Shown here one piece after another: positions 1 to 64,000 of a DNA stretch of 64,000 nt. The translations under genes were made by a program, and so were the position numbers. Source of the stretch: Ensifer oleiphilus. GTDB taxonomy: Bacteria > Pseudomonadota > Alphaproteobacteria > Rhizobiales > Rhizobiaceae. Position 1 is the stretch's first letter, and every line of letters begins with the position of its first letter. The stretch covers positions 310,001-374,000 of the forward strand of contig NZ_JABWDU010000004.1 in NCBI RefSeq assembly GCF_013371465.1, written 5' to 3'. The notes beneath the pieces were generated by a model. The model made no database searches, had not been told where the DNA came from, and worked only from the letters and a program-made list of their open reading frames with translations.

Positions 1-11
1 AAGGAGAAAAC

Positions 12-377
12 ATGCAGCAGGCACCTTTGGCCGGTTTCCATCGGGATCCGGAGCCCACCGTCTTCATCGTCAATGTCATCCACGCGCACCAGGGCAAACA
101 GGAAGAGGCGTTTCGCCTGATCCAGGACGTGGTCAACTATGTCGCCGAGCGCAAGGAGGGCTTTCTCTGGAGCAATCTTGCGAAGAGCACCGATGGCAAG
201 ACGGTGGTCAATATCGAAGCGATAGCCGGCGAAGGAAATGTCGAGGAGTTCTTCACCGACGCGGTCTTCCTTGAAAAATTCAGGGCGCTGGATGCGGTCT
301 CGACCTGCGAGTTCCACACCTATCGCGTCGATGATCTGGTGCTGCCCAAGCGTGCAGCACTCGCGGCATCGGCCTAG
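12..377 (+). CDS. Antibiotic biosynthesis monooxygenase (ABM) fold protein
   Basis: The 121-residue product looks like a small ABM/quinol-monooxygenase ferredoxin-like protein. The stretch VFIVNVIHAHQGKQEEAF followed by FLWSNLAKSTDGKTVVNIE and a helix ending FLEKFRAL has the usual beta-alpha-beta spacing of that fold, and the length fits a single-domain member. The start at 12 follows a clear AAGGAG ribosome binding site at the very beginning of the window, so the gene is complete but its promoter lies outside. These proteins act as cytoplasmic dimers on quinols or polyketide-like aromatics, but the substrate cannot be read from the sequence. The next gene, an MFS exporter on the same strand 110 bases later, may be co-expressed. 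Confidence 0.7.
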   Translation: MQQAPLAGFHRDPEPTVFIVNVIHAHQGKQEEAFRLIQDVVNYVAERKEGFLWSNLAKSTDGKTVVNIEAIAGEGNVEEFFTDAVFLEKFRALDAVSTCEFHTYRVDDLVLPKRAALAASA

Positions 378-487
378 GCCAGATCGCCGCCCGCCTTCGG
401 CCGGCGGCGAACGCCTTGCGCGCGCATCCTTTCCGCCATTGCCCTTGAGACCGACATTCCGTCGGGTGAGACCGAGAGATAGATTCC

Positions 488-1702
488 ATGCAACCCAACG
501 ACTGCGCGCTTTCACCTCCGCAGGATACATTATCCATGCCGGCCTCCGGCACTCGGCTGCCGTTATCTGCGCTGCTGGCACTTGCAAGCGCCGGGTTCAT
601 CACCATCCTCACCGAGGCGCTGCCGGCGGGGCTGCTCTCGCAGATCAGCGCCGACCTCGGCGTTTCGCAGTCGCTGGCCGGGCAGATGGTGACGGCCTAT
701 GCGATCGGTTCACTCGTTGCCGCTATCCCGCTCGTGGCGCTGACGAGGACCTGGCGTCGGCGGCCGCTGCTGGTTGCGGCAATCGCCGGGTTTGCCATCG
801 TCAACACGATCACCGCGCTTTCGAAAGACTATGCGCTGATCATGGCGGCGCGCTTCCTTGCCGGTGTCTTTGCCGGGTTGCTCTGGGCGCTCGCAGCCGG
901 CTACGCCAGCCGCATGGTGGCGCCGCAACATCAAGGACGGGCGATTGCCATTGCCATGCTCGGCGCACCGGTGGCGCTGTCGGTCGGCATTCCCGCCGGA
1001 ACGCTGCTCGGCGCCGTGACCGGCTGGCGCCTGACCTTCGGCCTCCTCAGCATCGCGACACTTCTGCTGATCGGCTGGATCCTGCGGGCGCTGCCCGACT
1101 TTCCCGGGCAGCGCACCGAGCGACGCCTGGCGCTTTCGTCGGTTTTCCGGCTACCTGGGATCCGACCGGTCCTGTTCGTGATGTTCGCCGTCGTTCTCGC
1201 CCACAATGCGCTCTACACCTATATCGTGCCGTTCCTGCAGCCGTCAGGTCTGGATGCGGCAGCTGACAGAGTGCTGCTTGTCTTCGGCCTCTCTTCGCTG
1301 GCCGTCATTCCGGTCACTGGGGCCTTGGTCGACCGGCATCTGCGCCTGATGGTGCTCGCGACCACGGCGCTGTTTGCAGCCGCATCGCTGCTGCTTGCGG
1401 CCTTCGGGGGCGTACCGGCGGCGATCTATCTCGGCGTCGTCGCCTGGGGTGTGGCCTTCGGTGGTGCGCCGACATTGTTCCAGACCGCGTCTGCAAAGGC
1501 GGCGGGCGGGGAAGCGGATGCGGCGCAGTCGATGATCGTCACCGCCTGGAATGCAGCAATGGCCGGCGGCGGCTTGGCGGGCGGACTGTTGCTCGAGAGT
1601 GCCGGCGCGGCGATACTTCCCGTCGTCGTGCTGGCAATCCTGCTCCCGGCCTTGGTCGTGGCCTTGCTTGGGCGGCAAGGATTTCCTCCGCGCTCGCGCT
1701 GA
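488..1702 (+). CDS. MFS transporter, DHA1-type drug/sugar efflux
   Basis: The 404-residue protein has about twelve hydrophobic segments and the layout of DHA1-type major facilitator exporters: an inner-membrane proton antiporter. A basic loop RTWRRRPLL after the second or third helix corresponds to MFS motif A, and a second loop DRHLRL sits in the C-terminal half. The start at 488 is the longest supported one; an internal ATG at 536 (MPASGTRL), just before the first hydrophobic segment, is an equally plausible start. It follows the ABM gene in the same direction and converges on the glp operon end. The exported compound is unknown. Confidence 0.8.
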   Translation: MQPNDCALSPPQDTLSMPASGTRLPLSALLALASAGFITILTEALPAGLLSQISADLGVSQSLAGQMVTAYAIGSLVAAIPLVALTRTWRRRPLLVAAIAGFAIVNTITALSKDYALIMAARFLAGVFAGLLWALAAGYASRMVAPQHQGRAIAIAMLGAPVALSVGIPAGTLLGAVTGWRLTFGLLSIATLLLIGWILRALPDFPGQRTERRLALSSVFRLPGIRPVLFVMFAVVLAHNALYTYIVPFLQPSGLDAAADRVLLVFGLSSLAVIPVTGALVDRHLRLMVLATTALFAAASLLLAAFGGVPAAIYLGVVAWGVAFGGAPTLFQTASAKAAGGEADAAQSMIVTAWNAAMAGGGLAGGLLLESAGAAILPVVVLAILLPALVVALLGRQGFPPRSR

Positions 1703-1716
1703 CGATCTGCAGGCAT

Positions 1717-1746
1717 GAAAAAACCGGGGCCGTTGCCGACCCCGGT
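1717..1746 (-). terminator. Rho-independent terminator of the glp operon
   Basis: On the minus strand ACCGGGG and CCCCGGT form a stem (plus-strand arms 1723-1729 and 1740-1746) followed by a run of T (A-run at about 1718-1723 on plus). It lies 60 bases past the glpV stop and faces the convergent MFS gene. Confidence 0.75.
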
Positions 1747-1764
1747 GCCGCATCTCCTGATCTT

Positions 1765-1790
1765 CGGCCGCCCGTTTGCACGGGCGGCCG
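1765..1790. repeat. GC-rich hairpin between MFS gene and glpV
   Basis: Perfect 10-bp inverted repeat CGGCCGCCCG / CGGGCGGCCG (1765-1774 and 1781-1790) with a six-base loop, directly between the glpV stop and the T-run terminator. It probably adds to bidirectional termination or 3' end stability. Confidence 0.6.
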
Positions 1791-1805
1791 CCGTCCTCGG
1801 AGTTG

Positions 1806-3527
<1,722 letters not shown>

Positions 3528-3605
3528 ATTTTCCTCCCTTTGGGTTTTGCGATTGCGTTCATTGCAGTGTCGGAAGGCCCTCCCGGACCTCCCAGTTCGA
3601 TCGCC

Positions 3606-3890
3606 TCAGACGTAGCGGAAGACGCCGACGGCATAGACGACGGAGAGCGCCAGCGCCCACCAGAGGTGCTGTCCGCCGCCGAAGCCGAGCCACGCGAGGT
3701 GAATGAAGGCGCTGCCGAGCAGCGATACGAAAAGCCTGTCGCCGCGCGTCGTCTCGAAGCGCAGGATGCCGATGCGCGGGTTGCCGCCCGGCGAGACGTA
3801 TTCCCAGATGCCCATGCCGACGAGCAGCAGGGCGATGGTGATGAAGAACAGCGCCGTCGGCAGCGTCCATGCCATCCATGAGAAATTCAT
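3606..3890 (-). CDS. glpU: Small membrane protein GlpU (DUF2160-like)
   Basis: The 94-residue product has two or three hydrophobic segments (LPTALFFITIALLLVGMGIWEYV and LWWALALSVVYAVGVFRYV) and no enzymatic motif. Its position between permease glpQ and binding-protein gene glpV matches glpU of rhizobial glycerol operons, a conserved gene of unknown role that is probably an accessory subunit of the inner-membrane complex. It contains SPGGNPRIGILRFETTRGDRLF, a soluble loop between the first two membrane spans. The gene lies only 12 bases past the glpQ stop and is surely cotranscribed. The name rests on synteny and size. Confidence 0.8.
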   Translation of the reverse strand: MNFSWMAWTLPTALFFITIALLLVGMGIWEYVSPGGNPRIGILRFETTRGDRLFVSLLGSAFIHLAWLGFGGGQHLWWALALSVVYAVGVFRYV

Positions 3891-3902
3891 GACGAAGCTC
3901 CT

Positions 3903-4727
3903 TTAGACGCGGCCCAGGGCAAAGCCCTTGGCGATGTAGTTGCGCACGAAATAGATGACGAGCGCGCCGGGGATGATGGTGAGCACGCCGGCTGCCGCCA
4001 GCACGCCCCAGTCGAGGCCGGAGGCGGAAACGGTGCGGGTCATGATCGCGGCGATCGGCTTGGCGTCCGTGGTGGTCAGCGTGCGGGCAAGCAGCAGTTC
4101 GACCCAGGAGAACATGAAGCAGAAGAAGGCCGCGACGCCGATGCCGGACGCGATCAGTGGCGTGAAGATCTTCAGGAAGAAGCGGGGGAACGAGTAGCCG
4201 TCGATATAGGCGGTCTCGTCGATCTCCTTCGGTACGCCGGACATGAAGCCTTCCAGGATCCAGACCGCCAGCGGCACGTTGAACAGGCAATGAGCCAGCG
4301 CCACGGCTATGTGGGTGTCGATAAGACCGAAGGCCGAGTAGAGCTGGAAGAACGGCAGGGCGAAAACGGCCGGCGGCGCCATGCGGTTGGTCAAGAGCCA
4401 GAAGAACAGGTGCTTGTCGCCGAGAAAGCGATAACGTGAGAAGGCGTAAGCCGCCGGCAGTGCAGCTCCCACCGAGATCACCGTGTTCATGACGACGTAG
4501 ATGATCGAGTTGATGTAGCCCTTATACCAGGACGGATCGGTGAAGATCACCGTGTAGTTCCGCAAGGTCGGGTTCTGCGGCCACAGCGAAAACGTGCTGA
4601 GGATCTCGCTCGTCTCCTTGAAGCTCATGTTGACCAGCCAGTAGATCGGCAGCAGCAGAAACAGGATGTAGACCGTCGGGATCAGCCAGGAGAGGCGTTG
4701 CGACAGGGGTTGTGTTGTAGCGGTCAT
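3903..4727 (-). CDS. glpQ: Glycerol ABC transporter permease GlpQ
   Basis: The 274-residue inner-membrane protein is a MalG-type binding-protein-dependent permease. The cytoplasmic EAA loop is seen as EIDETAYIDGYSFPRFFLKIFTPLI, which docks onto the ATPase subunits. I chose ATG 4727 (MTATTQPLSQRL) because GGGAGGA lies at the right distance upstream; a longer reading to 4793 would overlap the end of glpP. It is the partner of GlpP in a heterodimeric channel for glycerol. It lies 20 bases past glpP in the same transcript. Confidence 0.9.
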   Translation of the reverse strand: MTATTQPLSQRLSWLIPTVYILFLLLPIYWLVNMSFKETSEILSTFSLWPQNPTLRNYTVIFTDPSWYKGYINSIIYVVMNTVISVGAALPAAYAFSRYRFLGDKHLFFWLLTNRMAPPAVFALPFFQLYSAFGLIDTHIAVALAHCLFNVPLAVWILEGFMSGVPKEIDETAYIDGYSFPRFFLKIFTPLIASGIGVAAFFCFMFSWVELLLARTLTTTDAKPIAAIMTRTVSASGLDWGVLAAAGVLTIIPGALVIYFVRNYIAKGFALGRV

Positions 4728-4747
4728 GGTTTTTCCTCCCTTCCGGC

Positions 4748-5614
4748 TCAGCTCTGCGCGTCGCTTGTGGTCATCACGGTGTAGAAGATCCACGAGAGCA
4801 GCAGGACGATGAGGAAGTAGATGATCGATAGGGCGGCCGCCGGACCGAGGTCGAACTGGCCGATGGCCATCTTGACGAGGTCGATCGACAGGAAGGTGGT
4901 GGAGTTGCCGGGGCCGCCGCCGGTGACGACGAAGGGCTCGGTGTAGATCATGAAACTATCCATGAAGCGCAGCAGGAAGGCGATCAGAAGCACGCGCTTC
5001 ATCTTCGGCAGCTGGATGTAGCGGAAGACGGACCAGCGCGATGCGCCGTCGATCTTGGCGGCCTGATAGTAGGCGTCGGGGATCGACACGAGACCGGCGT
5101 AGCACAGGAGCACGACGAGGCTCGTCCAGTGCCAGACGTCCATGACGATCAGCGTCACCCAGGCGTCGATCGGGTTCTGCACGTAGTTGTAATTGATCCC
5201 CAGCGCTTCCAGCGTGTGCCCGAGCAGGCCGATGTCGACGCGTCCGAAGACCTGCCAGATGGTGCCGACGACGTTCCACGGGATCAATAGCGGCAGCGCC
5301 ATCAGGACGAGGCAGACCGGCACGCCGAGACCCTTCTTGGGCATGTTGAGCGCGATGATGATGCCGAGCGGGATTTCGATCGCAAGGATGATTGCTGAGA
5401 AGATCAGGTTGCGGGTGAGTGCGTCCCAGAACCGGTCGGAAGTCAGAACCTCGACATACCAGTCGGTGCCGGCCCAGAAGAACTCGTTGTTGCCGAAGGT
5501 GTCCTGAACCGAATAGTTGACCACGGTCATCAGCGGGATCACCGCCGAGAAGGCGACGAGCACCAGCACCGGCAGGACCATGAACCAGGCTTTGTTGTTC
5601 CAGGTCTTTTCCAT
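4748..5614 (-). CDS. glpP: Glycerol ABC transporter permease GlpP
   Basis: The 288-residue product is a MalF-like permease with six hydrophobic segments, starting with WFMVLPVLVLVAFSAVIPLMTVVNYSVQD. The EAA loop reads SIPDAYYQAAKIDGASRWSVFRYIQLP, with the conserved glycine of that motif. It pairs with GlpQ to form the transmembrane pathway for glycerol. The start ATG at 5614 is 2 bases from the glpT stop, so translational coupling is likely. Nothing is unusual about length or motifs. Confidence 0.9.
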   Translation of the reverse strand: MEKTWNNKAWFMVLPVLVLVAFSAVIPLMTVVNYSVQDTFGNNEFFWAGTDWYVEVLTSDRFWDALTRNLIFSAIILAIEIPLGIIIALNMPKKGLGVPVCLVLMALPLLIPWNVVGTIWQVFGRVDIGLLGHTLEALGINYNYVQNPIDAWVTLIVMDVWHWTSLVVLLCYAGLVSIPDAYYQAAKIDGASRWSVFRYIQLPKMKRVLLIAFLLRFMDSFMIYTEPFVVTGGGPGNSTTFLSIDLVKMAIGQFDLGPAAALSIIYFLIVLLLSWIFYTVMTTSDAQS

Positions 5615-5616
5615 GA

Positions 5617-6687
5617 TCAGGCCTCCCCGCCGACGCGCCAGGAATCGGCGTAGATGTTGATGGCCTTCTGTTCGAAGGCGATGCGTGGATCGGCAGGGAT
5701 GTCGCCATCCTCGTCGAGGATGATCGAGATCGGCTGGTCGGCGAAGCGGGCGCGCACGATCTTGTGGCGGCCGATATCCTCGACCTTGGTGATCGCGACC
5801 GGCATGCCTTCGCGGCCGATCGACACGAATTCCGGACGGATGCCGAGTTCGGTCTTGGCGCCGGACTTGATCTCGGGCCGGAAGTTGAGCGCAATGCTCT
5901 CGCCGCCGACCGTCGCGGTGCTGCCGTCGATTTTTGCCGGCAGAACGTTCATGCCCGGCGAACCGATGAAATAACCGACGAAGGTGTGGCGCGGCCTTTC
6001 GAACAATTCGGCGGGCGTGCCGATCTGCACGATCTGGCCGTCATACATGACGACGACCTTGTCGGCGAAGGTGAGCGCTTCGGTCTGGTCATGGGTGACA
6101 TAGACCATGGTGAAGCCGAACTGCTTGTGCAGCCGCTTGATCTGCGAACGCAGCACCCATTTCATTTCCGGATCGATGACGGTGAGCGGCTCGTCGAACA
6201 GGATGGCGCTGACGTCGGAGCGCACAAGGCCGCGACCGAGCGAGATCTTCTGTTTCTGGTCGGCCGTCAGGCCTTGCGCCTTTTTGCCCGCCCAGCCGCC
6301 CAGCCCGATCATCTCGATGATCTCCTTGACGCGGCGGTCGACCTCGGTCTCCGGCACATGCCGGTTGCGCAACGGAAAGGCGAGATTGTCGTAGACGGTC
6401 ATCGTGTCGTAGATCACGGGGAACTGGAACACCTGGGCGATGTTGCGGTCCTGGGTGGACAGATGCGTCACATCCTTGCCGTCGAAGAGGATGCGTCCCT
6501 CCGAGGGATTGATCAGGCCGGAGATGATGTTGAGCAGTGTGGTCTTGCCGCAGCCGGACGGTCCGAGCAGCGCATAGGCGCCACCGTCGTTCCATTCGTG
6601 GTGCACTTCCTTGAGCGCATAGTCGTTTTCCGACTTCGGCTTGGCGCCATAGGCGTGGCGGATATGTTCGAGATCGATGCGTGCCAT
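5617..6687 (-). CDS. glpT: Glycerol ABC transporter ATPase GlpT (degenerate signature motif)
   Basis: The 356-residue ATPase is of the MalK/UgpC type with an N-terminal nucleotide-binding domain and a C-terminal OB-fold regulatory region (about 240-356). The Walker A motif GPSGCGKT (residues 42-49), Walker B ILFDEP (D165, E166) and the switch histidine in VTHDQ (H199) are intact. In contrast the ABC signature is LTADQ (140-144) instead of LSGGQ, and the D-loop is TVID rather than SNLD. GlpS shows the reverse pattern, so the two probably form one good and one poor ATP site. The start at 6687 (MARIDLEH) follows GGGAGGA; the upstream extension lacks a good site. In established rhizobial nomenclature this is glpT, distinct from the E. 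coli glycerol-3-phosphate antiporter of the same name. Confidence 0.9.
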   Translation of the reverse strand: MARIDLEHIRHAYGAKPKSENDYALKEVHHEWNDGGAYALLGPSGCGKTTLLNIISGLINPSEGRILFDGKDVTHLSTQDRNIAQVFQFPVIYDTMTVYDNLAFPLRNRHVPETEVDRRVKEIIEMIGLGGWAGKKAQGLTADQKQKISLGRGLVRSDVSAILFDEPLTVIDPEMKWVLRSQIKRLHKQFGFTMVYVTHDQTEALTFADKVVVMYDGQIVQIGTPAELFERPRHTFVGYFIGSPGMNVLPAKIDGSTATVGGESIALNFRPEIKSGAKTELGIRPEFVSIGREGMPVAITKVEDIGRHKIVRARFADQPISIILDEDGDIPADPRIAFEQKAINIYADSWRVGGEA

Positions 6688-6709
6688 TGTCTTTCCTCCC
6701 AGCGCCTCC

Positions 6710-7780
6710 TCAGGCCGTTTCGCCGATCGCCCGCCCATCCGGCCCGAAGGCCATCAGGTGGCGGATATCGACGAAGACCTCGAGGGTTGCGTCCGGTTCG
6801 ATGTCGTGGATGCCCGGCGCCAGCATGACCCAGCGCGCACCGGAAAAGCCGACGTGGATGAAGCTTTCGGAGCCTGCGATTTCAGAGATTGCGGTCTTGA
6901 CCGTCAGCGGCGTCGCGCCATCGAAGGGACGGCCGAACGAAAGGTGGTGCGGCTGGAAGGCGACCGTGCAGGGGCCGTCCGGCAGCGCCGAAAGGTGGGC
7001 GGGAACGGACAGAACGTGCTTGCCGTCGAACGTGAAGATCGAGCCCGACTTGATGAGTTCGATCGTGTTCAGCGGCGGATCGGCGAAGGTGCGTGCCGTC
7101 ACTAGGTCGACCGGGCGACGGTAGACATCGATGGTCTTGCCGAACTGGGTGATGCGGCCCTGGCTGAGCGCCGCCGTGTATCCGCCGAGAAGCAGCGCTT
7201 CCGATGGTTCCGTGGTGGCGTAGACGAAGATCGCGCCCGACGCCGCAAAGATCTTCGGCAGTTCCTCACGCAGCTCCTCGCGCAGCTTGTAGTCAAGGTT
7301 GGCAAGCGGTTCGTCGAGAAGCACGAGATCGGCATTCTTGACGATGGCGCGCGCCAGCGCCGTGCGCTGCTGCTGGCCACCGGACAGGCTGAGCGGCGTG
7401 CGGTCGAGATAGGCCGTGAGCTTCAGCAATTCGGCGGCCTTGCGCACCTCGCGGTCGATCGTGGCAGCGTCCGAACCCTTGATGCGCATCGGCGAGGCGA
7501 TGTTGTCGTAGACGGTCATCGACGGGTAGTTGATGAACTGCTGGTAGACCATGGCCACGGAGCGCTTCTGGACCGGCAGGCCGGTCACGTCGGTGCCGTC
7601 GAAGATCAACGAACCGGAGGCAGGCTTGTCAAGGCCGGCCATCAGCCGCATCAGCGACGTCTTGCCGGAAAGGGTCGGGCCGAGCAGCACGTTGAGCGTC
7701 CCCCTCTGCAGCACAAGATCGGTCGGGTAGATATGCGTCTCCCCGCCCACGACCTTGGATATCTTCTTCATTTCAAGCAT
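6710..7780 (-). CDS. glpS: Glycerol ABC transporter ATPase GlpS (degenerate Walker A and H-loop)
   Basis: The 356-residue ATPase has the same architecture as GlpT. It carries a canonical signature LSGGQQQR (132-139) and Walker B LVLLDEP (D156, E157). Its Walker A is GPTLSGKT (34-41), with leucine where the family has the second conserved glycine, and the H-loop reads ATTEP, with threonine 190 in place of the switch histidine. These losses complement those of GlpT. The C-terminal third (about 240-356) is the regulatory OB-fold region. It is the first transporter gene after glpD, 52 bases downstream of the glpD stop, and glpT follows after 22 bases. Confidence 0.9.
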   Translation of the reverse strand: MLEMKKISKVVGGETHIYPTDLVLQRGTLNVLLGPTLSGKTSLMRLMAGLDKPASGSLIFDGTDVTGLPVQKRSVAMVYQQFINYPSMTVYDNIASPMRIKGSDAATIDREVRKAAELLKLTAYLDRTPLSLSGGQQQRTALARAIVKNADLVLLDEPLANLDYKLREELREELPKIFAASGAIFVYATTEPSEALLLGGYTAALSQGRITQFGKTIDVYRRPVDLVTARTFADPPLNTIELIKSGSIFTFDGKHVLSVPAHLSALPDGPCTVAFQPHHLSFGRPFDGATPLTVKTAISEIAGSESFIHVGFSGARWVMLAPGIHDIEPDATLEVFVDIRHLMAFGPDGRAIGETA

Positions 7781-7832
7781 TGAATTCTCCGGTGTTCCAC
7801 CCAGCCATCGGCATTCCAGTATGCGGGGATCC

Positions 7833-9350
7833 TCAGGCGGCGGCGTTCGCCGCGCCCCGCATGTATTCCTCCAGTGCCGCCGCCTCTCCGGGCGTCAGCT
7901 TCAATCCCAGTTTGGTGCGCCGCCACAGCACGTCCTCGGCGTGCCGGGCCCACTCCTCGCGGATCAGCCACTTCACTTCCGCCTCATAGAGGTCGGCGCC
8001 GAAATGGCGCCCAAGGCCAGCCTCGTTCGAAGCCTGCCCGAGCAGCGCGGATGCGCGCGTGCCGTAGAGGCGGACCAGCCGGCGCACATGGCCGGCGGCA
8101 AGGAAGGGGTATTTCTTGTGAAGCTTGGCGACCTCGTCGGCATAGCCCTTGGCGGGGAAATCACCGCCCGGCAGGCTCGAACCGGCCGTCCACTTGGCAC
8201 CTTTGACGCCAATGGCTTCGCCGATCTTTTCGAGTGCGGATTCGCTCAGGCGACGATAGGTCGTCAGCTTGCCGCCGAAGACATTGAGCAGCGGTGCCGT
8301 CGCCTTGTCGCCCTCGACACGAAGAACGTAGTCGCGGGTCGCCTCCTGCGCCTTGCTGGCACCATCGTCAAACAGCGGGCGGACGGCCGAATAGGTCCAG
8401 ACGATATCGTCCTTCTCCACCGGCTCAAGGAAATACTCGCTCGCCGCCTTGCAGAGATAGTCGACCTCCGTGTCGCTGATGCGCACATCTGCCGGGTTGT
8501 CGGTATAGTCGCGATCGGTGGTGCCGATCAGCGTGAAATCGTCTTCATAGGGGATGGCGAACATGATCCGGCCATCCGGGTTCTGGAAGAAGTAGGCGCG
8601 CGGGTCGTTGAACTTCTTGCGCACGACGATGTGGCTGCCCTGGACCAGGCGCACGTTGTGGACGTCGTTCTTGCCGAGCGCACTTGCGAGCACCGCATCG
8701 ACCCAGGGGCCCGCGGCATTGACCAGCATGCGCGCTCGCGTCTGCCGGCGCTCGCCAGTCGTGGTATCTTCGGTTTCGATCGTCCATGTGCCGTTGTCGC
8801 GTTTCGCCGAGATCACCCGGGTGCGCGCCATGATCCTGGCGCCGCGGTTGGCTGCATCTCGGGCATTGAGCACGACCAGCCGGGCGTCGTTGACCCAGCC
8901 GTCGGAGTATTCGAATGCCTTGGTGAACAGCCGCTTCAACGGCTTTCCGGCCGGATCGCGGGTCATGTCGAGCGTCGCCGTCGCCGGCAGCAGCTTGCGG
9001 CCGCCGATATGGTCGTAAAGAAACAGGCCGAGGCGGATGAGCCAGGCCGGGCGCGGGCCGCCCTTATGATAGGGCAGAACGAACCGCATCGGCCAGATGA
9101 CGTGCGGCGCCATCGCCCAGAGCACTTCGCGCTCCATCAGCGCTTCGCGCACCAGGCGAAATTCGTAATGTTCGAGATAACGCAGGCCGCCGTGGATGAG
9201 CTTGGTCGAGCCGGACGACGTGCCGGAGGCAAAGTCGTTCATCTCGGCAAGCGCGACCGAATATCCCCGACCGACCGCATCACGCGCGATGCCGCATCCG
9301 TTGATGCCGCCGCCGATAACGAAGACGTCGAAGATTGCCTGCTCTGCCAC
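7833..9350 (-). CDS. glpD: Glycerol-3-phosphate dehydrogenase GlpD
   Basis: The 505-residue flavoprotein oxidises sn-glycerol 3-phosphate to dihydroxyacetone phosphate and passes electrons to the quinone pool at the inner membrane. The N-terminal FAD dinucleotide-binding motif VIGGGINGCGIARDA is followed by the family block ASGTSSGSTKLIHGGLRYLE. The C-terminal alpha-helical cap runs to about residue 500. I place the start at a GTG (9350; VAEQAIFDVF), because GGGAGGGG lies 8 bases upstream; the in-frame ATG 33 bases further up lacks a site. It is the first structural gene of the glycerol operon, behind glpR and a promoter region with repeated CGAA half-sites. Confidence 0.93.
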   Translation of the reverse strand: MAEQAIFDVFVIGGGINGCGIARDAVGRGYSVALAEMNDFASGTSSGSTKLIHGGLRYLEHYEFRLVREALMEREVLWAMAPHVIWPMRFVLPYHKGGPRPAWLIRLGLFLYDHIGGRKLLPATATLDMTRDPAGKPLKRLFTKAFEYSDGWVNDARLVVLNARDAANRGARIMARTRVISAKRDNGTWTIETEDTTTGERRQTRARMLVNAAGPWVDAVLASALGKNDVHNVRLVQGSHIVVRKKFNDPRAYFFQNPDGRIMFAIPYEDDFTLIGTTDRDYTDNPADVRISDTEVDYLCKAASEYFLEPVEKDDIVWTYSAVRPLFDDGASKAQEATRDYVLRVEGDKATAPLLNVFGGKLTTYRRLSESALEKIGEAIGVKGAKWTAGSSLPGGDFPAKGYADEVAKLHKKYPFLAAGHVRRLVRLYGTRASALLGQASNEAGLGRHFGADLYEAEVKWLIREEWARHAEDVLWRRTKLGLKLTPGEAAALEEYMRGAANAAA

Positions 9351-9396
9351 TGCTTTTCCCCTCCCACATTTCGCAACGCACAAATTGGTGCAATCG

Positions 9397-9455
9397 CGAA
9401 AGCGAAATCAGTTAAAGCGAAAACATATCGAATGTCAAACGAATGTTGGACGAAT
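9397..9455 (-). promoter_or_regulatory. Phased CGAA repeats upstream of glpD, probable GlpR operator
   Basis: Six CGAA tetranucleotides start at 9397, 9403, 9418, 9429, 9440 and 9451. The last four are spaced exactly 11 bases apart, about one DNA turn, and the last three read CGAATGT, CGAATGT and CGAATCT. On the transcribed direction these are TTCG half-sites, the core known for GlpR/DeoR-type repressors. They lie between the glpR stop and the glpD start, where the operon promoter should be. Confidence 0.6.
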
Positions 9456-9481
9456 CTCAGAACCGTCTAAAAAAGCGTTTC

Positions 9482-10246
9482 TCAGGCCTCGGTTTCGATC
9501 AGGCGAACGTCCTGCTCGGCGCAGATTTTCCGCACGTTATCAATGAGGCAGCGGTCGGTGATGAAGGTCTGGACCTGGGAGATATGGCCGATGCGAACGG
9601 GGGCCGTTCTTTCGAATTTGGTCGAGTCGGAAACGAGGATGACATGGCGGGCATTGGCGATGATCGCCTGGGCGACTTTCACTTCGCGAAAATCGAAATC
9701 GAGCAGGGCGCCGTCGCTGTCGATGGCGGAGGCGCCGATGACGGCGAAGTCCACCTTGAACTGCTTGATGAAGTCCACTGCCGCCTCTCCGACGATGCCG
9801 CCGTCGGAGCCGCGAACGACGCCGCCGGTAATGACTACCTCGATCGATGGGAAGACGCGCAAGTGGTTGGCGACGTTGATGTTGTTGGTGATGACCATCA
9901 ATTCCTTGTGGTCGAGCAGCGCTTCGCCGACGGCTTCCGTCGTCGTGCCGATGTTGATGAACAGCGAGGCGTTGTCGGGGATGAGGGCTGCTGCCGCCCT
10001 GCCGATCGCCTGCTTCTCGGGTGCGGCGATCTGGCGGCGGGCATCGTATTTGACGTTTTCCTTGCCGCTCGGGAAGATCGCGCCGCCGTGAATCCGGTTG
10101 AGGATCTTGGCGTCGCAGAGGTCATTGAGGTCTTTGCGGATGGTCTGCGGCGTCACCGAAAAGCGCTGCGCCAGCTCCTCGACGAGCACGCGTCCTTCGT
10201 TCTTCGCCAGTTCCAGGATCTCCGCCTGCCGCCCCGTCAAGTACAT
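9482..10246 (-). CDS. glpR: DeoR-family glycerol regulon repressor GlpR
   Basis: The 254-residue protein has the DeoR-family N-terminal winged helix (ILELAKNEGRVLVEELAQRFSVTPQTIRKDLNDL, then ILNRIHGGA) and a C-terminal sugar-phosphate sensor domain with TGGVVRGSDGGIVGEAA and the end block FITDRCLIDN. Glycerol 3-phosphate is the usual inducer in the family. It stands immediately upstream of glpD in the same direction, separated by a region with CGAA repeats. A strong GGGGAGG precedes the ATG. A dyad of TTTCGTTTT / AAAACGAAA just upstream suggests autoregulation. Confidence 0.9.
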   Translation of the reverse strand: MYLTGRQAEILELAKNEGRVLVEELAQRFSVTPQTIRKDLNDLCDAKILNRIHGGAIFPSGKENVKYDARRQIAAPEKQAIGRAAAALIPDNASLFINIGTTTEAVGEALLDHKELMVITNNINVANHLRVFPSIEVVITGGVVRGSDGGIVGEAAVDFIKQFKVDFAVIGASAIDSDGALLDFDFREVKVAQAIIANARHVILVSDSTKFERTAPVRIGHISQVQTFITDRCLIDNVRKICAEQDVRLIETEA

Positions 10247-10262
10247 TCCGAAACCTCCCCGT

Positions 10263-10295
10263 TTTCGTTTTTTTTCATAATATGCAAAAACGAAA
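10263..10295 (-). promoter_or_regulatory. TTTCG-containing dyad upstream of glpR
   Basis: Inverted repeat TTTCGTTTT (10263-10271) and AAAACGAAA (10287-10295) with a 15-base AT-rich spacer containing CATAATATG. It sits 17 bases before glpR and carries the TTCG/CGAA half-sites expected for GlpR, so it may serve autoregulation and possibly the divergent SDR gene. Confidence 0.5.
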
Positions 10296-10418
10296 GCTGC
10301 GCAATTTCAGAAATCGGCGTTTGTCGCGAATCTGCTTTCGTCGTCGCATGTGAATTGCGCGCGTTGCAATCGCCCCGGCGATAGGCGACTTTGGCAGTGA
10401 CGGGAAGAGGGAAAAGAC

Positions 10419-11186
10419 ATGTTTCATCCGGCCTTGTTCAAAGGCATGACTGTGGTGGTGACCGGTGGCGGACGCGGCATCGGCCTCGAGGTGGCGCGCC
10501 AGTTCCTCGATTGCGGCGCGCATGTGTTCGTTCATGCCGGCCGCACGGTCGGCGACCTGCCGGATTTTCTGGAGACGGCGGCGACCGAAGGTCGGGCCCA
10601 TGTGGCGGCGGCCGACTTCCTGGCTGAAGGTGGAGTCGAGGCGCTGGCGGACGAGATCCGTCGCCGGTTCGACAGCATCGATATCCTCGTCAACAACGCC
10701 GGCACCATGGTTGGCCGTTTTCCTGCCGCGGAGCTGACGGACGAGCAATACCGCACCGTCGTCCAGCTCAACCAGACATCGGTCGTCGAGATGACGCGGG
10801 CGCTGCTGCCGCTGCTGCGGAAGGGCACGCACCCGGCAATCGTCAACACCGTGTCGATTTCGGCCCTGACCGGTGGCAGCGCGGGCTCCGCGATCTATTC
10901 CGCAACCAAGGCGTTCGTCTCCACCTATTCCAAGGCGCTGGCGCGCGAACTGGCGCCTGAGGGCATCCGGGTCAACTGCGTCTCGCCCGGCACCATCACC
11001 ACCGAGTTCCACGAGCGCTACTCGTCACCGGAAAAACTGGAAGCGACGCGCAAGGCCATCCCGATCGGCAGGCTCGGCACCGCCGAGGATTGCGCGCCGG
11101 CCTATCTGTTCCTCGCCTCCCATGCGCTTTCCGGCTACATCACCGGCCAGGTGCTGGAGGTCAACGGCGGCCAGCTCATCACGTGA
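10419..11186 (+). CDS. Short-chain dehydrogenase/reductase (SDR)
   Basis: The 255-residue product is a classical SDR. It has the cofactor motif VTGGGRGIGLEVA near residue 10, the NNAGT stabilising motif near residue 90, a catalytic serine in VSISALTGGSAGS and the YSATK active-site pair. The end, ITGQVLEVNGGQ, is the typical SDR C-terminus. The cytoplasmic reaction is oxidation or reduction of a hydroxyl/keto group with NAD(P); the substrate cannot be assigned. It diverges from glpR and might be linked to polyol metabolism, but this is inference from position only. Confidence 0.85.
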   Translation: MFHPALFKGMTVVVTGGGRGIGLEVARQFLDCGAHVFVHAGRTVGDLPDFLETAATEGRAHVAAADFLAEGGVEALADEIRRRFDSIDILVNNAGTMVGRFPAAELTDEQYRTVVQLNQTSVVEMTRALLPLLRKGTHPAIVNTVSISALTGGSAGSAIYSATKAFVSTYSKALARELAPEGIRVNCVSPGTITTEFHERYSSPEKLEATRKAIPIGRLGTAEDCAPAYLFLASHALSGYITGQVLEVNGGQLIT

Positions 11187-11203
11187 GTGGATGCTTTCAA
11201 GGC

Positions 11204-11406
11204 CATGCCCCCCATCCGCCTGCCGGCACCTTCTCCCCGCCAGCGGGGCGAAGGGGCGTGCGGCACGCTCCCGGTCCCTTCCGCCCGCTGAATGGGGGAC
11301 GAATGTTGTGGCACCGTTTGGATTTCTTTGGCCGGGATCGCTCTTGGGCAGGGATCGGGGCACGTCCCCTCTCCCCGCCCGCGGGGAGAGGGTTAGGGTG
11401 AGGGGC
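11204..11406. repeat. RIME-like palindromic repeat, copy A
   Basis: Two GC palindromes, CTCCCCGCCAGCGGGGCG (about 11233-11250) and CTCTCCCCGCCCGCGGGGAG (about 11369-11388), are flanked by ATCCGCCTGCCGGCACCTT on one side and GGGTTAGGGTGAGGGGC on the other. The same flanks occur at 14585-14721 and 41532-41757 in other orders and orientations. This matches the Rhizobium-specific intergenic mosaic elements. It fills most of the gap between the SDR gene and the LysR gene. Confidence 0.75.
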
Positions 11407-11459
11407 AAACGCGAGGACACCCGTGTGAGGTTCAAACTCAAGAACACCAAAGGGCAGGC

Positions 11460-12356
11460 ATGATCGACAAGCTGGAAATGTTCCTGGTGCTCGCCCGCGA
11501 AAAACACTTCGGTCGGGCGGCGCTCGAATGCGGCGTGACGCAGCCGACACTGTCGGCGGCAATCCGCCAGCTCGAAGACCAGCTCGGCGTCATGCTCGTC
11601 AGCCGCGGCTCGCGCTTTCAAGGGCTGACACCGGAAGGGCAACGTGTCCTGGAATGGGCCCGCCGCATCGTCGGCGATGCTCGAACCATGCGCGAGGAGA
11701 TGCGCACGGCGCGCAAGGGGCTGTCAGGCCATATCCGCCTGGCGGCGATCCCGACGACGCTTGCCATGGTGCCGATGATCACCGCGCCGTTTCAGGAGAA
11801 GCATCCCGACGTGACCTTCTCGGTGTTGTCGACCACGTCGCTGCAGATCCTGGCGCTGCTCGAAAACCTGGAGATCGACGCGGGCCTCACCTACCTGGAG
11901 AACGAACCGCTCGGGCGGGTGACCAGCGTCCCCCTGCAGATCGAGCGTTATCACCTCGTAACCGCCGCGGGAACGCCGCTTTCCGATCGCGAAAGCGTGA
12001 CGTGGAAGGAGGTTAGCGACATTCGGCTTTGTCTATTGACCGCCGATATGCAGAACCGCCGGATCATCAACCAGCATTTCTCCGAGGCCGGCGTCGTCGC
12101 GCAGCCGACACTCGAATCGAATTCGATGATCGTGCTTTTCTCCCATGTACGCACCGGTCGCTGGGCCAGCATCATGCCCTTCAACGTCGCGAAATCATTC
12201 GGTTTTCACGAGGATATCAGGATGATCCCGATCGTCGAACCGGATGCCCACCACACCGTTGGTCTGGTTGCGACGCATCGTGAACCATTCACGCCGCTGG
12301 TGTCGGCGCTTTTGCATGAAGCGCGTATTCTCGGCGAGCGAAATCAAGTTCAATAG
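11460..12356 (+). CDS. LysR-type regulator, probable activator of the fds operon
   Basis: The 298-residue protein has a LysR N-terminal helix-turn-helix (FLVLAREKHFGRAALECGVTQPTLSAAIRQLEDQLGVMLVSRGSRF) and a periplasmic-binding-like effector domain from about residue 90 (GHIRLAAIPTTLAMVPMITAPFQEKHPDV). It lies 173 bases upstream of fdsG in the same direction. A LysR gene at this place is known to control formate dehydrogenase (FdsR) in other proteobacteria, so regulation of fds by formate or molybdate supply is likely but inferred. The ribosome binding site is weak (AAAGGGCAGGC). Confidence 0.85.
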   Translation: MIDKLEMFLVLAREKHFGRAALECGVTQPTLSAAIRQLEDQLGVMLVSRGSRFQGLTPEGQRVLEWARRIVGDARTMREEMRTARKGLSGHIRLAAIPTTLAMVPMITAPFQEKHPDVTFSVLSTTSLQILALLENLEIDAGLTYLENEPLGRVTSVPLQIERYHLVTAAGTPLSDRESVTWKEVSDIRLCLLTADMQNRRIINQHFSEAGVVAQPTLESNSMIVLFSHVRTGRWASIMPFNVAKSFGFHEDIRMIPIVEPDAHHTVGLVATHREPFTPLVSALLHEARILGERNQVQ

Positions 12357-12367
12357 ATTTTTTCTAT
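12353..12367 (+). promoter_or_regulatory. LysR-type T-N11-A box upstream of fdsG
   Basis: ATAGATTTTTTCTAT is a dyad with the T-N11-A core of LysR-type binding sites. It overlaps the LysR stop codon and lies about 160 bases upstream of the fdsG start. Confidence 0.4.
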
Positions 12368-12529
12368 CGACCAACGAAACAGCCTTATTGACCCATTCGG
12401 CGAGAAGCGCGAAGCTTTTTATTCATGGGAATGGACGTGGAGGAAACGGCCTTCCCTGGCGATGCCAATTTGAGCTGAGCGCGATCTGCACAAGAGGCGC
12501 CGCAGCCGCGAGCCGGGAGGGCTCCCCGA

Positions 12530-13009
12530 GTGAACATTCACCAGCCGCGTGGCGACGTGCCCGGACGCACGCTTGCGATCGTCGAGGAACTGAAGGGGCT
12601 CGAAGGGCCGCTGCTGCCGATCCTGCATGAGATCCAGCACGAATTCGGTTACGTGCCGCAGGACTGTCTGCCGGTAATCGCGCGGGAACTCAACCTCTCG
12701 CGCGCCGAGGTCTATGGCGTCTTCTCCTTCTATCATGATTTTCGCGAGCACCCTGCCGGCCGCCATGTGCTGAAGCTGTGTCGCGCCGAGGCGTGCCAGT
12801 CGATGGGCGGCGATCAGCTTGCCGAAAGTGCCAAGCGCCTGCTCGGCATCGACTTTCACGAGACGACGCCCGACGGCGCGGTGACGCTGGAGCCGGTTTA
12901 CTGTCTCGGGCTCTGTTCCTGCGCACCCTCCGCGATGTTCGACGGAGAGGTGCATGCCCGGGTCGATGCCGACGATCTCGACGCTCTCGTTGCGGAGGCG
13001 CGCCGATGA
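12530..13009 (+). CDS. fdsG: NAD-dependent formate dehydrogenase gamma subunit FdsG
   Basis: The 159-residue subunit resembles NuoE and binds a [2Fe-2S] cluster in a thioredoxin-like fold. The cluster cysteines are seen as CRAEACQSMGG and, 40 residues on, CLGLCSCAPSA. It passes electrons between FdsB and FdsA in the soluble formate dehydrogenase complex. The start is a GTG at 12530, preceded by GGGAGG; no ATG is available near. Its stop overlaps the fdsB start as ATGA, so translation is coupled. Confidence 0.93.
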   Translation: MNIHQPRGDVPGRTLAIVEELKGLEGPLLPILHEIQHEFGYVPQDCLPVIARELNLSRAEVYGVFSFYHDFREHPAGRHVLKLCRAEACQSMGGDQLAESAKRLLGIDFHETTPDGAVTLEPVYCLGLCSCAPSAMFDGEVHARVDADDLDALVAEARR

Positions 13010-14562
13010 CCACGAAGATCTACATCCCCCGCGATGCCGCAGCCCTGGCGCTCGGCGCCGACAAGGTGGCGAAGGCGATGGAGGACGCGATTGCCGGACG
13101 CGGCCTCGATGTCACCATCGTGCGCAACGGTTCGCGCGGCCTGCACTGGCTGGAGCCGCTGATTGAGGTTGAGACGCCGGGAGGCCGCGTCGCCTATGGG
13201 CCGGTGAAGGCGCGCGATGTAGCCTCACTCATCGACGCCGGCCTTGTTGAAGGTGGAAGCCATGCGCTCTGTCTCGGGAAGACCGAGGATATTCCGTTCC
13301 TGAAGCAGCAGACGCGTCTGACCTTTGCCCGCTGCGGCGTCATCGATCCCGTGTCGCTCGACGATTACCGCGCGCATGGTGGTCTTCGCGGACTTGAGAA
13401 CGCCATCGCCATGGAGCCGATGGCAATCGTCACCCAGGTGACCGAAAGCGGCCTTCGCGGCCGCGGCGGTGCCGGCTTTCCCACCGGCATCAAGTGGAAG
13501 ACGGTGCTGGAAGCGGCAGGCGAGCGCAAGTACATCGTCTGCAACGCCGACGAGGGCGACAGCGGTACCTTTGCCGACCGGATGATCATGGAGGGCGATC
13601 CCTTCGTTCTGATCGAGGGCATGGCGATCGCCGGCCTTGCGACCGGTGCGACCAAGGGCTTCATCTACACGCGCTCCGAATATCCGCACGCAATCGCCAC
13701 CATGGCGCAAGCGATCGAGATCGCGCGCCGGGCAGGTGTGCTCGGGCCGTCGGTGCTCGGCTCGGGCCGTGCCTTCGACATGGAAGTGCGCACCGGCGCT
13801 GGCGCCTATGTCTGCGGCGAGGAAACGGCGCTGCTCAACAGTCTCGAGGGCAAGCGCGGCATCGTCAGGGCGAAACCGCCGCTGCCGGCACACAAGGGCC
13901 TGTTCGACTGTCCGACCGTGATCAACAACGTGATTTCGCTCGCCTCCGTTCCTGTCATCATGGACAAGGGTGCCGCCTTCTACCGCGACTTCGGAATGGG
14001 CCGGTCGCGCGGAACGATCCCGATCCAGATCGCCGGCAACGTCAAGCATTCAGGCCTGTTCGAAACCGCCTTCGGTCTGGCGCTCGGCGAGATCATCGAT
14101 CATATCGGTGGCGGAACGGCAAGCGGCCGGCCGGTCAAGGCCGTACAGGTCGGCGGTCCGCTCGGCGCCTATTTCCCGCGCGCCCTGTTCGACACGCCGT
14201 TCGACTATGAAGCCTTCGCCGCCCGGGACGGGCTGATCGGCCATGCCGGCATCGTCGTCTTCGACGACACCGCCGACATGCTGAAGCAGGCACGTTTTGC
14301 CATGGAGTTCTGCGCCATCGAAAGTTGCGGCAAGTGCACGCCCTGTCGCATCGGCTCGACCCGTGGCGTCGAGGTGGCTGACAAGATCGCCGCCGGCATC
14401 GAGCCGGAGAGTAACCGCGAACTGCTCGCCGATCTCTGCAACACGATGAAGTTCGGATCGCTCTGCGCGCTCGGCGGCTTCACGCCCTATCCCGTCGTCA
14501 GCGCCATGACGCATTTCCCGGATGATTTTCAGCCGGCTCCATTGGTGGAGGCTGCGGAATGA
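13006..14562 (+). CDS. fdsB: NAD-dependent formate dehydrogenase beta subunit FdsB
   Basis: The 518-residue flavoprotein subunit reduces NAD+. An N-terminal thioredoxin-like extension (about 1-130) precedes the NuoF-like part: the FMN/NADH loop RGRGGAGFPTGIKWK, the block YVCGEETALLNSLEGKRG, and the [4Fe-4S] ligands ESCGKCTPCRIGS with a later cysteine in GSLCALGG. The N-terminal extension corresponds to a fused NuoE-like segment usual for FdsB. The ATG at 13006 overlaps the fdsG stop. Downstream the operon is interrupted by a 229-base gap with a palindromic repeat before fdsA. Confidence 0.93.
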   Translation: MTTKIYIPRDAAALALGADKVAKAMEDAIAGRGLDVTIVRNGSRGLHWLEPLIEVETPGGRVAYGPVKARDVASLIDAGLVEGGSHALCLGKTEDIPFLKQQTRLTFARCGVIDPVSLDDYRAHGGLRGLENAIAMEPMAIVTQVTESGLRGRGGAGFPTGIKWKTVLEAAGERKYIVCNADEGDSGTFADRMIMEGDPFVLIEGMAIAGLATGATKGFIYTRSEYPHAIATMAQAIEIARRAGVLGPSVLGSGRAFDMEVRTGAGAYVCGEETALLNSLEGKRGIVRAKPPLPAHKGLFDCPTVINNVISLASVPVIMDKGAAFYRDFGMGRSRGTIPIQIAGNVKHSGLFETAFGLALGEIIDHIGGGTASGRPVKAVQVGGPLGAYFPRALFDTPFDYEAFAARDGLIGHAGIVVFDDTADMLKQARFAMEFCAIESCGKCTPCRIGSTRGVEVADKIAAGIEPESNRELLADLCNTMKFGSLCALGGFTPYPVVSAMTHFPDDFQPAPLVEAAE

Positions 14563-14584
14563 TGGCGGTAGCACTTCGAAATTT

Positions 14585-14721
14585 GCCCCTCACCCTAACC
14601 CTCTCCCCGCATGCGGGGAGAGGGGACGAGGCTCACGTGGCGTTTGAGGCGAACCGAAAGGGTGCGGCATCTCCCTTCTCCCCGCCGGCGGGGAGAATGT
14701 GGCGGCAGCCGGATGAGGGGC
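14585..14721. repeat. RIME-like palindromic repeat, copy B, inside the fds operon
   Basis: GCCCCTCACCCTAACC leads into CTCTCCCCGCATGCGGGGAG, then after about 50 bases into TTCTCCCCGCCGGCGGGGAG and GGCAGCCGGATGAGGGGC. Flanks and palindromes match copies A and C. This copy lies between fdsB and fdsA and replaces the usual short intercistronic spacing. Confidence 0.8.
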
Positions 14722-14790
14722 GGATACTCGCCTGCGAGGCAGAGCTGGGTAAGTCCGCTCCCTTGAACAACAATTCTCAGGAGGCCCGAC

Positions 14791-17670
14791 ATGTCTCTCA
14801 TTCATGAAATAGACTATGGCACCCCGGCCTCCCGCTCTGAAACCATGGTGACGCTGACCATCGACGGCCGCGAGGTCACCGTTCCCGAGGGCACCTCGAT
14901 CATGCGCGCGGCGATGGATGCCGGCATCGAGGTGCCGAAGCTCTGTGCGTCCGACATGATGGATGCCTTCGGATCCTGCCGGCTCTGCCTGGTCGAGATC
15001 AAGGGCCGGGGCGGCATGCCGGCCTCCTGCACCACGCCGGTGGCACCGGGGCTCGAAATATCGACCCAGACACCGCGGCTGAAGGACGTTCGCCGCGGGG
15101 TGATGGAACTCTATATTTCCGACCACCCGCTCGACTGTCTGACCTGCGCGGCCAATGGCGATTGCGAGCTGCAGGACATGGCCGGCGCCGTCGGCCTGCG
15201 CGACGTGCGCTACGGCTATGACGGCGACAACCATGTCAAGGCGCGCAACAATGGCGACATCAACGCCAAGTGGCTGCCGAAGGACGAATCCAACCCGTAC
15301 TTCACCTATGATCCGGCGAAATGCATCGTCTGTTCGCGCTGCGTGCGCGCCTGCGAGGAGGTGCAGGGCACATTCGCGCTGACGATCGGCGGCCGTGGTT
15401 TCGACAGCCGCGTGTCTGCAGGCATGGCCGAAGACTTCATGTCGTCGGAATGCGTCTCCTGTGGCGCCTGCGTACAGGCCTGTCCGACGGCGACGCTCAC
15501 CGAAAAATCGGTGATCGAGATCGGCCAGCCGGAACATTCGGTCGTCACCACCTGCGCCTATTGCGGCGTCGGCTGCTCGTTCAAGGCGGAGATGCGCGGC
15601 GAGGAACTTGTGCGCATGGTGCCGTGGAAGGACGGTCAGGCGAACCGCGGCCATTCCTGCGTCAAGGGGCGGTTTGCCTATGGCTACTCTACCCACAAGG
15701 ATCGCATCCTCAACCCGATGATCCGCGAAAAGATCTCCGATCCCTGGCGAGAAGTCACCTGGGAAGAGGCCTATGCGCATGTGGCTGCCGAGTTCCGGCG
15801 CATTCAGTACCAATACGGCCGCGAATCCGTCGGCGGCATCACCTCGTCGCGCTGCACCAATGAAGAGACCTATCTGGTGCAGAAGCTGGTGCGCGCCGGC
15901 TTCGGCAACAACAATGTCGACACCTGCGCCCGCGTCTGCCACTCGCCGACCGGCTATGGTCTCGGCCAGGCCTTCGGTACCTCCGCCGGCACGCAGAACT
16001 TTGATTCGGTCGAATTCACCGATGTCGCCGTCATCATCGGCGCCAACCCGACCGACGGTCATCCGGTCTTCGGTTCAAGGCTGAAGAAGCGGCTGCGCGA
16101 GGGCGCCAAGCTGATCGTCATCGATCCGCGCCGCACCGACATCGTGCGTTCGCCGCATGTGGAGGCGGCCTATCATCTGCCGCTGAAGCCCGGTACCAAT
16201 GTCGCGATCCTCACTTCGATTGCGCATGTGATCGTCACCGAAGGGCTCGCCAACGAGGCCTTCATCCGCGAGCGTTGCGACTGGTCAGAATACAAGGACT
16301 GGGCGAGCTTCGTCGCCGAGCCCTATCACAGCCCCGAGGCGACCGAAGCCTATACCGGCGTTCCCGCCGATCTCGTGCGCGGCGCCGCCCGGCTGTTTGC
16401 CACCGGGGGCAACGGCGCGATCTATTATGGTCTCGGGGTTACCGAACACAGCCAGGGATCGACGACGGTCATGGCGATCGCCAACCTTGCCATGGTCACC
16501 GGCAATATCGGCCGGCCGGGCGTCGGCGTGAACCCGCTGCGTGGCCAGAACAACGTGCAGGGCTCCTGCGACATGGGCTCGTTCCCGCACGAGTTGCCGG
16601 GCTACCGCCATGTCTCCGACGATGCGACGCGCGAGACCTTCGAGAAGCTCTGGGGTGTCGAGATCTCCAACGAGCCGGGGCTGCGCATCCCCAACATGCT
16701 GGATGCCGCCGTCGACGGCACCTTCAAGGGCATCTACATCCAGGGCGAGGACATCCTGCAGTCGGACCCCGACACCAAGCACGTGGCCGCCGGCCTTGCG
16801 GCGATGGAATGCGTCGTGGTGCACGACCTCTTCCTCAACGAGACGGCCAACTATGCCCACGTGTTCCTGCCGGGCTCGACCTTTCTCGAGAAGGACGGCA
16901 CCTTCACCAATGCCGAGCGCCGCATCAATAGGGTGCGCAAGGTGATGACGCCGAAGAACGGCTATGCCGACTGGGAAGTCACCCAGAAGCTGGCGCAGGC
17001 GATGGGCATGGACTGGAACTACCGGCACCCTTCCGAGATCATGGACGAGATCGCCGCGACGACACCGAGCTTTGCGCTCGTCTCCTACGACTACCTGGAG
17101 AAGATGGGCTCGGTGCAGTGGCCGTGCAACGAGAAGCATCCCGAGGGATCGCCGATCATGCATGTCGACGGCTTCGTGCGCGGCAAGGGCAAGTTCATCC
17201 GCACCGAATACGTGGCGACCGACGAGCGCACAGGTCCGCGCTTCCCGCTGTTGCTCACCACCGGCCGCATTCTCAGCCAGTACAATGTCGGCGCTCAGAC
17301 GCGGCGCACCGACAATGTCGTCTGGCATGCGGAAGACCGGCTGGAAATCCACCCGCACGACGCCGAGCAGCGCGGCATCCGCGATGGCGACTGGATCAGG
17401 CTCGCCAGCCGCGCCGGCGAGACGACGTTGCGCTCGCTGATCACCGACCGGGTGGCGCCGGGCGTCGTCTACACCACCTTCCACCATCCGACGACGCAGG
17501 CGAACGTCATTACCACCGATTTCTCCGACTGGGCGACCAATTGCCCTGAGTACAAGGTGACCGCGGTTCAGGTGATGCCGTCCAACGGGCCATCGGACTG
17601 GCAGCAGGATTATGACGAGCAGGCGCGGCAGTCGCGCCGTATCGCCGGCAAGCTGGAGGCTGCGGAGTAG
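14791..17670 (+). CDS. fdsA: NAD-dependent formate dehydrogenase alpha subunit FdsA (Mo-bis-MGD)
   Basis: The 959-residue catalytic subunit oxidises formate to CO2 in the cytoplasm. N-terminal NuoG-like region: a [2Fe-2S] domain (CASDMMDAFGSCRLCLVE, then ASC), a His-Cys3 [4Fe-4S] segment (HPLDCLTCAANGDCELQ), and two ferredoxin-type clusters (CIVCSRCVRACEE and CVSCGACVQACP). Then the molybdopterin oxidoreductase part with CAYCGVGCSFKAE and a fourth cysteine in GHSCVKGR. The Mo ligand is cysteine 383 in RVCHSPTGYGL, so this is a Cys, not Sec, enzyme. The molybdopterin dinucleotide-binding domain occupies the C-terminus. GGAGG before ATG 14791 supports the start. Confidence 0.95.
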   Translation: MSLIHEIDYGTPASRSETMVTLTIDGREVTVPEGTSIMRAAMDAGIEVPKLCASDMMDAFGSCRLCLVEIKGRGGMPASCTTPVAPGLEISTQTPRLKDVRRGVMELYISDHPLDCLTCAANGDCELQDMAGAVGLRDVRYGYDGDNHVKARNNGDINAKWLPKDESNPYFTYDPAKCIVCSRCVRACEEVQGTFALTIGGRGFDSRVSAGMAEDFMSSECVSCGACVQACPTATLTEKSVIEIGQPEHSVVTTCAYCGVGCSFKAEMRGEELVRMVPWKDGQANRGHSCVKGRFAYGYSTHKDRILNPMIREKISDPWREVTWEEAYAHVAAEFRRIQYQYGRESVGGITSSRCTNEETYLVQKLVRAGFGNNNVDTCARVCHSPTGYGLGQAFGTSAGTQNFDSVEFTDVAVIIGANPTDGHPVFGSRLKKRLREGAKLIVIDPRRTDIVRSPHVEAAYHLPLKPGTNVAILTSIAHVIVTEGLANEAFIRERCDWSEYKDWASFVAEPYHSPEATEAYTGVPADLVRGAARLFATGGNGAIYYGLGVTEHSQGSTTVMAIANLAMVTGNIGRPGVGVNPLRGQNNVQGSCDMGSFPHELPGYRHVSDDATRETFEKLWGVEISNEPGLRIPNMLDAAVDGTFKGIYIQGEDILQSDPDTKHVAAGLAAMECVVVHDLFLNETANYAHVFLPGSTFLEKDGTFTNAERRINRVRKVMTPKNGYADWEVTQKLAQAMGMDWNYRHPSEIMDEIAATTPSFALVSYDYLEKMGSVQWPCNEKHPEGSPIMHVDGFVRGKGKFIRTEYVATDERTGPRFPLLLTTGRILSQYNVGAQTRRTDNVVWHAEDRLEIHPHDAEQRGIRDGDWIRLASRAGETTLRSLITDRVAPGVVYTTFHHPTTQANVITTDFSDWATNCPEYKVTAVQVMPSNGPSDWQQDYDEQARQSRRIAGKLEAAE

Positions 17671-17675
17671 TCTTC

Positions 17676-18530
17676 ATGGCCGGGCCATCCATGCCGAAGT
17701 TCCAGCTGTCGAAGACCGTGCCGGAGGCCGCCCTGCGCGCTGGAACCTGGAGGGACGGTTCTCGTGTCGTTCCGGAAGAAACGCCCGTCGCCTTCACCTT
17801 CGGCGGGTCGACCCATGCCGTGATGATGGCCACACCTGGCGATCTCGAGGATTTCGCCGTCGGCTTCAGCCTGACCGAGGGCATCATCGCAGACCCCGGC
17901 CAGATCGAGGCGATCGAGGCCATATCCGACGACGTGGGAGGCAATCTCGGCATCGACCTGCAGATTACGCTGAAGGACGAGCAGAACGACATGCTGCGCC
18001 TGCGCCGCCGCCATATGGCGGGGCCTGTCGGCTGCGGCCTCTGCGGCATCGAATCGCTCGAGCAGGCGGTGCGACCGACGCCGGATGTTTCTGCCTCGAC
18101 GCTTCGTCTGTCTGAGGAAGACGTGGTCAAGGCGGTCGCGCTCTTGAACGGCCAGCAGCCGCTGCATTTCGAAACGCGCGCCGTGCACGGTGCCGCATTC
18201 TACGTGCCGGGCAGGGGATTGATCGCGGTGCGCGAGGATGTCGGCCGTCACAATGCGCTGGACAAGCTTGTAGGGGCCGCAGCTCGCGCCGGTTTTCGCG
18301 GATTTGACGGTGCCGTCGTCGTCACCAGCCGCGTTTCCGTCGAGATGGTGCAGAAGACAGCTGTCGTCGGCAGTCCGGTCATTATCGCCATCTCGGCGCC
18401 GACGGCACTTGCGATCCGCACGGCAGAGGCCGCCGGCATGACGCTGATAGCACTTGTGCGTGGCGACGAATTCGAGATTTTCACCCATGCCGAACGCATC
18501 AAGTCCGGAGCCGTTGCCGATGTCGCATGA
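17676..18530 (+). CDS. fdhD: Formate dehydrogenase accessory sulfurtransferase FdhD/FdsC
   Basis: The 284-residue protein matches FdhD, which moves sulfur from the cysteine desulfurase to the molybdenum cofactor before insertion into FdsA. The catalytic C-x2-C is seen in VGCGLCGIESLEQA, and the block YVPGRGLIAVREDVGRHNALDKLVG is the typical FdhD cofactor-binding region. It is just 5 bases past fdsA and its end overlaps fdsD by 11 bases. Length is normal for the family. Confidence 0.93.
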   Translation: MAGPSMPKFQLSKTVPEAALRAGTWRDGSRVVPEETPVAFTFGGSTHAVMMATPGDLEDFAVGFSLTEGIIADPGQIEAIEAISDDVGGNLGIDLQITLKDEQNDMLRLRRRHMAGPVGCGLCGIESLEQAVRPTPDVSASTLRLSEEDVVKAVALLNGQQPLHFETRAVHGAAFYVPGRGLIAVREDVGRHNALDKLVGAAARAGFRGFDGAVVVTSRVSVEMVQKTAVVGSPVIIAISAPTALAIRTAEAAGMTLIALVRGDEFEIFTHAERIKSGAVADVA

Positions 18531-18750
18531 CACCAATGCCAAGCTGATCTACATGGCGAACCAGATCGCCACCTTCTTCAAGAGCCAGCCGCAGGACGAG
18601 GCCGCCCAGGGCGTTGCAACGCATATCAACAAATATTGGGAGCCGCGCATGCGGCGGCAGTTGTTCCAGCATATCGATGGCGGTGGCGAGGGCCTGAGCC
18701 CGCTGGTGCTCGAAGCGGCCCCGAAGATCAAGCGCCCGCAGGCGGCATGA
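18520..18750 (+). CDS. fdsD: NAD-dependent formate dehydrogenase delta subunit FdsD
   Basis: The 76-residue product matches the small FdsD subunit, with the family block LIYMANQIATFFKSQPQ and HINKYWEPRMRRQLFQHI. It is thought to help assemble or stabilise the complex. I chose ATG 18520 (MSHDTNAK), which overlaps the fdhD end; a longer reading from 18454 would only extend into fdhD. It closes the fds operon and is followed by a large palindrome that likely terminates transcription. Confidence 0.92.
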   Translation: MSHDTNAKLIYMANQIATFFKSQPQDEAAQGVATHINKYWEPRMRRQLFQHIDGGGEGLSPLVLEAAPKIKRPQAA

Positions 18751-18924
18751 GGACTGCGCCGATCAAAGCTTGGCCCCGCGACCGGGCGGTGACGTTTTCC
18801 TGTCCTGATCAAGCCGAAGCGCCGGTCTGAAACCGCCGGCTTTGCCCGTTCGCATCTGCTGAGGCTGATGGATGCAGATCGAGGATCGCCACGCGGCATG
18901 ATCAGATCCTTTCGGAAGATAGGA

Positions 18925-18954
18925 GGGAAGGCAGCGACCGGTCGCTGCCTTCCC
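18925..18954. terminator. Perfect 30-bp palindrome between fdsD and the chemoreceptor gene
   Basis: The arms GGGAAGGCAGCGACC and GGTCGCTGCCTTCCC meet without a spacer, so the hairpin must open a few base pairs for a loop. It lies between two convergent genes and probably terminates both. No long T-run follows on either strand. Confidence 0.6.
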
Positions 18955-18986
18955 CTATTCCTGAGCGCGGGGTGCAGGGATTGCGC

Positions 18987-20771
18987 TCAGAAATTCTGCC
19001 ATCCGTCGTTCGTTGGTGCGACGGCAAGGGCTTGTCGTTGTCCGCCGCGCAGGGTGCGGGCGGGTGTGTGCATGCGCGTTGTCTGCTGGCGATCCTCGCC
19101 GTAGCGCGGCATCTCGATTTGCGCCGTCTCCTGGCCGATCTGGAACTGCCTGAGCAAGGCGTGAAGGGCCTCTGCTTCCCGCGACATGTTGTGGCTCGCA
19201 GCAGTGCTTTCTTCCACCATGGCGGCATTCTGTTGGGTGGCCTGATCCATCTGGTTGACCGCCTGGTTGATTTCCTTCAATCCCGTCGATTGCTCGCGGG
19301 CGGCCTCGACGATGGCCGAGACGTTGAGGTTGATCTCCTGTACCTGGACCAGGATTTCCTCAAGTGCTGCCCCCGTCTGCCCGACAAGCGAGACGCCGTT
19401 CTTGACGTGGTCGCTGGAGGTGGTGATCAGCGCCTTGATCTCCTTGGCCGCCTGGGCCGAGCGTTGGGCAAGTTCCCGGACTTCCTGGGCGACGACGGCA
19501 AACCCCTTGCCTGCTTCACCGGCACGCGCCGCTTCGACGCCGGCATTCAATGCCAGTAGATTGGTCTGGAAGGCGATGTCGTCGATGACGCCGATGATGT
19601 TGGAGATCTCGCGTGAAGATTGCTCGATCTGATCCATCGCACCGATGGCGCTTTTGACGACGCTGCCGGAGCGCTCGGCTCCCGCCTTGGTCTTGGCAAC
19701 CAGCCCGCCGGCCTCCTCGGCGCGGCGGCTGCTGTCGGCGACTGTCGTGGTGATCTCATCGAGGGCGGCTGCGGTTTCCTCCACCGAGGCGGCCTGCTGC
19801 TCCGTGCGCTTGGAAAGATCGTCCGCGGCCGAGCGGATCTCGCGCGCTCCGGAAGCGATGGCGTTGGCATTGTCGCCGACGGTCCGCATCGCCCGACAGA
19901 GCCGATCGATCGCACCATTGAAATCGGTGCGTACCGCTTCCATGCTGGGAACGAAGGGCGTCGGCAGGCTGTGGGTGAGATCGCCCTCGGCAAGCGCCTG
20001 AAGGCCATCGCCGAGCGCCTTGATCGCGCCCATGCGCTCACTGACGTCGGTTGCGAACTTGACGACCTTGTAGACCTTGCCGTTCGTGTCGCGGATCGGA
20101 TTGTAGGCCGCCTGGATCCAGATCTCCTTGCCGCTCTTGCCGTAGCGCACGAACTCGTTGGAGATGAACTCGCCGGCAGCCAGCTTCTTCCAGAACTCGG
20201 CATACTCAGAGCCTTGCACGTAGGCCGGATCGCAGAACATGCTGTGATGCCTGCCCTGAATTTCCTTCAGGCTGTAGCCGAGCGCGTTGCAGAAGTTCTC
20301 GTTGGCGGTGACGATCTCGCCCGAAGGGGTGAATTCGATCACTGCCTGCGATTTCGAGATGGCATCGAGCTTGCCGCCATCCTCATTCGCCTTGATCTTG
20401 GCGGCGGTGATGTCGCTTGCCAACTTCACGACCTTGTAGGGCTTGCCGTTGTGGAAGACGGGGTTGTAGGTCGCCTGGATCCAGATTTCGCGGCCGCCCT
20501 TGGCCAGGCGCTTATAGGCATTGGCGTCGAATTCGCCCCGTCCAAGCCGGGCCCAGAAATCACGATACTCCTGCGTCTGCACATAATCCGGTGCGCAGAA
20601 CATGCGGTGGTGCTGGCCGACGATCTCCTGCAGGGTGTAGCCGAGTGCCTGGCAGAAGTTTTCGTTGGCCGTCAGAATTTTTCCCGTGAGATCGAACTGG
20701 ATCATGGCCTGCGACTTTGACAGCGCGGCGACGATCTGGCGCGAATCCAGGCTCCGTCCGAAAGAGAACAT
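18987..20771 (-). CDS. Soluble methyl-accepting chemotaxis protein with two PAS domains
   Basis: The 594-residue receptor has no transmembrane segment, so it should be cytoplasmic. Two PAS domains with PAC motifs repeat in tandem (ANENFCQALGYTLQEIVGQHH near residue 40; ANENFCNALGYSLKEIQGRHH near residue 165). A HAMP-like linker and an MCP signalling domain follow, with the hairpin tip IDDIAFQTNLLALNAGVEAARAGE. The last five residues, GWQNF, fit the xWxxF pentapeptide that tethers CheR/CheB. McpY of Sinorhizobium is similar in build. ATG 20771 is chosen because AGAGGG lies upstream; an ATG at 20804 is less likely. PAS ligands, possibly heme or flavin, are unknown. Confidence 0.85.
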   Translation of the reverse strand: MFSFGRSLDSRQIVAALSKSQAMIQFDLTGKILTANENFCQALGYTLQEIVGQHHRMFCAPDYVQTQEYRDFWARLGRGEFDANAYKRLAKGGREIWIQATYNPVFHNGKPYKVVKLASDITAAKIKANEDGGKLDAISKSQAVIEFTPSGEIVTANENFCNALGYSLKEIQGRHHSMFCDPAYVQGSEYAEFWKKLAAGEFISNEFVRYGKSGKEIWIQAAYNPIRDTNGKVYKVVKFATDVSERMGAIKALGDGLQALAEGDLTHSLPTPFVPSMEAVRTDFNGAIDRLCRAMRTVGDNANAIASGAREIRSAADDLSKRTEQQAASVEETAAALDEITTTVADSSRRAEEAGGLVAKTKAGAERSGSVVKSAIGAMDQIEQSSREISNIIGVIDDIAFQTNLLALNAGVEAARAGEAGKGFAVVAQEVRELAQRSAQAAKEIKALITTSSDHVKNGVSLVGQTGAALEEILVQVQEINLNVSAIVEAAREQSTGLKEINQAVNQMDQATQQNAAMVEESTAASHNMSREAEALHALLRQFQIGQETAQIEMPRYGEDRQQTTRMHTPARTLRGGQRQALAVAPTNDGWQNF

Positions 20772-21156
20772 GATTACCCTCTGATTTGGTTCTTGTTGTT
20801 TCAAGCGGAAAGCCGGGACTCGTTACGTGCGGTGTCGACAGGGCGTGCGGGGCCGAAAGCGGCGCAGGCTCCGGGGACAAGGACAAATGCCGGCATGCCG
20901 AAAATTGTCTGGTCCGTCGTCCGCCGGCCCAATCGGGGTCAGCGTTTTCTTGCTGCGGGGGAGTTCGAACTCGTGGGCGTTCATGCCCATGACGTGTTGC
21001 TTATGCAATCTACGTTAGTATCAGGATTATTAAGCATCTGTTAAAATAGCAATTATCAGTTTTGAGTTGTGAAAACTTGCATGCTGTTTATAGGTTGAAT
21101 TAGCAACTTGTCGTTTACGAATCGCCCGCGACGCTTTGAAGCCGGACGAGGCGGAC
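20772..21156. other. Intergenic region before the chemoreceptor, no gene seen
   Basis: About 385 bases without a convincing coding frame. The part from 21000 to 21115 is clearly richer in A and T than its neighbours, and should hold the promoter of the chemoreceptor gene. I see no clear sigma-70 boxes or named operator. Confidence 0.5.
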
Positions 21157-21190
21157 AAAAAAAGCCGCCTTGCCCAACGGCAAAGCGGCT
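21157..21190 (-). terminator. Rho-independent terminator of cheW
   Basis: On the minus strand AGCCGCTTTGCC pairs with GGCAAGGCGGCT across a short loop and is followed by seven T residues. It lies 25 bases past the cheW stop. Confidence 0.85.
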
Positions 21191-21214
21191 CCGATACGGT
21201 GACCTGCCCTGTTG

Positions 21215-21694
21215 TTAGGCGGCCATTTCCTCGACTTCGCGTTCCTTGAACATGCGCGCGAGGTTGAGGAAGCAGATCATGCCGTTCTCATTGGCGATGA
21301 TGCCCTCGGCAAAGCTCTTGTCGAAGGAGGCGGTGACTTCCGGAACCGGTTGTACCTGGTTGCCCTGGACCGTGAGGATGTCGGAAACGCGATCGACCAC
21401 CAGGCCGATCACCATGTTGTGCACTTCGGCAACGACGATGGCGCTGCGCTCATTGGCCGTGGTCGACTTCATGCCGAGCTTGTGAGCCAGGTCGATGATC
21501 GGGATCACGGTTCCGCGCAGATTCATCACGCCGATGACCTCGGGCGGCGAATGCGGGATCGGGGTCGAGGGGGCCCATCCACGGATTTCACGGATCGTGG
21601 TGGTCTTGACGCAGAATTCCTGATCGTGGAGGCGGAACGCGATGATTTCCAGCGTCTCGCCGTCGAAACCAGCCGTCCTGAGTGTGCTTGTCAT
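21215..21694 (-). CDS. cheW: Chemotaxis coupling protein CheW
   Basis: The 159-residue product is a single-domain CheW, the scaffold that links receptors to CheA. Typical blocks are IIAFRLHDQEFCVKTTTIREIRGW, VIGVMNLRGTVIPIIDLAHKLGM and VVDRVSDILTV. I chose ATG 21694 (MTSTLRTAG) because GGAAGGACC precedes it; the longer frame to 21814 has no such site. It lies upstream of the PAS chemoreceptor on the same strand but has its own terminator, so the two are separate units. No cheA or motor genes are near. Confidence 0.9.
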   Translation of the reverse strand: MTSTLRTAGFDGETLEIIAFRLHDQEFCVKTTTIREIRGWAPSTPIPHSPPEVIGVMNLRGTVIPIIDLAHKLGMKSTTANERSAIVVAEVHNMVIGLVVDRVSDILTVQGNQVQPVPEVTASFDKSFAEGIIANENGMICFLNLARMFKEREVEEMAA

Positions 21695-21936
21695 CGAAGG
21701 TCCTTCCAGCTTTCCGGTCGACGCCACAAGGCGCGACACCGCCAAACTCGTTACATCTCCGTGCGGTGCGGTCGCGGCTGGCGCGGCCATTGAGCCGATG
21801 GGGAGCGTTTTCAAAAGTCCGCCGACGACATCCGGCGGGGCGCAGCTGCATCATGCGCGGAGGAACCGCTTTGCGCTTTGGGAAGGGACTATAGGCCGGG
21901 ATTCGTTAAGACTTGCTTTTGCAAGTGCTAATACCA

Positions 21937-21966
21937 CTTGCGCCCCTGATGATGCCGGGGCGCAAG
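21937..21966 (-). terminator. Stem-loop after rocD
   Basis: Perfect 10-bp inverted repeat CTTGCGCCCC / GGGGCGCAAG with a ten-base loop, 25 bases past the rocD stop. It lacks a T-run. A second small hairpin ACTTGC-TTTT-GCAAGT lies at 21911-21926. Confidence 0.55.
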
Positions 21967-21990
21967 GGAAAATGCTGCGATGGCTGAAGA

Positions 21991-23196
21991 TCAGGCGGAG
22001 GCGAGAACCTTGGCAAACTGTTCCACGGCCCAATCGACCTGCTCGGCGGTGATCACGAGCGGCGGTGCGATGCGGATCGTGTCGCCGTGGGTGTCCTTGG
22101 CAAGGATGCCGAGTTGCTTCAGCGCTTCGCAATATTTACGGGCGCCACCGGCTTCCGGCACCAGCTCGACCGCCAGCATCAGGCCGCGTCCGCGCACTTC
22201 CTTGATGATGTTCGAGCGGATGTCGGTCAGGCCCTTCTGGAAGCGGTCGCCCATGCGCGCCGAGTTCTCGATCATGCCTTCTTCGGTCAGGGCCTTGAGT
22301 GCCGCGCGGGCGATGGCGCAGGCAAGCGGATTGCCGCCGAAGGTCGAGCCGTGCTGGCCGGGCTTGAGGACGCCCAAGACTTCCGAGTTCGAAAGCACGG
22401 CCGAGACCGGGTAGAAACCGCCCGAAAGCGCCTTGCCGATCAGGGTCACGTCCGCTTCGATGCCTTCGTGTTCTTCGGCCAGCAGCTTGCCGGTGCGGCC
22501 AAGGCCGGTCTGAATCTCGTCGAGGATCAGCGTGATGCCATGTCTGGTGCAGAGTTCGCGGACCGCCGGGAAATAGCCCGGTGTGGGAACCAGCACGCCG
22601 GCTTCGCCCTGGATCGGCTCGACCAGGAAGGCGACGGTGTTTTCGGTGATTGCGGCGCGGAAGGCGTCGATGTCGCCGAAGGGCACGACCTTGAAACCGG
22701 GCGCAAACGGGCCGAAGCCGGTGCGCGCGTCCGGATCGGTCGAGAAGCCGACGATGCCCATGGTGCGGCCATGGAAGTTGTTGGAGCAAACGATGATCTC
22801 GGCCTTGTTTTCGGCCACACCCTTGACCTCGTAGCCCCACTTGCGCACGGCCTTGACGGCGGTCTCGACGGCTTCGGCGCCCGAGTTCATCGGCAGCACC
22901 TTGTGCGAACCGGTGAGCGCCGCGATCTCCTCATAGAAATGCGCGAGCTGATCGTTGCGGAAGGCGCGCGACGTCAGCGTCAGCTTCTGCGCCTGCTCCA
23001 TCATCGCCTGGAAGATCTTCGGGTGGCAGTGGCCCTGGTTGACGGCGGAATAAGCCGACAGGCAGTCGAGGTAGCGATTGCCTTCCATATCCCAGACATA
23101 GACGCCTTCGCCGCGCGAAAGCACGACGTCGAGCGGTTTGTAGTTGTGTGCGCCGAGCCGGTATTCGGTTTCGATCAGGGCTGCTGTGGTGTTCAT
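21991..23196 (-). CDS. rocD: Ornithine aminotransferase RocD
   Basis: The 401-residue PLP enzyme of the class III aminotransferase family converts ornithine and 2-oxoglutarate to glutamate semialdehyde and glutamate. The start region [38 protein letters not shown] is typical of ornithine-oxo-acid transaminase. The PLP-site block [15 protein letters not shown] and the catalytic lysine in [15 protein letters not shown] are present. It follows the arginase gene after 26 bases, which gives a complete arginine-to-glutamate-semialdehyde route. GGAGGACG precedes the ATG. Confidence 0.93.
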
Positions 23197-23222
23197 CCGT
23201 CGTCCTCCGTTATTTTTCTACT

Positions 23223-24146
23223 TCAGGCGCTGCGGGTCGGGCGGTCGAGGACGCGGCGGCCGAAAAGGCTCGCGGTCAGCTCGACCAGGACACGCGCGCT
23301 CTTGCCGCGATCGTCGAGGAACGGGTTCAGTTCGACGACGTCGAGGGAGGAGACGAGATCGCTTTCCCAGAGCATTTCCATGATCAGGTGAGCTTCGCGG
23401 AAGGTGGCGCCGCCGGGCACGGTGGTACCGACACCGGGTGCCAGCTCGGGATCCATGAAGTCGACGTCGAGGCTGACATGCAGGAGGCCGTTGGCCGAGC
23501 GGACCTCGTCGAGGATATGACGCATGATGTGCGCCATGCCGAGCTCGTCGACCGCGCGCATGTCGTAGACGCGTACGCCGTGTTCGGCGATCTCTTCGCG
23601 CTCGCGGTCATCGACCGAGCGGATGCCGACCTGGAAGACCTTGGTCGGATCGACCATCGGCCGGTCCGCCGGCAGGATCGGGGTGAACTCGGCCTGGCCG
23701 CAGAAGAAGGCGACCGGCATGCCGTGCATGTTGCCGGATGGCGACGTGGCCGGAGAGTTGAAGTCGGCGTGGGCATCGAGCCAGAGCACGAACAACGGAC
23801 GGCCGACTTCGGCGGCGTAACGCGCCATGCCGGAAACGCTGCCCATCGACAGCGCGTGGTCGCCGCCCAGAATGATCGGAAAATGGCCCTTGCGCACGGT
23901 GTCATGAACCGAGTCGTGCAGCGCGCGGGCGAAGGCAGCGACGATCTGCAGGTTGTTGGCGCCTGAATGGTTGGCAAGGTCGCGCGCCGGCAGCGGCTTG
24001 ACGTCGCCTTCGTCGTAGACGGTGTGCCCGAGGTCACGCAGAACGGTGTCGATACCTGCAATGCGGAGCGCCGTCGGCCCCATGGCCGCGCCGCGTCGTC
24101 CAGAACCTTCTTCGATGGGTGCGCCGATCAGCGTGATGGTCGTCAT
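23223..24146 (-). CDS. rocF: Arginase
   Basis: The 307-residue product is a ureohydrolase that splits arginine to ornithine and urea using two manganese ions. The metal motifs are all visible: GGDHALSMGS, WLDAHADFN and SLDVDFMDPELAPG. It is first in the rocF-rocD unit and diverges from an Lrp-type regulator gene. A symmetrical element in the shared intergenic region is a candidate operator. The symbol follows the ornithine aminotransferase context; in rhizobia the gene is also called arcB-linked or argI. Confidence 0.92.
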   Translation of the reverse strand: MTTITLIGAPIEEGSGRRGAAMGPTALRIAGIDTVLRDLGHTVYDEGDVKPLPARDLANHSGANNLQIVAAFARALHDSVHDTVRKGHFPIILGGDHALSMGSVSGMARYAAEVGRPLFVLWLDAHADFNSPATSPSGNMHGMPVAFFCGQAEFTPILPADRPMVDPTKVFQVGIRSVDDREREEIAEHGVRVYDMRAVDELGMAHIMRHILDEVRSANGLLHVSLDVDFMDPELAPGVGTTVPGGATFREAHLIMEMLWESDLVSSLDVVELNPFLDDRGKSARVLVELTASLFGRRVLDRPTRSA

Positions 24147-24225
24147 ATCAGCCCGTTCCTTCCTGGTGATTCCCGTGAGTTGCGCGGATTATCGTCAAAA
24201 CGCGTGACAGCAAAAAGATGGAAAA

Positions 24226-24253
24226 CTGTCGATTGGAGAGATAAGATCGACAG
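24226..24253. promoter_or_regulatory. Dyad in the arginase/Lrp divergent promoter region
   Basis: CTGTCGAT (24226-24233) and ATCGACAG (24246-24253) form a perfect 8-bp inverted repeat with a 12-base spacer, 33 bases before the Lrp start. It is a likely target for the adjacent Lrp-type regulator. Confidence 0.5.
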
Positions 24254-24285
24254 ATTGCTAAGTCCGATTTTACAAAGTGAGAGCT

Positions 24286-24720
24286 ATGGACGACCTTGAC
24301 CAGGCGCTGATCAGCGCCTTGCGCCAGAATGCCCGCCTGCCGGTCTCGACCCTTTCGGCGCGCACCGGCGTCTCGCGCGCTACCGTTGCAGCCCGCATCG
24401 ACCGGCTTGTGGCCAACGGCACGATCGCCGCCTTCACCATCCGCACCGGATCGGAAATTCCAGCCTCTGGGGTGCGTGCCGTGGTGATGATCGAGGTGCA
24501 CGGCAAGATGGCCGACCGGGTTGCCGAACAGTTGCGCGGTCTGCCGCAGGTGAGAGCGCTGCACAGCACCAACGGCCGCTGGGACTTCATCGCCGAACTC
24601 GAGGACCGGGACCTGGTGTCGTTCGACGAGACCCTGAGGCGGATCCGTTTGATCGACGGCATTACCGTGACGGAGACGAACATCCTGTTGAAAACGAGCA
24701 AGCTGACGGGCGCATTCTAG
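24286..24720 (+). CDS. Lrp/AsnC-family regulator of arginine catabolism
   Basis: The 144-residue protein has an N-terminal helix-turn-helix (DDLDQALISALRQNARLPVSTLSARTGVSRATVAARIDRLVANG) and a C-terminal RAM ligand-binding domain (VRAVVMIEVHGKMADRVAEQL). It diverges from the arginase-rocD unit, and such regulators typically activate the neighbouring catabolic genes in response to arginine or ornithine. I take ATG 24286 as start; a GTG at 24277 is also possible. Control of arginase is inferred from position. Confidence 0.88.
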   Translation: MDDLDQALISALRQNARLPVSTLSARTGVSRATVAARIDRLVANGTIAAFTIRTGSEIPASGVRAVVMIEVHGKMADRVAEQLRGLPQVRALHSTNGRWDFIAELEDRDLVSFDETLRRIRLIDGITVTETNILLKTSKLTGAF

Positions 24721-24832
24721 TCGTTCTGGGCGCGCCGGGCGGCCTGCGAAAAGCATCGCCGTGAGCTGATTGTTCTTGATTTGTTCTCTTCTTTGTATAT
24801 GATGTGCGCCTCACCCGAGATTGGAGGATGTC

Positions 24833-25330
24833 ATGGTCATCAATGGCGGCAGGCTGGCCGATCGGCAGATCTGTGTGAAGCTTTTTGTCCGGCATGGCGA
24901 TGAGGACCGCGCCATTGCCTTTTATCGCGATGTGCTGGGCGCCGAACTGGTCCAGCGACATGAATGGCCGAGCGGCATCCTGACCAGCGCCGATCTCAGG
25001 ATCGGCGAATCCGTCTTCAGGATTGCCGGTGCCAATCCGCGCCGTGACGCCGAGCCGAAGCTTGGCGGGCCAAGGTCGCCGCACGCGCTTGGCACCACGG
25101 CGGTCATTCTCGAACTGCATGTGAAGGACGTCGACCGGGTCATCGGCCGGGCGATCGGGGCGGGGGCTGCACTCAGGAACCCGGCCGAGACGCTGTCGAC
25201 CGGAGACCGCGTCGGCGCCTTCATCGATCCGTTCGGCCATATCTGGGCGCTGTTCAATGCCCTTGAAGATATCGATTTCGGGGATGCCGATATCGTCGAT
25301 CTGAACCTTGAGGCCCGCGACGCCGCATAG
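24833..25330 (+). CDS. VOC superfamily (glyoxalase/bleomycin resistance-like) protein
   Basis: The 165-residue product has the paired beta-alpha-beta-beta-beta layout of VOC proteins: VKLFVRHGDEDRAIAFYRDVLGAELVQRHEW at the N-terminus and ILELHVKDVDRVIGRAIGAGA with GDRVGAFIDPFGHIWAL in the second half. The latter is typical of PhnB/YdeI-like members. Without clear substrate residues I cannot tell isomerase, dioxygenase or binding role. ATG 24833 is preferred over TTG 24821, because TTGGAGGA then acts as ribosome binding site. Confidence 0.8.
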   Translation: MVINGGRLADRQICVKLFVRHGDEDRAIAFYRDVLGAELVQRHEWPSGILTSADLRIGESVFRIAGANPRRDAEPKLGGPRSPHALGTTAVILELHVKDVDRVIGRAIGAGAALRNPAETLSTGDRVGAFIDPFGHIWALFNALEDIDFGDADIVDLNLEARDAA

Positions 25331-25365
25331 GCGGCGCGGGCCATGTCGCCCTTGCTTCGGTGCGT

Positions 25366-26157
25366 TCAGAAGAACTCGTCGAGAAGGCAGTAGAAGTCGA
25401 GTTTTTCCGGATCGGCGCGACGGATGCCGTAAAGATCGAGAAACGGCTGAACCCATTCCTTCCCGAGATTATACGTGATGCTGCGGCAGGTCAGCGCGAG
25501 ATCCTGATAGGGATCGGCAACGCCCAGACGACTGCAATCGATGAAGCCGGCGAAGCGACCGTCCCGGGCGATGACGTTTGGCAGGCAGGCGTCGCCGTGG
25601 GTGACGACCAGTTTTCCTTCCCGCGGGATTTTGGCTTGAAGCTCGACGAACAATTCTTCAGCGGTCTTGCCAAGCCGCGCCTCATCGAAATCGGTCACAT
25701 CGATCACGTCCGCCTCTGCGCGCAGCTTGGCGGCCGCCACGCGTGCGCCGACCCTGTGGTCGAAGGGGCACGTCTCGGCGTCAAGCGCATGCATGCGACG
25801 CACCGCTTCGGCAAGGAGGACGACCTGTTCTGACGCAGCAAGGGTGCTGGAGGCAAGGTCGACGCCGTCGACCGCCTCCATCAGCAGCCAGTTGCGGCGT
25901 GCGTATACGTCGCGGGCGATGACGCGCGGGCAAGGCATCCCCTGCTTGCCCAGCCATTCGAGCCGCTCGGCCTCGTCGCCAAGCTCGTCGAAGGGACCGG
26001 ACTGCTCGACCTTCAGAACCAGAGGAGGGCGCGCTTCGGCGCCGAACAGGAAGACGCTCGATTCCGACTGGCCAAGACTGTCCTTTCGCCAGGAATAGCC
26101 GTCGAGCAGCGGTGCGAAATCAGGCGGAAGATCGATATCGGGAAGCTGAAGAGACAA
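25366..26157 (-). CDS. APH(3')-like aminoglycoside phosphotransferase
   Basis: The 263-residue product strongly resembles aminoglycoside 3'-phosphotransferases of the NptII type. The catalytic block VTHGDACLPNVIARDGRFAGFIDCSRLGVADPYQDLAL carries the aspartate of HGDxxxxN and the metal-binding aspartate of IDC; the end CLLDEFF also matches NptII. It would phosphorylate kanamycin-like substrates with ATP in the cytoplasm, but activity on drugs is inferred. No ATG lies near; TTG 26157 gives the family length, while the ATG at 26472 would add 105 unrelated residues. Base use resembles the neighbourhood, so it may be a resident rhizobial gene rather than an acquired one. Confidence 0.8.
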   Translation of the reverse strand: MSLQLPDIDLPPDFAPLLDGYSWRKDSLGQSESSVFLFGAEARPPLVLKVEQSGPFDELGDEAERLEWLGKQGMPCPRVIARDVYARRNWLLMEAVDGVDLASSTLAASEQVVLLAEAVRRMHALDAETCPFDHRVGARVAAAKLRAEADVIDVTDFDEARLGKTAEELFVELQAKIPREGKLVVTHGDACLPNVIARDGRFAGFIDCSRLGVADPYQDLALTCRSITYNLGKEWVQPFLDLYGIRRADPEKLDFYCLLDEFF

Positions 26158-26461
26158 GAAACACCTGAAGCTATGCGTTGTGCCGAAAGTGCAGACGGGA
26201 GCCCTGCTTGTCCTCCTGGACGCAGGCAGCTCGCCGTAGCATCGTGAAACTGCGCGTGTTTTCAACGCTAAACCCCATGGGCTCAAGGCATGAAAACACG
26301 CAACGGTGGTGGGAGGGCATGTAGGGACGGGATTGTGCAAAAACCATGTCGGCCCGGCAGCAATGCGTTCATTCCTCGCGCAATCTCGATGCAATCCGCA
26401 CAAAATACCGCTTGAGCCGAACCTAGGGTCATACCTTAGAAGACGATGGCAGGAGACTTTC
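26158..26461. other. Divergent intergenic region between APH-like and MerR genes
   Basis: About 304 bases without a supported gene. It holds an 11-bp perfect inverted repeat (GCGTGTTTTCA at 26254-26264 and TGAAAACACGC at 26291-26301, 26-base spacer) and, next to the MerR gene, a MerR-type promoter. Both divergent promoters should lie here. Confidence 0.6.
26412..26442 (+). promoter_or_regulatory. MerR-type promoter with 19-bp spacer and dyad
   Basis: TTGAGC (26412-26417) and TAGAAG (26437-26442) are separated by 19 bases, the extended spacing typical of MerR-activated promoters. Between them lies the imperfect dyad CTAGGGT-CAT-ACCTTAG (26423-26439). The MerR gene starts 20 bases downstream. 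Confidence 0.5.
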
Positions 26462-27547
26462 ATGAGCGACAAGCGAAACCGTGACCCCCTTCTGACCGCT
26501 GCCGAATGCGCCGAACGTCTCGGCCTGACGGTCAGGGCGCTGCGCGTCTATGAAGACCGGGGCCTGATCGCGCCGCGCCGGACGGACAAGAACTGGCGGC
26601 TCTATGGCGGCGCGGAAATCGCGCGGCTGACCGAGATCCTCGCCCTGAAGCGTCTCGGCCTCAGCTTGACCCGGATCACCATTCTGCTTGCCGGCACCGC
26701 GCCGGATCTCGGCCAGACGCTGACGATCCAGCAATCCGCGCTCGCCGATCTGCGCGACCGGGTCGAGCACAGCCTGTCGCTGGTCGGCGCTGCGCTCAAG
26801 AAGATATCGAGCGGCCAGGCCGTCTCGATCAGCGAACTCATCACGCTTGCCAAGGAGACCAGGATGACCGATCTATCGCCGGACACCGTCGCATGGCGAC
26901 GCTACGAGCAGGCACGGCCGCGGACGGAAGTTCGCTTCGAGCCCGACAAACACGGCTCCGTTGTCGGCGACTTCCAGTTCGAGACAGGTGACGTGCTCAG
27001 CATCATCTGTCGCGACGGCGGACTGATGGCACAGTTGACCGGACAGAGCGCGATCGACATCTATCCTGAAGCGGACCACCTGTTCTTCTACCGGGTCGTC
27101 CAGGCGCAGCTTTCCTTCACCCGTAACGACCGGGGTGACGTGGAAAGCGTGGTCCTGCACCAGGGCGGCTACGAACAGACGGCGAAGCGCATCGACGAGA
27201 GAAGGGCGCGCGCCGTTGCCGACGATCTGGAGAAACGGGTGAAGGACAAGATTCCGTTTCCCAACAGCGAGGCATTGCTTCGCCGCCTCATTGCCGAGCA
27301 TCAGCGCGGCGAGCCCGACTATGACGCAATGATGCCGGCACTTGCGGCAGTGGCGCGTGAGCAGGCGCCGATCGTCAAGGCAGAACTCGACCGTCTGGGG
27401 CAACTGCAGGCCGTTGTGTTCAAGGGCGTGCTGCAGGAAGGCTCCGACGTGTATGATGTGCGGTTCGACAAGGGAACTCTGGAATGCGGACTGACGCTCA
27501 CCTCCGATGGCAAGCTCAGCGGTATCTACTTTCGCCCGGCGCTGTAA
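26462..27547 (+). CDS. MerR-family regulator with DUF3471-like sensor region
   Basis: The 361-residue protein starts with a MerR helix-turn-helix (LTAAECAERLGLTVRALRVYEDRGLIAPRRTDKNWRLYGGAEIARLTEI) and a dimerisation coiled coil to about residue 125. The rest is not a usual MerR effector domain: residues about 150-245 look like DUF3471 (GDFQFETGDVLSIICRDGGLMAQLTGQSAIDIYPEADHLFFY), and the last 60 resemble the small domain often found behind beta-lactamase-like proteins (FKGVLQEGSDVYDVRFDKGTLECGL). The two regions may bind a hydrophobic or drug-like ligand. ATG 26462 follows CAGGAGAC. The gene diverges from the APH-like gene, and their functional link is open. Confidence 0.82.
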   Translation: MSDKRNRDPLLTAAECAERLGLTVRALRVYEDRGLIAPRRTDKNWRLYGGAEIARLTEILALKRLGLSLTRITILLAGTAPDLGQTLTIQQSALADLRDRVEHSLSLVGAALKKISSGQAVSISELITLAKETRMTDLSPDTVAWRRYEQARPRTEVRFEPDKHGSVVGDFQFETGDVLSIICRDGGLMAQLTGQSAIDIYPEADHLFFYRVVQAQLSFTRNDRGDVESVVLHQGGYEQTAKRIDERRARAVADDLEKRVKDKIPFPNSEALLRRLIAEHQRGEPDYDAMMPALAAVAREQAPIVKAELDRLGQLQAVVFKGVLQEGSDVYDVRFDKGTLECGLTLTSDGKLSGIYFRPAL

Positions 27548-27591
27548 GGCGCAGACCCCGAACCGGTCGCGGGCCAGTTGGAGTCAGCAGG

Positions 27592-27643
27592 CCATAACGA
27601 ACAAGCCACGGATCGCTTTCGATCCGTGGCTTGTTCGTTATGG
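27592..27643. repeat. 24-bp perfect inverted repeat with CTTT loop
   Basis: The arms 27592-27615 and 27620-27643 are perfect reverse complements, starting CCATAACGAACAAGCC and ending GGCTTGTTCGTTATGG, with only CTTT between. It sits between the convergent MerR and tamB genes and probably acts as a bidirectional terminator, though no T-run follows. Confidence 0.7.
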
Positions 27644-27691
27644 CGAAAGCAGGCGCAGCGACAGCCGAGGCGACGTCGTTCACCTGGCGGC

Positions 27692-30600
27692 TCAGTATTC
27701 CTTTTCGAAGAAGATGCCGCCTGATGCCGAGCCGTCGCCGGCGGCCGAGCCCTTGAGCTTGACGCCCTTGCCGACATCGAGATTGATCACGGCCTTGCTG
27801 GAGCCTGAGTCCGAACCCTGCTGCAGTTCGATGTAGGTGCGGTCGTTCAGATATTTGCCGGCCCGCACCGAGGCGCCGCCCTTCTCGTCAGTGGTGACGT
27901 CGAGATCGTCGACGCCGAGCTTGTTGCGCAGACCATCGAGCAGCGAGGTCGAGCCGCCGCCCGCCAGCTGGCTGACGGCCGACGCAAGCTGGGCGATCTG
28001 GAACGCCGAGAGGTTGGACAGCGAGCGGTTGAAGATCAGCTGCGCCAATATTTCATCCTGTGGCAGGGCCGGCGACGACGAGAAGGTGATCTGCGGATTG
28101 TTGGCGAAACCGGCGACACTGACGGTGATGGTCGTCGCGCCGGAAGTCGAGGTCGCCTTGAGATCGAGCGTCGGAATCAGGTCGCCACCAAAGCCGATGG
28201 TGCCGTCGGTAAAGGTCAGGCGCTTGCCGAGAATTTCGAGGCGGCCGCGGCGCATCTCGAAACCACCTGAGATCGTCGGCTGCACGGCCGTGCCGCGGAT
28301 GGTCAGATCGCCTCCGAGTTCGGCGTCGATGCCGCGTCCGCGCACGAAGACCTGATTGGCGGTTACGCCAAGGTTGAAGGCAATGACGCCGCTGGCACTG
28401 GCGCCTGCCGGCCTCTCGTCCCTGCGCAGGTCCTTCGCCATCTGCTGCACCTTGGGCGGTGCATTCCTGTGCTTGATGTCGATCGCCGACAGCGAGGTCG
28501 GCAGTTTTTCCGGGATGGTAATCGCTGCCCTGCGGATCGTTACCCTGCCGCCGAGGGTCGGGGTGGCGACCAGCGGACCCGTCAAGGTCATCTCGCCGGC
28601 GAGCTGGGCGTTGAACAGCGTGCCGTCGACATAGCTGGCGTTGTTGAGCCGGATCGTCAGGTTGGCCGGGAAGCCGGAGCCGGCAACGGTACCGACGGTG
28701 CCGGTGACCTCGACCGAGCCGCCGCTTGCAAGGTTGGCGGAAAGCCTTGATATCGTCGCCTGCCTGCCGTCGAGCGCCACGTTGGCTGTCAGATTGTTGA
28801 GTGCGAGGTTGCGCCGGACGTCGACGAGGCGGCCGCCCGAGGTGGTGATCGTTCCGGCAATCTGCGGCGCCTTGGCCGATCCTGATATCGTGAGATTGAC
28901 GGCCGCCTGACCGGTGAGGGTGAAGCCCTGCTCGGCCATCAGGTTCGCAATCAGCGCAAAGGGTACATTACCGTTGAACCTCATTGATATCGGCATGTTG
29001 CCGCCGATATCGACATTGCCGCCACCCCTGAAGGAGAGACCGCCGGCGCCCGACAGCGTGGTGTCGAGTGTCACACGGTTGTTGGCAAACCTGCCGTCGG
29101 CTGAAATGTCGAAGGCGCCGACGCCTGCGCTGCGCGCCGCCGAAAGCGAGGCGCCGGACCATTTGAGGTTATAGGCGACGAGCGGTGCCGCTGCCGTTCC
29201 GTCGACGTCGACGGTGCCGGCGATCGTGCCTTCCGCGCCGAGATCGGGGGCAAAGGCATTGACGAGTGCAGCCGGCAGGGCGTTGAGCTTTGCGGTGATA
29301 TCCAGCTTTTCGCCGGCGGTGCCACTGACGGCGATCGTGCCCCTCGATGCCTGGACCGTCAGGGCATTCAGGCGCACGGTGCCCTTCTCGATCACGATCA
29401 CGGTGGGTGCCGCGAGCTTCAGCGCAATCTGTCTCGGTGTTGCCCCGAAGGAGGAAAGGCGGATTTCCGTGCGGCCGTTCGAACTCGTCAGATCGCCCTT
29501 GGCCGTCAGCGGTCCGCCGTCATATCTGCCGTCGATGGCAAAGCCGGTCTTGCCGGCCTGCTGTGTGAAGTCGAGGCTCAAGCCGGAAACCCGGTTAGGC
29601 CCTTGCGCAATCGTCTCCGCCCGCACACTGCCCTTGATCGCCAGCGCCGACAGATCGGCAATGGTAATGTCGGCCGTCGGCTTGGCGATCGTCAGGTCGC
29701 CGCGCTTGATGCCGCTGCCGCCAGCCTTGAGCACGATCGAGGTGATGCCGTTGGTCGTCTTGATCGCGGCCGAGCCGGCGAGATCGCCGGACGCCTTCTG
29801 GCCGGCCATGGCGGCAAGCAGCCCGAGGTCCGGAAGCTTGAAATCGACGGTCCCATCCGGCTTGAAGTCGGGCGTGAAGCTGATGGCGCCGTTGAGCGTG
29901 TTCTCGCCGATCCTGGCTTCGAGCACCGGGATCGATGTGCGACCGTCCTTCGATACGACGTCGGCACGTACGTCGATCGGCTGGCCGTCGAGTGCTCCGG
30001 TTGCCGTCAGCTTGGCCTGCGGGCTGCTCTGGTTCGCGGTGGCGTCGGCCTTGATCGTCAGGTCGCTCAGCGTGCGACCGGCGAGTGTCGCGCCGCTCGA
30101 GGTCAGTTCCGCCTTGATGCCGAGTTCGGAAAGCGGTCCGGTTACCCCGGCGGTGAAGTCGGCCTTGCCCTTGGCATCGGCAAGCAACTTGCCGAGGTCC
30201 GGCAGGACACCCTTGAGATCCGCCGTCAGGTTGCCGCCGGCGAGCGCCACGGAACCGGCAGCTTCGATCGTCCCGGATTTGAGATCGATGTTCTCGATGG
30301 TGACGCTGCCGTCGGCGCCGGTCTTGAGGCTGCCGGCAAGCGCAATGGTGCCGTCGAACTTCGCGGCCGCTGCCGGCGGCAGGGCGCTTGGCACCGCGAA
30401 GAGCTTGAAGGTGGCAGCGACCGTGTTGGTTTCCCGGGAGAAGGCGCCTTCGACCGTGCCGCCGATGCCGGGGCTTTCGATCGTCACCGGGTTGAAGGCG
30501 ATGCTGTCCGTGGCGACCACGATGTCGCCGACGATCTTCATCGGTGCCTGGACCAGGCGCGCGAGATCGGCATTGTCGAAGCCCGCCTGGCCGACCTCGA

Positions 30601-31867
30601 CCGTTGTCTTGATCGGGCCTGACTGTGTCGCGAGGTTGAAGCCGTCGCTTTGAGCCGAGAGCTTGACGGCGCCGAGCGCCACATCCGGCAGTGCGACGGA
30701 GGCAACATCGGCAGCGATGTCGAGGATTGCCGACTGGGCGTCGCCGATCACCGACAGGTTGACTGTGTTGATCAGGGTGCGGGCTTCGCCCTTTTCCAGC
30801 GGCCAGCGGAAATCGATCGCGCCGTTGGTGCCGGCAAGGTTTGCCTGCAGATTGTTGTCGCCCTTGCTGTTGAACGTGCCCGACGCGCTGAGTGCGAGCG
30901 CGCCGGTCGAGATGGTGCCCTTGTCGACGCGCACCATGCCTTTGCCGTCGAAGGCGGTGGCAAGATCGATGCTGGTGCTGCCCTCGAACATCGGCCGAAG
31001 TGCCGGCGGCATCAGCGAACCGAAGCCGCCACCACCGGTAAGCGTCAGCGTATGCATGCCGTCCGTCGTCTGGACATGGCGCCCGTCGAACTTGAGGATC
31101 TCGTTGCCGTCGAGCGCCGCCGTTCCGGTTCCGGCCCAGTCCGAAAGGGGGCCGTCGCCGTTGACCGTGATGTTGACGGCGGGTTCGTTCGGCAGGCGCA
31201 GGAGCTTGGCCAGAACGCCGTTGGCGGGCTCGTTGACCGTTGCTTCCAGCTTCAACTCGTTGCCGGCCGGATTGAAGACGATGTCGGCGATGGCACGGGC
31301 TTCGGGCCGGTCGCGTTGCGCCGCGGTGACGGCGAGCGCGATGCTTTCATTGGTGGCGTTCACCTTGCCGCTTGCGGTCAGGAACTGGTCCTCGCCGGCG
31401 ATTGCCTTGCCGATGACGATTTCCTTGAGGTCTATCGCGTCGATCTTGACGTCGACCGGCAGCGCGAAGGTCGAGCGCACTTCCTTGGTTTCCGTCGACG
31501 GCACAGGCAGACGCTCGACGCGGACGGAGCCGGCCGAGAGCGCAGCGGCGTCGAAGCGGAAGGAGAGGAGGGCCGCGGGCGACCAGTTGAGCGAGAGGTC
31601 GCGAACCTCCGCGTAAATGCCCTCGCCGTCGAACAGCGTCACGCTGCCGGCGGTGAACGTTCCTGTTAACAGCGGGCTGGGGTCGGCGATCCGCACGATC
31701 TGGTCGGGAGTGGCCGCATATTTCTCGATCGCCCAGGCGACAAGACGGGCGCCGGGTGTCGTGAAGCCGACGAAGGCGACGAGAAGAAGGGCTGCGACCG
31801 CGAGAGCGCCAAGCACGTAAAGGCCATAGCGCAGCGTCGCGCGAAGAAAGCGGACGACCTGATTCAT
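27692..31867 (-). CDS. tamB: Translocation and assembly module inner-membrane protein TamB
   Basis: The 1391-residue product has one N-terminal membrane anchor (LRYGLYVLGALAVAALLLVAFVGF) and a long periplasmic part made of repeating beta strands (many G-x-D/V-x-I segments such as LTIKADATANQSSPQAKLTATGALDG). The C-terminal DUF490/TamB domain, about the last 350 residues, ends GVKLKGSAAGDGSASGGIFFEKEY, with a terminal aromatic. TamB spans the periplasm and, with TamA, moves lipids or beta-barrel proteins to the outer membrane. tamA lies directly upstream, 112 bases away, on the same strand. Length agrees with alphaproteobacterial TamB proteins. Confidence 0.92.
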   Translation of the reverse strand: MNQVVRFLRATLRYGLYVLGALAVAALLLVAFVGFTTPGARLVAWAIEKYAATPDQIVRIADPSPLLTGTFTAGSVTLFDGEGIYAEVRDLSLNWSPAALLSFRFDAAALSAGSVRVERLPVPSTETKEVRSTFALPVDVKIDAIDLKEIVIGKAIAGEDQFLTASGKVNATNESIALAVTAAQRDRPEARAIADIVFNPAGNELKLEATVNEPANGVLAKLLRLPNEPAVNITVNGDGPLSDWAGTGTAALDGNEILKFDGRHVQTTDGMHTLTLTGGGGFGSLMPPALRPMFEGSTSIDLATAFDGKGMVRVDKGTISTGALALSASGTFNSKGDNNLQANLAGTNGAIDFRWPLEKGEARTLINTVNLSVIGDAQSAILDIAADVASVALPDVALGAVKLSAQSDGFNLATQSGPIKTTVEVGQAGFDNADLARLVQAPMKIVGDIVVATDSIAFNPVTIESPGIGGTVEGAFSRETNTVAATFKLFAVPSALPPAAAAKFDGTIALAGSLKTGADGSVTIENIDLKSGTIEAAGSVALAGGNLTADLKGVLPDLGKLLADAKGKADFTAGVTGPLSELGIKAELTSSGATLAGRTLSDLTIKADATANQSSPQAKLTATGALDGQPIDVRADVVSKDGRTSIPVLEARIGENTLNGAISFTPDFKPDGTVDFKLPDLGLLAAMAGQKASGDLAGSAAIKTTNGITSIVLKAGGSGIKRGDLTIAKPTADITIADLSALAIKGSVRAETIAQGPNRVSGLSLDFTQQAGKTGFAIDGRYDGGPLTAKGDLTSSNGRTEIRLSSFGATPRQIALKLAAPTVIVIEKGTVRLNALTVQASRGTIAVSGTAGEKLDITAKLNALPAALVNAFAPDLGAEGTIAGTVDVDGTAAAPLVAYNLKWSGASLSAARSAGVGAFDISADGRFANNRVTLDTTLSGAGGLSFRGGGNVDIGGNMPISMRFNGNVPFALIANLMAEQGFTLTGQAAVNLTISGSAKAPQIAGTITTSGGRLVDVRRNLALNNLTANVALDGRQATISRLSANLASGGSVEVTGTVGTVAGSGFPANLTIRLNNASYVDGTLFNAQLAGEMTLTGPLVATPTLGGRVTIRRAAITIPEKLPTSLSAIDIKHRNAPPKVQQMAKDLRRDERPAGASASGVIAFNLGVTANQVFVRGRGIDAELGGDLTIRGTAVQPTISGGFEMRRGRLEILGKRLTFTDGTIGFGGDLIPTLDLKATSTSGATTITVSVAGFANNPQITFSSSPALPQDEILAQLIFNRSLSNLSAFQIAQLASAVSQLAGGGSTSLLDGLRNKLGVDDLDVTTDEKGGASVRAGKYLNDRTYIELQQGSDSGSSKAVINLDVGKGVKLKGSAAGDGSASGGIFFEKEY

Positions 31868-31979
31868 GAACTACCCATAACGCAACTTGCGTCGCTGCGG
31901 AATCTTTGCCGACGGAAACTCCGGGCGATCGGGCTAATTTTACCGCCCACGCGCAGAAATCGGTCGAAACCGGCCTGAA

Positions 31980-33905
31980 TCAGAAGGACTGACCGATACC
32001 GGCATAGATGCCGTAGGTCGTGCCGCCGGGATATTTGTTGAGCGGCATGGCCACATCGAGACGGATTGGCCCGAACGGCGTCTGGTAACGAAGGCCGATG
32101 CCGGCGCCGGCGCGAATGTCGGAGAAGTCGGGCGTGGTGCTCGCCGATACCGTGCCGGCATCAATGAAGGGAACGATGCCGATCGTGTCGGTGATGGCGA
32201 TGCGCGCCTCCACCGAAGCGTTGACATAGGAGCGTCCGCCGGTCAGGTCGTTGTTGGCATTGCGTGGGCTGATTTCCTGGTAGGAATAGCCGCGCACGGA
32301 GCCGCCGCCGCCAAGATAGAAACGGCGGTTGGCGGGAATGTCGGCCAGGCCGTCGCCGCCGACGAGAACGCCCGCGCCGATCTTGCCGGCGAGAACGAAC
32401 CGCTTCTCGTCACCGAGCGCGTGATAACCCGATGCCGACGCCTCGAAAGACGAGAAGAAGGTCTGGCCCTTGATCTCGTAGCTCGGCTTAGCGTTGATCA
32501 GCGCACGGTAGCCTTCGGTCGCGTTCAGCTTGTCGTCGCGGGTATCGCGCACATATTCGAGCGGAATGGCGGCCGTCAGGTACGAGTTCGAGCCGAAGGC
32601 GTCGTCGACATCCGCCCAGCTGAGTTCCCCGCCACCCGAGACCGTGTCGGTCGGCGACAGCTCGAACGTCGCCCCAGCCGCACCAGTCAGGATCTTGGCA
32701 CGATAGGCATCCGGATCCTGAATGTTGGCCTTGAGGCTGGCGGTGAAGGTCGAGGTTGGACCGAAGGCGCCGGGCTTGGCGAAAAGGATGCCGGCGGAAT
32801 AGTCGAGCTTGTCGAGCTCCTGGGTCTCGCCGATACGGTCGATCGAGCCCTCGATGCGCAACGATTCCGCCCGGCCGAACAGATTGCGGTGCCCCCAATA
32901 GCCGGAAAGCCCGAGGCCATCCGTGGTCGAGACCTGGGCGCCGAAGCCGAAATAACGGTGCTTGCCTTCGGACACCTCGATCTTCATCGGGATCGAGCCA
33001 TCGGGCGAAAGCGTGTTGGCCTCCTTGATCGTGACGCTGGAGAACGCACCGAGCTGGCGCAGCCGCTCGGAGGCCCTGCGGATGTCCTCGGGCGAATAGG
33101 GGCGGCCTTCGTTGAGCCGCGAATAGTCGCGCACGAAACCTGGATCGACGGTCTTGGTTCCGGAAACGCTGACCTCGCCGACGGGTGCGACCGGCCCGCC
33201 TTGCGCTGATATCACCACGTCGACGGTCGAATCCGCGTGATCGGCAACGACGCTACGCTCGGTCAGCTTGGCAAACGGTCGTCCCTGTTCGCGCAGATCG
33301 TTGACGACCTTTTCGCCCGCCTTGATGATCCGCGTCGAATCCGCCCTTGTTCCGAGCGCGAGATCGTAGTCGGCGGGATTGAGACCGGCGGCATCACCTT
33401 CGAACTTGACCGAACCGAGCGTAAACACCGGACCCGGTTTAACGGTCACTGTGACGGGTACGGGCTGGCCGTTGGGGAAGGAGGGATCGGGCGGCAGGCT
33501 GTCAAGGCTCTGGCCGTTGATCTGGATCGCCACGGTGCCGCCGTAGCGCGCCTTCTCGTAGAGTGCCGCCAGCAGGCGGTCGCGGTCGTCGCGGGCGCGG
33601 ATCGCAAGGCCAAGGTCGCCGGAAACCGGTTTTTCCTGGCCCTGGACCAGCTGCGAGCTGTTTTCCAGCGCCTCTTTCAGTTCCTTGTCGTCGGTGCCGG
33701 CTTCAAAGGTGAGGGTGTAGTTGACCGGGTCGATGACCTGCGCCTCGTCCTCGTCGCCCTCGAAAAACTTCATGCCGAAGATCTTGAACGCGTAGGCTTT
33801 GCTCGCAGACATGGGGCCAAGCGCGCACGAGGCGGCAACTGCGAGCGCAGTCGCTGCCTTCCAGTACGCAATACTCGACCGTGGTGGGGACATTCGCTTC
33901 CGCAT
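31980..33905 (-). CDS. tamA: Outer-membrane assembly factor TamA (Omp85 family)
   Basis: The 641-residue product has a signal region (up to about SKAYAFK), POTRA repeats (about 60-330; for example VTVKPGPVFTLGSVKFEGDAAG and EVSVSGTKTVDPGFVRDYSRLNEGRPYSPEDIRRASERLRQLGAFSSV) and a C-terminal 16-stranded barrel with the Omp85 hallmark VRGYSYQEISP. It ends in GIYAGIGQSF, with the terminal phenylalanine used by the BAM complex. It is the outer-membrane partner of TamB. Start 33905 is kept; a second ATG at 33893 (MSPPRSS) is also possible. Confidence 0.92.
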   Translation of the reverse strand: MRKRMSPPRSSIAYWKAATALAVAASCALGPMSASKAYAFKIFGMKFFEGDEDEAQVIDPVNYTLTFEAGTDDKELKEALENSSQLVQGQEKPVSGDLGLAIRARDDRDRLLAALYEKARYGGTVAIQINGQSLDSLPPDPSFPNGQPVPVTVTVKPGPVFTLGSVKFEGDAAGLNPADYDLALGTRADSTRIIKAGEKVVNDLREQGRPFAKLTERSVVADHADSTVDVVISAQGGPVAPVGEVSVSGTKTVDPGFVRDYSRLNEGRPYSPEDIRRASERLRQLGAFSSVTIKEANTLSPDGSIPMKIEVSEGKHRYFGFGAQVSTTDGLGLSGYWGHRNLFGRAESLRIEGSIDRIGETQELDKLDYSAGILFAKPGAFGPTSTFTASLKANIQDPDAYRAKILTGAAGATFELSPTDTVSGGGELSWADVDDAFGSNSYLTAAIPLEYVRDTRDDKLNATEGYRALINAKPSYEIKGQTFFSSFEASASGYHALGDEKRFVLAGKIGAGVLVGGDGLADIPANRRFYLGGGGSVRGYSYQEISPRNANNDLTGGRSYVNASVEARIAITDTIGIVPFIDAGTVSASTTPDFSDIRAGAGIGLRYQTPFGPIRLDVAMPLNKYPGGTTYGIYAGIGQSF

Positions 33906-34174
33906 CCCGTCTTAAGGCGACCCAATACAAACTGCCTTCAATATGCGGCGGGGTCACTATTGCATGCCTAAGGTTTTCCATCTGTTAACGATGACGACGC
34001 TCCGCATCCACCCCTGAGGCCCAGATTCCGGGTCGATTTCGCTGAAAAAGACCCGGAATGTTGTCAGCGCAGCACAAAAACCGAGTGCCGTAGCCGAGAT
34101 GGCGGTTGCCGTGGACGTCTGCTGGGCGATGTTTACTGGGCATCGGATGGTCGCATCGAGGCAACGCCGCAGCG

Positions 34175-35404
34175 TCAAGCCGGCTCGGGCAACGCCCGTA
34201 ACCTGGGAACCTGCGAGGCGATGATAACAAGAAACTGGATGAGGAAACCCACTGTTGCGACCGCCAGGCAAGCCTTGACGCCATGGTGGGTGGCGACGAT
34301 GGCGCCGAGCGCTGCGCCAACCGGCCTTGCGCCGAATGTTGCCGTGGTGATGAAGGCCGAAACTCGACCCAGCATCGCGTTCGGGGTGATGGCCTGCCTA
34401 AGCGTCAACGTGGCGATCGACCAGAGAACCGGTCCCGCACCGAACAGAAAGAAGCTCAATCCCGCAAGCGCGCCATGGGGGAACCAGATCGTCAACAGCA
34501 TGACGACGGCTGCGAGCAGACCGCCAAGCGGACCGAGCGCGATCATGGCGCCGAAGGGAATGCGGCGCGCAATGGCAGGGGCGGCATAGGCGCCGATCAT
34601 CATGCCGGCTCCATAGATGCCGAGCGTCACACCGACACCGGTTGCCGTCAATCCGAGCGTGCGGACCGCGTAGGCGACATAGACCGCCTGCAGCACGAAC
34701 CAGGACGTGTTGAAGACGATGGCGGTCACGAGGATTGGTCGCAGCAGCGTATGGCCGGCAAGGAACCGCGCGCCTTCAACAAGGTCATGAAGCAGATCGC
34801 GCCGTGATCGCGCCGCTTGTTCCTGTTCGCTGAGGCCGGAGAGCAGCACGACGGCGAGAAGGGAAAGCGTGGTCGCCGCGACATAGGCAAGCGACGCGCC
34901 GGTCCAGGCGACGATCGCACCGCCGATCGCCGGCCCGCCAGAATAGGCGAGGCTGCGGGCAAGCTCGAGCCAGCGATTGGCATCGGCAAGCTGCGCGCGT
35001 GGGACGATCGCCGGGATCAGTGCCGGTGCGGCGACATTGTAGCAAACCGTTCCGATTGCCCCGACGAAGCCCATGATCGCGAGAAGCGGCATTGTGAGCA
35101 TGCCGCTTGCCATCAAAACCAGGGTGGCGACCAGCGACAGGGCGCGCAGGATTTCCGAAAGCACCATGAGCGTTCGCCGCGAGGCACGATCGACGAGCAG
35201 GCCGGCCGGAATGGACAAAAGCAGAAACGGCAGCGTCTGGGCCATCTGCAGCCAGCCGGTTTCGGCGGGGCCGGCCGAAAGCAGAAGGACGGCGGCAAGA
35301 GGTGCTGCCGCCAAGGCGATTTGCTCGGAAAATTGCGCAAAAAGGTTGGACCAACCGATGCGTTTGAACGCGGAGGGTAGGGCAACGGCAGGCGGTTTGG
35401 GCAT
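34175..35404 (-). CDS. MFS transporter (enterobactin-exporter-like)
   Basis: The 409-residue protein is an MFS_3-type exporter with about twelve hydrophobic segments. The block LLLSIPAGLLVDRASRRTLMVLSEILRA is MFS motif A, as found in EntS-like proteins, and GLSFFLFGAGPVLWSIATLTLRQAITPNAMLGRVSAF matches the second-half signature of this family. I place the start at ATG 35404 (MPKPPAVALPSAF), since the upstream frame to 35884 lacks family character. It could export siderophores, antibiotics or other small molecules; no neighbouring gene tells which. Confidence 0.82.
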   Translation of the reverse strand: MPKPPAVALPSAFKRIGWSNLFAQFSEQIALAAAPLAAVLLLSAGPAETGWLQMAQTLPFLLLSIPAGLLVDRASRRTLMVLSEILRALSLVATLVLMASGMLTMPLLAIMGFVGAIGTVCYNVAAPALIPAIVPRAQLADANRWLELARSLAYSGGPAIGGAIVAWTGASLAYVAATTLSLLAVVLLSGLSEQEQAARSRRDLLHDLVEGARFLAGHTLLRPILVTAIVFNTSWFVLQAVYVAYAVRTLGLTATGVGVTLGIYGAGMMIGAYAAPAIARRIPFGAMIALGPLGGLLAAVVMLLTIWFPHGALAGLSFFLFGAGPVLWSIATLTLRQAITPNAMLGRVSAFITTATFGARPVGAALGAIVATHHGVKACLAVATVGFLIQFLVIIASQVPRLRALPEPA

Positions 35405-35544
35405 GGGGATGTCCTCGATCGGTGTGGTTCGAGGCACCTGACAGAATTGCGTTGCCGCCGGCCACCCGGTTCCTGCGGCACTGCGTTCGATGGGGTTACC
35501 AGGCGTCAGTGTGTTCGGCAGATCGACGATAGGGGCAGAAAACG

Positions 35545-35576
35545 AAAAACCCCTCATGGCGGGAACCATGAGGGGT
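35545..35576 (-). terminator. Rho-independent terminator after the lipoprotein gene
   Basis: On the minus strand ACCCCTCATGG pairs with CCATGAGGGGT and is followed by a run of T. It lies 70 bases past the lipoprotein stop and before the MFS gene, separating them. Confidence 0.85.
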
Positions 35577-35645
35577 GATGACGTGTCGCCCTGACTGTCA
35601 TTCGACGTCGGGCATCTTGTCGATGCGATCGACTGTCCGTGCGGC

Positions 35646-35903
35646 TTAGCGCGGGCAGGAGTCGATGTAGCGGCGGCCGTAGCGGTCGCGGTAGTAGCAC
35701 TGGCCCGGCTGTTCGGTGACATTGCCGATGACCGCGCCGGAGACGCCACCGATGGCAGCGCCGACAGCTGCGCCACGGACGTCGCCGGTGATCGCGCCGC
35801 CGATGATCGCGCCCGAGACAGCGCCGATGCCGGCACCCTTTTCAGTCTGGGTGCAGCTCGCAACCGAAAGGGCAACCAGCACAAGTGCGATGGCTTTCTT
35901 CAT
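35646..35903 (-). CDS. Glycine-zipper lipoprotein
   Basis: The 85-residue product has a lipoprotein signal peptide with lipobox SVASC (MKKAIALVLVALSVASC) and a glycine zipper (GAGIGAVSGAIIGGAITGDVRGAAVGAAIGGVSGAVIGNV) that probably inserts in or lies along the outer membrane. The tail CYYRDRYGRRYIDSCPR is basic and aromatic with two cysteines that may form a disulfide. Such proteins are common in alphaproteobacteria as envelope or stress-related lipoproteins; the role is unknown. Confidence 0.85.
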   Translation of the reverse strand: MKKAIALVLVALSVASCTQTEKGAGIGAVSGAIIGGAITGDVRGAAVGAAIGGVSGAVIGNVTEQPGQCYYRDRYGRRYIDSCPR

Positions 35904-36332
35904 TGTTCTCTCCGATCTCTACGGATGTCAGCCTGTCGCCTCGTCCGTCCCTTGAGTGATTGGCAAAAAGACGGCTGTCTTTCTCCACCTGAACTTGCAA
36001 TTGCAGAAAATAAACCGCCCGCTGTGAAAGTCTACAGGAGGTCCGGCGGATTCTCTTCGCCGCCAACATAATGATATCGTTCCTGAACGGGACATGAAGG
36101 CCTCATCCCGGCAAGCGCAACCATCACGGAAATTTTTTATCGTCGCCGGCCTTCGGGCGGTTGCGACATTCCAAAAAAAGACAATGATACAGACAAGCCA
36201 CGGGGACGCGGAGGAGCGGGCCACGAGGCGAAGGGCATCGATAGCAGTTGGCGCGTTTCCAGAAGTCGCGTGAACAGATCATCACCCGGCTTCCCGCGCT
36301 CGTGTTGGCATTGACCCACCCGGAGGAGCGAA
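35904..36332. other. Intergenic region upstream of coxS, no gene seen
   Basis: About 429 bases between two divergent genes. I find no supported coding frame or RNA gene. Promoters for the lipoprotein (minus) and for coxSLM (plus) should lie here; no clear boxes stand out. The first stretch after the lipoprotein start and the part near 36140-36200 are richer in A and T. Confidence 0.45.
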
Positions 36333-36821
36333 ATGGCGAAAATTACAATGACGGTCAACGGCCGTCAGGTGAGCGGTCAGTGCGATGACCGAACGCTGCT
36401 GGTGCATTTCATTCGCGAGAACCTTGGCCTGACCGGCACCCATGTCGGTTGCGACACGTCGCAATGCGGCACCTGTGTCGTCCACATGGATGGAAAGTCG
36501 GTCAAGAGCTGTTCCACCCTTGCCGCGCAGGCGGCGGGCTCTGACATCACCACAATCGAAGGCCTTGCTGCAAACGGAGAGCTGCATCCTGTGCAGGCGG
36601 CCTTCAAGGCCAATCACGGCCTTCAATGCGGCTTCTGCACTCCGGGCATGGTGATGACGGCCGTCGACATGATCCGCCGGCATGGCGGGCAACTCGACGA
36701 GGCGACCGTTCGCGCCGAGCTCGAAGGCAATATCTGTCGGTGCACCGGCTACCACAATATCGTCAAGTCAATCCTGGCGGCTGCCGCCGAAATGGGCGGT
36801 GCCCGCGTCGCTGCCGAATGA
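36333..36821 (+). CDS. coxS: CO dehydrogenase-like small subunit (2x[2Fe-2S])
   Basis: The 162-residue subunit binds two [2Fe-2S] clusters. The plant-ferredoxin-type motif [21 protein letters not shown] lies in the N-terminal half, and the alpha-helical cluster motif CGFCTPGM plus CRCTGYHNI in the C-terminal half. It carries electrons from the molybdenum centre of the large subunit to FAD. A GGAGGAG sits before the ATG. First gene of the coxS-coxL-coxM-like set, with 83 bases to coxL. Confidence 0.92.
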
Positions 36822-36904
36822 CATCCGGCCCGCGGCGATGATTTGTCGCCGCGATCACATTTCACCGCAGGAGTTTCGCTGGATATCTCGGGAGGAGATC
36901 GGCA

Positions 36905-39253
36905 ATGGGCGTTGAAGGTATCGGCGCGCGGGTGGCGCGCAAGGAAGACAAGAGGTTCCTGACCGGCAAGGGACGCTATACGGACGACATGTCGGTGCCC
37001 GGCATGAAATATGCGATCTTCGTTCGCAGCCCCTATGCGCATGCGAAGATCAGGTCTATCGACGCGGCGGCGGCCAAGGCCATGCCCGGGGTGATCGGCG
37101 TGCTCGACGGCAAGCAGCTGCTCGCCGACGGAATCGGCAATCTCATTTGCGGCTGGATGATCCATTCCAAGGACGGATCGCCGATGAAGATGGGCGCCTG
37201 GCGGCCGCTTGCCCACGAGACGGTGCGGTACGTCGGCGATGCCGTCGCCATCGTCGTCGCCGACAGCGTCGCCGAGGCGAAGGATGCAGCAGAAGCCGTC
37301 GTCGTCGATTACGAGGAGCTGCCGGTCGTCACCGATGCCACCAAGGCGCTGGAACAGGGCCAGCCGCAGCTGCACCCGGAAGCGCCAAACAATCTGATCT
37401 TCGACTGGCAGATCGGCGATCCCGCCGCCACCGACAAGGCGATTGCGGCGGCAGCGCACGTGACCGAGATCACCATCCACAACAACCGCCTGTCGCCAAA
37501 CCCGATGGAGCCGCGCGCCACGCTCGGGATCTACGACGGTGGCGACGATCATTACACGTGCTACACCACCAGCCAGAACCCGCATGTGGCACGGCTGGTG
37601 ATGAGCGCCTTCTACAACGTCGCGCCTGAAAACAAGCTGCGGGTGATTGCGCCCGATGTCGGCGGCGGCTTCGGCTCGAAGATCTACATCTACCCCGAAG
37701 AGATCGTCTGTCTCTGGGCCTCCAAGCGCACCGGCGTACCCGTCAAATGGACGTCGGACCGGACGGAAGCGTTCCTGACCGACGCGCATGGCCGCGATCA
37801 CCTCTCGAAGGTGAAGATGGCGTTCGATGCCAACAACCGCATCATCGGGCTGAAGGTCGACACGGTCGCCAATCTCGGCGCCTACATGTCGCTGTTTTCG
37901 TCGGCAGTGCCGACCTATCTCTATGCGACGCTGCTGTCGGGCCAGTACGACATCCCGGCAATCCACGCCAATGTGCGCACGGTCTACACCAATACCGCCC
38001 CGGTCGATGCCTATCGCGGCGCCGGCCGGCCGGAAGCGACCTATCTCTTGGAACGCACCATGGAGACGGCGGCGCGCGAACTCGGGGTCTCGCCGGCGGA
38101 ACTGCGGCGGATCAACTTCATCCGCACCTTCCCGCACCAGACGCCCGTGATCATGAACTACGATGCCGGCGATTACGACGCATCGCTCGATGCGGCGATG
38201 AAGGCCGCCGACTGGAACGGCTTTGCCGCCCGCAAGGCGGAAGCCGCCGGACGCGGCATGAAGCGCGGCATCGGTATGAGCTGCTACATCGAGGCCTGCG
38301 GCATCGCGCCGTCGGCGGCAGTCGGCTCGCTCGGCGCCGGCGTCGGCTTGTGGGAATCGGCCGAGGTCCGGGTCAATGCCGTCGGCACGATCGAGGTCCT
38401 GACCGGCTCGCACAGCCACGGGCAGGGGCATGAAACCACCTTCGCCCAGCTGGTCGCCGACCGCTTCGGCGTGCCGATCGACAGTGTCAACATCGTGCAT
38501 GGCGACACCGACAAGGTGCAGATGGGCATGGGCACCTATGGCTCGCGCTCGGGTGCCGTCGGCATGTCGGCGGTCGTCAAGGCGCTCGACAAGGTCGAAG
38601 CCAAGGCGAAGAAGATCGCCGCTCACCTGATGGAGGCGGATGAGAGCGACATCGTCATCGAGAACGGTGAGCTGAAAGTCGCCGGTACCGACAAGACGGT
38701 GCCGTGGTTCCAGATGGCGCTGGCCGCCTATACCGCCCACAACCTGCCGCCGGGCATGGAGCCGGGGCTGAAGGAGGGCGCCTTCTACGATCCGGCCAAC
38801 TTCACCTTCCCGGCCGGCTGCTACATCTGTGAGGTCGAGGTCGATCCGGAGACCGGCGTGACGAAGATCATCCAGTTCGTCGCCGCCGACGATTTCGGCA
38901 ATATCATCAACCCGATGATCGTCGAGGGGCAGGTGCATGGGGGCCTGGCGCAAGGCATCGGCCAGGCGCTGCTCGAGAACGTTCACTACGATCCGGAAAA
39001 CGGACAGCTGCTGACGGCCAGCTACATGGACTATGCCATGCCGCGTGCCGACGACCTGCCGTCATTCAAGGTCTCGACCTCGAACACGCCCTGCCCGAAC
39101 AATCCGCTCGGGATCAAGGGCTGCGGCGAGGCCGGCGCCATCGGCTCGCCGCCGGCGCTGATCAACGCCATCACCGATGCCATCGGCAACAACCGGCTGA
39201 CCATGCCGGCGACGCCGCAAAAGGTGTGGGCCGCCGCCCACGCCGCCAACTGA
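36905..39253 (+). CDS. coxL: Molybdenum hydroxylase large subunit, form II CoxL-like
   Basis: The 782-residue subunit belongs to the xanthine oxidase family and binds molybdopterin cytosine dinucleotide. Family blocks include [20 protein letters not shown] at the start, DVGGGFGSK, and [18 protein letters not shown] at the end with the catalytic glutamate. The active-site loop reads AYRGAGR (residues 369-375), the form II signature, without the cysteine of true form I CO dehydrogenase (AYRCSFR). CO oxidation is therefore not assured and the substrate may be another small molecule. No coxDEFG maturation genes are present in the window. Confidence 0.88.
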
Positions 39254-39268
39254 GCGGGAGGACGTGTC

Positions 39269-40075
39269 ATGTACGAGACCCACTATCACCGGGCGTCCTC
39301 CATCCAGGATGCGGTCAAGCTCCGGCAGGCGGCAGGCGAGGGCAAGTATCTCTCCGGCGGGATGACGCTGATACCGACGATGAAGCAGCGGCTTGCCGCA
39401 CCGAGCGACCTCGTCGACGTCAGGCAAGTCCCCGAAATGAAGGGCATCAGTGTTTCCGGGAGAACCGTAAGGATCGGCGCGGCGACCACGCATTTCGACG
39501 TGGCGTCCTCGAGCGAGCTTGCGGCCCTCTGTCCGGCGATCTCAGGGCTTGCCAGCCACATCGGTGACCCGCATGTGCGCCATATGGGGACGATCGGCGG
39601 CTCGATCGCCAACAACGATCCGGCAGCCGACTACCCCTCGGCGATGCTGGCGCTCGATGCAACCATTATCACCGACCGGCGGGAGATTGCCGCCGGTGAT
39701 TTCTTCACCGGACTTTTCGAGACCGCGCTGGAGGATGGCGAGCTGGTGACGGCTGTCACCTTCGAGGCTCCGGCAAAGGCCGGTTACCAGAAGTTCGCCA
39801 ACCCGGCCTCGCGCTATGCGATGACCGGCGTCTTCGTGGTTCGACGGGACAATGGCGATGTTCGCGTCGCGGTGACGGGAGCCGGTTCGAATGGCGTCTT
39901 CCGGCACGAGGGCATAGAGGCGGCGCTTTCCGCGCAGTGGTCGCCGGACGCGCTTGCCAATGTGACTGTCGATCCGTCCGATCTGCTGTCCGATATTCAC
40001 GCCGATGCCACCTATCGCGCCAATTTGGTGAAGGTGATGGCAAAACGCGCGGTGGCGGCGGCACGAGCGGATTGA
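39269..40075 (+). CDS. coxM: CO dehydrogenase-like medium subunit (FAD)
   Basis: The 268-residue subunit carries FAD and hands electrons on to an acceptor. The flavin motifs are YLSGGMTLIPTMKQRL near residue 30 and HMGTIGGSIANNDPAADYP near residue 105, both typical of CoxM/CutM. GGGAGGAC precedes the ATG, 15 bases past coxL. A terminator follows directly, which closes the three-gene unit. Confidence 0.9.
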   Translation: MYETHYHRASSIQDAVKLRQAAGEGKYLSGGMTLIPTMKQRLAAPSDLVDVRQVPEMKGISVSGRTVRIGAATTHFDVASSSELAALCPAISGLASHIGDPHVRHMGTIGGSIANNDPAADYPSAMLALDATIITDRREIAAGDFFTGLFETALEDGELVTAVTFEAPAKAGYQKFANPASRYAMTGVFVVRRDNGDVRVAVTGAGSNGVFRHEGIEAALSAQWSPDALANVTVDPSDLLSDIHADATYRANLVKVMAKRAVAAARAD

Positions 40076-40092
40076 ACACGTTGTGATGCGAC

Positions 40093-40121
40093 AAAAAGGG
40101 CGGTTTCGGCCGTCCTTTTTT
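40093..40121 (+). terminator. Rho-independent terminator after coxM
   Basis: AAAAAGGGCGG and CCGTCCTTTTTT pair (with G-T pairs) around TTTCGG, and a T-run ends the stem. It lies 18 bases past coxM. Confidence 0.8.
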
Positions 40122-40123
40122 CG

Positions 40124-40151
40124 TCCAAGCTTGACTTCGATCAAGCTTGGA
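40124..40151 (+). promoter_or_regulatory. FNR/FixK-type box and hairpin upstream of hemA
   Basis: TTGACTTCGATCAA (40131-40144) fits the FNR/FixK consensus TTGAT-N4-ATCAA at nine of ten positions. It is the middle of a longer inverted repeat TCCAAGCTTGA / TCAAGCTTGGA (40124-40134 and 40141-40151). hemA starts 147 bases downstream. Oxygen control of hemA through FNR/FixK regulators is known in rhizobia and Rhodobacter. Confidence 0.55.
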
Positions 40152-40290
40152 GGGAATTACATACGCTAAGGCTTTCTTTGGAACGGTTCAAAACTAGAGG
40201 CCTTTTGCCGCAGGCGGCGGGCGCATCGCATTGCGGGGTTGACCCCTGGTCGCTTTGAATAAAAAAAGCGGCAGGGCACTGGAGAAGATG

Positions 40291-41505
40291 ATGGACTTCG
40301 AGAATTTCTTTAAAACCGAACTGGACGGGCTGCATCAGGAAGGTCGCTACCGGGTTTTCGCAGATATCGCTCGCAGTCGCGGCAACTTCCCCAAGGCCGC
40401 GCGCCACACGGCTGAAGGCATTCAGGAAGTCACCGTCTGGTGTTCCAACGACTACCTCGGCATGGGCCAGCATGCTGTCGTTACCGAGGCGATGAAGCGC
40501 GCCATCGACGAATGCGGCGCTGGTGCCGGCGGCACCCGCAACATTTCCGGCACCAACCACTACCATGTGCTGCTCGAGCGCGAGCTCGCAGATCTGCATG
40601 GCAAGGAATCGGCGCTTCTGTTCACCTCGGGTTACGTTTCCAACTGGGCAGCGCTCGGAACGCTCTGTTCGAAGATTCCCGGTGTCATCGTCTTCTCAGA
40701 CGCCGGGAATCACGCTTCGATGATCGAGGGGATCCGTCATTCCAAGTGCGAACGCGTCATCTTCAAACACAATTCGGTAGCAGACCTCGAAGCCAAGCTG
40801 GCTGCAGCCGATCCGCGCGCGCCAAAAATCATCGCGTTTGAATCCGTCTATTCGATGGATGGCGACATTGCCCCGATCAAGGAATTCTGCGATCTCGCCG
40901 ACAAATACGGCGCGATGACCTATCTCGACGAAGTGCACGCCGTCGGCATGTACGGCCCGCGCGGCGGCGGCATTGCCGAGCGCGAAGGTTTGATGCATCG
41001 CCTGACTGTCATCGAAGGCACGCTGGGCAAGGCTTTCGGCGTCATGGGTGGCTACATCACCGGTTCGACGGCGCTTTGCGATTTCATCCGCTCGTTTGCA
41101 TCCGGCTTCATCTTCACCACGGCGCTGCCGCCGACGCTTGCGGCCGGTGCGCTTGCCTCCATCCGTCACTTGAAGGAAAGCCAGGTCGAACGCTTCGCCC
41201 ATCAGGAGCGCGTGCGCCGGTTGCGCTCGATGCTCGATCAGCGCGGCATTCCGCATATGCCGAATCCGAGCCACATCGTGCCGGTCATGGTCGGCGATGC
41301 CGCCAAGTGCAAGTGGATCTCCGACCTGCTGCTCGACCATTTCGGTGTCTATGTGCAGCCGATCAACTATCCGACGGTGCCGAAGAAGACCGAGCGCCTG
41401 CGCATTACGCCGACGCCGCTGCATTCGGATGCTGACATCGACCATCTGGTCGGCGCGCTGCATTCGCTGTGGTCGCGCTGTGCGCTGGCACGGGCTGTCG
41501 CGTAA
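40291..41505 (+). CDS. hemA: 5-aminolevulinate synthase HemA
   Basis: The 404-residue PLP enzyme condenses glycine and succinyl-CoA to 5-aminolevulinate, the first step of tetrapyrrole synthesis in alphaproteobacteria. The N-terminus [28 protein letters not shown] and the block [13 protein letters not shown] are typical of ALAS. The catalytic lysine is K247 in [14 protein letters not shown]. Start ATG 40291 (or the adjacent ATG 40288) follows GGAGAAG; the frame to 40255 is less likely. An FNR-type box upstream suggests oxygen regulation, relevant for heme demand in low oxygen. Confidence 0.95.
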
Positions 41506-41531
41506 CGTTCGGCTTATATTTTCAGAACGCT

Positions 41532-41757
41532 GCCCCTCTCCTCGGGTTAAACCCGAGGACTAACCCTCTCCCCGCTTGCGGGGCGAGGGGACGAGGACGA
41601 CGGCGGAGGGCTCCGCGTCTTTCGGACGCAGAAGTGCTGTCTCGGCCTGATGTTGGGGAGCCAAGGCCGAGAACGTCAGCAATTGATCGGAGCGGGTGCA
41701 GCAACGTCGCTTCGCCCCGCCTGAGGGGAGAAGGTGCCGGCAGGCGGATGAGGGGCA
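41532..41757. repeat. RIME-like palindromic repeat, copy C, with nested palindrome
   Basis: Shows the same blocks as copies A and B: CTAACCCTCTCCCCGCTTGC with GGGGCGAGGGGACGAGG on one side, and CGCCCCGCCTGAGGGGAGAA with GGTGCCGGCAGGCGGATGAGGGGC on the other. A further palindrome CCTCGGGTTAAACCCGAGG (41540-41558) sits inside the left arm, where copy B has CACC. The element takes up nearly the entire gap between the convergent hemA and dxr genes. Confidence 0.75.
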
Positions 41758-41795
41758 CACACTCCACGCGATGGCGAAGTGCCCGATCAAACCAA

Positions 41796-42971
41796 TTACT
41801 GAAGCAGCCCGGCAGCCAGTTGCCGGGCTTTTTCGTCGGCGGCGAAAACGTCGTCCATGGTGACGGCGGCCGGCAGATCCGACAACTTGTCCATCACCTC
41901 TTCGACGATTTCAGCCATGGTCAGAAATCCGGTCTGACCGGCGATAAAGGCTTCGAGCGCCGTTTCCTTGGCGCCGTTCAAGACGGCACCTTGCACGCCG
42001 CCCTGTTCCATGGCGCGCCGCGCCAGCCGGATCGCCGGGAAACGCACTTCATCGGGCGCTTCGAAATCCAGCCGCGACAGCTTGGCGAAGTCGAGCCTTT
42101 CGATCGGCAGGTCGCAGCGGCTGGGATAGGCAAGCGCATAGCCGATGGCGGTGCGCATGTCGGGGCAGCCGAGCTGCGCCAGCACCGAGCCGTCGGTGTA
42201 GCCGACCATCGAGTGGATGACCGACTGCGGATGCACGATCACCTCGATCTGCTCGGGCTTCAGCCCGAACAGATGCTTGGCCTCGATCATCTCCAACGCC
42301 TTGTTGAACATCGAGGCGCTGTCGATCGAGATTTTCAGACCCATCGACCAGTTGGGATGGGCACGGGCAACATCGGCGGTGACGTGGCGCATCTCTTCGA
42401 GCGACTTTGTGCGGAACGGCCCGCCCGAGGCTGTGAGAATGATACGTTCGACTGCTTGGCGCTGGTGCTCCTCCAGCACCTGGAAGATGGCGTTGTGTTC
42501 GCTATCGACAGGCAGCAACCGGCCGCCGCCCTTTTTCACCGCTTCGATGAACAGGCCGCCGGCGGAGACCAGGCATTCCTTGTTGGCAAGCGCGATGTCG
42601 GCGCCGCGGCGTGCGGCGGCGAGCGTCGGGGCAAGCCCGGCATTGCCGACGATGGCCGCCATCACCCAACCGGCATCGCGCTCAGCCGCCTCGATCAGGC
42701 CGCTCCGGCCGGACGCGGCCGCGATGCCTGTGCCGGCGAGCGCTGCCTTCAGGCTGGTGTAGTGGCTGTCGTCGGCGGTGACGGCAAGCTCGGCGCCGTG
42801 AGCGATCGCTTGGCGCGCCAGAAGCGGAACGTTGCCGTTGCCGGTGAGGGCGACGATCTCGAACGCTTCGCGACCGCCCAGGTGTTTGACGACATCGAGC
42901 GTGTTCGTGCCGATGGAGCCGGTCGAGCCCAGGATCGTCAGTCGGCGCTTCGCGTGTTCGCGGGATGCCAT
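41796..42971 (-). CDS. dxr: 1-deoxy-D-xylulose 5-phosphate reductoisomerase Dxr
   Basis: The 391-residue enzyme makes 2-C-methyl-D-erythritol 4-phosphate in the MEP isoprenoid pathway. The NADPH motif LTILGSTGSIGTNTLDVV is at the N-terminus, the metal and substrate blocks PVDSEHNAIFQVL and LTASGGPFRT in the middle, and HPQSVIHSMVGYTDGSVLAQLG further on. I place the start at 42971 (MASREHAKRR), with GGGAA upstream; 42983 is possible, while 43103 is too long. Size is normal for the family. Confidence 0.93.
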   Translation of the reverse strand: MASREHAKRRLTILGSTGSIGTNTLDVVKHLGGREAFEIVALTGNGNVPLLARQAIAHGAELAVTADDSHYTSLKAALAGTGIAAASGRSGLIEAAERDAGWVMAAIVGNAGLAPTLAAARRGADIALANKECLVSAGGLFIEAVKKGGGRLLPVDSEHNAIFQVLEEHQRQAVERIILTASGGPFRTKSLEEMRHVTADVARAHPNWSMGLKISIDSASMFNKALEMIEAKHLFGLKPEQIEVIVHPQSVIHSMVGYTDGSVLAQLGCPDMRTAIGYALAYPSRCDLPIERLDFAKLSRLDFEAPDEVRFPAIRLARRAMEQGGVQGAVLNGAKETALEAFIAGQTGFLTMAEIVEEVMDKLSDLPAAVTMDDVFAADEKARQLAAGLLQ

Positions 42972-43217
42972 GCCAATTCCCATATTCTTGTGCGCTCTTC
43001 CAACGTTCCAGCGGAGGCGCAGCGCCCGGTAAGGCGTCTCGCGCTCGCTCCGACGGAGGGAAGTCGCGTTTTGATTTTGCCGAAAACCGATGCCGATCTT
43101 CACTGTATGCGCTAGGCTCTACAGGCGAAATCGACGTGCAACAAGGGCGCGGTCTTCAATCCGACGTGTGAACGGGCTAAGAATCGGGTCACGAGTCGAA
43201 GCACCAAGGAGTTCCCG

Positions 43218-43943
43218 ATGCTGAAAGTCGCCACCGCCCTTTCCTGCGCCTGCGTGCTGATCGAAATGGCCTCGATGCAGACGGTCGCTGCCGAAAACGT
43301 GCCGCAGGCGCTTGTCGGCACCTGGCTTGCCGAGGATATCGCTGGCCGCGGCGTCATCGACAATCTCCAGTCGACATTGGAAATCCGCGACGACGGCACC
43401 TATGGCGGCATGGCCGGCTGCAACCACTTTACCGGAACCTTCAGCCTTTCCGGGGCCAAGATCACCTTCGGACCGGCCGCCTCGACCCGCAAGATGTGCG
43501 TGCCGGCGGTGATGGACCAGGAACAGAAATTTCTGGCGGCGCTGCGCACGGAGCTTTCCTGGGATGTCGAAGGCTCGAAGCTGATGCTGGGCAAATCGGC
43601 CGGTGCGCCGGCGCTGACGCTTGCGTCCATGGCGGCAGGTGGATCGGGTAGCGTCGATATCGCAATTTCCGTTCCTGGTGCCGAAACGGTCGATCGTCAG
43701 CAGGTGCGCTATGACTGCGGCGGCAAGACGGTCGACGCCGAATACATCAATGCCGGCCCGGTCTCGCTGGCAACCTTCACCATCGACGGCAATTTCACCG
43801 TTGCTTCCAACGTGATTGCCGCATCGGGTGCCAAATATGTCGGCGGCCAATACATCTGGTGGACGAAGGGCGATGAGGTGACGTTCTACGATGCCACCAA
43901 GGGCGACAACGATGCCGGGATCGTCTGCAAGGTGGCGAGCTGA
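43218..43943 (+). CDS. Periplasmic META-domain / MliC-like fusion protein
   Basis: The 241-residue product has a signal peptide (cleavage likely near VAAENV). Residues about 30-135 look like a META/HslJ domain (LVGTWLAEDIAG, GTYGGMAGCNHFTGTF, AASTRKMCVPAVMDQEQKFLAAL), and residues about 155-240 look like an MliC-type lysozyme inhibitor (VRYDCGGKTVDAEYINAG, then ASGAKYVGGQYIWWTKGDEVTFYD). The protein should act in the periplasm, perhaps in protecting the cell wall from lysozyme or in envelope stress. Both domain calls are by eye. It diverges from dxr. Confidence 0.75.
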   Translation: MLKVATALSCACVLIEMASMQTVAAENVPQALVGTWLAEDIAGRGVIDNLQSTLEIRDDGTYGGMAGCNHFTGTFSLSGAKITFGPAASTRKMCVPAVMDQEQKFLAALRTELSWDVEGSKLMLGKSAGAPALTLASMAAGGSGSVDIAISVPGAETVDRQQVRYDCGGKTVDAEYINAGPVSLATFTIDGNFTVASNVIAASGAKYVGGQYIWWTKGDEVTFYDATKGDNDAGIVCKVAS

Positions 43944-44178
43944 CATCCGCATCGTGTCGGTAAAGGTTGCGGCGGACTGTCATAGTGCCTGACGGCGGCC
44001 GTTGTTGCTGCCGGCAGGTCTTTGGTTTGAGCCTGCTCAGACGCCTCATTTTGCGCCCGGCCCTCTTTCCCATCTGCCGCGCGATCTAAATAAGTGATTG
44101 CCGACATTGGAACTTTTCGGCTCACCTCGTCGTTACAACTCCGACGACTTCGCGTCGCCTTACAAAGGGAGTTTGTCT

Positions 44179-44340
44179 ATGGGGCTTCTCATCAGCATTT
44201 TGATCACGTTCCTGGTTATCGTGCTCGTGCTTTATCTGGTCCAGCGCCTGCCGCTCGACGGCCGCGCAAAGCAGATCGTGCAGGCGATCGTGCTCGTCAT
44301 CGGCATCATCTCGCTGCTGAAGTACTTGGCCGTCTTCTGA
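44179..44340 (+). CDS. Small two-span membrane protein (Thivi_2564-like)
   Basis: The 53-residue product has two hydrophobic helices (LLISILITFLVIVLVLYLV and IVQAIVLVIGIISLLKYLAVF) joined by the polar stretch QRLPLDGRAKQ. It resembles the short family typified by Thivi_2564, of unknown function. AAAGGGA precedes ATG 44179, which I prefer to the upstream start at 44098, since the extra 27 residues are not hydrophobic and lack a good site. A terminator follows directly. Confidence 0.75.
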   Translation: MGLLISILITFLVIVLVLYLVQRLPLDGRAKQIVQAIVLVIGIISLLKYLAVF

Positions 44341-44380
44341 CGCTGCCACGCACGTCAATCGGCTGGAACGATTTGACAAG

Positions 44381-44415
44381 GCCGCCGGCTCCATCCCAGG
44401 AGCGGCGGCTTTTTC
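44381..44415 (+). terminator. Rho-independent terminator after the small membrane protein
   Basis: GCCGCCGGCTCC and GGAGCGGCGGC pair with one bulged G and are followed by TTTTT, 40 bases past the stop. Confidence 0.8.
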
Positions 44416-44498
44416 GTGCTCGGCTCCGAACGATGCTGACAGAAACTGGCAGGGATACCCACTAGCCTGCGATCATCTGATAATGGAGATGATCGACG

Positions 44499-44867
44499 AT
44501 GCTGAGCCCGAACCTCATCCTGCTTTACGTGGACGATCCTCAAGAGAGCGCCGCTTTCTACACGCGGCTGCTTCGCTGTGAGCCGGTTGCGGCCTTTCCG
44601 AACTATGTCGCCTACGCGTTGGAAGGCGGACTTACCTTCAGTCTGTGGTCAACCCGTGCTGCCAACTTCGTATCCTCCGGCTCCGGCCACCGGATGGAGA
44701 TCGCCTTCATGGTCAAGGACGACCTCGAAGTCGAACGTATCTACACCGAATGGCGCAAGGCCGGTGTGCCGATCGAGCAGGAGCTGATGACCGCCGTGTT
44801 CGGGCGCACATTCGTTGCGCTTGATCCTGACGGTCACCGCCTGCGGGTCTGCACCCCGGATAAATGA
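44499..44867 (+). CDS. VOC superfamily protein (glyoxalase-like)
   Basis: The 122-residue product has the two beta-alpha-beta-beta-beta modules of the VOC fold: NLILLYVDDPQESAAFYTRLLRCEPV and IAFMVKDDLEVERIYTEWRKAGVPI, with FVALDPDGHRLRVCTP at the end. The HRLR segment in place of a usual metal-binding glutamate position leaves it unclear whether a metal is bound. Function unknown; drug-binding or lyase/isomerase roles are both seen in the family. It converges with the ABC transporter ATPase gene. Confidence 0.8.
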   Translation: MLSPNLILLYVDDPQESAAFYTRLLRCEPVAAFPNYVAYALEGGLTFSLWSTRAANFVSSGSGHRMEIAFMVKDDLEVERIYTEWRKAGVPIEQELMTAVFGRTFVALDPDGHRLRVCTPDK

Positions 44868-44886
44868 CGGCGCAGATCCGCGCTGG

Positions 44887-46719
44887 TTACACCTGCACGA
44901 AGTGTTCCGCCGAAACCTGCCGGTACGCGCGTGCAGCCACGACGTAGTCGGGCGCGCGCATCGGGCTCTTGATCTCGTCGCTTGAGACATTGCGCCGGGC
45001 GTGGCGCCGGGTCGGGTCGGCAATCGGCACGGCGGCCATCAGCTTGCGGGTATAGGGATGCTGCGGGTTCTCGAAGATGTCGGCGCGCGGGCCGATCTCG
45101 ACGATCTCTCCGAGATACATCACCGCGACCCGGTGGCTGACGCGCTCGACCACGGCCATGTCGTGCGAGATGAACAGATAGGCAAGGCCAAGGCTCGCCT
45201 GCAGGTCGAGCAACAGGTTGATGACCTGCGCCTTGATCGAGACGTCGAGCGCCGAAACAGACTCGTCGGCGACGATGACCTTCGGATCGAGCGCCAGAGC
45301 CCTTGCAATGCAGACGCGTTGGCGCTGGCCGCCGGAGAACTCGTGCGGATAGCGCGCCGCCATGTCGGCCTGCAGGCCGACGCGCTCCAGAAGCTCGGCG
45401 ACCTTGTCGCGGGCCTGGTTGGCGGTGCCGAGCTTGTGCTCAAGATAGGGTTCGGCAATCGCTGCCCCCACGGTCATGCGCGGGTTGAGGCTGGCGAAGG
45501 GATCCTGGAAGATCATCTGCATGGTCCGGCGCATCTCGCGCAGTTCCTTGCGGTCCATGGCGAGCACATCCCGGCCGTTCAGAACGACCGATCCGCTCTG
45601 CGGCTCGATCAGCCGCATGATGGCGCGGCCGGTGGTCGACTTGCCGCAGCCGGATTCGCCGACAAGCGACAGCGTCTCGCCGGGCTGCAGGCTGAAGGAG
45701 ACGTTCTCGATGGCGTGCACGCGGCCCTGCAGCCTGCCGAGCAGGCCGGCATGGATGTCGAAACGCTTGACGAGGTTCTTGACCTCCAGGATCGGGCGGC
45801 TCTCGGCGACCGTGCTTGCGCCTTCGACCGGTGTATCCGGCAGGCCGGTGGTGCTGTCGATGATCGGAAAGCGCAGCGGCTGTGGCTTGCCCTTCATCGA
45901 GCCGAGCATCGGCACGGCCGAAAGCAGCGCACGGGTATAGGGATGTTTTGCGCGCAGGAAGATGTCTTCCGTCTGGCCGGTCTCAACCGCCTCGCCGCGG
46001 AACATCACCACGGTGCGGTCGGCGATTTCGGCGACCACGCCCATGTCGTGGGTGATGAACAGGACGGAGGTTCCTTCCTCCTCCTGCAGCACCTTGATCA
46101 GGTCGAGGATCTGTCCCTGGATCGTCACGTCGAGCGCCGTCGTCGGCTCGTCGGCGATCAGGAGCTTCGGCCGGCTGGCGAGCGCCATGGCGATCATGAC
46201 GCGCTGGCGCATGCCGCCGGAGAAGCGGTGCGGGTATTCGTCGAAACGGGAGGCTGCCGAGGGGATGCGGACCTTGTCGAGCAGGCGAATGGTTTCGGCC
46301 TTGGCCTCCGCCTTGCTCATCGGCCGATGGCAAAGCAAAGCCTCGGAGATCTGGTCGCCGATGGTGAACAGCGGATTGAGGCTGGTCATCGGTTCCTGGA
46401 AGATCATCGCCACGTCGTTGCCGCGCACGCGGCGCATGTCGCTTTCCGGCAGGTCGAGGATATTGCGGCCGCCGAGCATGATGCGCCCCTCCGTCCGACT
46501 CATGTCCTTCTGCAAGAGGCGCATGATCGACAGCGACGTCACGCTCTTGCCAGAGCCGGATTCACCGACGATCGCCACCGTCTCCCCCGGCATGACCGAG
46601 AAGGAAATGTCCCGCACTACCGGTTTCCAGGCGCCGTCGATCAGAAACGAGGTCGTCAGGTTCTCGACCGAAAGCACGGGGTCCTTCGACGGATTGGTGG
46701 CAGCGTCGGTGCGGGTCAT
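44887..46719 (-). CDS. Fused peptide-type ABC transporter ATPase (DppD-DppF)
   Basis: The 610-residue protein contains both ATPase domains of an oligopeptide/nickel-type importer in one chain. First domain: Walker A GESGSGKS, signature FSGGMRQRV, Walker [13 protein letters not shown]. Second domain: [29 protein letters not shown]. Each domain has a C-terminal oligopeptide-transporter block ([12 protein letters not shown] and [12 protein letters not shown]). I chose ATG 46719 (MTRTDAATN), because AAGGA lies 9 bases upstream. It belongs to the importer whose permeases and binding protein lie at 50743-54199, but is separated from them by four other genes, one on the other strand. Confidence 0.88.
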
Positions 46720-46763
46720 GTCGTCCATTCCTTGTCGTTCGGCACGGGGGCTACGGGTCGATC

Positions 46764-47963
46764 TCAGTCGGGCCAGCGCAACAGGCTGGCGAAGCGGCGG
46801 GCGTTGCGCTCGTGGAGCGGTGTCGCGATGATCTCGTTGGAGCTGCGCGCCTTCGTCAGTTCCTCGGAAAGCCGGTTCGCCACGATGGTTTCCTGGCCGG
46901 GATGCAGGTTGCAGGGGTCGAGATAGAAGTAATTGTGCTCGACCTCGTGGTCGCGCACGATGATCGGCGGGGTCCCGCACGCCAGCGCATCGGCGAGATC
47001 CCACGCGGTGATGTGCGCTTCTTCAGGATCGATGGTGACGCGCAGCCGGTCGAGCGGGTTGCCGGTCGGATCGGCCTCGATCACCGGCTTGATGCCGGGA
47101 CGGCCATCGAGGGTGTCACGCCACAGGTTCAGATAGCCGGCCTCGCGGTCGCGGATGCCCTGGTGGTCGCGGGTTTCCCAGGCGATGAGGGCGGCCATGA
47201 CGCCGAGCATGCTTTCCTTGCCGACCTTCATGCCGCGGCCGATGCCGAGGTTCTGGAGGAAGGCGTTGCGCACCAGCGTCTTTTCCCCGGCGACGATGCC
47301 CGAGGTCGGTCCACCCAGGAACTTGTGGCCGGAATAAAGAACGATATCCGCACCCTGCTCGAGGAAGAGCTTGAGGTCGTATTCGGAAGCGGCATCGACG
47401 ATAACGGGAACGCCCTTGGCGTGGCAGGCCTCGGCGAACTCCTTGAGGCCAACGAGGCCATACTGCACCACATGGTGAGAGATGACATAGATGGCGGCCG
47501 CCGTGCGCTCGTTGATGGCGCCTTCGATATGATAGCGATAGGCCGACGTCGCCTGGCCGACGAGCACCGGCTTGCCGCCGGCAATGCGGATCGCCTGGTC
47601 AACCGGCGCGCCGTAGCTGACGACATGGCCCATCTGGATGATGACTTCGTTCTTCAGCCCCGTGGCGTCGGGCAGGCGCTCGATCGCGGCAAGATCGTTG
47701 CCGGTCATCGTGCCGGCAACCGCAAGGCTGATGCCGGCCGAGCAGGAGGCGGTGACGAAGCCCGCCTCCGCACCCGTCAGGCGGGCGATCACCGGGCTGA
47801 TCCTGCGCTGCAGGTCGTTGATCTCGACGAATTGCGGCAGTATGCCTGTCATCGCGGCGATCGCTTCCGGGACCACGATCGATGCGCCGAGGCCCGTCAT
47901 CGTGCCGGATACATTGATAACGGGGCGAAGTCCGAGAGCTTCGCGGATGTCGCGGTCAGGCAT
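46764..47963 (-). CDS. SelA-like PLP-dependent enzyme (EF_0838/DgaE family)
   Basis: The 399-residue product matches the SelA-related PLP family typified by EF_0838 and D-glucosaminate-6-phosphate ammonia-lyase. Blocks: [21 protein letters not shown] at the start, [29 protein letters not shown] (aspartate 190, pyridine nitrogen contact) and [14 protein letters not shown] with the Schiff-base lysine K214. It probably performs an elimination on an amino-acid-like substrate in the cytoplasm, not selenocysteine synthesis. The amidohydrolase of this cluster is its usual genomic partner. ATG 47963 follows GGAG at good distance. Confidence 0.82.
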
Positions 47964-48006
47964 GGTGGTCTCCATATGATTTTCTGGTCGTCGAAAGCGG
48001 TAAGCT

Positions 48007-48024
48007 ATTCCGTTTTCTCGGAAT
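48007..48024. promoter_or_regulatory. Dyad between the SelA-like gene and the IclR gene
   Basis: ATTCCG-TTTTCT-CGGAAT is a 6-6-6 inverted repeat in the divergent promoter region, 44 bases before the SelA-like gene. It may be an operator for the neighbouring IclR regulator. Confidence 0.4.
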
Positions 48025-48153
48025 ATCTACCATAGTAATGAGATATGAGCTGGCCTTTTCGGATCGACGAACGGGCCGTTGTCGCGGGTGAGACGGAAAG
48101 CGGCTGCTGCCCGCCCATCTGTTGCGAATTTCGAATTGCACGGGAGCAGACCC

Positions 48154-48972
48154 TTGGACAAGACGACGATTGCCGCCGAGCCCGGCGAAGACATGGAGCC
48201 GACCGGCAAGACCCGCCGCTCGCGCGTGAGCGGCATGGACCGGGCACTGCAGGTGCTCGATTTCCTCTACGAGACCGGCTCGCCGAGCGGCGTCTACGCC
48301 ATTGCCAAGGCGGTCGGCGCGCCGCTGTCGACGGCCTATGTCATCGTCGACGACATGGTCGAAAAGAACCTGCTCAGCCGCGACGCCGACGGCCAGGTCT
48401 GGCTTGGAGACCGGCTCTACCACTACGGCCTTGCCTATGCGCGTTCGCTCGATTTCCTCGGCGTCGCAACGCGGGAGATGCACGACCTCGGTCGCGAAGT
48501 TGCCGAAACCATCCAGCTCTGCGGTCGCGACGGCGACTATATGCAGGTGCTCGCGATGGCCGACGGCCCCGGTCATTTCCAGGTGACATCCAGGGTCGGT
48601 ACCCGCGTGCCGCTCAACTGGACGGCATCCGGGCGACTGCTGGTGGGACATCTGCCCTCCGACGAACGGCTGGAACTGTTCCGCCGCTGCGCCCGCACGT
48701 CGCCGACCGGTCGGGCCGACGTCGATCCGGCGGCCCTGTCGGCCCAGGCGGAGGCGGCGCTTAACGCCAAGCTTTCGATCCAGGCCGGCGAGTCCGACTA
48801 TGCGGTTGCCTGCGTTGCCGCCCCGATCCTCGACGACAAGGGCGCTTGCGTCGCGACCATCTCCATCGTTCTGCCGGAACAGAAGATCCTCGACGATCGC
48901 AACTTCTACGCCGATCACGTCAGGGTTTCCGCCGAGCGGATCGAGAAGATGATGGGCTGGCGCAGCCATTGA
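48154..48972 (+). CDS. IclR-family transcriptional regulator
   Basis: The 272-residue protein has an IclR N-terminal helix-turn-helix (SGMDRALQVLDFLYETGSPSGVYAIAKAVGAPLSTAYVIVDDMVEKNLL) and a C-terminal effector-binding domain (YAVACVAAPILDDKGACVATISIVLP). No near ATG exists; TTG 48154 follows GGGAGC at a good distance and gives the normal length, though ATG 48193 (MEPTGKT) is possible. It is the only plus-strand gene in the 44.9-54.2 kb cluster and is likely its local repressor or activator, with effector unknown. Confidence 0.82.
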   Translation: MDKTTIAAEPGEDMEPTGKTRRSRVSGMDRALQVLDFLYETGSPSGVYAIAKAVGAPLSTAYVIVDDMVEKNLLSRDADGQVWLGDRLYHYGLAYARSLDFLGVATREMHDLGREVAETIQLCGRDGDYMQVLAMADGPGHFQVTSRVGTRVPLNWTASGRLLVGHLPSDERLELFRRCARTSPTGRADVDPAALSAQAEAALNAKLSIQAGESDYAVACVAAPILDDKGACVATISIVLPEQKILDDRNFYADHVRVSAERIEKMMGWRSH

Positions 48973-48991
48973 TCCGACCTTCCTCTGACCG

Positions 48992-49492
48992 TCAGTCGTG
49001 AAGCGAGACGATCGCTTCGATCTCGACGGTGATGTTGCCGGGGAGCGATCCGAAACCGACGGCCGAGCGGGCATGCTGGCCCGCTTCGCCGAAGACGTCG
49101 ATCATCAGGTCCGAGCAACCGTTGATCACCTGCGGATGATCGGCGAAATCCGGCACGGCGTTGACCATGCCGAGGAGCTTGACGATGCGCTTGACGCGGC
49201 CGAGATCGCCGAGCGCATCATGCATCACTGCAAGCAGGTTGATGCCCGTCAGCCGTGCGTGCTCATAGGCGCTTTCGACATCGACATCGGCGCCGACCTT
49301 GCCGGCATGCAGATGGCCGTCGACTTCGCGTGGTCCCTGTCCGGAGAGGTACAGAATGTTGCCCTCCTGGACGTGGGTGACGAAGTTGGCGATCGGCGGC
49401 GGTGCCGGCGGCAGGTCGATGCCGAGGGCTGCAAGCCTCTGGTAGGGCAAAGCCGGCACACGGCCCTTGGTCTTATGGTCCAAACTGTTCAC
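48992..49492 (-). CDS. RidA (YjgF/UK114) family protein
   Basis: The 166-residue product is of the longer RidA-related type (YQRLAALGIDLPPAPPPIANFVTHVQEGNILYLSGQGP; ending LPGNITVEIEAIVSLHD). The family trimer hydrolyses reactive enamine/imine intermediates from PLP enzymes. Next to a SelA-like PLP enzyme this suggests clearance of the elimination product, though the conserved arginine of active RidA proteins is not obvious here. The start is a GTG at 49492 after AGGATA. Confidence 0.82.
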   Translation of the reverse strand: MNSLDHKTKGRVPALPYQRLAALGIDLPPAPPPIANFVTHVQEGNILYLSGQGPREVDGHLHAGKVGADVDVESAYEHARLTGINLLAVMHDALGDLGRVKRIVKLLGMVNAVPDFADHPQVINGCSDLMIDVFGEAGQHARSAVGFGSLPGNITVEIEAIVSLHD

Positions 49493-49527
49493 GCGATATC
49501 CTGCCAGTTTCTATGTTCTGTGATGGT

Positions 49528-50739
49528 TCATCGGTAGCTGTAGCCGTGGCTGTGGTCGGGGCACTCCACATGCGGCGGCTGGTAACGGTTTGCGGCCACG
49601 ACGTCGGTTCCCATGACGGCGTAGCGCGGCTCGAAGAGCCGGTTGAGGTGGGCTTCGGCGCCGAGCGAATCGAAGACCCGGAGTTCGGAATCGACGAGAT
49701 CGAAGAGGGTGAATTCGGCGCGGGCGCCGACGGCGAGCAGATTGTCCATCGTCAGGCGAATGACCGAGGCAGGCGCCTGGGTCACGGCCTCGACGACCTT
49801 TTCGAACGGCATGCCGACACTCAGCAGTTTCGACATGGTGGTGCCGAGGTCCCAGACCGACTGGTTCATGCTGCGCAGGTGCACGTCGGTGGAGATCGAG
49901 AAGGGCAGCAGGCCGCGGGCGATTGCGACTTCGGCAACGCGGAACGAGAACGATGCGCCGCCATGGCCGATGTCGAGCCGGATGCCTTCGCCGGCACAGC
50001 GCTCGGCGAGCTCGAACAGGTCTTCGTCCTCGATGATGCTCGATCCGGCCTTGCCGTTGAAGCAATGGGTGACGATGTCGCCGGGGCCGAGGATTTCGAG
50101 CACCTCGTCATAGAGCGCCGGCGGCTCGCCGACATGCACCATCATCGGGATCTTCAGGATCTTGGCGATCTTTTTGCCGAGCTTGACCGGGGTCACGCCC
50201 CAGGAGCCGGTGATGACATGGCTGGCACGCACTTTCAGGCCGACGATATGCTCGCGGTTTTCCTGGTAGCAGGCGATGATCCGGTCGATGTCGATCGAAC
50301 GGATGTCGCTCAGTTCACTGACGCGGTTGCAGGCGACGAGGCCGATGGAGCCGAGATTGAGGAAGGCCTTGATGCGCTCGCGCGCCGGCTCGATGATGTA
50401 TTCGCGAAAGCCATGGAAATTGGCTTCGCCGGCCGAGCCGGCGTCGACGATGGTGGTGACGCCGCGCTCCATGCCGCAGAGCTGTGGGCGGACCGAGATG
50501 TCGGTGCCGCCGTGCCAAACATGGGCGTGCAGGTCGATCCAGCCGGGCGAGATCCAGCCGCCCTTGCCGTCGATGCGCTCGCCACCGTCAGGTGCAGCCA
50601 GCCCATTGCCGATGGCGGCAATGGTGCCGTCGGTGCCGACGAGGATATCGACGGCTTCGGAGGGCGCCGCCATGCCGAAGGCGACGGGCTTCACGTTGCT
50701 GATCAGCACGGGGCTGGTGCTACGGGTTGCGGTGGGCAT
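49528..50739 (-). CDS. Amidohydrolase/deacetylase metallohydrolase (EF_0837 type)
   Basis: The 403-residue metallo-enzyme belongs to the amidohydrolase superfamily. The metal motif DLHAHVW (H71, H73) follows the leading beta sandwich; further ligands are visible in LKVRAS (possible carboxylated lysine), VHVGEPP, THCFNGKAG and ISTDVHLRSM. The family EF_0837/AHA_3915 regularly pairs with the SelA-like gene seen here. It probably removes an acyl group from an amino compound brought in by the ABC importer. It lies 3 bases past the permease stop, on the same strand, so it is cotranscribed. Confidence 0.85.
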   Translation of the reverse strand: MPTATRSTSPVLISNVKPVAFGMAAPSEAVDILVGTDGTIAAIGNGLAAPDGGERIDGKGGWISPGWIDLHAHVWHGGTDISVRPQLCGMERGVTTIVDAGSAGEANFHGFREYIIEPARERIKAFLNLGSIGLVACNRVSELSDIRSIDIDRIIACYQENREHIVGLKVRASHVITGSWGVTPVKLGKKIAKILKIPMMVHVGEPPALYDEVLEILGPGDIVTHCFNGKAGSSIIEDEDLFELAERCAGEGIRLDIGHGGASFSFRVAEVAIARGLLPFSISTDVHLRSMNQSVWDLGTTMSKLLSVGMPFEKVVEAVTQAPASVIRLTMDNLLAVGARAEFTLFDLVDSELRVFDSLGAEAHLNRLFEPRYAVMGTDVVAANRYQPPHVECPDHSHGYSYR

Positions 50740-50742
50740 GGA

Positions 50743-51612
50743 TCACAAGTCCTTTCTGAGGCGGGGATCGAGCATGTCGCGCAATCCGTCGCCAACCATC
50801 TGCAGGGACAGGACCGAGAGCACGATGGCGATGCCGGGAAACAGCGTCACCCAATCGGCCTGTCCGATGTATTGCCGGCCCGAGGCGATCATCGTGCCCC
50901 AGGTCGGGATTTCAGGGCTGACGCCGACGCCGAGGAAGGAAAGCCCGGCTTCGGCGAGCATCGCATGGGCAAACAGGAATGTACCCTGCACCAGGATCGG
51001 CGAGAGCAGGTTGCGCAGCACATGCCGTGTCATGATATGCGGCGTCGAGATGCCGAGCGCGCGGGCGGCCTCGACATAGGGCAGCTCGCGGATCACCAGC
51101 GTCGAGGCACGCACCACGCGCGCCAGCCGTGGCGCATAGACGACGCTGAGCGCGATGATCACCGTCGTCAGCGAGGGGCCGAGGGCGGCGACGAGCGCGA
51201 TCGCCAGCAGGATATCGGGAAAGGCCATCATCGCGTCGATCAGCCGGGCGATCGGCGCGTCGAGCTTCGGGAAGAAACCGGCGAGCAGCCCCATGACGAC
51301 GCCGACGAGGGTAGCAAGCGTGACGACGGCGGCACCGACCAGCAGCGACAGCCGGCCGGCATAGAGCGTGCGCGAAAACACGTCGCGTCCGAATTCGTCG
51401 GTGCCGAAGAACCATTGCAGGCTCGGCGGTGACAGACGGTTGACGATCGACAGCTTGCCCGGCGCATAGGGCGCGATCAGCGGCGCGAACACCGCGAGCA
51501 GCACGAAGGTGACGATGACGAACAGACCGAAGGCGACGGTCTTGCGCTTGAGCAGGCGGCGCAGGAACTTGGCGCGTTCGCTGACGACTGGGGTTGATAC
51601 GGTGGCGGTCAT
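50743..51612 (-). CDS. Peptide-type ABC transporter permease (DppC-like)
   Basis: The 289-residue inner-membrane permease has an N-terminal OppC-type segment (RAKFLRRLLKRKTVAFGLFVIVTFVLLAVFAPLIAPY), the family block FFGTDEFGRDVFSRTLYAGRLSLLVG and an EAA loop (REL PYVEAARALGISTPHIMTRHVLRN). It pairs with the DppB-like permease. Its ATG overlaps the stop of the upstream permease gene by one base (TGATG), which implies coupled translation. Confidence 0.9.
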   Translation of the reverse strand: MTATVSTPVVSERAKFLRRLLKRKTVAFGLFVIVTFVLLAVFAPLIAPYAPGKLSIVNRLSPPSLQWFFGTDEFGRDVFSRTLYAGRLSLLVGAAVVTLATLVGVVMGLLAGFFPKLDAPIARLIDAMMAFPDILLAIALVAALGPSLTTVIIALSVVYAPRLARVVRASTLVIRELPYVEAARALGISTPHIMTRHVLRNLLSPILVQGTFLFAHAMLAEAGLSFLGVGVSPEIPTWGTMIASGRQYIGQADWVTLFPGIAIVLSVLSLQMVGDGLRDMLDPRLRKDL

Positions 51613-52553
51613 CAGTAGCGAACCCTTGGATCAACGAGGAGATAGAACATGTCGATCGCGAAATTGATCAGCACGTAGAGCGCGGCGATCACCAGGAGCG
51701 CGCCCTGGATCACCGGGTAGTCGCGCCGGAGCACGGCCGAGACGACGAGGTTGCCGACGCCCGGCAGGCCGAAGACGGTTTCGGTGACGACGGCGCCGGA
51801 GATCAGCACCGCGGCGGTGAGCCCGATGATCGTCAGGATCGGGATAAGCGCGTTCTTCAGGGCGTGTTTCATCACCACGCGGCGCTCGCCCAGCCCCTTG
51901 GCGCGGGCGGTGCGGATGAAGTCGTCGCCGAGCACGTCGAGCATCGAGGCGCGGGTGAAGCGCAGGATCAGCGCAGAGGAGACAACCCCAAGCGCAATCG
52001 CCGGCAGGGTCAGATGGTACATGCGCTCAAGGAAGGTGGAGCCCGGACCGCCGTAGCCGGAGACCGGAAACCAGCCGAGGCGCACGGCGAGAAATTGAAT
52101 GAGGATCAGGCCGAGCCAGAAGCTCGGAATGCTGGCGGCAAGCATGGCCAGCGTGGTGGCCGCCTGGTCGACGAAGGAGCCACGCCGGTAGGCCGCGTAT
52201 ATGCCGATCGGCAGCGCAATGCCGCTGGCGATCAGGATCGAAAACAGGGTCAGGAAGAAGGTCGGCTCGGCCCGCTCGGCAAGCGCCGATGTGACCGGCT
52301 GGTTGAGAAAGATCGACTGGCCGAGATCGCCCTGAAGCAACTGCCCGATGTAATAGACATATTGCAGGCCCAGCGACTGGTCGAGGCCAAGCTTGGTGCG
52401 CAATTCGGCGATGTCTTGCTGCGTCGCCTCGGGTCCGAGCATGACGGCTGCGGGATCGCCGGGCGTCACGCGTACGATGACGAAGACAATGGTGACGACA
52501 AGCGCCATGACCACGATCATGCCGAACAGGCGCTGGAGGATATAGCGTATCAT
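51612..52553 (-). CDS. Peptide-type ABC transporter permease (DppB-like)
   Basis: The 313-residue permease has the DppB start MIRYILQRLFGMIVVMALVVTIVF, a periplasmic part DPAAVMLGPEATQQDIAELRTKLGLDQSL and the EAA loop region DFIRTARAKGLGERRVVMKHALKNALIPI. I prefer ATG 52553, which has GAGG upstream, over 52577. Together with the DppC-like protein and the fused ATPase it forms the channel of the importer at this locus. Confidence 0.9.
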   Translation of the reverse strand: MIRYILQRLFGMIVVMALVVTIVFVIVRVTPGDPAAVMLGPEATQQDIAELRTKLGLDQSLGLQYVYYIGQLLQGDLGQSIFLNQPVTSALAERAEPTFFLTLFSILIASGIALPIGIYAAYRRGSFVDQAATTLAMLAASIPSFWLGLILIQFLAVRLGWFPVSGYGGPGSTFLERMYHLTLPAIALGVVSSALILRFTRASMLDVLGDDFIRTARAKGLGERRVVMKHALKNALIPILTIIGLTAAVLISGAVVTETVFGLPGVGNLVVSAVLRRDYPVIQGALLVIAALYVLINFAIDMFYLLVDPRVRY

Positions 52554-52605
52554 GGGTGCCTCGAACTTCTTCCGCACGGGCGCCGATGAAACGGCGCCTG
52601 GCTAT

Positions 52606-52645
52606 CCGGCGGGCAGCGATCCCTCAAGGGGAGACCGCCCGCCGG
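52606..52645 (-). other. Intercistronic stem-loop between binding-protein and permease genes
   Basis: CCGGCGGGC (52606-52614) and GCCCGCCGG (52637-52645) form a 9-bp stem; a second small repeat GGCGCC lies just downstream (about 52580-52598). Hairpins after a binding-protein gene often hold its mRNA and raise its level over the permeases. Confidence 0.5.
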
Positions 52646-52666
52646 AGGCTTCAAGTGGGTGAAAGC

Positions 52667-54199
52667 TTACTTTTTGATCGAAGCGTTCCAGAAGTAGGGC
52701 CATGGGGCCGGCGAGACGCCGTCAAGCGTCTTTGTCTTGGCCGACAGGGCGTTGAAATCGCCGATCTTGATGAACGGGACTTCCTCGTAGATCACCTTCT
52801 GCACGTCGGCCCAGAGCGTCACGCGCTTGCCGGCATCCGATTCGGCGTTGAAGGCATCGACGGCCTTGGCGCGGGCCGGCGTATCCCAGTTGCCCGGCGC
52901 CTTGGTCGACATCATGCCGATCAGGGCAGGTTCAGGCAGGAACGGGCTGTGGGTGATATAGATATCCCAGAGCGTCGGGTCGGCGCGGCGCTGGGTGAGC
53001 GTCGCCCAATCCACCACCTGCAGGTCGACGGTGAAGCCGGCCAGCTTCAGATATTCGGCCGCGACCTGCGCCATCTTGTAGTGGAACTCGTATTGGCGGC
53101 TCGTCAGGATGCGCAGCGGCTCGCCTTTGTAGCCGGCGGCCTTCAACAGTTCGCCTGCCTTTTCCGGATCGGCGACATTGTAGCCGCCTTCCGTGCCGGC
53201 TTCGGTGCGCCAGACATATTGAGCGGGGTAAAGAGCGGCATCGAGCGCGTAGAAGTCGGTGCTGCCGAAGGCGGCCGCCATCATGTCTTCCATGCTGAGT
53301 GCCGTGCGAATCGCCTTGCGCAGCTCCAGGTTCTTGGTCATGCCGTTGCCGGAGTTCAGGACGAAGACCGGCCAGCCGAAGGGTTGCAGCATGACAGGTT
53401 CGGAGGCCGACGAGCCCTTGACCCGCTCGAAGGATTCGACCGGGATGGAATCGACATAGTCGTACTGGCCGGAGACGGCGGCCTCGACGCGGGTGTTTGG
53501 ATCTGGAACCGGCACGAAGCGAATCTCGTCGGCATATTGATGACGCGCGCCGCCGTAGCCGTTGCTTTCGCCTTCGGGCGAGACGTAACCAGCGTAGCGC
53601 TCAAGCTGGATGTACTGGTCGGCCTTGCGCTCCTTGAGCTTGTAGGGACCGGTGCCGACGAAATCAACCATCGGCTCGGCCTGCTTTTCGGAGGGCAGCA
53701 CGATTGCGGCGGAGTTGTTGAAGGCGAGCAGCGAGACCAGCGGCGCATAGGGTGTGTTGAGCGAGATCTTGACCATGGTCGCATCGATCGCTTCGATGCC
53801 GGCGATCGTCGTTGCCGTCTGCTTGCCGCGCGAGGCCGTCTTCATCCAGCGCTCGAGCGAAGCGACGACGTCGGTCGCGTCCATGTCGGTGCCGTCATGG
53901 AACTTGACGCCGGAGCGTAGCTTGATGGTGTAGGTTTTGCCGTCGGCGCTGATTTCCGGCATGGCCGCGGCCAGAAGCGGCGTCGGCTTCCAATCCTTGT
54001 CGAAGGTGTAGAGCGTCTCGAATATGTGCTGCGAGACGATGCCGACGAGGTCGGCCGTCGAGGCCATCGGGTCGAGTGTCGGCGGCTCGCCGACAGTGGC
54101 GACGTTGATGACGCTGCCCTTTTCCTGCGCGAAGGCAAATGAGGTGGAGGCGACCAGCGCCGTTCCCAGAAGCAGTGCAATCCTTGCTGATGATTTCAT
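52667..54199 (-). CDS. Peptide-type ABC transporter substrate-binding protein
   Basis: The 510-residue protein is a family 5 extracellular solute-binding protein. It has a signal peptide (MKSSARIALLLGTALVASTSFAFAQ) and the family blocks VATVGEPPTLDPMASTADLVGIVSQHIFETLYTFD and YTIKLRSGVKFHDGTDMDATDVVASLERWM. Such proteins bind peptides, nickel, opines or acylated amino compounds; the neighbouring amidohydrolase favours the last. First gene of the minus-strand importer unit; upstream is an AT-rich promoter region. Confidence 0.9.
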   Translation of the reverse strand: MKSSARIALLLGTALVASTSFAFAQEKGSVINVATVGEPPTLDPMASTADLVGIVSQHIFETLYTFDKDWKPTPLLAAAMPEISADGKTYTIKLRSGVKFHDGTDMDATDVVASLERWMKTASRGKQTATTIAGIEAIDATMVKISLNTPYAPLVSLLAFNNSAAIVLPSEKQAEPMVDFVGTGPYKLKERKADQYIQLERYAGYVSPEGESNGYGGARHQYADEIRFVPVPDPNTRVEAAVSGQYDYVDSIPVESFERVKGSSASEPVMLQPFGWPVFVLNSGNGMTKNLELRKAIRTALSMEDMMAAAFGSTDFYALDAALYPAQYVWRTEAGTEGGYNVADPEKAGELLKAAGYKGEPLRILTSRQYEFHYKMAQVAAEYLKLAGFTVDLQVVDWATLTQRRADPTLWDIYITHSPFLPEPALIGMMSTKAPGNWDTPARAKAVDAFNAESDAGKRVTLWADVQKVIYEEVPFIKIGDFNALSAKTKTLDGVSPAPWPYFWNASIKK

Positions 54200-54519
54200 C
54201 CTACGTTCCTCTCTTCTTGTTATTGCATAATTATGTACTAAGATACTTTATATTGGAATGATAAGATCAGGCTTACGGAGATGTCAAGCGCTGGAGAAAA
54301 GCCGCGGTTCAGACCGCAGTTGTTGGGAGGAAGAAGCCGGAGAAGAGAAAATTGACTTGGGGAGCGGACGCATCGTGAGGCTGCGTGTCATTCAGTCTGA
54401 CGGAGCAGCCTGCTCGACGTCCCTGCGCAGTGACCTATGTCGTCACGCGCTCTGAAAAATGCTTGTCATTCCAAATGGGTCCCGCCGCCTTGAAGGCGAC
54501 GGGTCGGGATGGATGGCCG
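54200..54519. other. Intergenic region upstream of the binding-protein gene
   Basis: About 320 bases without a supported gene. The part 54215-54275 is strongly AT-rich and contains the palindrome CATAATTATG (54226-54235); it is the likely promoter/operator of the importer genes. The rest shows no clear signal. Confidence 0.5.
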
Positions 54520-54951
54520 TTAGCGATAGGGCGAATAACAGGCCCGCCGCGCACCGTAATAGGGCTGGAAGGTATTGTCCCACGCCCGATACGAGCGGTA
54601 GCGACTTTGGCACCAACTCACATGCGAGTTGCCGCCGTAATACCGTCTTGGCTGGGCGTTCATCAGTCCGCCGATGATGGCGCCGGCGGCAAGGCCACCG
54701 ATGATCGCGCCGACCCGGTCGTCATGATCGTCATCCCAGTCCCGGTGACGATAATATCGCCGGTCGCCACGCCATCTGTAGTCATTGCCGCCGCGATACC
54801 AGCGGCGATTGTAGTATTGCACGGTTTCGACGTCCGAGATGCTTGCCTTCATGGGTATGACCGACGGGAATGCCTGTGCCGGGGCTACGCTGGAGAAGGC
54901 CGATGCCAGCGAAAGCGCAACAATTGCCAGCTTTCTCATGGGCTTCACCAT
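54520..54951 (-). CDS. BA14K family protein
   Basis: The 143-residue product has a signal peptide (MRKLAIVALSLASAFSSVAPAQA), an arginine/tyrosine-rich segment (RRWYRGGNDYRWRGDRRYYRHRDWDDD), a glycine zipper (GAIIGGLAAGAIIGGLM) and the BA14K motif SHVSWCQSRYRSYRAWDNTFQPYYGARRACYSPY at the C-terminus. The family, named from a Brucella immunoreactive protein with lectin-like properties, is common in Rhizobiales. The start may be 54951 (MVKPMRK) or 54939 (MRKLAIV); the second gives a cleaner signal peptide. Confidence 0.88.
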   Translation of the reverse strand: MVKPMRKLAIVALSLASAFSSVAPAQAFPSVIPMKASISDVETVQYYNRRWYRGGNDYRWRGDRRYYRHRDWDDDHDDRVGAIIGGLAAGAIIGGLMNAQPRRYYGGNSHVSWCQSRYRSYRAWDNTFQPYYGARRACYSPYR

Positions 54952-55041
54952 TTCCTTTCACTGGGGAAATGGATGAACGCGCGTTTTGTGCCGCGGCGAC
55001 GGCCGAAGCTCACGGCAACGTGAACGGGTTTGTATTAGTGG

Positions 55042-55554
55042 CTACTCGCCGACTTCTTCCAGCTTCTGCGCGAAGATGCCGAAGCCGGCACGGCGATAGG
55101 TGTCCTGCGCCTTGGCGTGATCCCACTCGTCCGTGTGCAGCCAGATGCGCTGGGGCGCACGATCCCAGACGGCGCGCAGTGCTGCATCAAGAAGATACGG
55201 CCCGAGCCTTCTGCCCTGCATGTCGGGGATCAGGCCGAAATGAGTGAGTTCGATATCGGAACTCTCAACACGGTCGAATTCGCAAAGCCCGACGGCACGA
55301 CCGTCGACCCGCAGGGTGTAAACCGCAGTCGATGGGCTGCGTAAAAAGGCGTCGAGTGTATCGGCAGACATACGCAACCGTTGATCCCAACGAAGCGGTT
55401 CGCCGACGGCGCGATAGAGCGAAAGGAATGGCTCTGCCTCCAATCGCTGAAGCGCAAACGCTGCGTTCTCGACGGGCGAGGGCAGCGGCTCGCCGGTCGG
55501 TCGAGTGCGCATTTCCATGTAGGTGACGAGCAATTGAACCATGATCGTTCGCAT
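55042..55554 (-). CDS. GNAT-family N-acetyltransferase
   Basis: The 170-residue product shows the GNAT fold. Motif A for acetyl-CoA is LTHFGLIPDMQGRRLGPYLLDAALRAVW, and the following IWLHTDEWDHAKAQDTYRRAGFGIF is motif B. It acetylates an unknown amine in the cytoplasm. Start 55554 or 55542 (MVQLLVTY) are both possible. It lies next to, and in the same direction as, tRNA-Arg. Confidence 0.82.
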   Translation of the reverse strand: MRTIMVQLLVTYMEMRTRPTGEPLPSPVENAAFALQRLEAEPFLSLYRAVGEPLRWDQRLRMSADTLDAFLRSPSTAVYTLRVDGRAVGLCEFDRVESSDIELTHFGLIPDMQGRRLGPYLLDAALRAVWDRAPQRIWLHTDEWDHAKAQDTYRRAGFGIFAQKLEEVGE

Positions 55555-55619
55555 CGATGCCGGATTGGCGCCAGACCCAACTGGGCGGCCCGTGGTGTGT
55601 TGAGGTATGACAAGAAGAA

Positions 55620-55696
55620 TGGTGATCCCGACGCGATTCGAACGCGTGACCCCCAGATTAGGAATCTGGTGCTCTATCCTGCTGAGCTACGGGACC
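55620..55696 (-). tRNA. tRNA-Arg (anticodon CCU)
   Basis: On the minus strand the 77-base sequence folds as a cloverleaf: acceptor GGTCCCG pairs with CGGGATC, the D arm is GCTCAGC...GAGC, the anticodon stem CCAGA/TCTGG holds the loop TTCCTAA (anticodon CCT at 55660-55662), and the T arm is ACGCG-TTCGAAT-CGCGT. The 3' CCA is encoded. It reads AGG arginine codons. Confidence 0.95.
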
Positions 55697-55960
55697 ACTT
55701 GGATAGCACCCATACAAAAGCAAGGCCTGTTCGCCAAGTGTTTTTGCACGATGTCTTTACGAAAGAGGGCTTGGCGCTTGGATGCTGAGCATCCAGGAGC
55801 GGTCGGATGTTGCCGGTCCGACACGGCTCCGTCCTCTACCGAGGCGTGCCGAAATCGGGGGCTGGCGTTTCCCGTCTTTCGAATGCTAAGCAGTCATTAG
55901 CGCCGGCTTGAGGAGGCAGGCGCTGCTTCATTCGACCTTCACCCAGAGACCTATCCAGAC

Positions 55961-56857
55961 ATGTTCATCGGAATTGATTGGGGCGGCACGAAAATGGAAG
56001 TCATCGCGCTCGACCGCGATGGCGAGACGCGCGCGCGCCACCGTGTCGCCACGCCGACGAGTGGCTATGACGACTGCATTCGCGCTGTTCTCGACCTCGT
56101 CGCCGCCGCCGAACAGACGGCTGGCGAACAGGGCTCGATCGGCATCGGCATTCCCGGCAGCCCCAATCCGCGCACCGGCATCGTGCGCAACTCCAACGCC
56201 GTGCTGATCAACGGCAAACCGCTCGGGCGCGACCTCGAGCAGGCGCTCGGCCGCAAGGTGCGCCTCGCCAACGACGCCAATTGCCTGGCGGTGTCGGAGG
56301 CGGTCGACGGTGCCGGCAAGGATGCGCAGACAGTCTTTGGCGTGATCGTCGGCACCGGCCACGGCGGCGGGCTGGCGATCGGCAAGAAGGTGCACGCCGG
56401 CTACCAGGGCGTTGCCGCCGAAATCGGCCACTATCCGCTTCCATGGATGACGAAGGACGAATATCCCGGTCACAAATGCTGGTGCGGCAAACACGGCTGT
56501 CTCGACATGTATGCCTGCGGCACCGGGGTCGAACTCGACTATCGCCTGACCACGGGCGTCGAAATGCGTGGGCGCGATATCATCGAGGCGAAGCGCGCCG
56601 GCGATCCGGTAGCAACGGGCGTCTACGATCGCTTCGTCGACAGGTTGGCGCGCAGCCTTGCGCTTCTGACCAATATCGTCGATCCCGATGTCTTCGTGCT
56701 CGGCGGGGGCATGTCGAATGTCGACGAGATCTATGAGGACGTGCCGCCACTGGTGGTCGACTACCTCTTTGGCGACAGTTTCGAAACGCCTGTTCGCAAG
56801 GCGCTGCACGGAGATAGCTCCGGCGTGCGCGGTGCGGCCTGGCTCTGGAAGGATTGA
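55961..56857 (+). CDS. ROK-family sugar kinase
   Basis: The 298-residue kinase has the N-terminal ATP motif GIDWGGTKMEV, the sugar loop VRLANDANCLAVSEA with the catalytic aspartate, and the ROK zinc-type block GHYPLP...GHKCWCGKHGCLDMYACGTGVE, with the C-x-C-x4-C cysteines. It most resembles fructokinase/mannokinase-type or N-acetylglucosamine kinases; the AGE-type epimerase two genes on points to hexoses such as mannose/fructose or N-acyl hexosamines. First gene of a tight three-gene operon. Confidence 0.87.
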   Translation: MFIGIDWGGTKMEVIALDRDGETRARHRVATPTSGYDDCIRAVLDLVAAAEQTAGEQGSIGIGIPGSPNPRTGIVRNSNAVLINGKPLGRDLEQALGRKVRLANDANCLAVSEAVDGAGKDAQTVFGVIVGTGHGGGLAIGKKVHAGYQGVAAEIGHYPLPWMTKDEYPGHKCWCGKHGCLDMYACGTGVELDYRLTTGVEMRGRDIIEAKRAGDPVATGVYDRFVDRLARSLALLTNIVDPDVFVLGGGMSNVDEIYEDVPPLVVDYLFGDSFETPVRKALHGDSSGVRGAAWLWKD

Positions 56858-56868
56858 GCGGAGGCTTC

Positions 56869-57363
56869 ATGAACATCGACAAGGATCTCAAGCGCATCGG
56901 CGAGCAGGAGCGGGAGCTGCAATTCGACAGTTTCGATCTGGAAGCCGCGTGGCAGCTTGGCTCGACGCTGCGCCGCATGGCGGCCGAGCGCAAGCTCGGG
57001 GTCGTCATCGACATCACGCTGTTTTCCATGCAGGTGTTCTATGCCGCGCTTGAAGGTGCAACGCCCGACAATCCGAATTGGGTACGCCGCAAGCGCAACA
57101 CCGTCTTCCGCCTGTTCAAGAGCAGCTATTCGACCGGCCTCGGGCTGTTGAAGCAGCAGACCAACCTGCAGGCAAAGCTCGGTCTTCCCGATGCCGAATA
57201 TGCCGCCCATGGCGGCAGCTTCCCGATCGTCGTCAAGGGCACGGGCTGCATCGGTGCGGTGACCGTGTCCGGCTTGCCGCAGCGCGAGGACCACAACATG
57301 GTGGTCGAGGCGCTGGCCGAGTTGCTCGGCAAGAACCATGACGACCTGAAGCTTGAGGGCTGA
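56869..57363 (+). CDS. UPF0303 family protein (HbpS/GlcG-like)
   Basis: The 164-residue product matches UPF0303, related to the heme-binding HbpS/GlcG fold: LGVVIDITLFSMQVFYAALEGATPDNPNWVRRKRNTVFRLFKSSY followed by AAHGGSFPIVVKGTGCIGAVTVSGLPQREDHNMVVEAL. Function is unknown. GCGGAGG precedes ATG 56869; it lies 11 bases past the ROK kinase and nearly touches the AGE gene. Association with sugar kinase and epimerase suggests a link with sugar catabolism. Confidence 0.82.
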   Translation: MNIDKDLKRIGEQERELQFDSFDLEAAWQLGSTLRRMAAERKLGVVIDITLFSMQVFYAALEGATPDNPNWVRRKRNTVFRLFKSSYSTGLGLLKQQTNLQAKLGLPDAEYAAHGGSFPIVVKGTGCIGAVTVSGLPQREDHNMVVEALAELLGKNHDDLKLEG

Positions 57364-57367
57364 ACCG

Positions 57368-58531
57368 TTGCCGCAGGACATTTTCTCGCAATCCGCCACC
57401 CTGTCGACATGGCTGGCCGAAAAAGCCCTGCCGCTCTGGCGCGAAAAGGGCGTCGATGCGACGGGCGGCGGCTTCGTCGAAACCATCGACATGGCAGGCG
57501 AGCCGACGCGCGCCAACCGTCGCGCCCGGGTGCAGCCGCGCCAGGTCTATTGCTTCGCCGAGGCCGGCAGGCGTGGATGGGGCGGCGACTGGAAGAGTGC
57601 CGCCGAGGGCGGGCTTGCCTATTTCGATCGTGTCTATCTGCAGCCGACAGGCTTTTACGGCGCGCTCGCGGATGCAGACGGTCACTTGATCGATGCCTCC
57701 TTCGATCTCTACAATCAGGCTTTCGCGCTATTGGCCTTCGCGTACCTTGCCGAGGTCTTCCCGGATCGAAAGCCCGAGATGATCGAGCGCAGCAATGGTC
57801 TGCGCCAACGTCTCGAAACCCATTGCAAGCATCCGCTCATCGGCTTCGAGGAGGATGATCCGTCGCGGCTGCCGCTCTGCTCCAACCCGCACATGCATCT
57901 GTTCGAAGCGTGCCTTGCCAGCGAAGAGGTGGAAGGCTTCGATCAGGTTGCCTGGTCCAACCTCGCCGACGAGATCGCGCATCTGGCGATGGATCATTTC
58001 ATCGACGGCGATACCGGCGCGCTCAGGGAGTTTTTCGACCACGATTGGGCGCCTTATCCGGGCGACAAGGGTCGTATCGTCGAGCCGGGCCACCTGTTCG
58101 AGTGGGCCTGGCTGCTTCTGCGCTGGGCAGAGCGACGCGGGAGTGCCGAAGCCATTGTCAAGGCTCGGCGGCTGTTTGCCATCGGCGAGGCGCACGGCAT
58201 CTGCCCGACTCGGAATGTCGCGGTCATGACCCTGCTCGACGATTTCTCGGTCGCCGACCCGATCGCCCGGCTCTGGCCGCAGACCGAATGGCTGAAAGCG
58301 TCGGTTCGCTTCGCGGCGCTGACCGACGGGGCGGAGCGCGAGCGCTACCTCGCTTCGGCGGCCCGGGCAGCGGCGGCACTCGGCTTCTTCCTGGAGACGC
58401 CGGTTGCGGGCCTGTGGCGCGACAAGCAGAAGCCGGACGGCATTTTCGTCGAAGAGCCGGCACCGGCGAGCAGTTTCTACCACATCCTTTGCGCCATCTA
58501 TGAAGCCGAGGACTGCCTCGCTCGCCTCTGA
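57368..58531 (+). CDS. AGE-family epimerase/isomerase
   Basis: The 387-residue protein is an alpha6/alpha6 barrel of the acylglucosamine 2-epimerase family, which also holds mannose isomerases (LPLWREKGVDATGGGFVETIDMAGEPTRANRRARVQPRQVYCFAEAGRRGW; SNPHMHLFEACLA; IVEPGHLFEWAWLLLRW). The conserved histidines in NPHMHL and EPGHLFEW fit the catalytic positions. It may interconvert mannose and fructose, followed by the ROK kinase. The start is a TTG (57368), since no ATG is near; it begins just past the UPF0303 stop. Confidence 0.87.
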   Translation: MPQDIFSQSATLSTWLAEKALPLWREKGVDATGGGFVETIDMAGEPTRANRRARVQPRQVYCFAEAGRRGWGGDWKSAAEGGLAYFDRVYLQPTGFYGALADADGHLIDASFDLYNQAFALLAFAYLAEVFPDRKPEMIERSNGLRQRLETHCKHPLIGFEEDDPSRLPLCSNPHMHLFEACLASEEVEGFDQVAWSNLADEIAHLAMDHFIDGDTGALREFFDHDWAPYPGDKGRIVEPGHLFEWAWLLLRWAERRGSAEAIVKARRLFAIGEAHGICPTRNVAVMTLLDDFSVADPIARLWPQTEWLKASVRFAALTDGAERERYLASAARAAAALGFFLETPVAGLWRDKQKPDGIFVEEPAPASSFYHILCAIYEAEDCLARL

Positions 58532-58713
58532 GCTTTTTCTCTGATGGTATGCCCATGGCTCGTCGCACGCGCGGCGGGCCGTTTTCTTTTTGCTCCCTGT
58601 TCATCCGAAAAGCCGAATCGTCTTTCTGCCGCGCCTGTGCGCAGACTGAAACGGTGCACAGATGGGCGCTGAAGCCAGGCTCATCGAGGCAAAATAAGTC
58701 CTTTCATATGTTG

Positions 58714-58733
58714 ACATAAAGATATCTTTATGT
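58714..58733 (+). promoter_or_regulatory. 20-bp perfect palindrome over the metH -35 element
   Basis: ACATAAAGATATCTTTATGT is a perfect palindrome that overlaps a TTGACA -35-like box at 58711-58716. metH starts 47 bases downstream. The layout is that of a repressor operator; the ArsR-family SAH-responsive regulators (SahR) known to control methionine genes in proteobacteria are candidates. Confidence 0.6.
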
Positions 58734-58779
58734 GATTGACTCGGCTATTGTTTGTCGTTTTCAGAACGGGAGATTTCCC

Positions 58780-62553
<3,774 letters not shown>

Positions 62554-62573
62554 TCTCGGCAATCCAACAATAG

Positions 62574-62607
62574 CACTGGCGGGCGATCAAGCCTGCCAGT
62601 GTCGCTT
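62574..62607 (+). terminator. Rho-independent terminator of metH
   Basis: CACTGGCGGG and CCTGCCAGTG pair with one G-T pair around an eight-base loop and are followed by TCGCTTTT, 20 bases past the stop. Confidence 0.8.
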
Positions 62608-63069
62608 TTGACGCGCGGTTGTCTGCAAGGCCGGTCCTGCGGCGAAACCCACTTTCCCACTTGCCTCAATACAAGATGAAACTGGATCGGGCGGTCAGGG
62701 ATGCCGACACTTGCCATTTTTGCCCCCTCTATGCTTCGCTCAGCTGGGCTATAGTTCTGCATTCGTGATTTATCGTTGAAGGCAAAGATATATTTCTTGG
62801 CGCGCCTAAAAATAACAGGATGGAAATTCCGAAAGGATTCCAATCGAAACAAGCTTGAACCAACGTTGTTTTTCAGCCGCGCCGTTGCATTTCGAGCGGT
62901 TTTCCAAATGAAACATTGAAAATCTCGAAAAAAGAATTATATGGGTGCAATCGAATATTGCTTGCGACCTTTGTCAAAGCGCTGAAAAGCGTAGTCAGAT
63001 TTCCTCTCAACATCGACAAGGCCCGGCGAATACCCGTCGAGCGAAATCAACGATTGAAAGGAGATCGTT
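62608..63069. other. Long region before the cold-shock gene, no gene seen
   Basis: About 460 bases without a supported coding frame. It should hold the promoter and a long leader of the cold-shock gene; the part 62755-62960 is AT-rich. Cold-shock mRNAs often have long structured leaders, but I cannot point to a particular fold here. Confidence 0.5.
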
Positions 63070-63279
63070 ATGAATTCAGGCACAGTAAAGTGGTTCAATG
63101 GCACCAAGGGTTTTGGCTTCATCCAGCCGGATGACGGCACGACCGATGTGTTCGTTCATGTTTCCGCTGTAGAGCGTGCAGGCATGGGCTCGCTGGCGGA
63201 AGGCCAGAAGGTCACCTACGACATCGTCCGCGACCGCAAGACCGGCAAGAACTCTGCCGACAATCTGCGGGCGGTATGA
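63070..63279 (+). CDS. Cold-shock domain protein
   Basis: The 69-residue product is a single cold-shock domain with both RNA-binding motifs: RNP1 KGFGFI and RNP2 VFVHVS. It starts [21 protein letters not shown] and acts as an RNA chaperone. A strong AAAGGAG precedes the ATG. The gene lies upstream of rpsU, a neighbourhood often conserved in Rhizobiales. Confidence 0.95.
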
Positions 63280-63341
63280 ATCGTCATCTGCCTCCCCCGA
63301 CCACGGATGTACTGGCTGGGGATGTTTGATTGACGGGAAGA

Positions 63342-63365
63342 GGTCGGGTGAAGCCCGGCCTTTTT
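63342..63365 (+). terminator. Rho-independent terminator after the cold-shock gene
   Basis: GGTCGGG and CCCGGCC pair around TGAAG and are followed by five T residues. Confidence 0.8.
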
Positions 63366-63402
63366 GCGTCCGGACCCTGCACCGCCGGGGAAGGAAACTA
63401 TC

Positions 63403-63687
63403 ATGACCCGCAGAATTTGTGCCGTTGGCGACACGGTGACCGTAAGGGCCGATTTCACCAAGCTGGCACCCGCCGTCAGGACGTGCCGGATCATCGGTGT
63501 TCTGCCCGCCGACCACGGCGAGACCCAATATCGCGTCCGTTTCGACGGCGAGAATTTCGAACGTCGCATCGTTGCAAGCGACGTCGAGACCACTGAGGCG
63601 GCATCTCCCATCGAAGAGGGACCGTCGCGCATCATTGCCAAGGGGGAACCCTGGCTGAAACCGTCGCGCATCCGGATCGGAAGATAG
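63403..63687 (+). CDS. Hypothetical protein between cold-shock gene and rpsU
   Basis: The 94-residue product is not recognised. Its middle part, TVRADFTKLAPAVRTCRIIGVLPADHGETQYRVRFDGENFERRIVASDVE, looks like a small SH3-like or DUF-type beta barrel, with the pattern seen in proteins that bind RNA or chromatin. The tail has basic residues (KPSRIRIGR). GGGGAAGGA lies well placed before ATG 63403, so it is probably translated. Between a cold-shock gene and rpsU it may be tied to translation, but this is inference. Confidence 0.7.
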   Translation: MTRRICAVGDTVTVRADFTKLAPAVRTCRIIGVLPADHGETQYRVRFDGENFERRIVASDVETTEAASPIEEGPSRIIAKGEPWLKPSRIRIGR

Positions 63688-63744
63688 CCTAAGGCAATTT
63701 CGGTCCGCCGGTGTGCGGCCACGAACCAAAGGGAAGGATATACC

Positions 63745-63981
63745 TTGCAGGTACTCGTCAGAGATAACAACGTCGACCAGGCACTTCGCATTCTCAAGAA
63801 GAAGATGCAGCGCGAGGGACTGTTCCGCGAATTCAAGGCGCGCAGCGCTTACGAAAAGCCGTCGGAAAAGCGCGTTCGCGAAAAGGCCGAAGCCGTTCGT
63901 CGCCAGCGCAAGCTCGCGCGCAAGAAGCTGCAGCGTGAAGGCCTGCTGCCGGCGCCGAAGAAGGCCGTCCGCACCCGCTAG
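63745..63981 (+). CDS. rpsU: 30S ribosomal protein S21
   Basis: The 78-residue protein is S21 ([59 protein letters not shown]), with the alphaproteobacterial basic C-terminal extension. It binds near the mRNA-rRNA pairing region of the 30S subunit. The start is a TTG at 63745 after GGGAAGGA, a known feature for rpsU of Rhizobiales. The end lies 19 bases from the window edge, so its terminator is not seen. Confidence 0.95.
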
Positions 63982-64000
63982 AGCGGCGAAGAACGATCTC

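Follow-up and report, generated by a model that had tools for sequence, protein, structure and literature searches.

A palindrome upstream of metH in Ensifer oleiphilus is a probable operator of the SahR methionine-cycle regulon

The region upstream of metH, the gene for cobalamin-dependent methionine synthase, carries a perfect 20-bp palindrome in Ensifer oleiphilus. We predict that this palindrome is an operator of the ArsR-type regulator SahR, which is encoded elsewhere in the genome together with metF, and that repression of metH and the other site-bearing genes would be relieved by S-adenosylhomocysteine (SAH). On the strength of sequence comparisons, we give this reading a probability of roughly 94%. 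The palindrome very probably belongs to an already published regulon, which makes the finding right but ordinary.

Results

Position of the palindrome

The window, i.e., the whole stretch of DNA that was analyzed, comprises 64,000 nucleotides. The features at and around the metH upstream region are the following.

58555..58582, plus strand: terminator-like hairpin in the gap separating metH from its upstream neighbor, with a 12-pair stem and a T tail (weak)
58711..58716, plus strand: TTGACA, possible -35 element, suggested by the TTG flank at metH sites of relatives
58714..58733, no strand assigned: putative SahR operator, a 20-bp perfect palindrome, called from the sequence, shuffles, the other methionine-cycle sites in the genome and the metH loci of relatives
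58734..58739, plus strand: GATTGA, hexamer at -10 distance and a poor -10 match, suggested by columns +20/+21 in relatives
58780..62553, plus strand: metH, cobalamin-dependent methionine synthase of 1257 aa, with TIGR02082 and NF007024 above cut-off and five Pfam domains

Read directly from the sequence, the palindrome is ACATAAAGATATCTTTATGT. It starts 66 bases 5' of the metH ATG (58780), ends 46 bases before it and shares its first three bases with the end of TTGACA. The first-pass annotation, made from the letters alone, had described a perfect 20-bp palindrome in exactly this place, overlapping TTGACA, and its coordinates hold. A single match to the pattern was found in the window when up to three mismatches were allowed, against a mean of 0 in 100 dinucleotide-preserving shuffles. 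The start codon, preceded by GGGAGA, opens a frame whose product is MetH (TIGR02082, 1736.7 bits, cut-off 1010.85; NF007024, 2174.2 bits, cut-off 1497), full length according to the profile searches. Terminator-like hairpins numbered two against a shuffle average of 0.7, so the one at 58555-58582 is a tentative assignment. Elsewhere in the window, a tRNA-Arg (CCT) lies at 55620-55696 on the minus strand, and the plus-strand open frame at 55381-55788 that overlaps it is probably spurious.

Probable SahR sites across the genome

In the 6.76-Mb genome, the 20-mer occurs at five places with up to three mismatches, and the reversed-pattern control at none. The 16-base core, searched with up to two mismatches, occurs at six places, again with no control match in the Ensifer oleiphilus genome. 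All six sites precede genes or operons of the methionine/S-adenosylmethionine (SAM) cycle: metH, bmt, metK, ahcY, sahR-metF and metE. Profile matches identify the betaine-homocysteine methyltransferase gene bmt (NF005718, 582.1 bits, cut-off 338), metK (TIGR01034, 442.1 bits, cut-off 309.4) and ahcY (PF05221, 487.9 bits, match from C6:35566), and the portion of metE within its locus (L005) matches PF08267 with 394.2 bits. The ahcY site (core at C6:35399-35414) is weaker and was detected only with the 16-base core. Two places with three mismatches to the core (C30:174259 and C31:285112) were dismissed as chance, the reversed control having yielded four places at the same threshold.

Two side observations concern these loci. 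The genome contains a second, weak ahcY-family match (C26:686108, 37.2 bits). In addition, AAAG precedes the metE, ahcY and bmt sites (L005 1487-1500, L010 1485-1498 and L002 1487-1500); it is extended to ATAAAG at metE and ahcY, where it resembles an extra half-site beside the operator, and is missing from the flanks of the metH and sahR sites.

The regulator

The regulator gene occupies positions 465-1502 of locus L003 on the minus strand. It is the only SahR match at E <= 1e-30 in the genome and lies on contig C22, the window being on C27. The first-pass annotation had noted that the regulator gene is not in the window, which agrees with this location. The protein combines an ArsR-type helix-turn-helix (HTH_5, 43.1 bits; HTH_20) with a methyltransferase domain (Methyltransf_11, 82.2 bits) and scores 75.9 bits against NF033788 (cut-off 55). 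No model named SahR stands among the matching models listed (10 from Pfam and 25 of the 40 from NCBIfam). A search of solved structures at E <= 1e-5 returned 25 sequences, related either to the ArsR part or to the methyltransferase part, and none of them aligned over the whole SahR protein. The protein fits the SahR class, an identity suggested by gene context and by published descriptions (PMC4239095, PMC8877191).

The site of sahR itself differs from the palindrome by one mismatch. Two candidate start codons follow it in the open frame, the ATG of codon 3 after four bases and the ATG of codon 7 after 16. The metF ATG follows the sahR stop codon by two bases; therefore, metF is probably cotranscribed with sahR and most simply read from the sahR site. 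The earlier suggestion to look for the palindrome before metF, metK, ahcY and ArsR-type genes thus led to a site at each, the one at ahcY being weaker and metF being served through the site of the ArsR-type gene in front of it. The regulator class that the annotation had proposed, an ArsR-type protein with a predicted response to SAH, is supported by the domain composition of the protein, its autoregulation site and the set of methionine-cycle sites.

Conservation

We sampled 150 genomes of the order, calling a site at up to three mismatches to the 20-mer and SahR at E <= 1e-30. The site was found in 123 and SahR in 137 of them; 122 genomes have both, 15 only SahR, one only the site and 12 neither. 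Sites are thus present in 122/137 genomes with SahR versus 1/13 without it (Fisher p = 1.2e-9 under an assumption of independent genomes that does not hold here), and the sole genome with a site and no SahR is 56% complete. Single matches are not always meaningful, since the reversed pattern also matched 5/150 genomes of the order and 2/16 of the genus. Inspected as loci, 30 of the order sites, one per genome, fell before sahR (18), metH (3), ahcY (3), metK (1) and bmt (1), a total of 26, with four unassigned. Among the best 30 of the 137 SahR loci, Ensifer oleiphilus included, a site lies near the start with up to three mismatches in 26 and with up to five in all 30; shuffles never went below six.

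At metH, the 300 bases before the match were searched in the best 80 of 578 confirmed matches. A site with up to three mismatches is present in 75 of these 80 loci and perfect in 35, against shuffles that never fell below six mismatches; shuffles here, at the SahR loci and at the metE sites preserved base composition only. The remaining five loci showed no site at this threshold, and in Frigidibacter albus and a Rhodobacteraceae bacterium the metH site is no better than 10 mismatches. The nearest named relatives among these 80 are Sinorhizobium sp. A49 (98%) and Ensifer adhaerens L18 (94%), both over 407 residues. Within the genus, the site stands before metH in all 16 genomes, perfect in 15 and with a single mismatch in one. 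Among the genus matches listed for the 16-base core at up to two mismatches, which run as far as G162, the five places in one genome (G150) precede bmt, metH, metK, sahR and ahcY.

A place in another genome (G156, contig C5) with five mismatches to the 20-mer was set aside; it falls within an open frame and had no match to any of the six regulon proteins. Separately, a site with two mismatches to the 20-mer (G160:C25, L205 442-461) sits beyond the 3' end of an open frame that we take, from reading alone, to be aminotransferase-like; none of the six regulon proteins matches this stretch. In one genus of the order sample, three large genomes with a listed completeness of 100% (G035, G112 and G143) have neither SahR at E <= 1e-30 nor a site with up to three mismatches; the SAM cycle of this lineage may be under another form of control.

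A possible two-signal arrangement at metE

The gene for the B12-independent methionine synthase, metE, was detected at E <= 1e-60 in 10 of the 16 genus genomes. All 10 carry a degenerate SahR-like site before it, with three mismatches in four genomes and four in six (shuffles no better than seven), located 379-385 bases 5' of the MetE start motif, and all 10 have a cobalamin riboswitch at metE. At L005 1501-1763 (G000:C26), the degenerate site is followed after 24 bases by the riboswitch (121.8 bits) and then by metE. Given this 24-base gap, a promoter for the whole aptamer would have to lie over or before the site. It is reasonably likely that metE in this genus is doubly gated, by a SahR operator sensing SAH and then by a riboswitch sensing B12. 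This spare enzyme would be produced only under the combination of high SAH and scarce B12, with high SAH sufficing for metH.

Promoter context and alternative readings

The first-pass annotation had called TTGACA the metH -35 box. The hexamer is present and overlapped by the palindrome as described, and a strict sigma-70 scan of 58500-58850 returned no promoter; its use as a -35 element is plausible but unproven. If TTGACA is the -35 element, the operator exactly fills the 17 bases between it and GATTGA. Flanks were compared at 75 of the 80 metH loci, the five with more than three mismatches having been dropped. TTG stands directly 5' of the palindrome at 72/75 metH sites of named relatives, where column +20 is G in 68/75 and column +21 is A in 69/75. 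In the order sample, which contributed 30 sites at one per genome (four without an assigned gene and outside the counts), the TTG flank occurs at two of three metH sites and at none of the 23 sites before sahR, ahcY, metK or bmt. In these comparisons, TTG therefore tracks metH more closely than it tracks the operator itself. This distribution, expected of a promoter element, argues against a reading in which SahR binds here while the promoter is not TTGACA-17-GATTGA and the operator instead overlaps the transcript start or blocks transcription downstream of another promoter. The argument is weakened by the metK site of Ensifer oleiphilus, which also has the TTG flank. Both the negative promoter scan and the weak -10 in most relatives (the best hexamer at spacers of 15-19 matches at most three of six positions of TATAAT or CTATAT in 65/75) speak for such a displaced promoter, which we regard as unlikely, though well worth keeping in view.

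The remaining alternatives question the regulator or the palindrome itself. Elsewhere in Proteobacteria, methionine genes are under further regulators (PMC4239095), and the site might in principle be used by MetR, by MetJ or by some unrelated dimeric repressor. Such a reading is highly improbable given the palindrome at sahR itself in 26/30 of the best SahR loci and its absence from 12/13 genomes without SahR; moreover, PMC4239095 describes MetJ from six gamma-proteobacterial groups and lists no MetR regulon among its Rhizobiales. A perfect palindrome could also fold as a hairpin and act as an RNA element, e.g., a riboswitch, in the metH leader. This was rejected as extremely improbable: a search of 58500-58900 gave no Rfam match at E <= 1, SAH/SAM riboswitches included, and near-identical letters recur before six separate genes at differing distances. 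As for a functionless chance palindrome, only the general A+T-richness of promoters favors it; with empty shuffles (0 in 100), an empty reversed control in the genome and the site in 16/16 genus genomes, it was discarded as a negligible prospect.

Discussion

Under the preferred reading, a SahR dimer would occupy the 20 bp linking TTGACA to the likely -10 position, keeping RNA polymerase off the metH promoter. Rising SAH would be bound by SahR, probably at its C-terminal methyltransferase-like domain, and the SAH-bound protein would release the DNA. Derepression of metH in Ensifer oleiphilus would then be accompanied by a joint rise of metK, ahcY, bmt, sahR-metF and metE, and SAH would be recycled to methionine and SAM. 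The initial reading of the raw sequence thus picked out what is very probably a genuine operator and had the class of regulator right, and the comparisons assign metH of an Ensifer-type genome to the published SahR regulon. The pairing of a SahR-like site with a B12 riboswitch at metE would be a small addition to that regulon, in the form of a small, testable two-signal switch.

The first description of SahR is that of Novichkov et al. 2014, as cited in PMC4239095 and PMC8877191. In PMC4239095, the alphaproteobacterial regulon, Rhizobiales included, has a 20-bp palindrome and sahR, metH, metK, ahcY and metF as targets. The system found here shares the palindrome length, these targets, the ArsR-family regulator and the order, and shows no difference of substance from that description, in which metE is also a target (in 29% of SahR-bearing genomes within four groups). 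Our match to the published motif draws on the length of the site, its palindromic form, the genes it precedes and the regulator, and not on the letters of the logo (Figure S1 of PMC4239095). SAH-dependent binding by SahR is reported for Desulfovibrio according to PMC4239095 and PMC8877191. A repressor role is predicted for rhizobia, supported by autoregulation in Ensifer aridi, where sahR mutants are reported to be impaired in symbiosis and salt tolerance (PMC8877191).

A near counterpart is SahR of Ensifer aridi LMR001, a close relative for which metH is named as a target. According to PMC8877191, the genome screen in that strain returned no further site, in contrast to the degenerate metE site in 10/10 metE-bearing genomes of the genus here. 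A more remote parallel is SamR of Xanthomonadales, a distant SahR homolog that likewise controls methionine genes from a palindrome but, unlike SahR, does so through one of 24 bp and with another gene set (PMC4239095).
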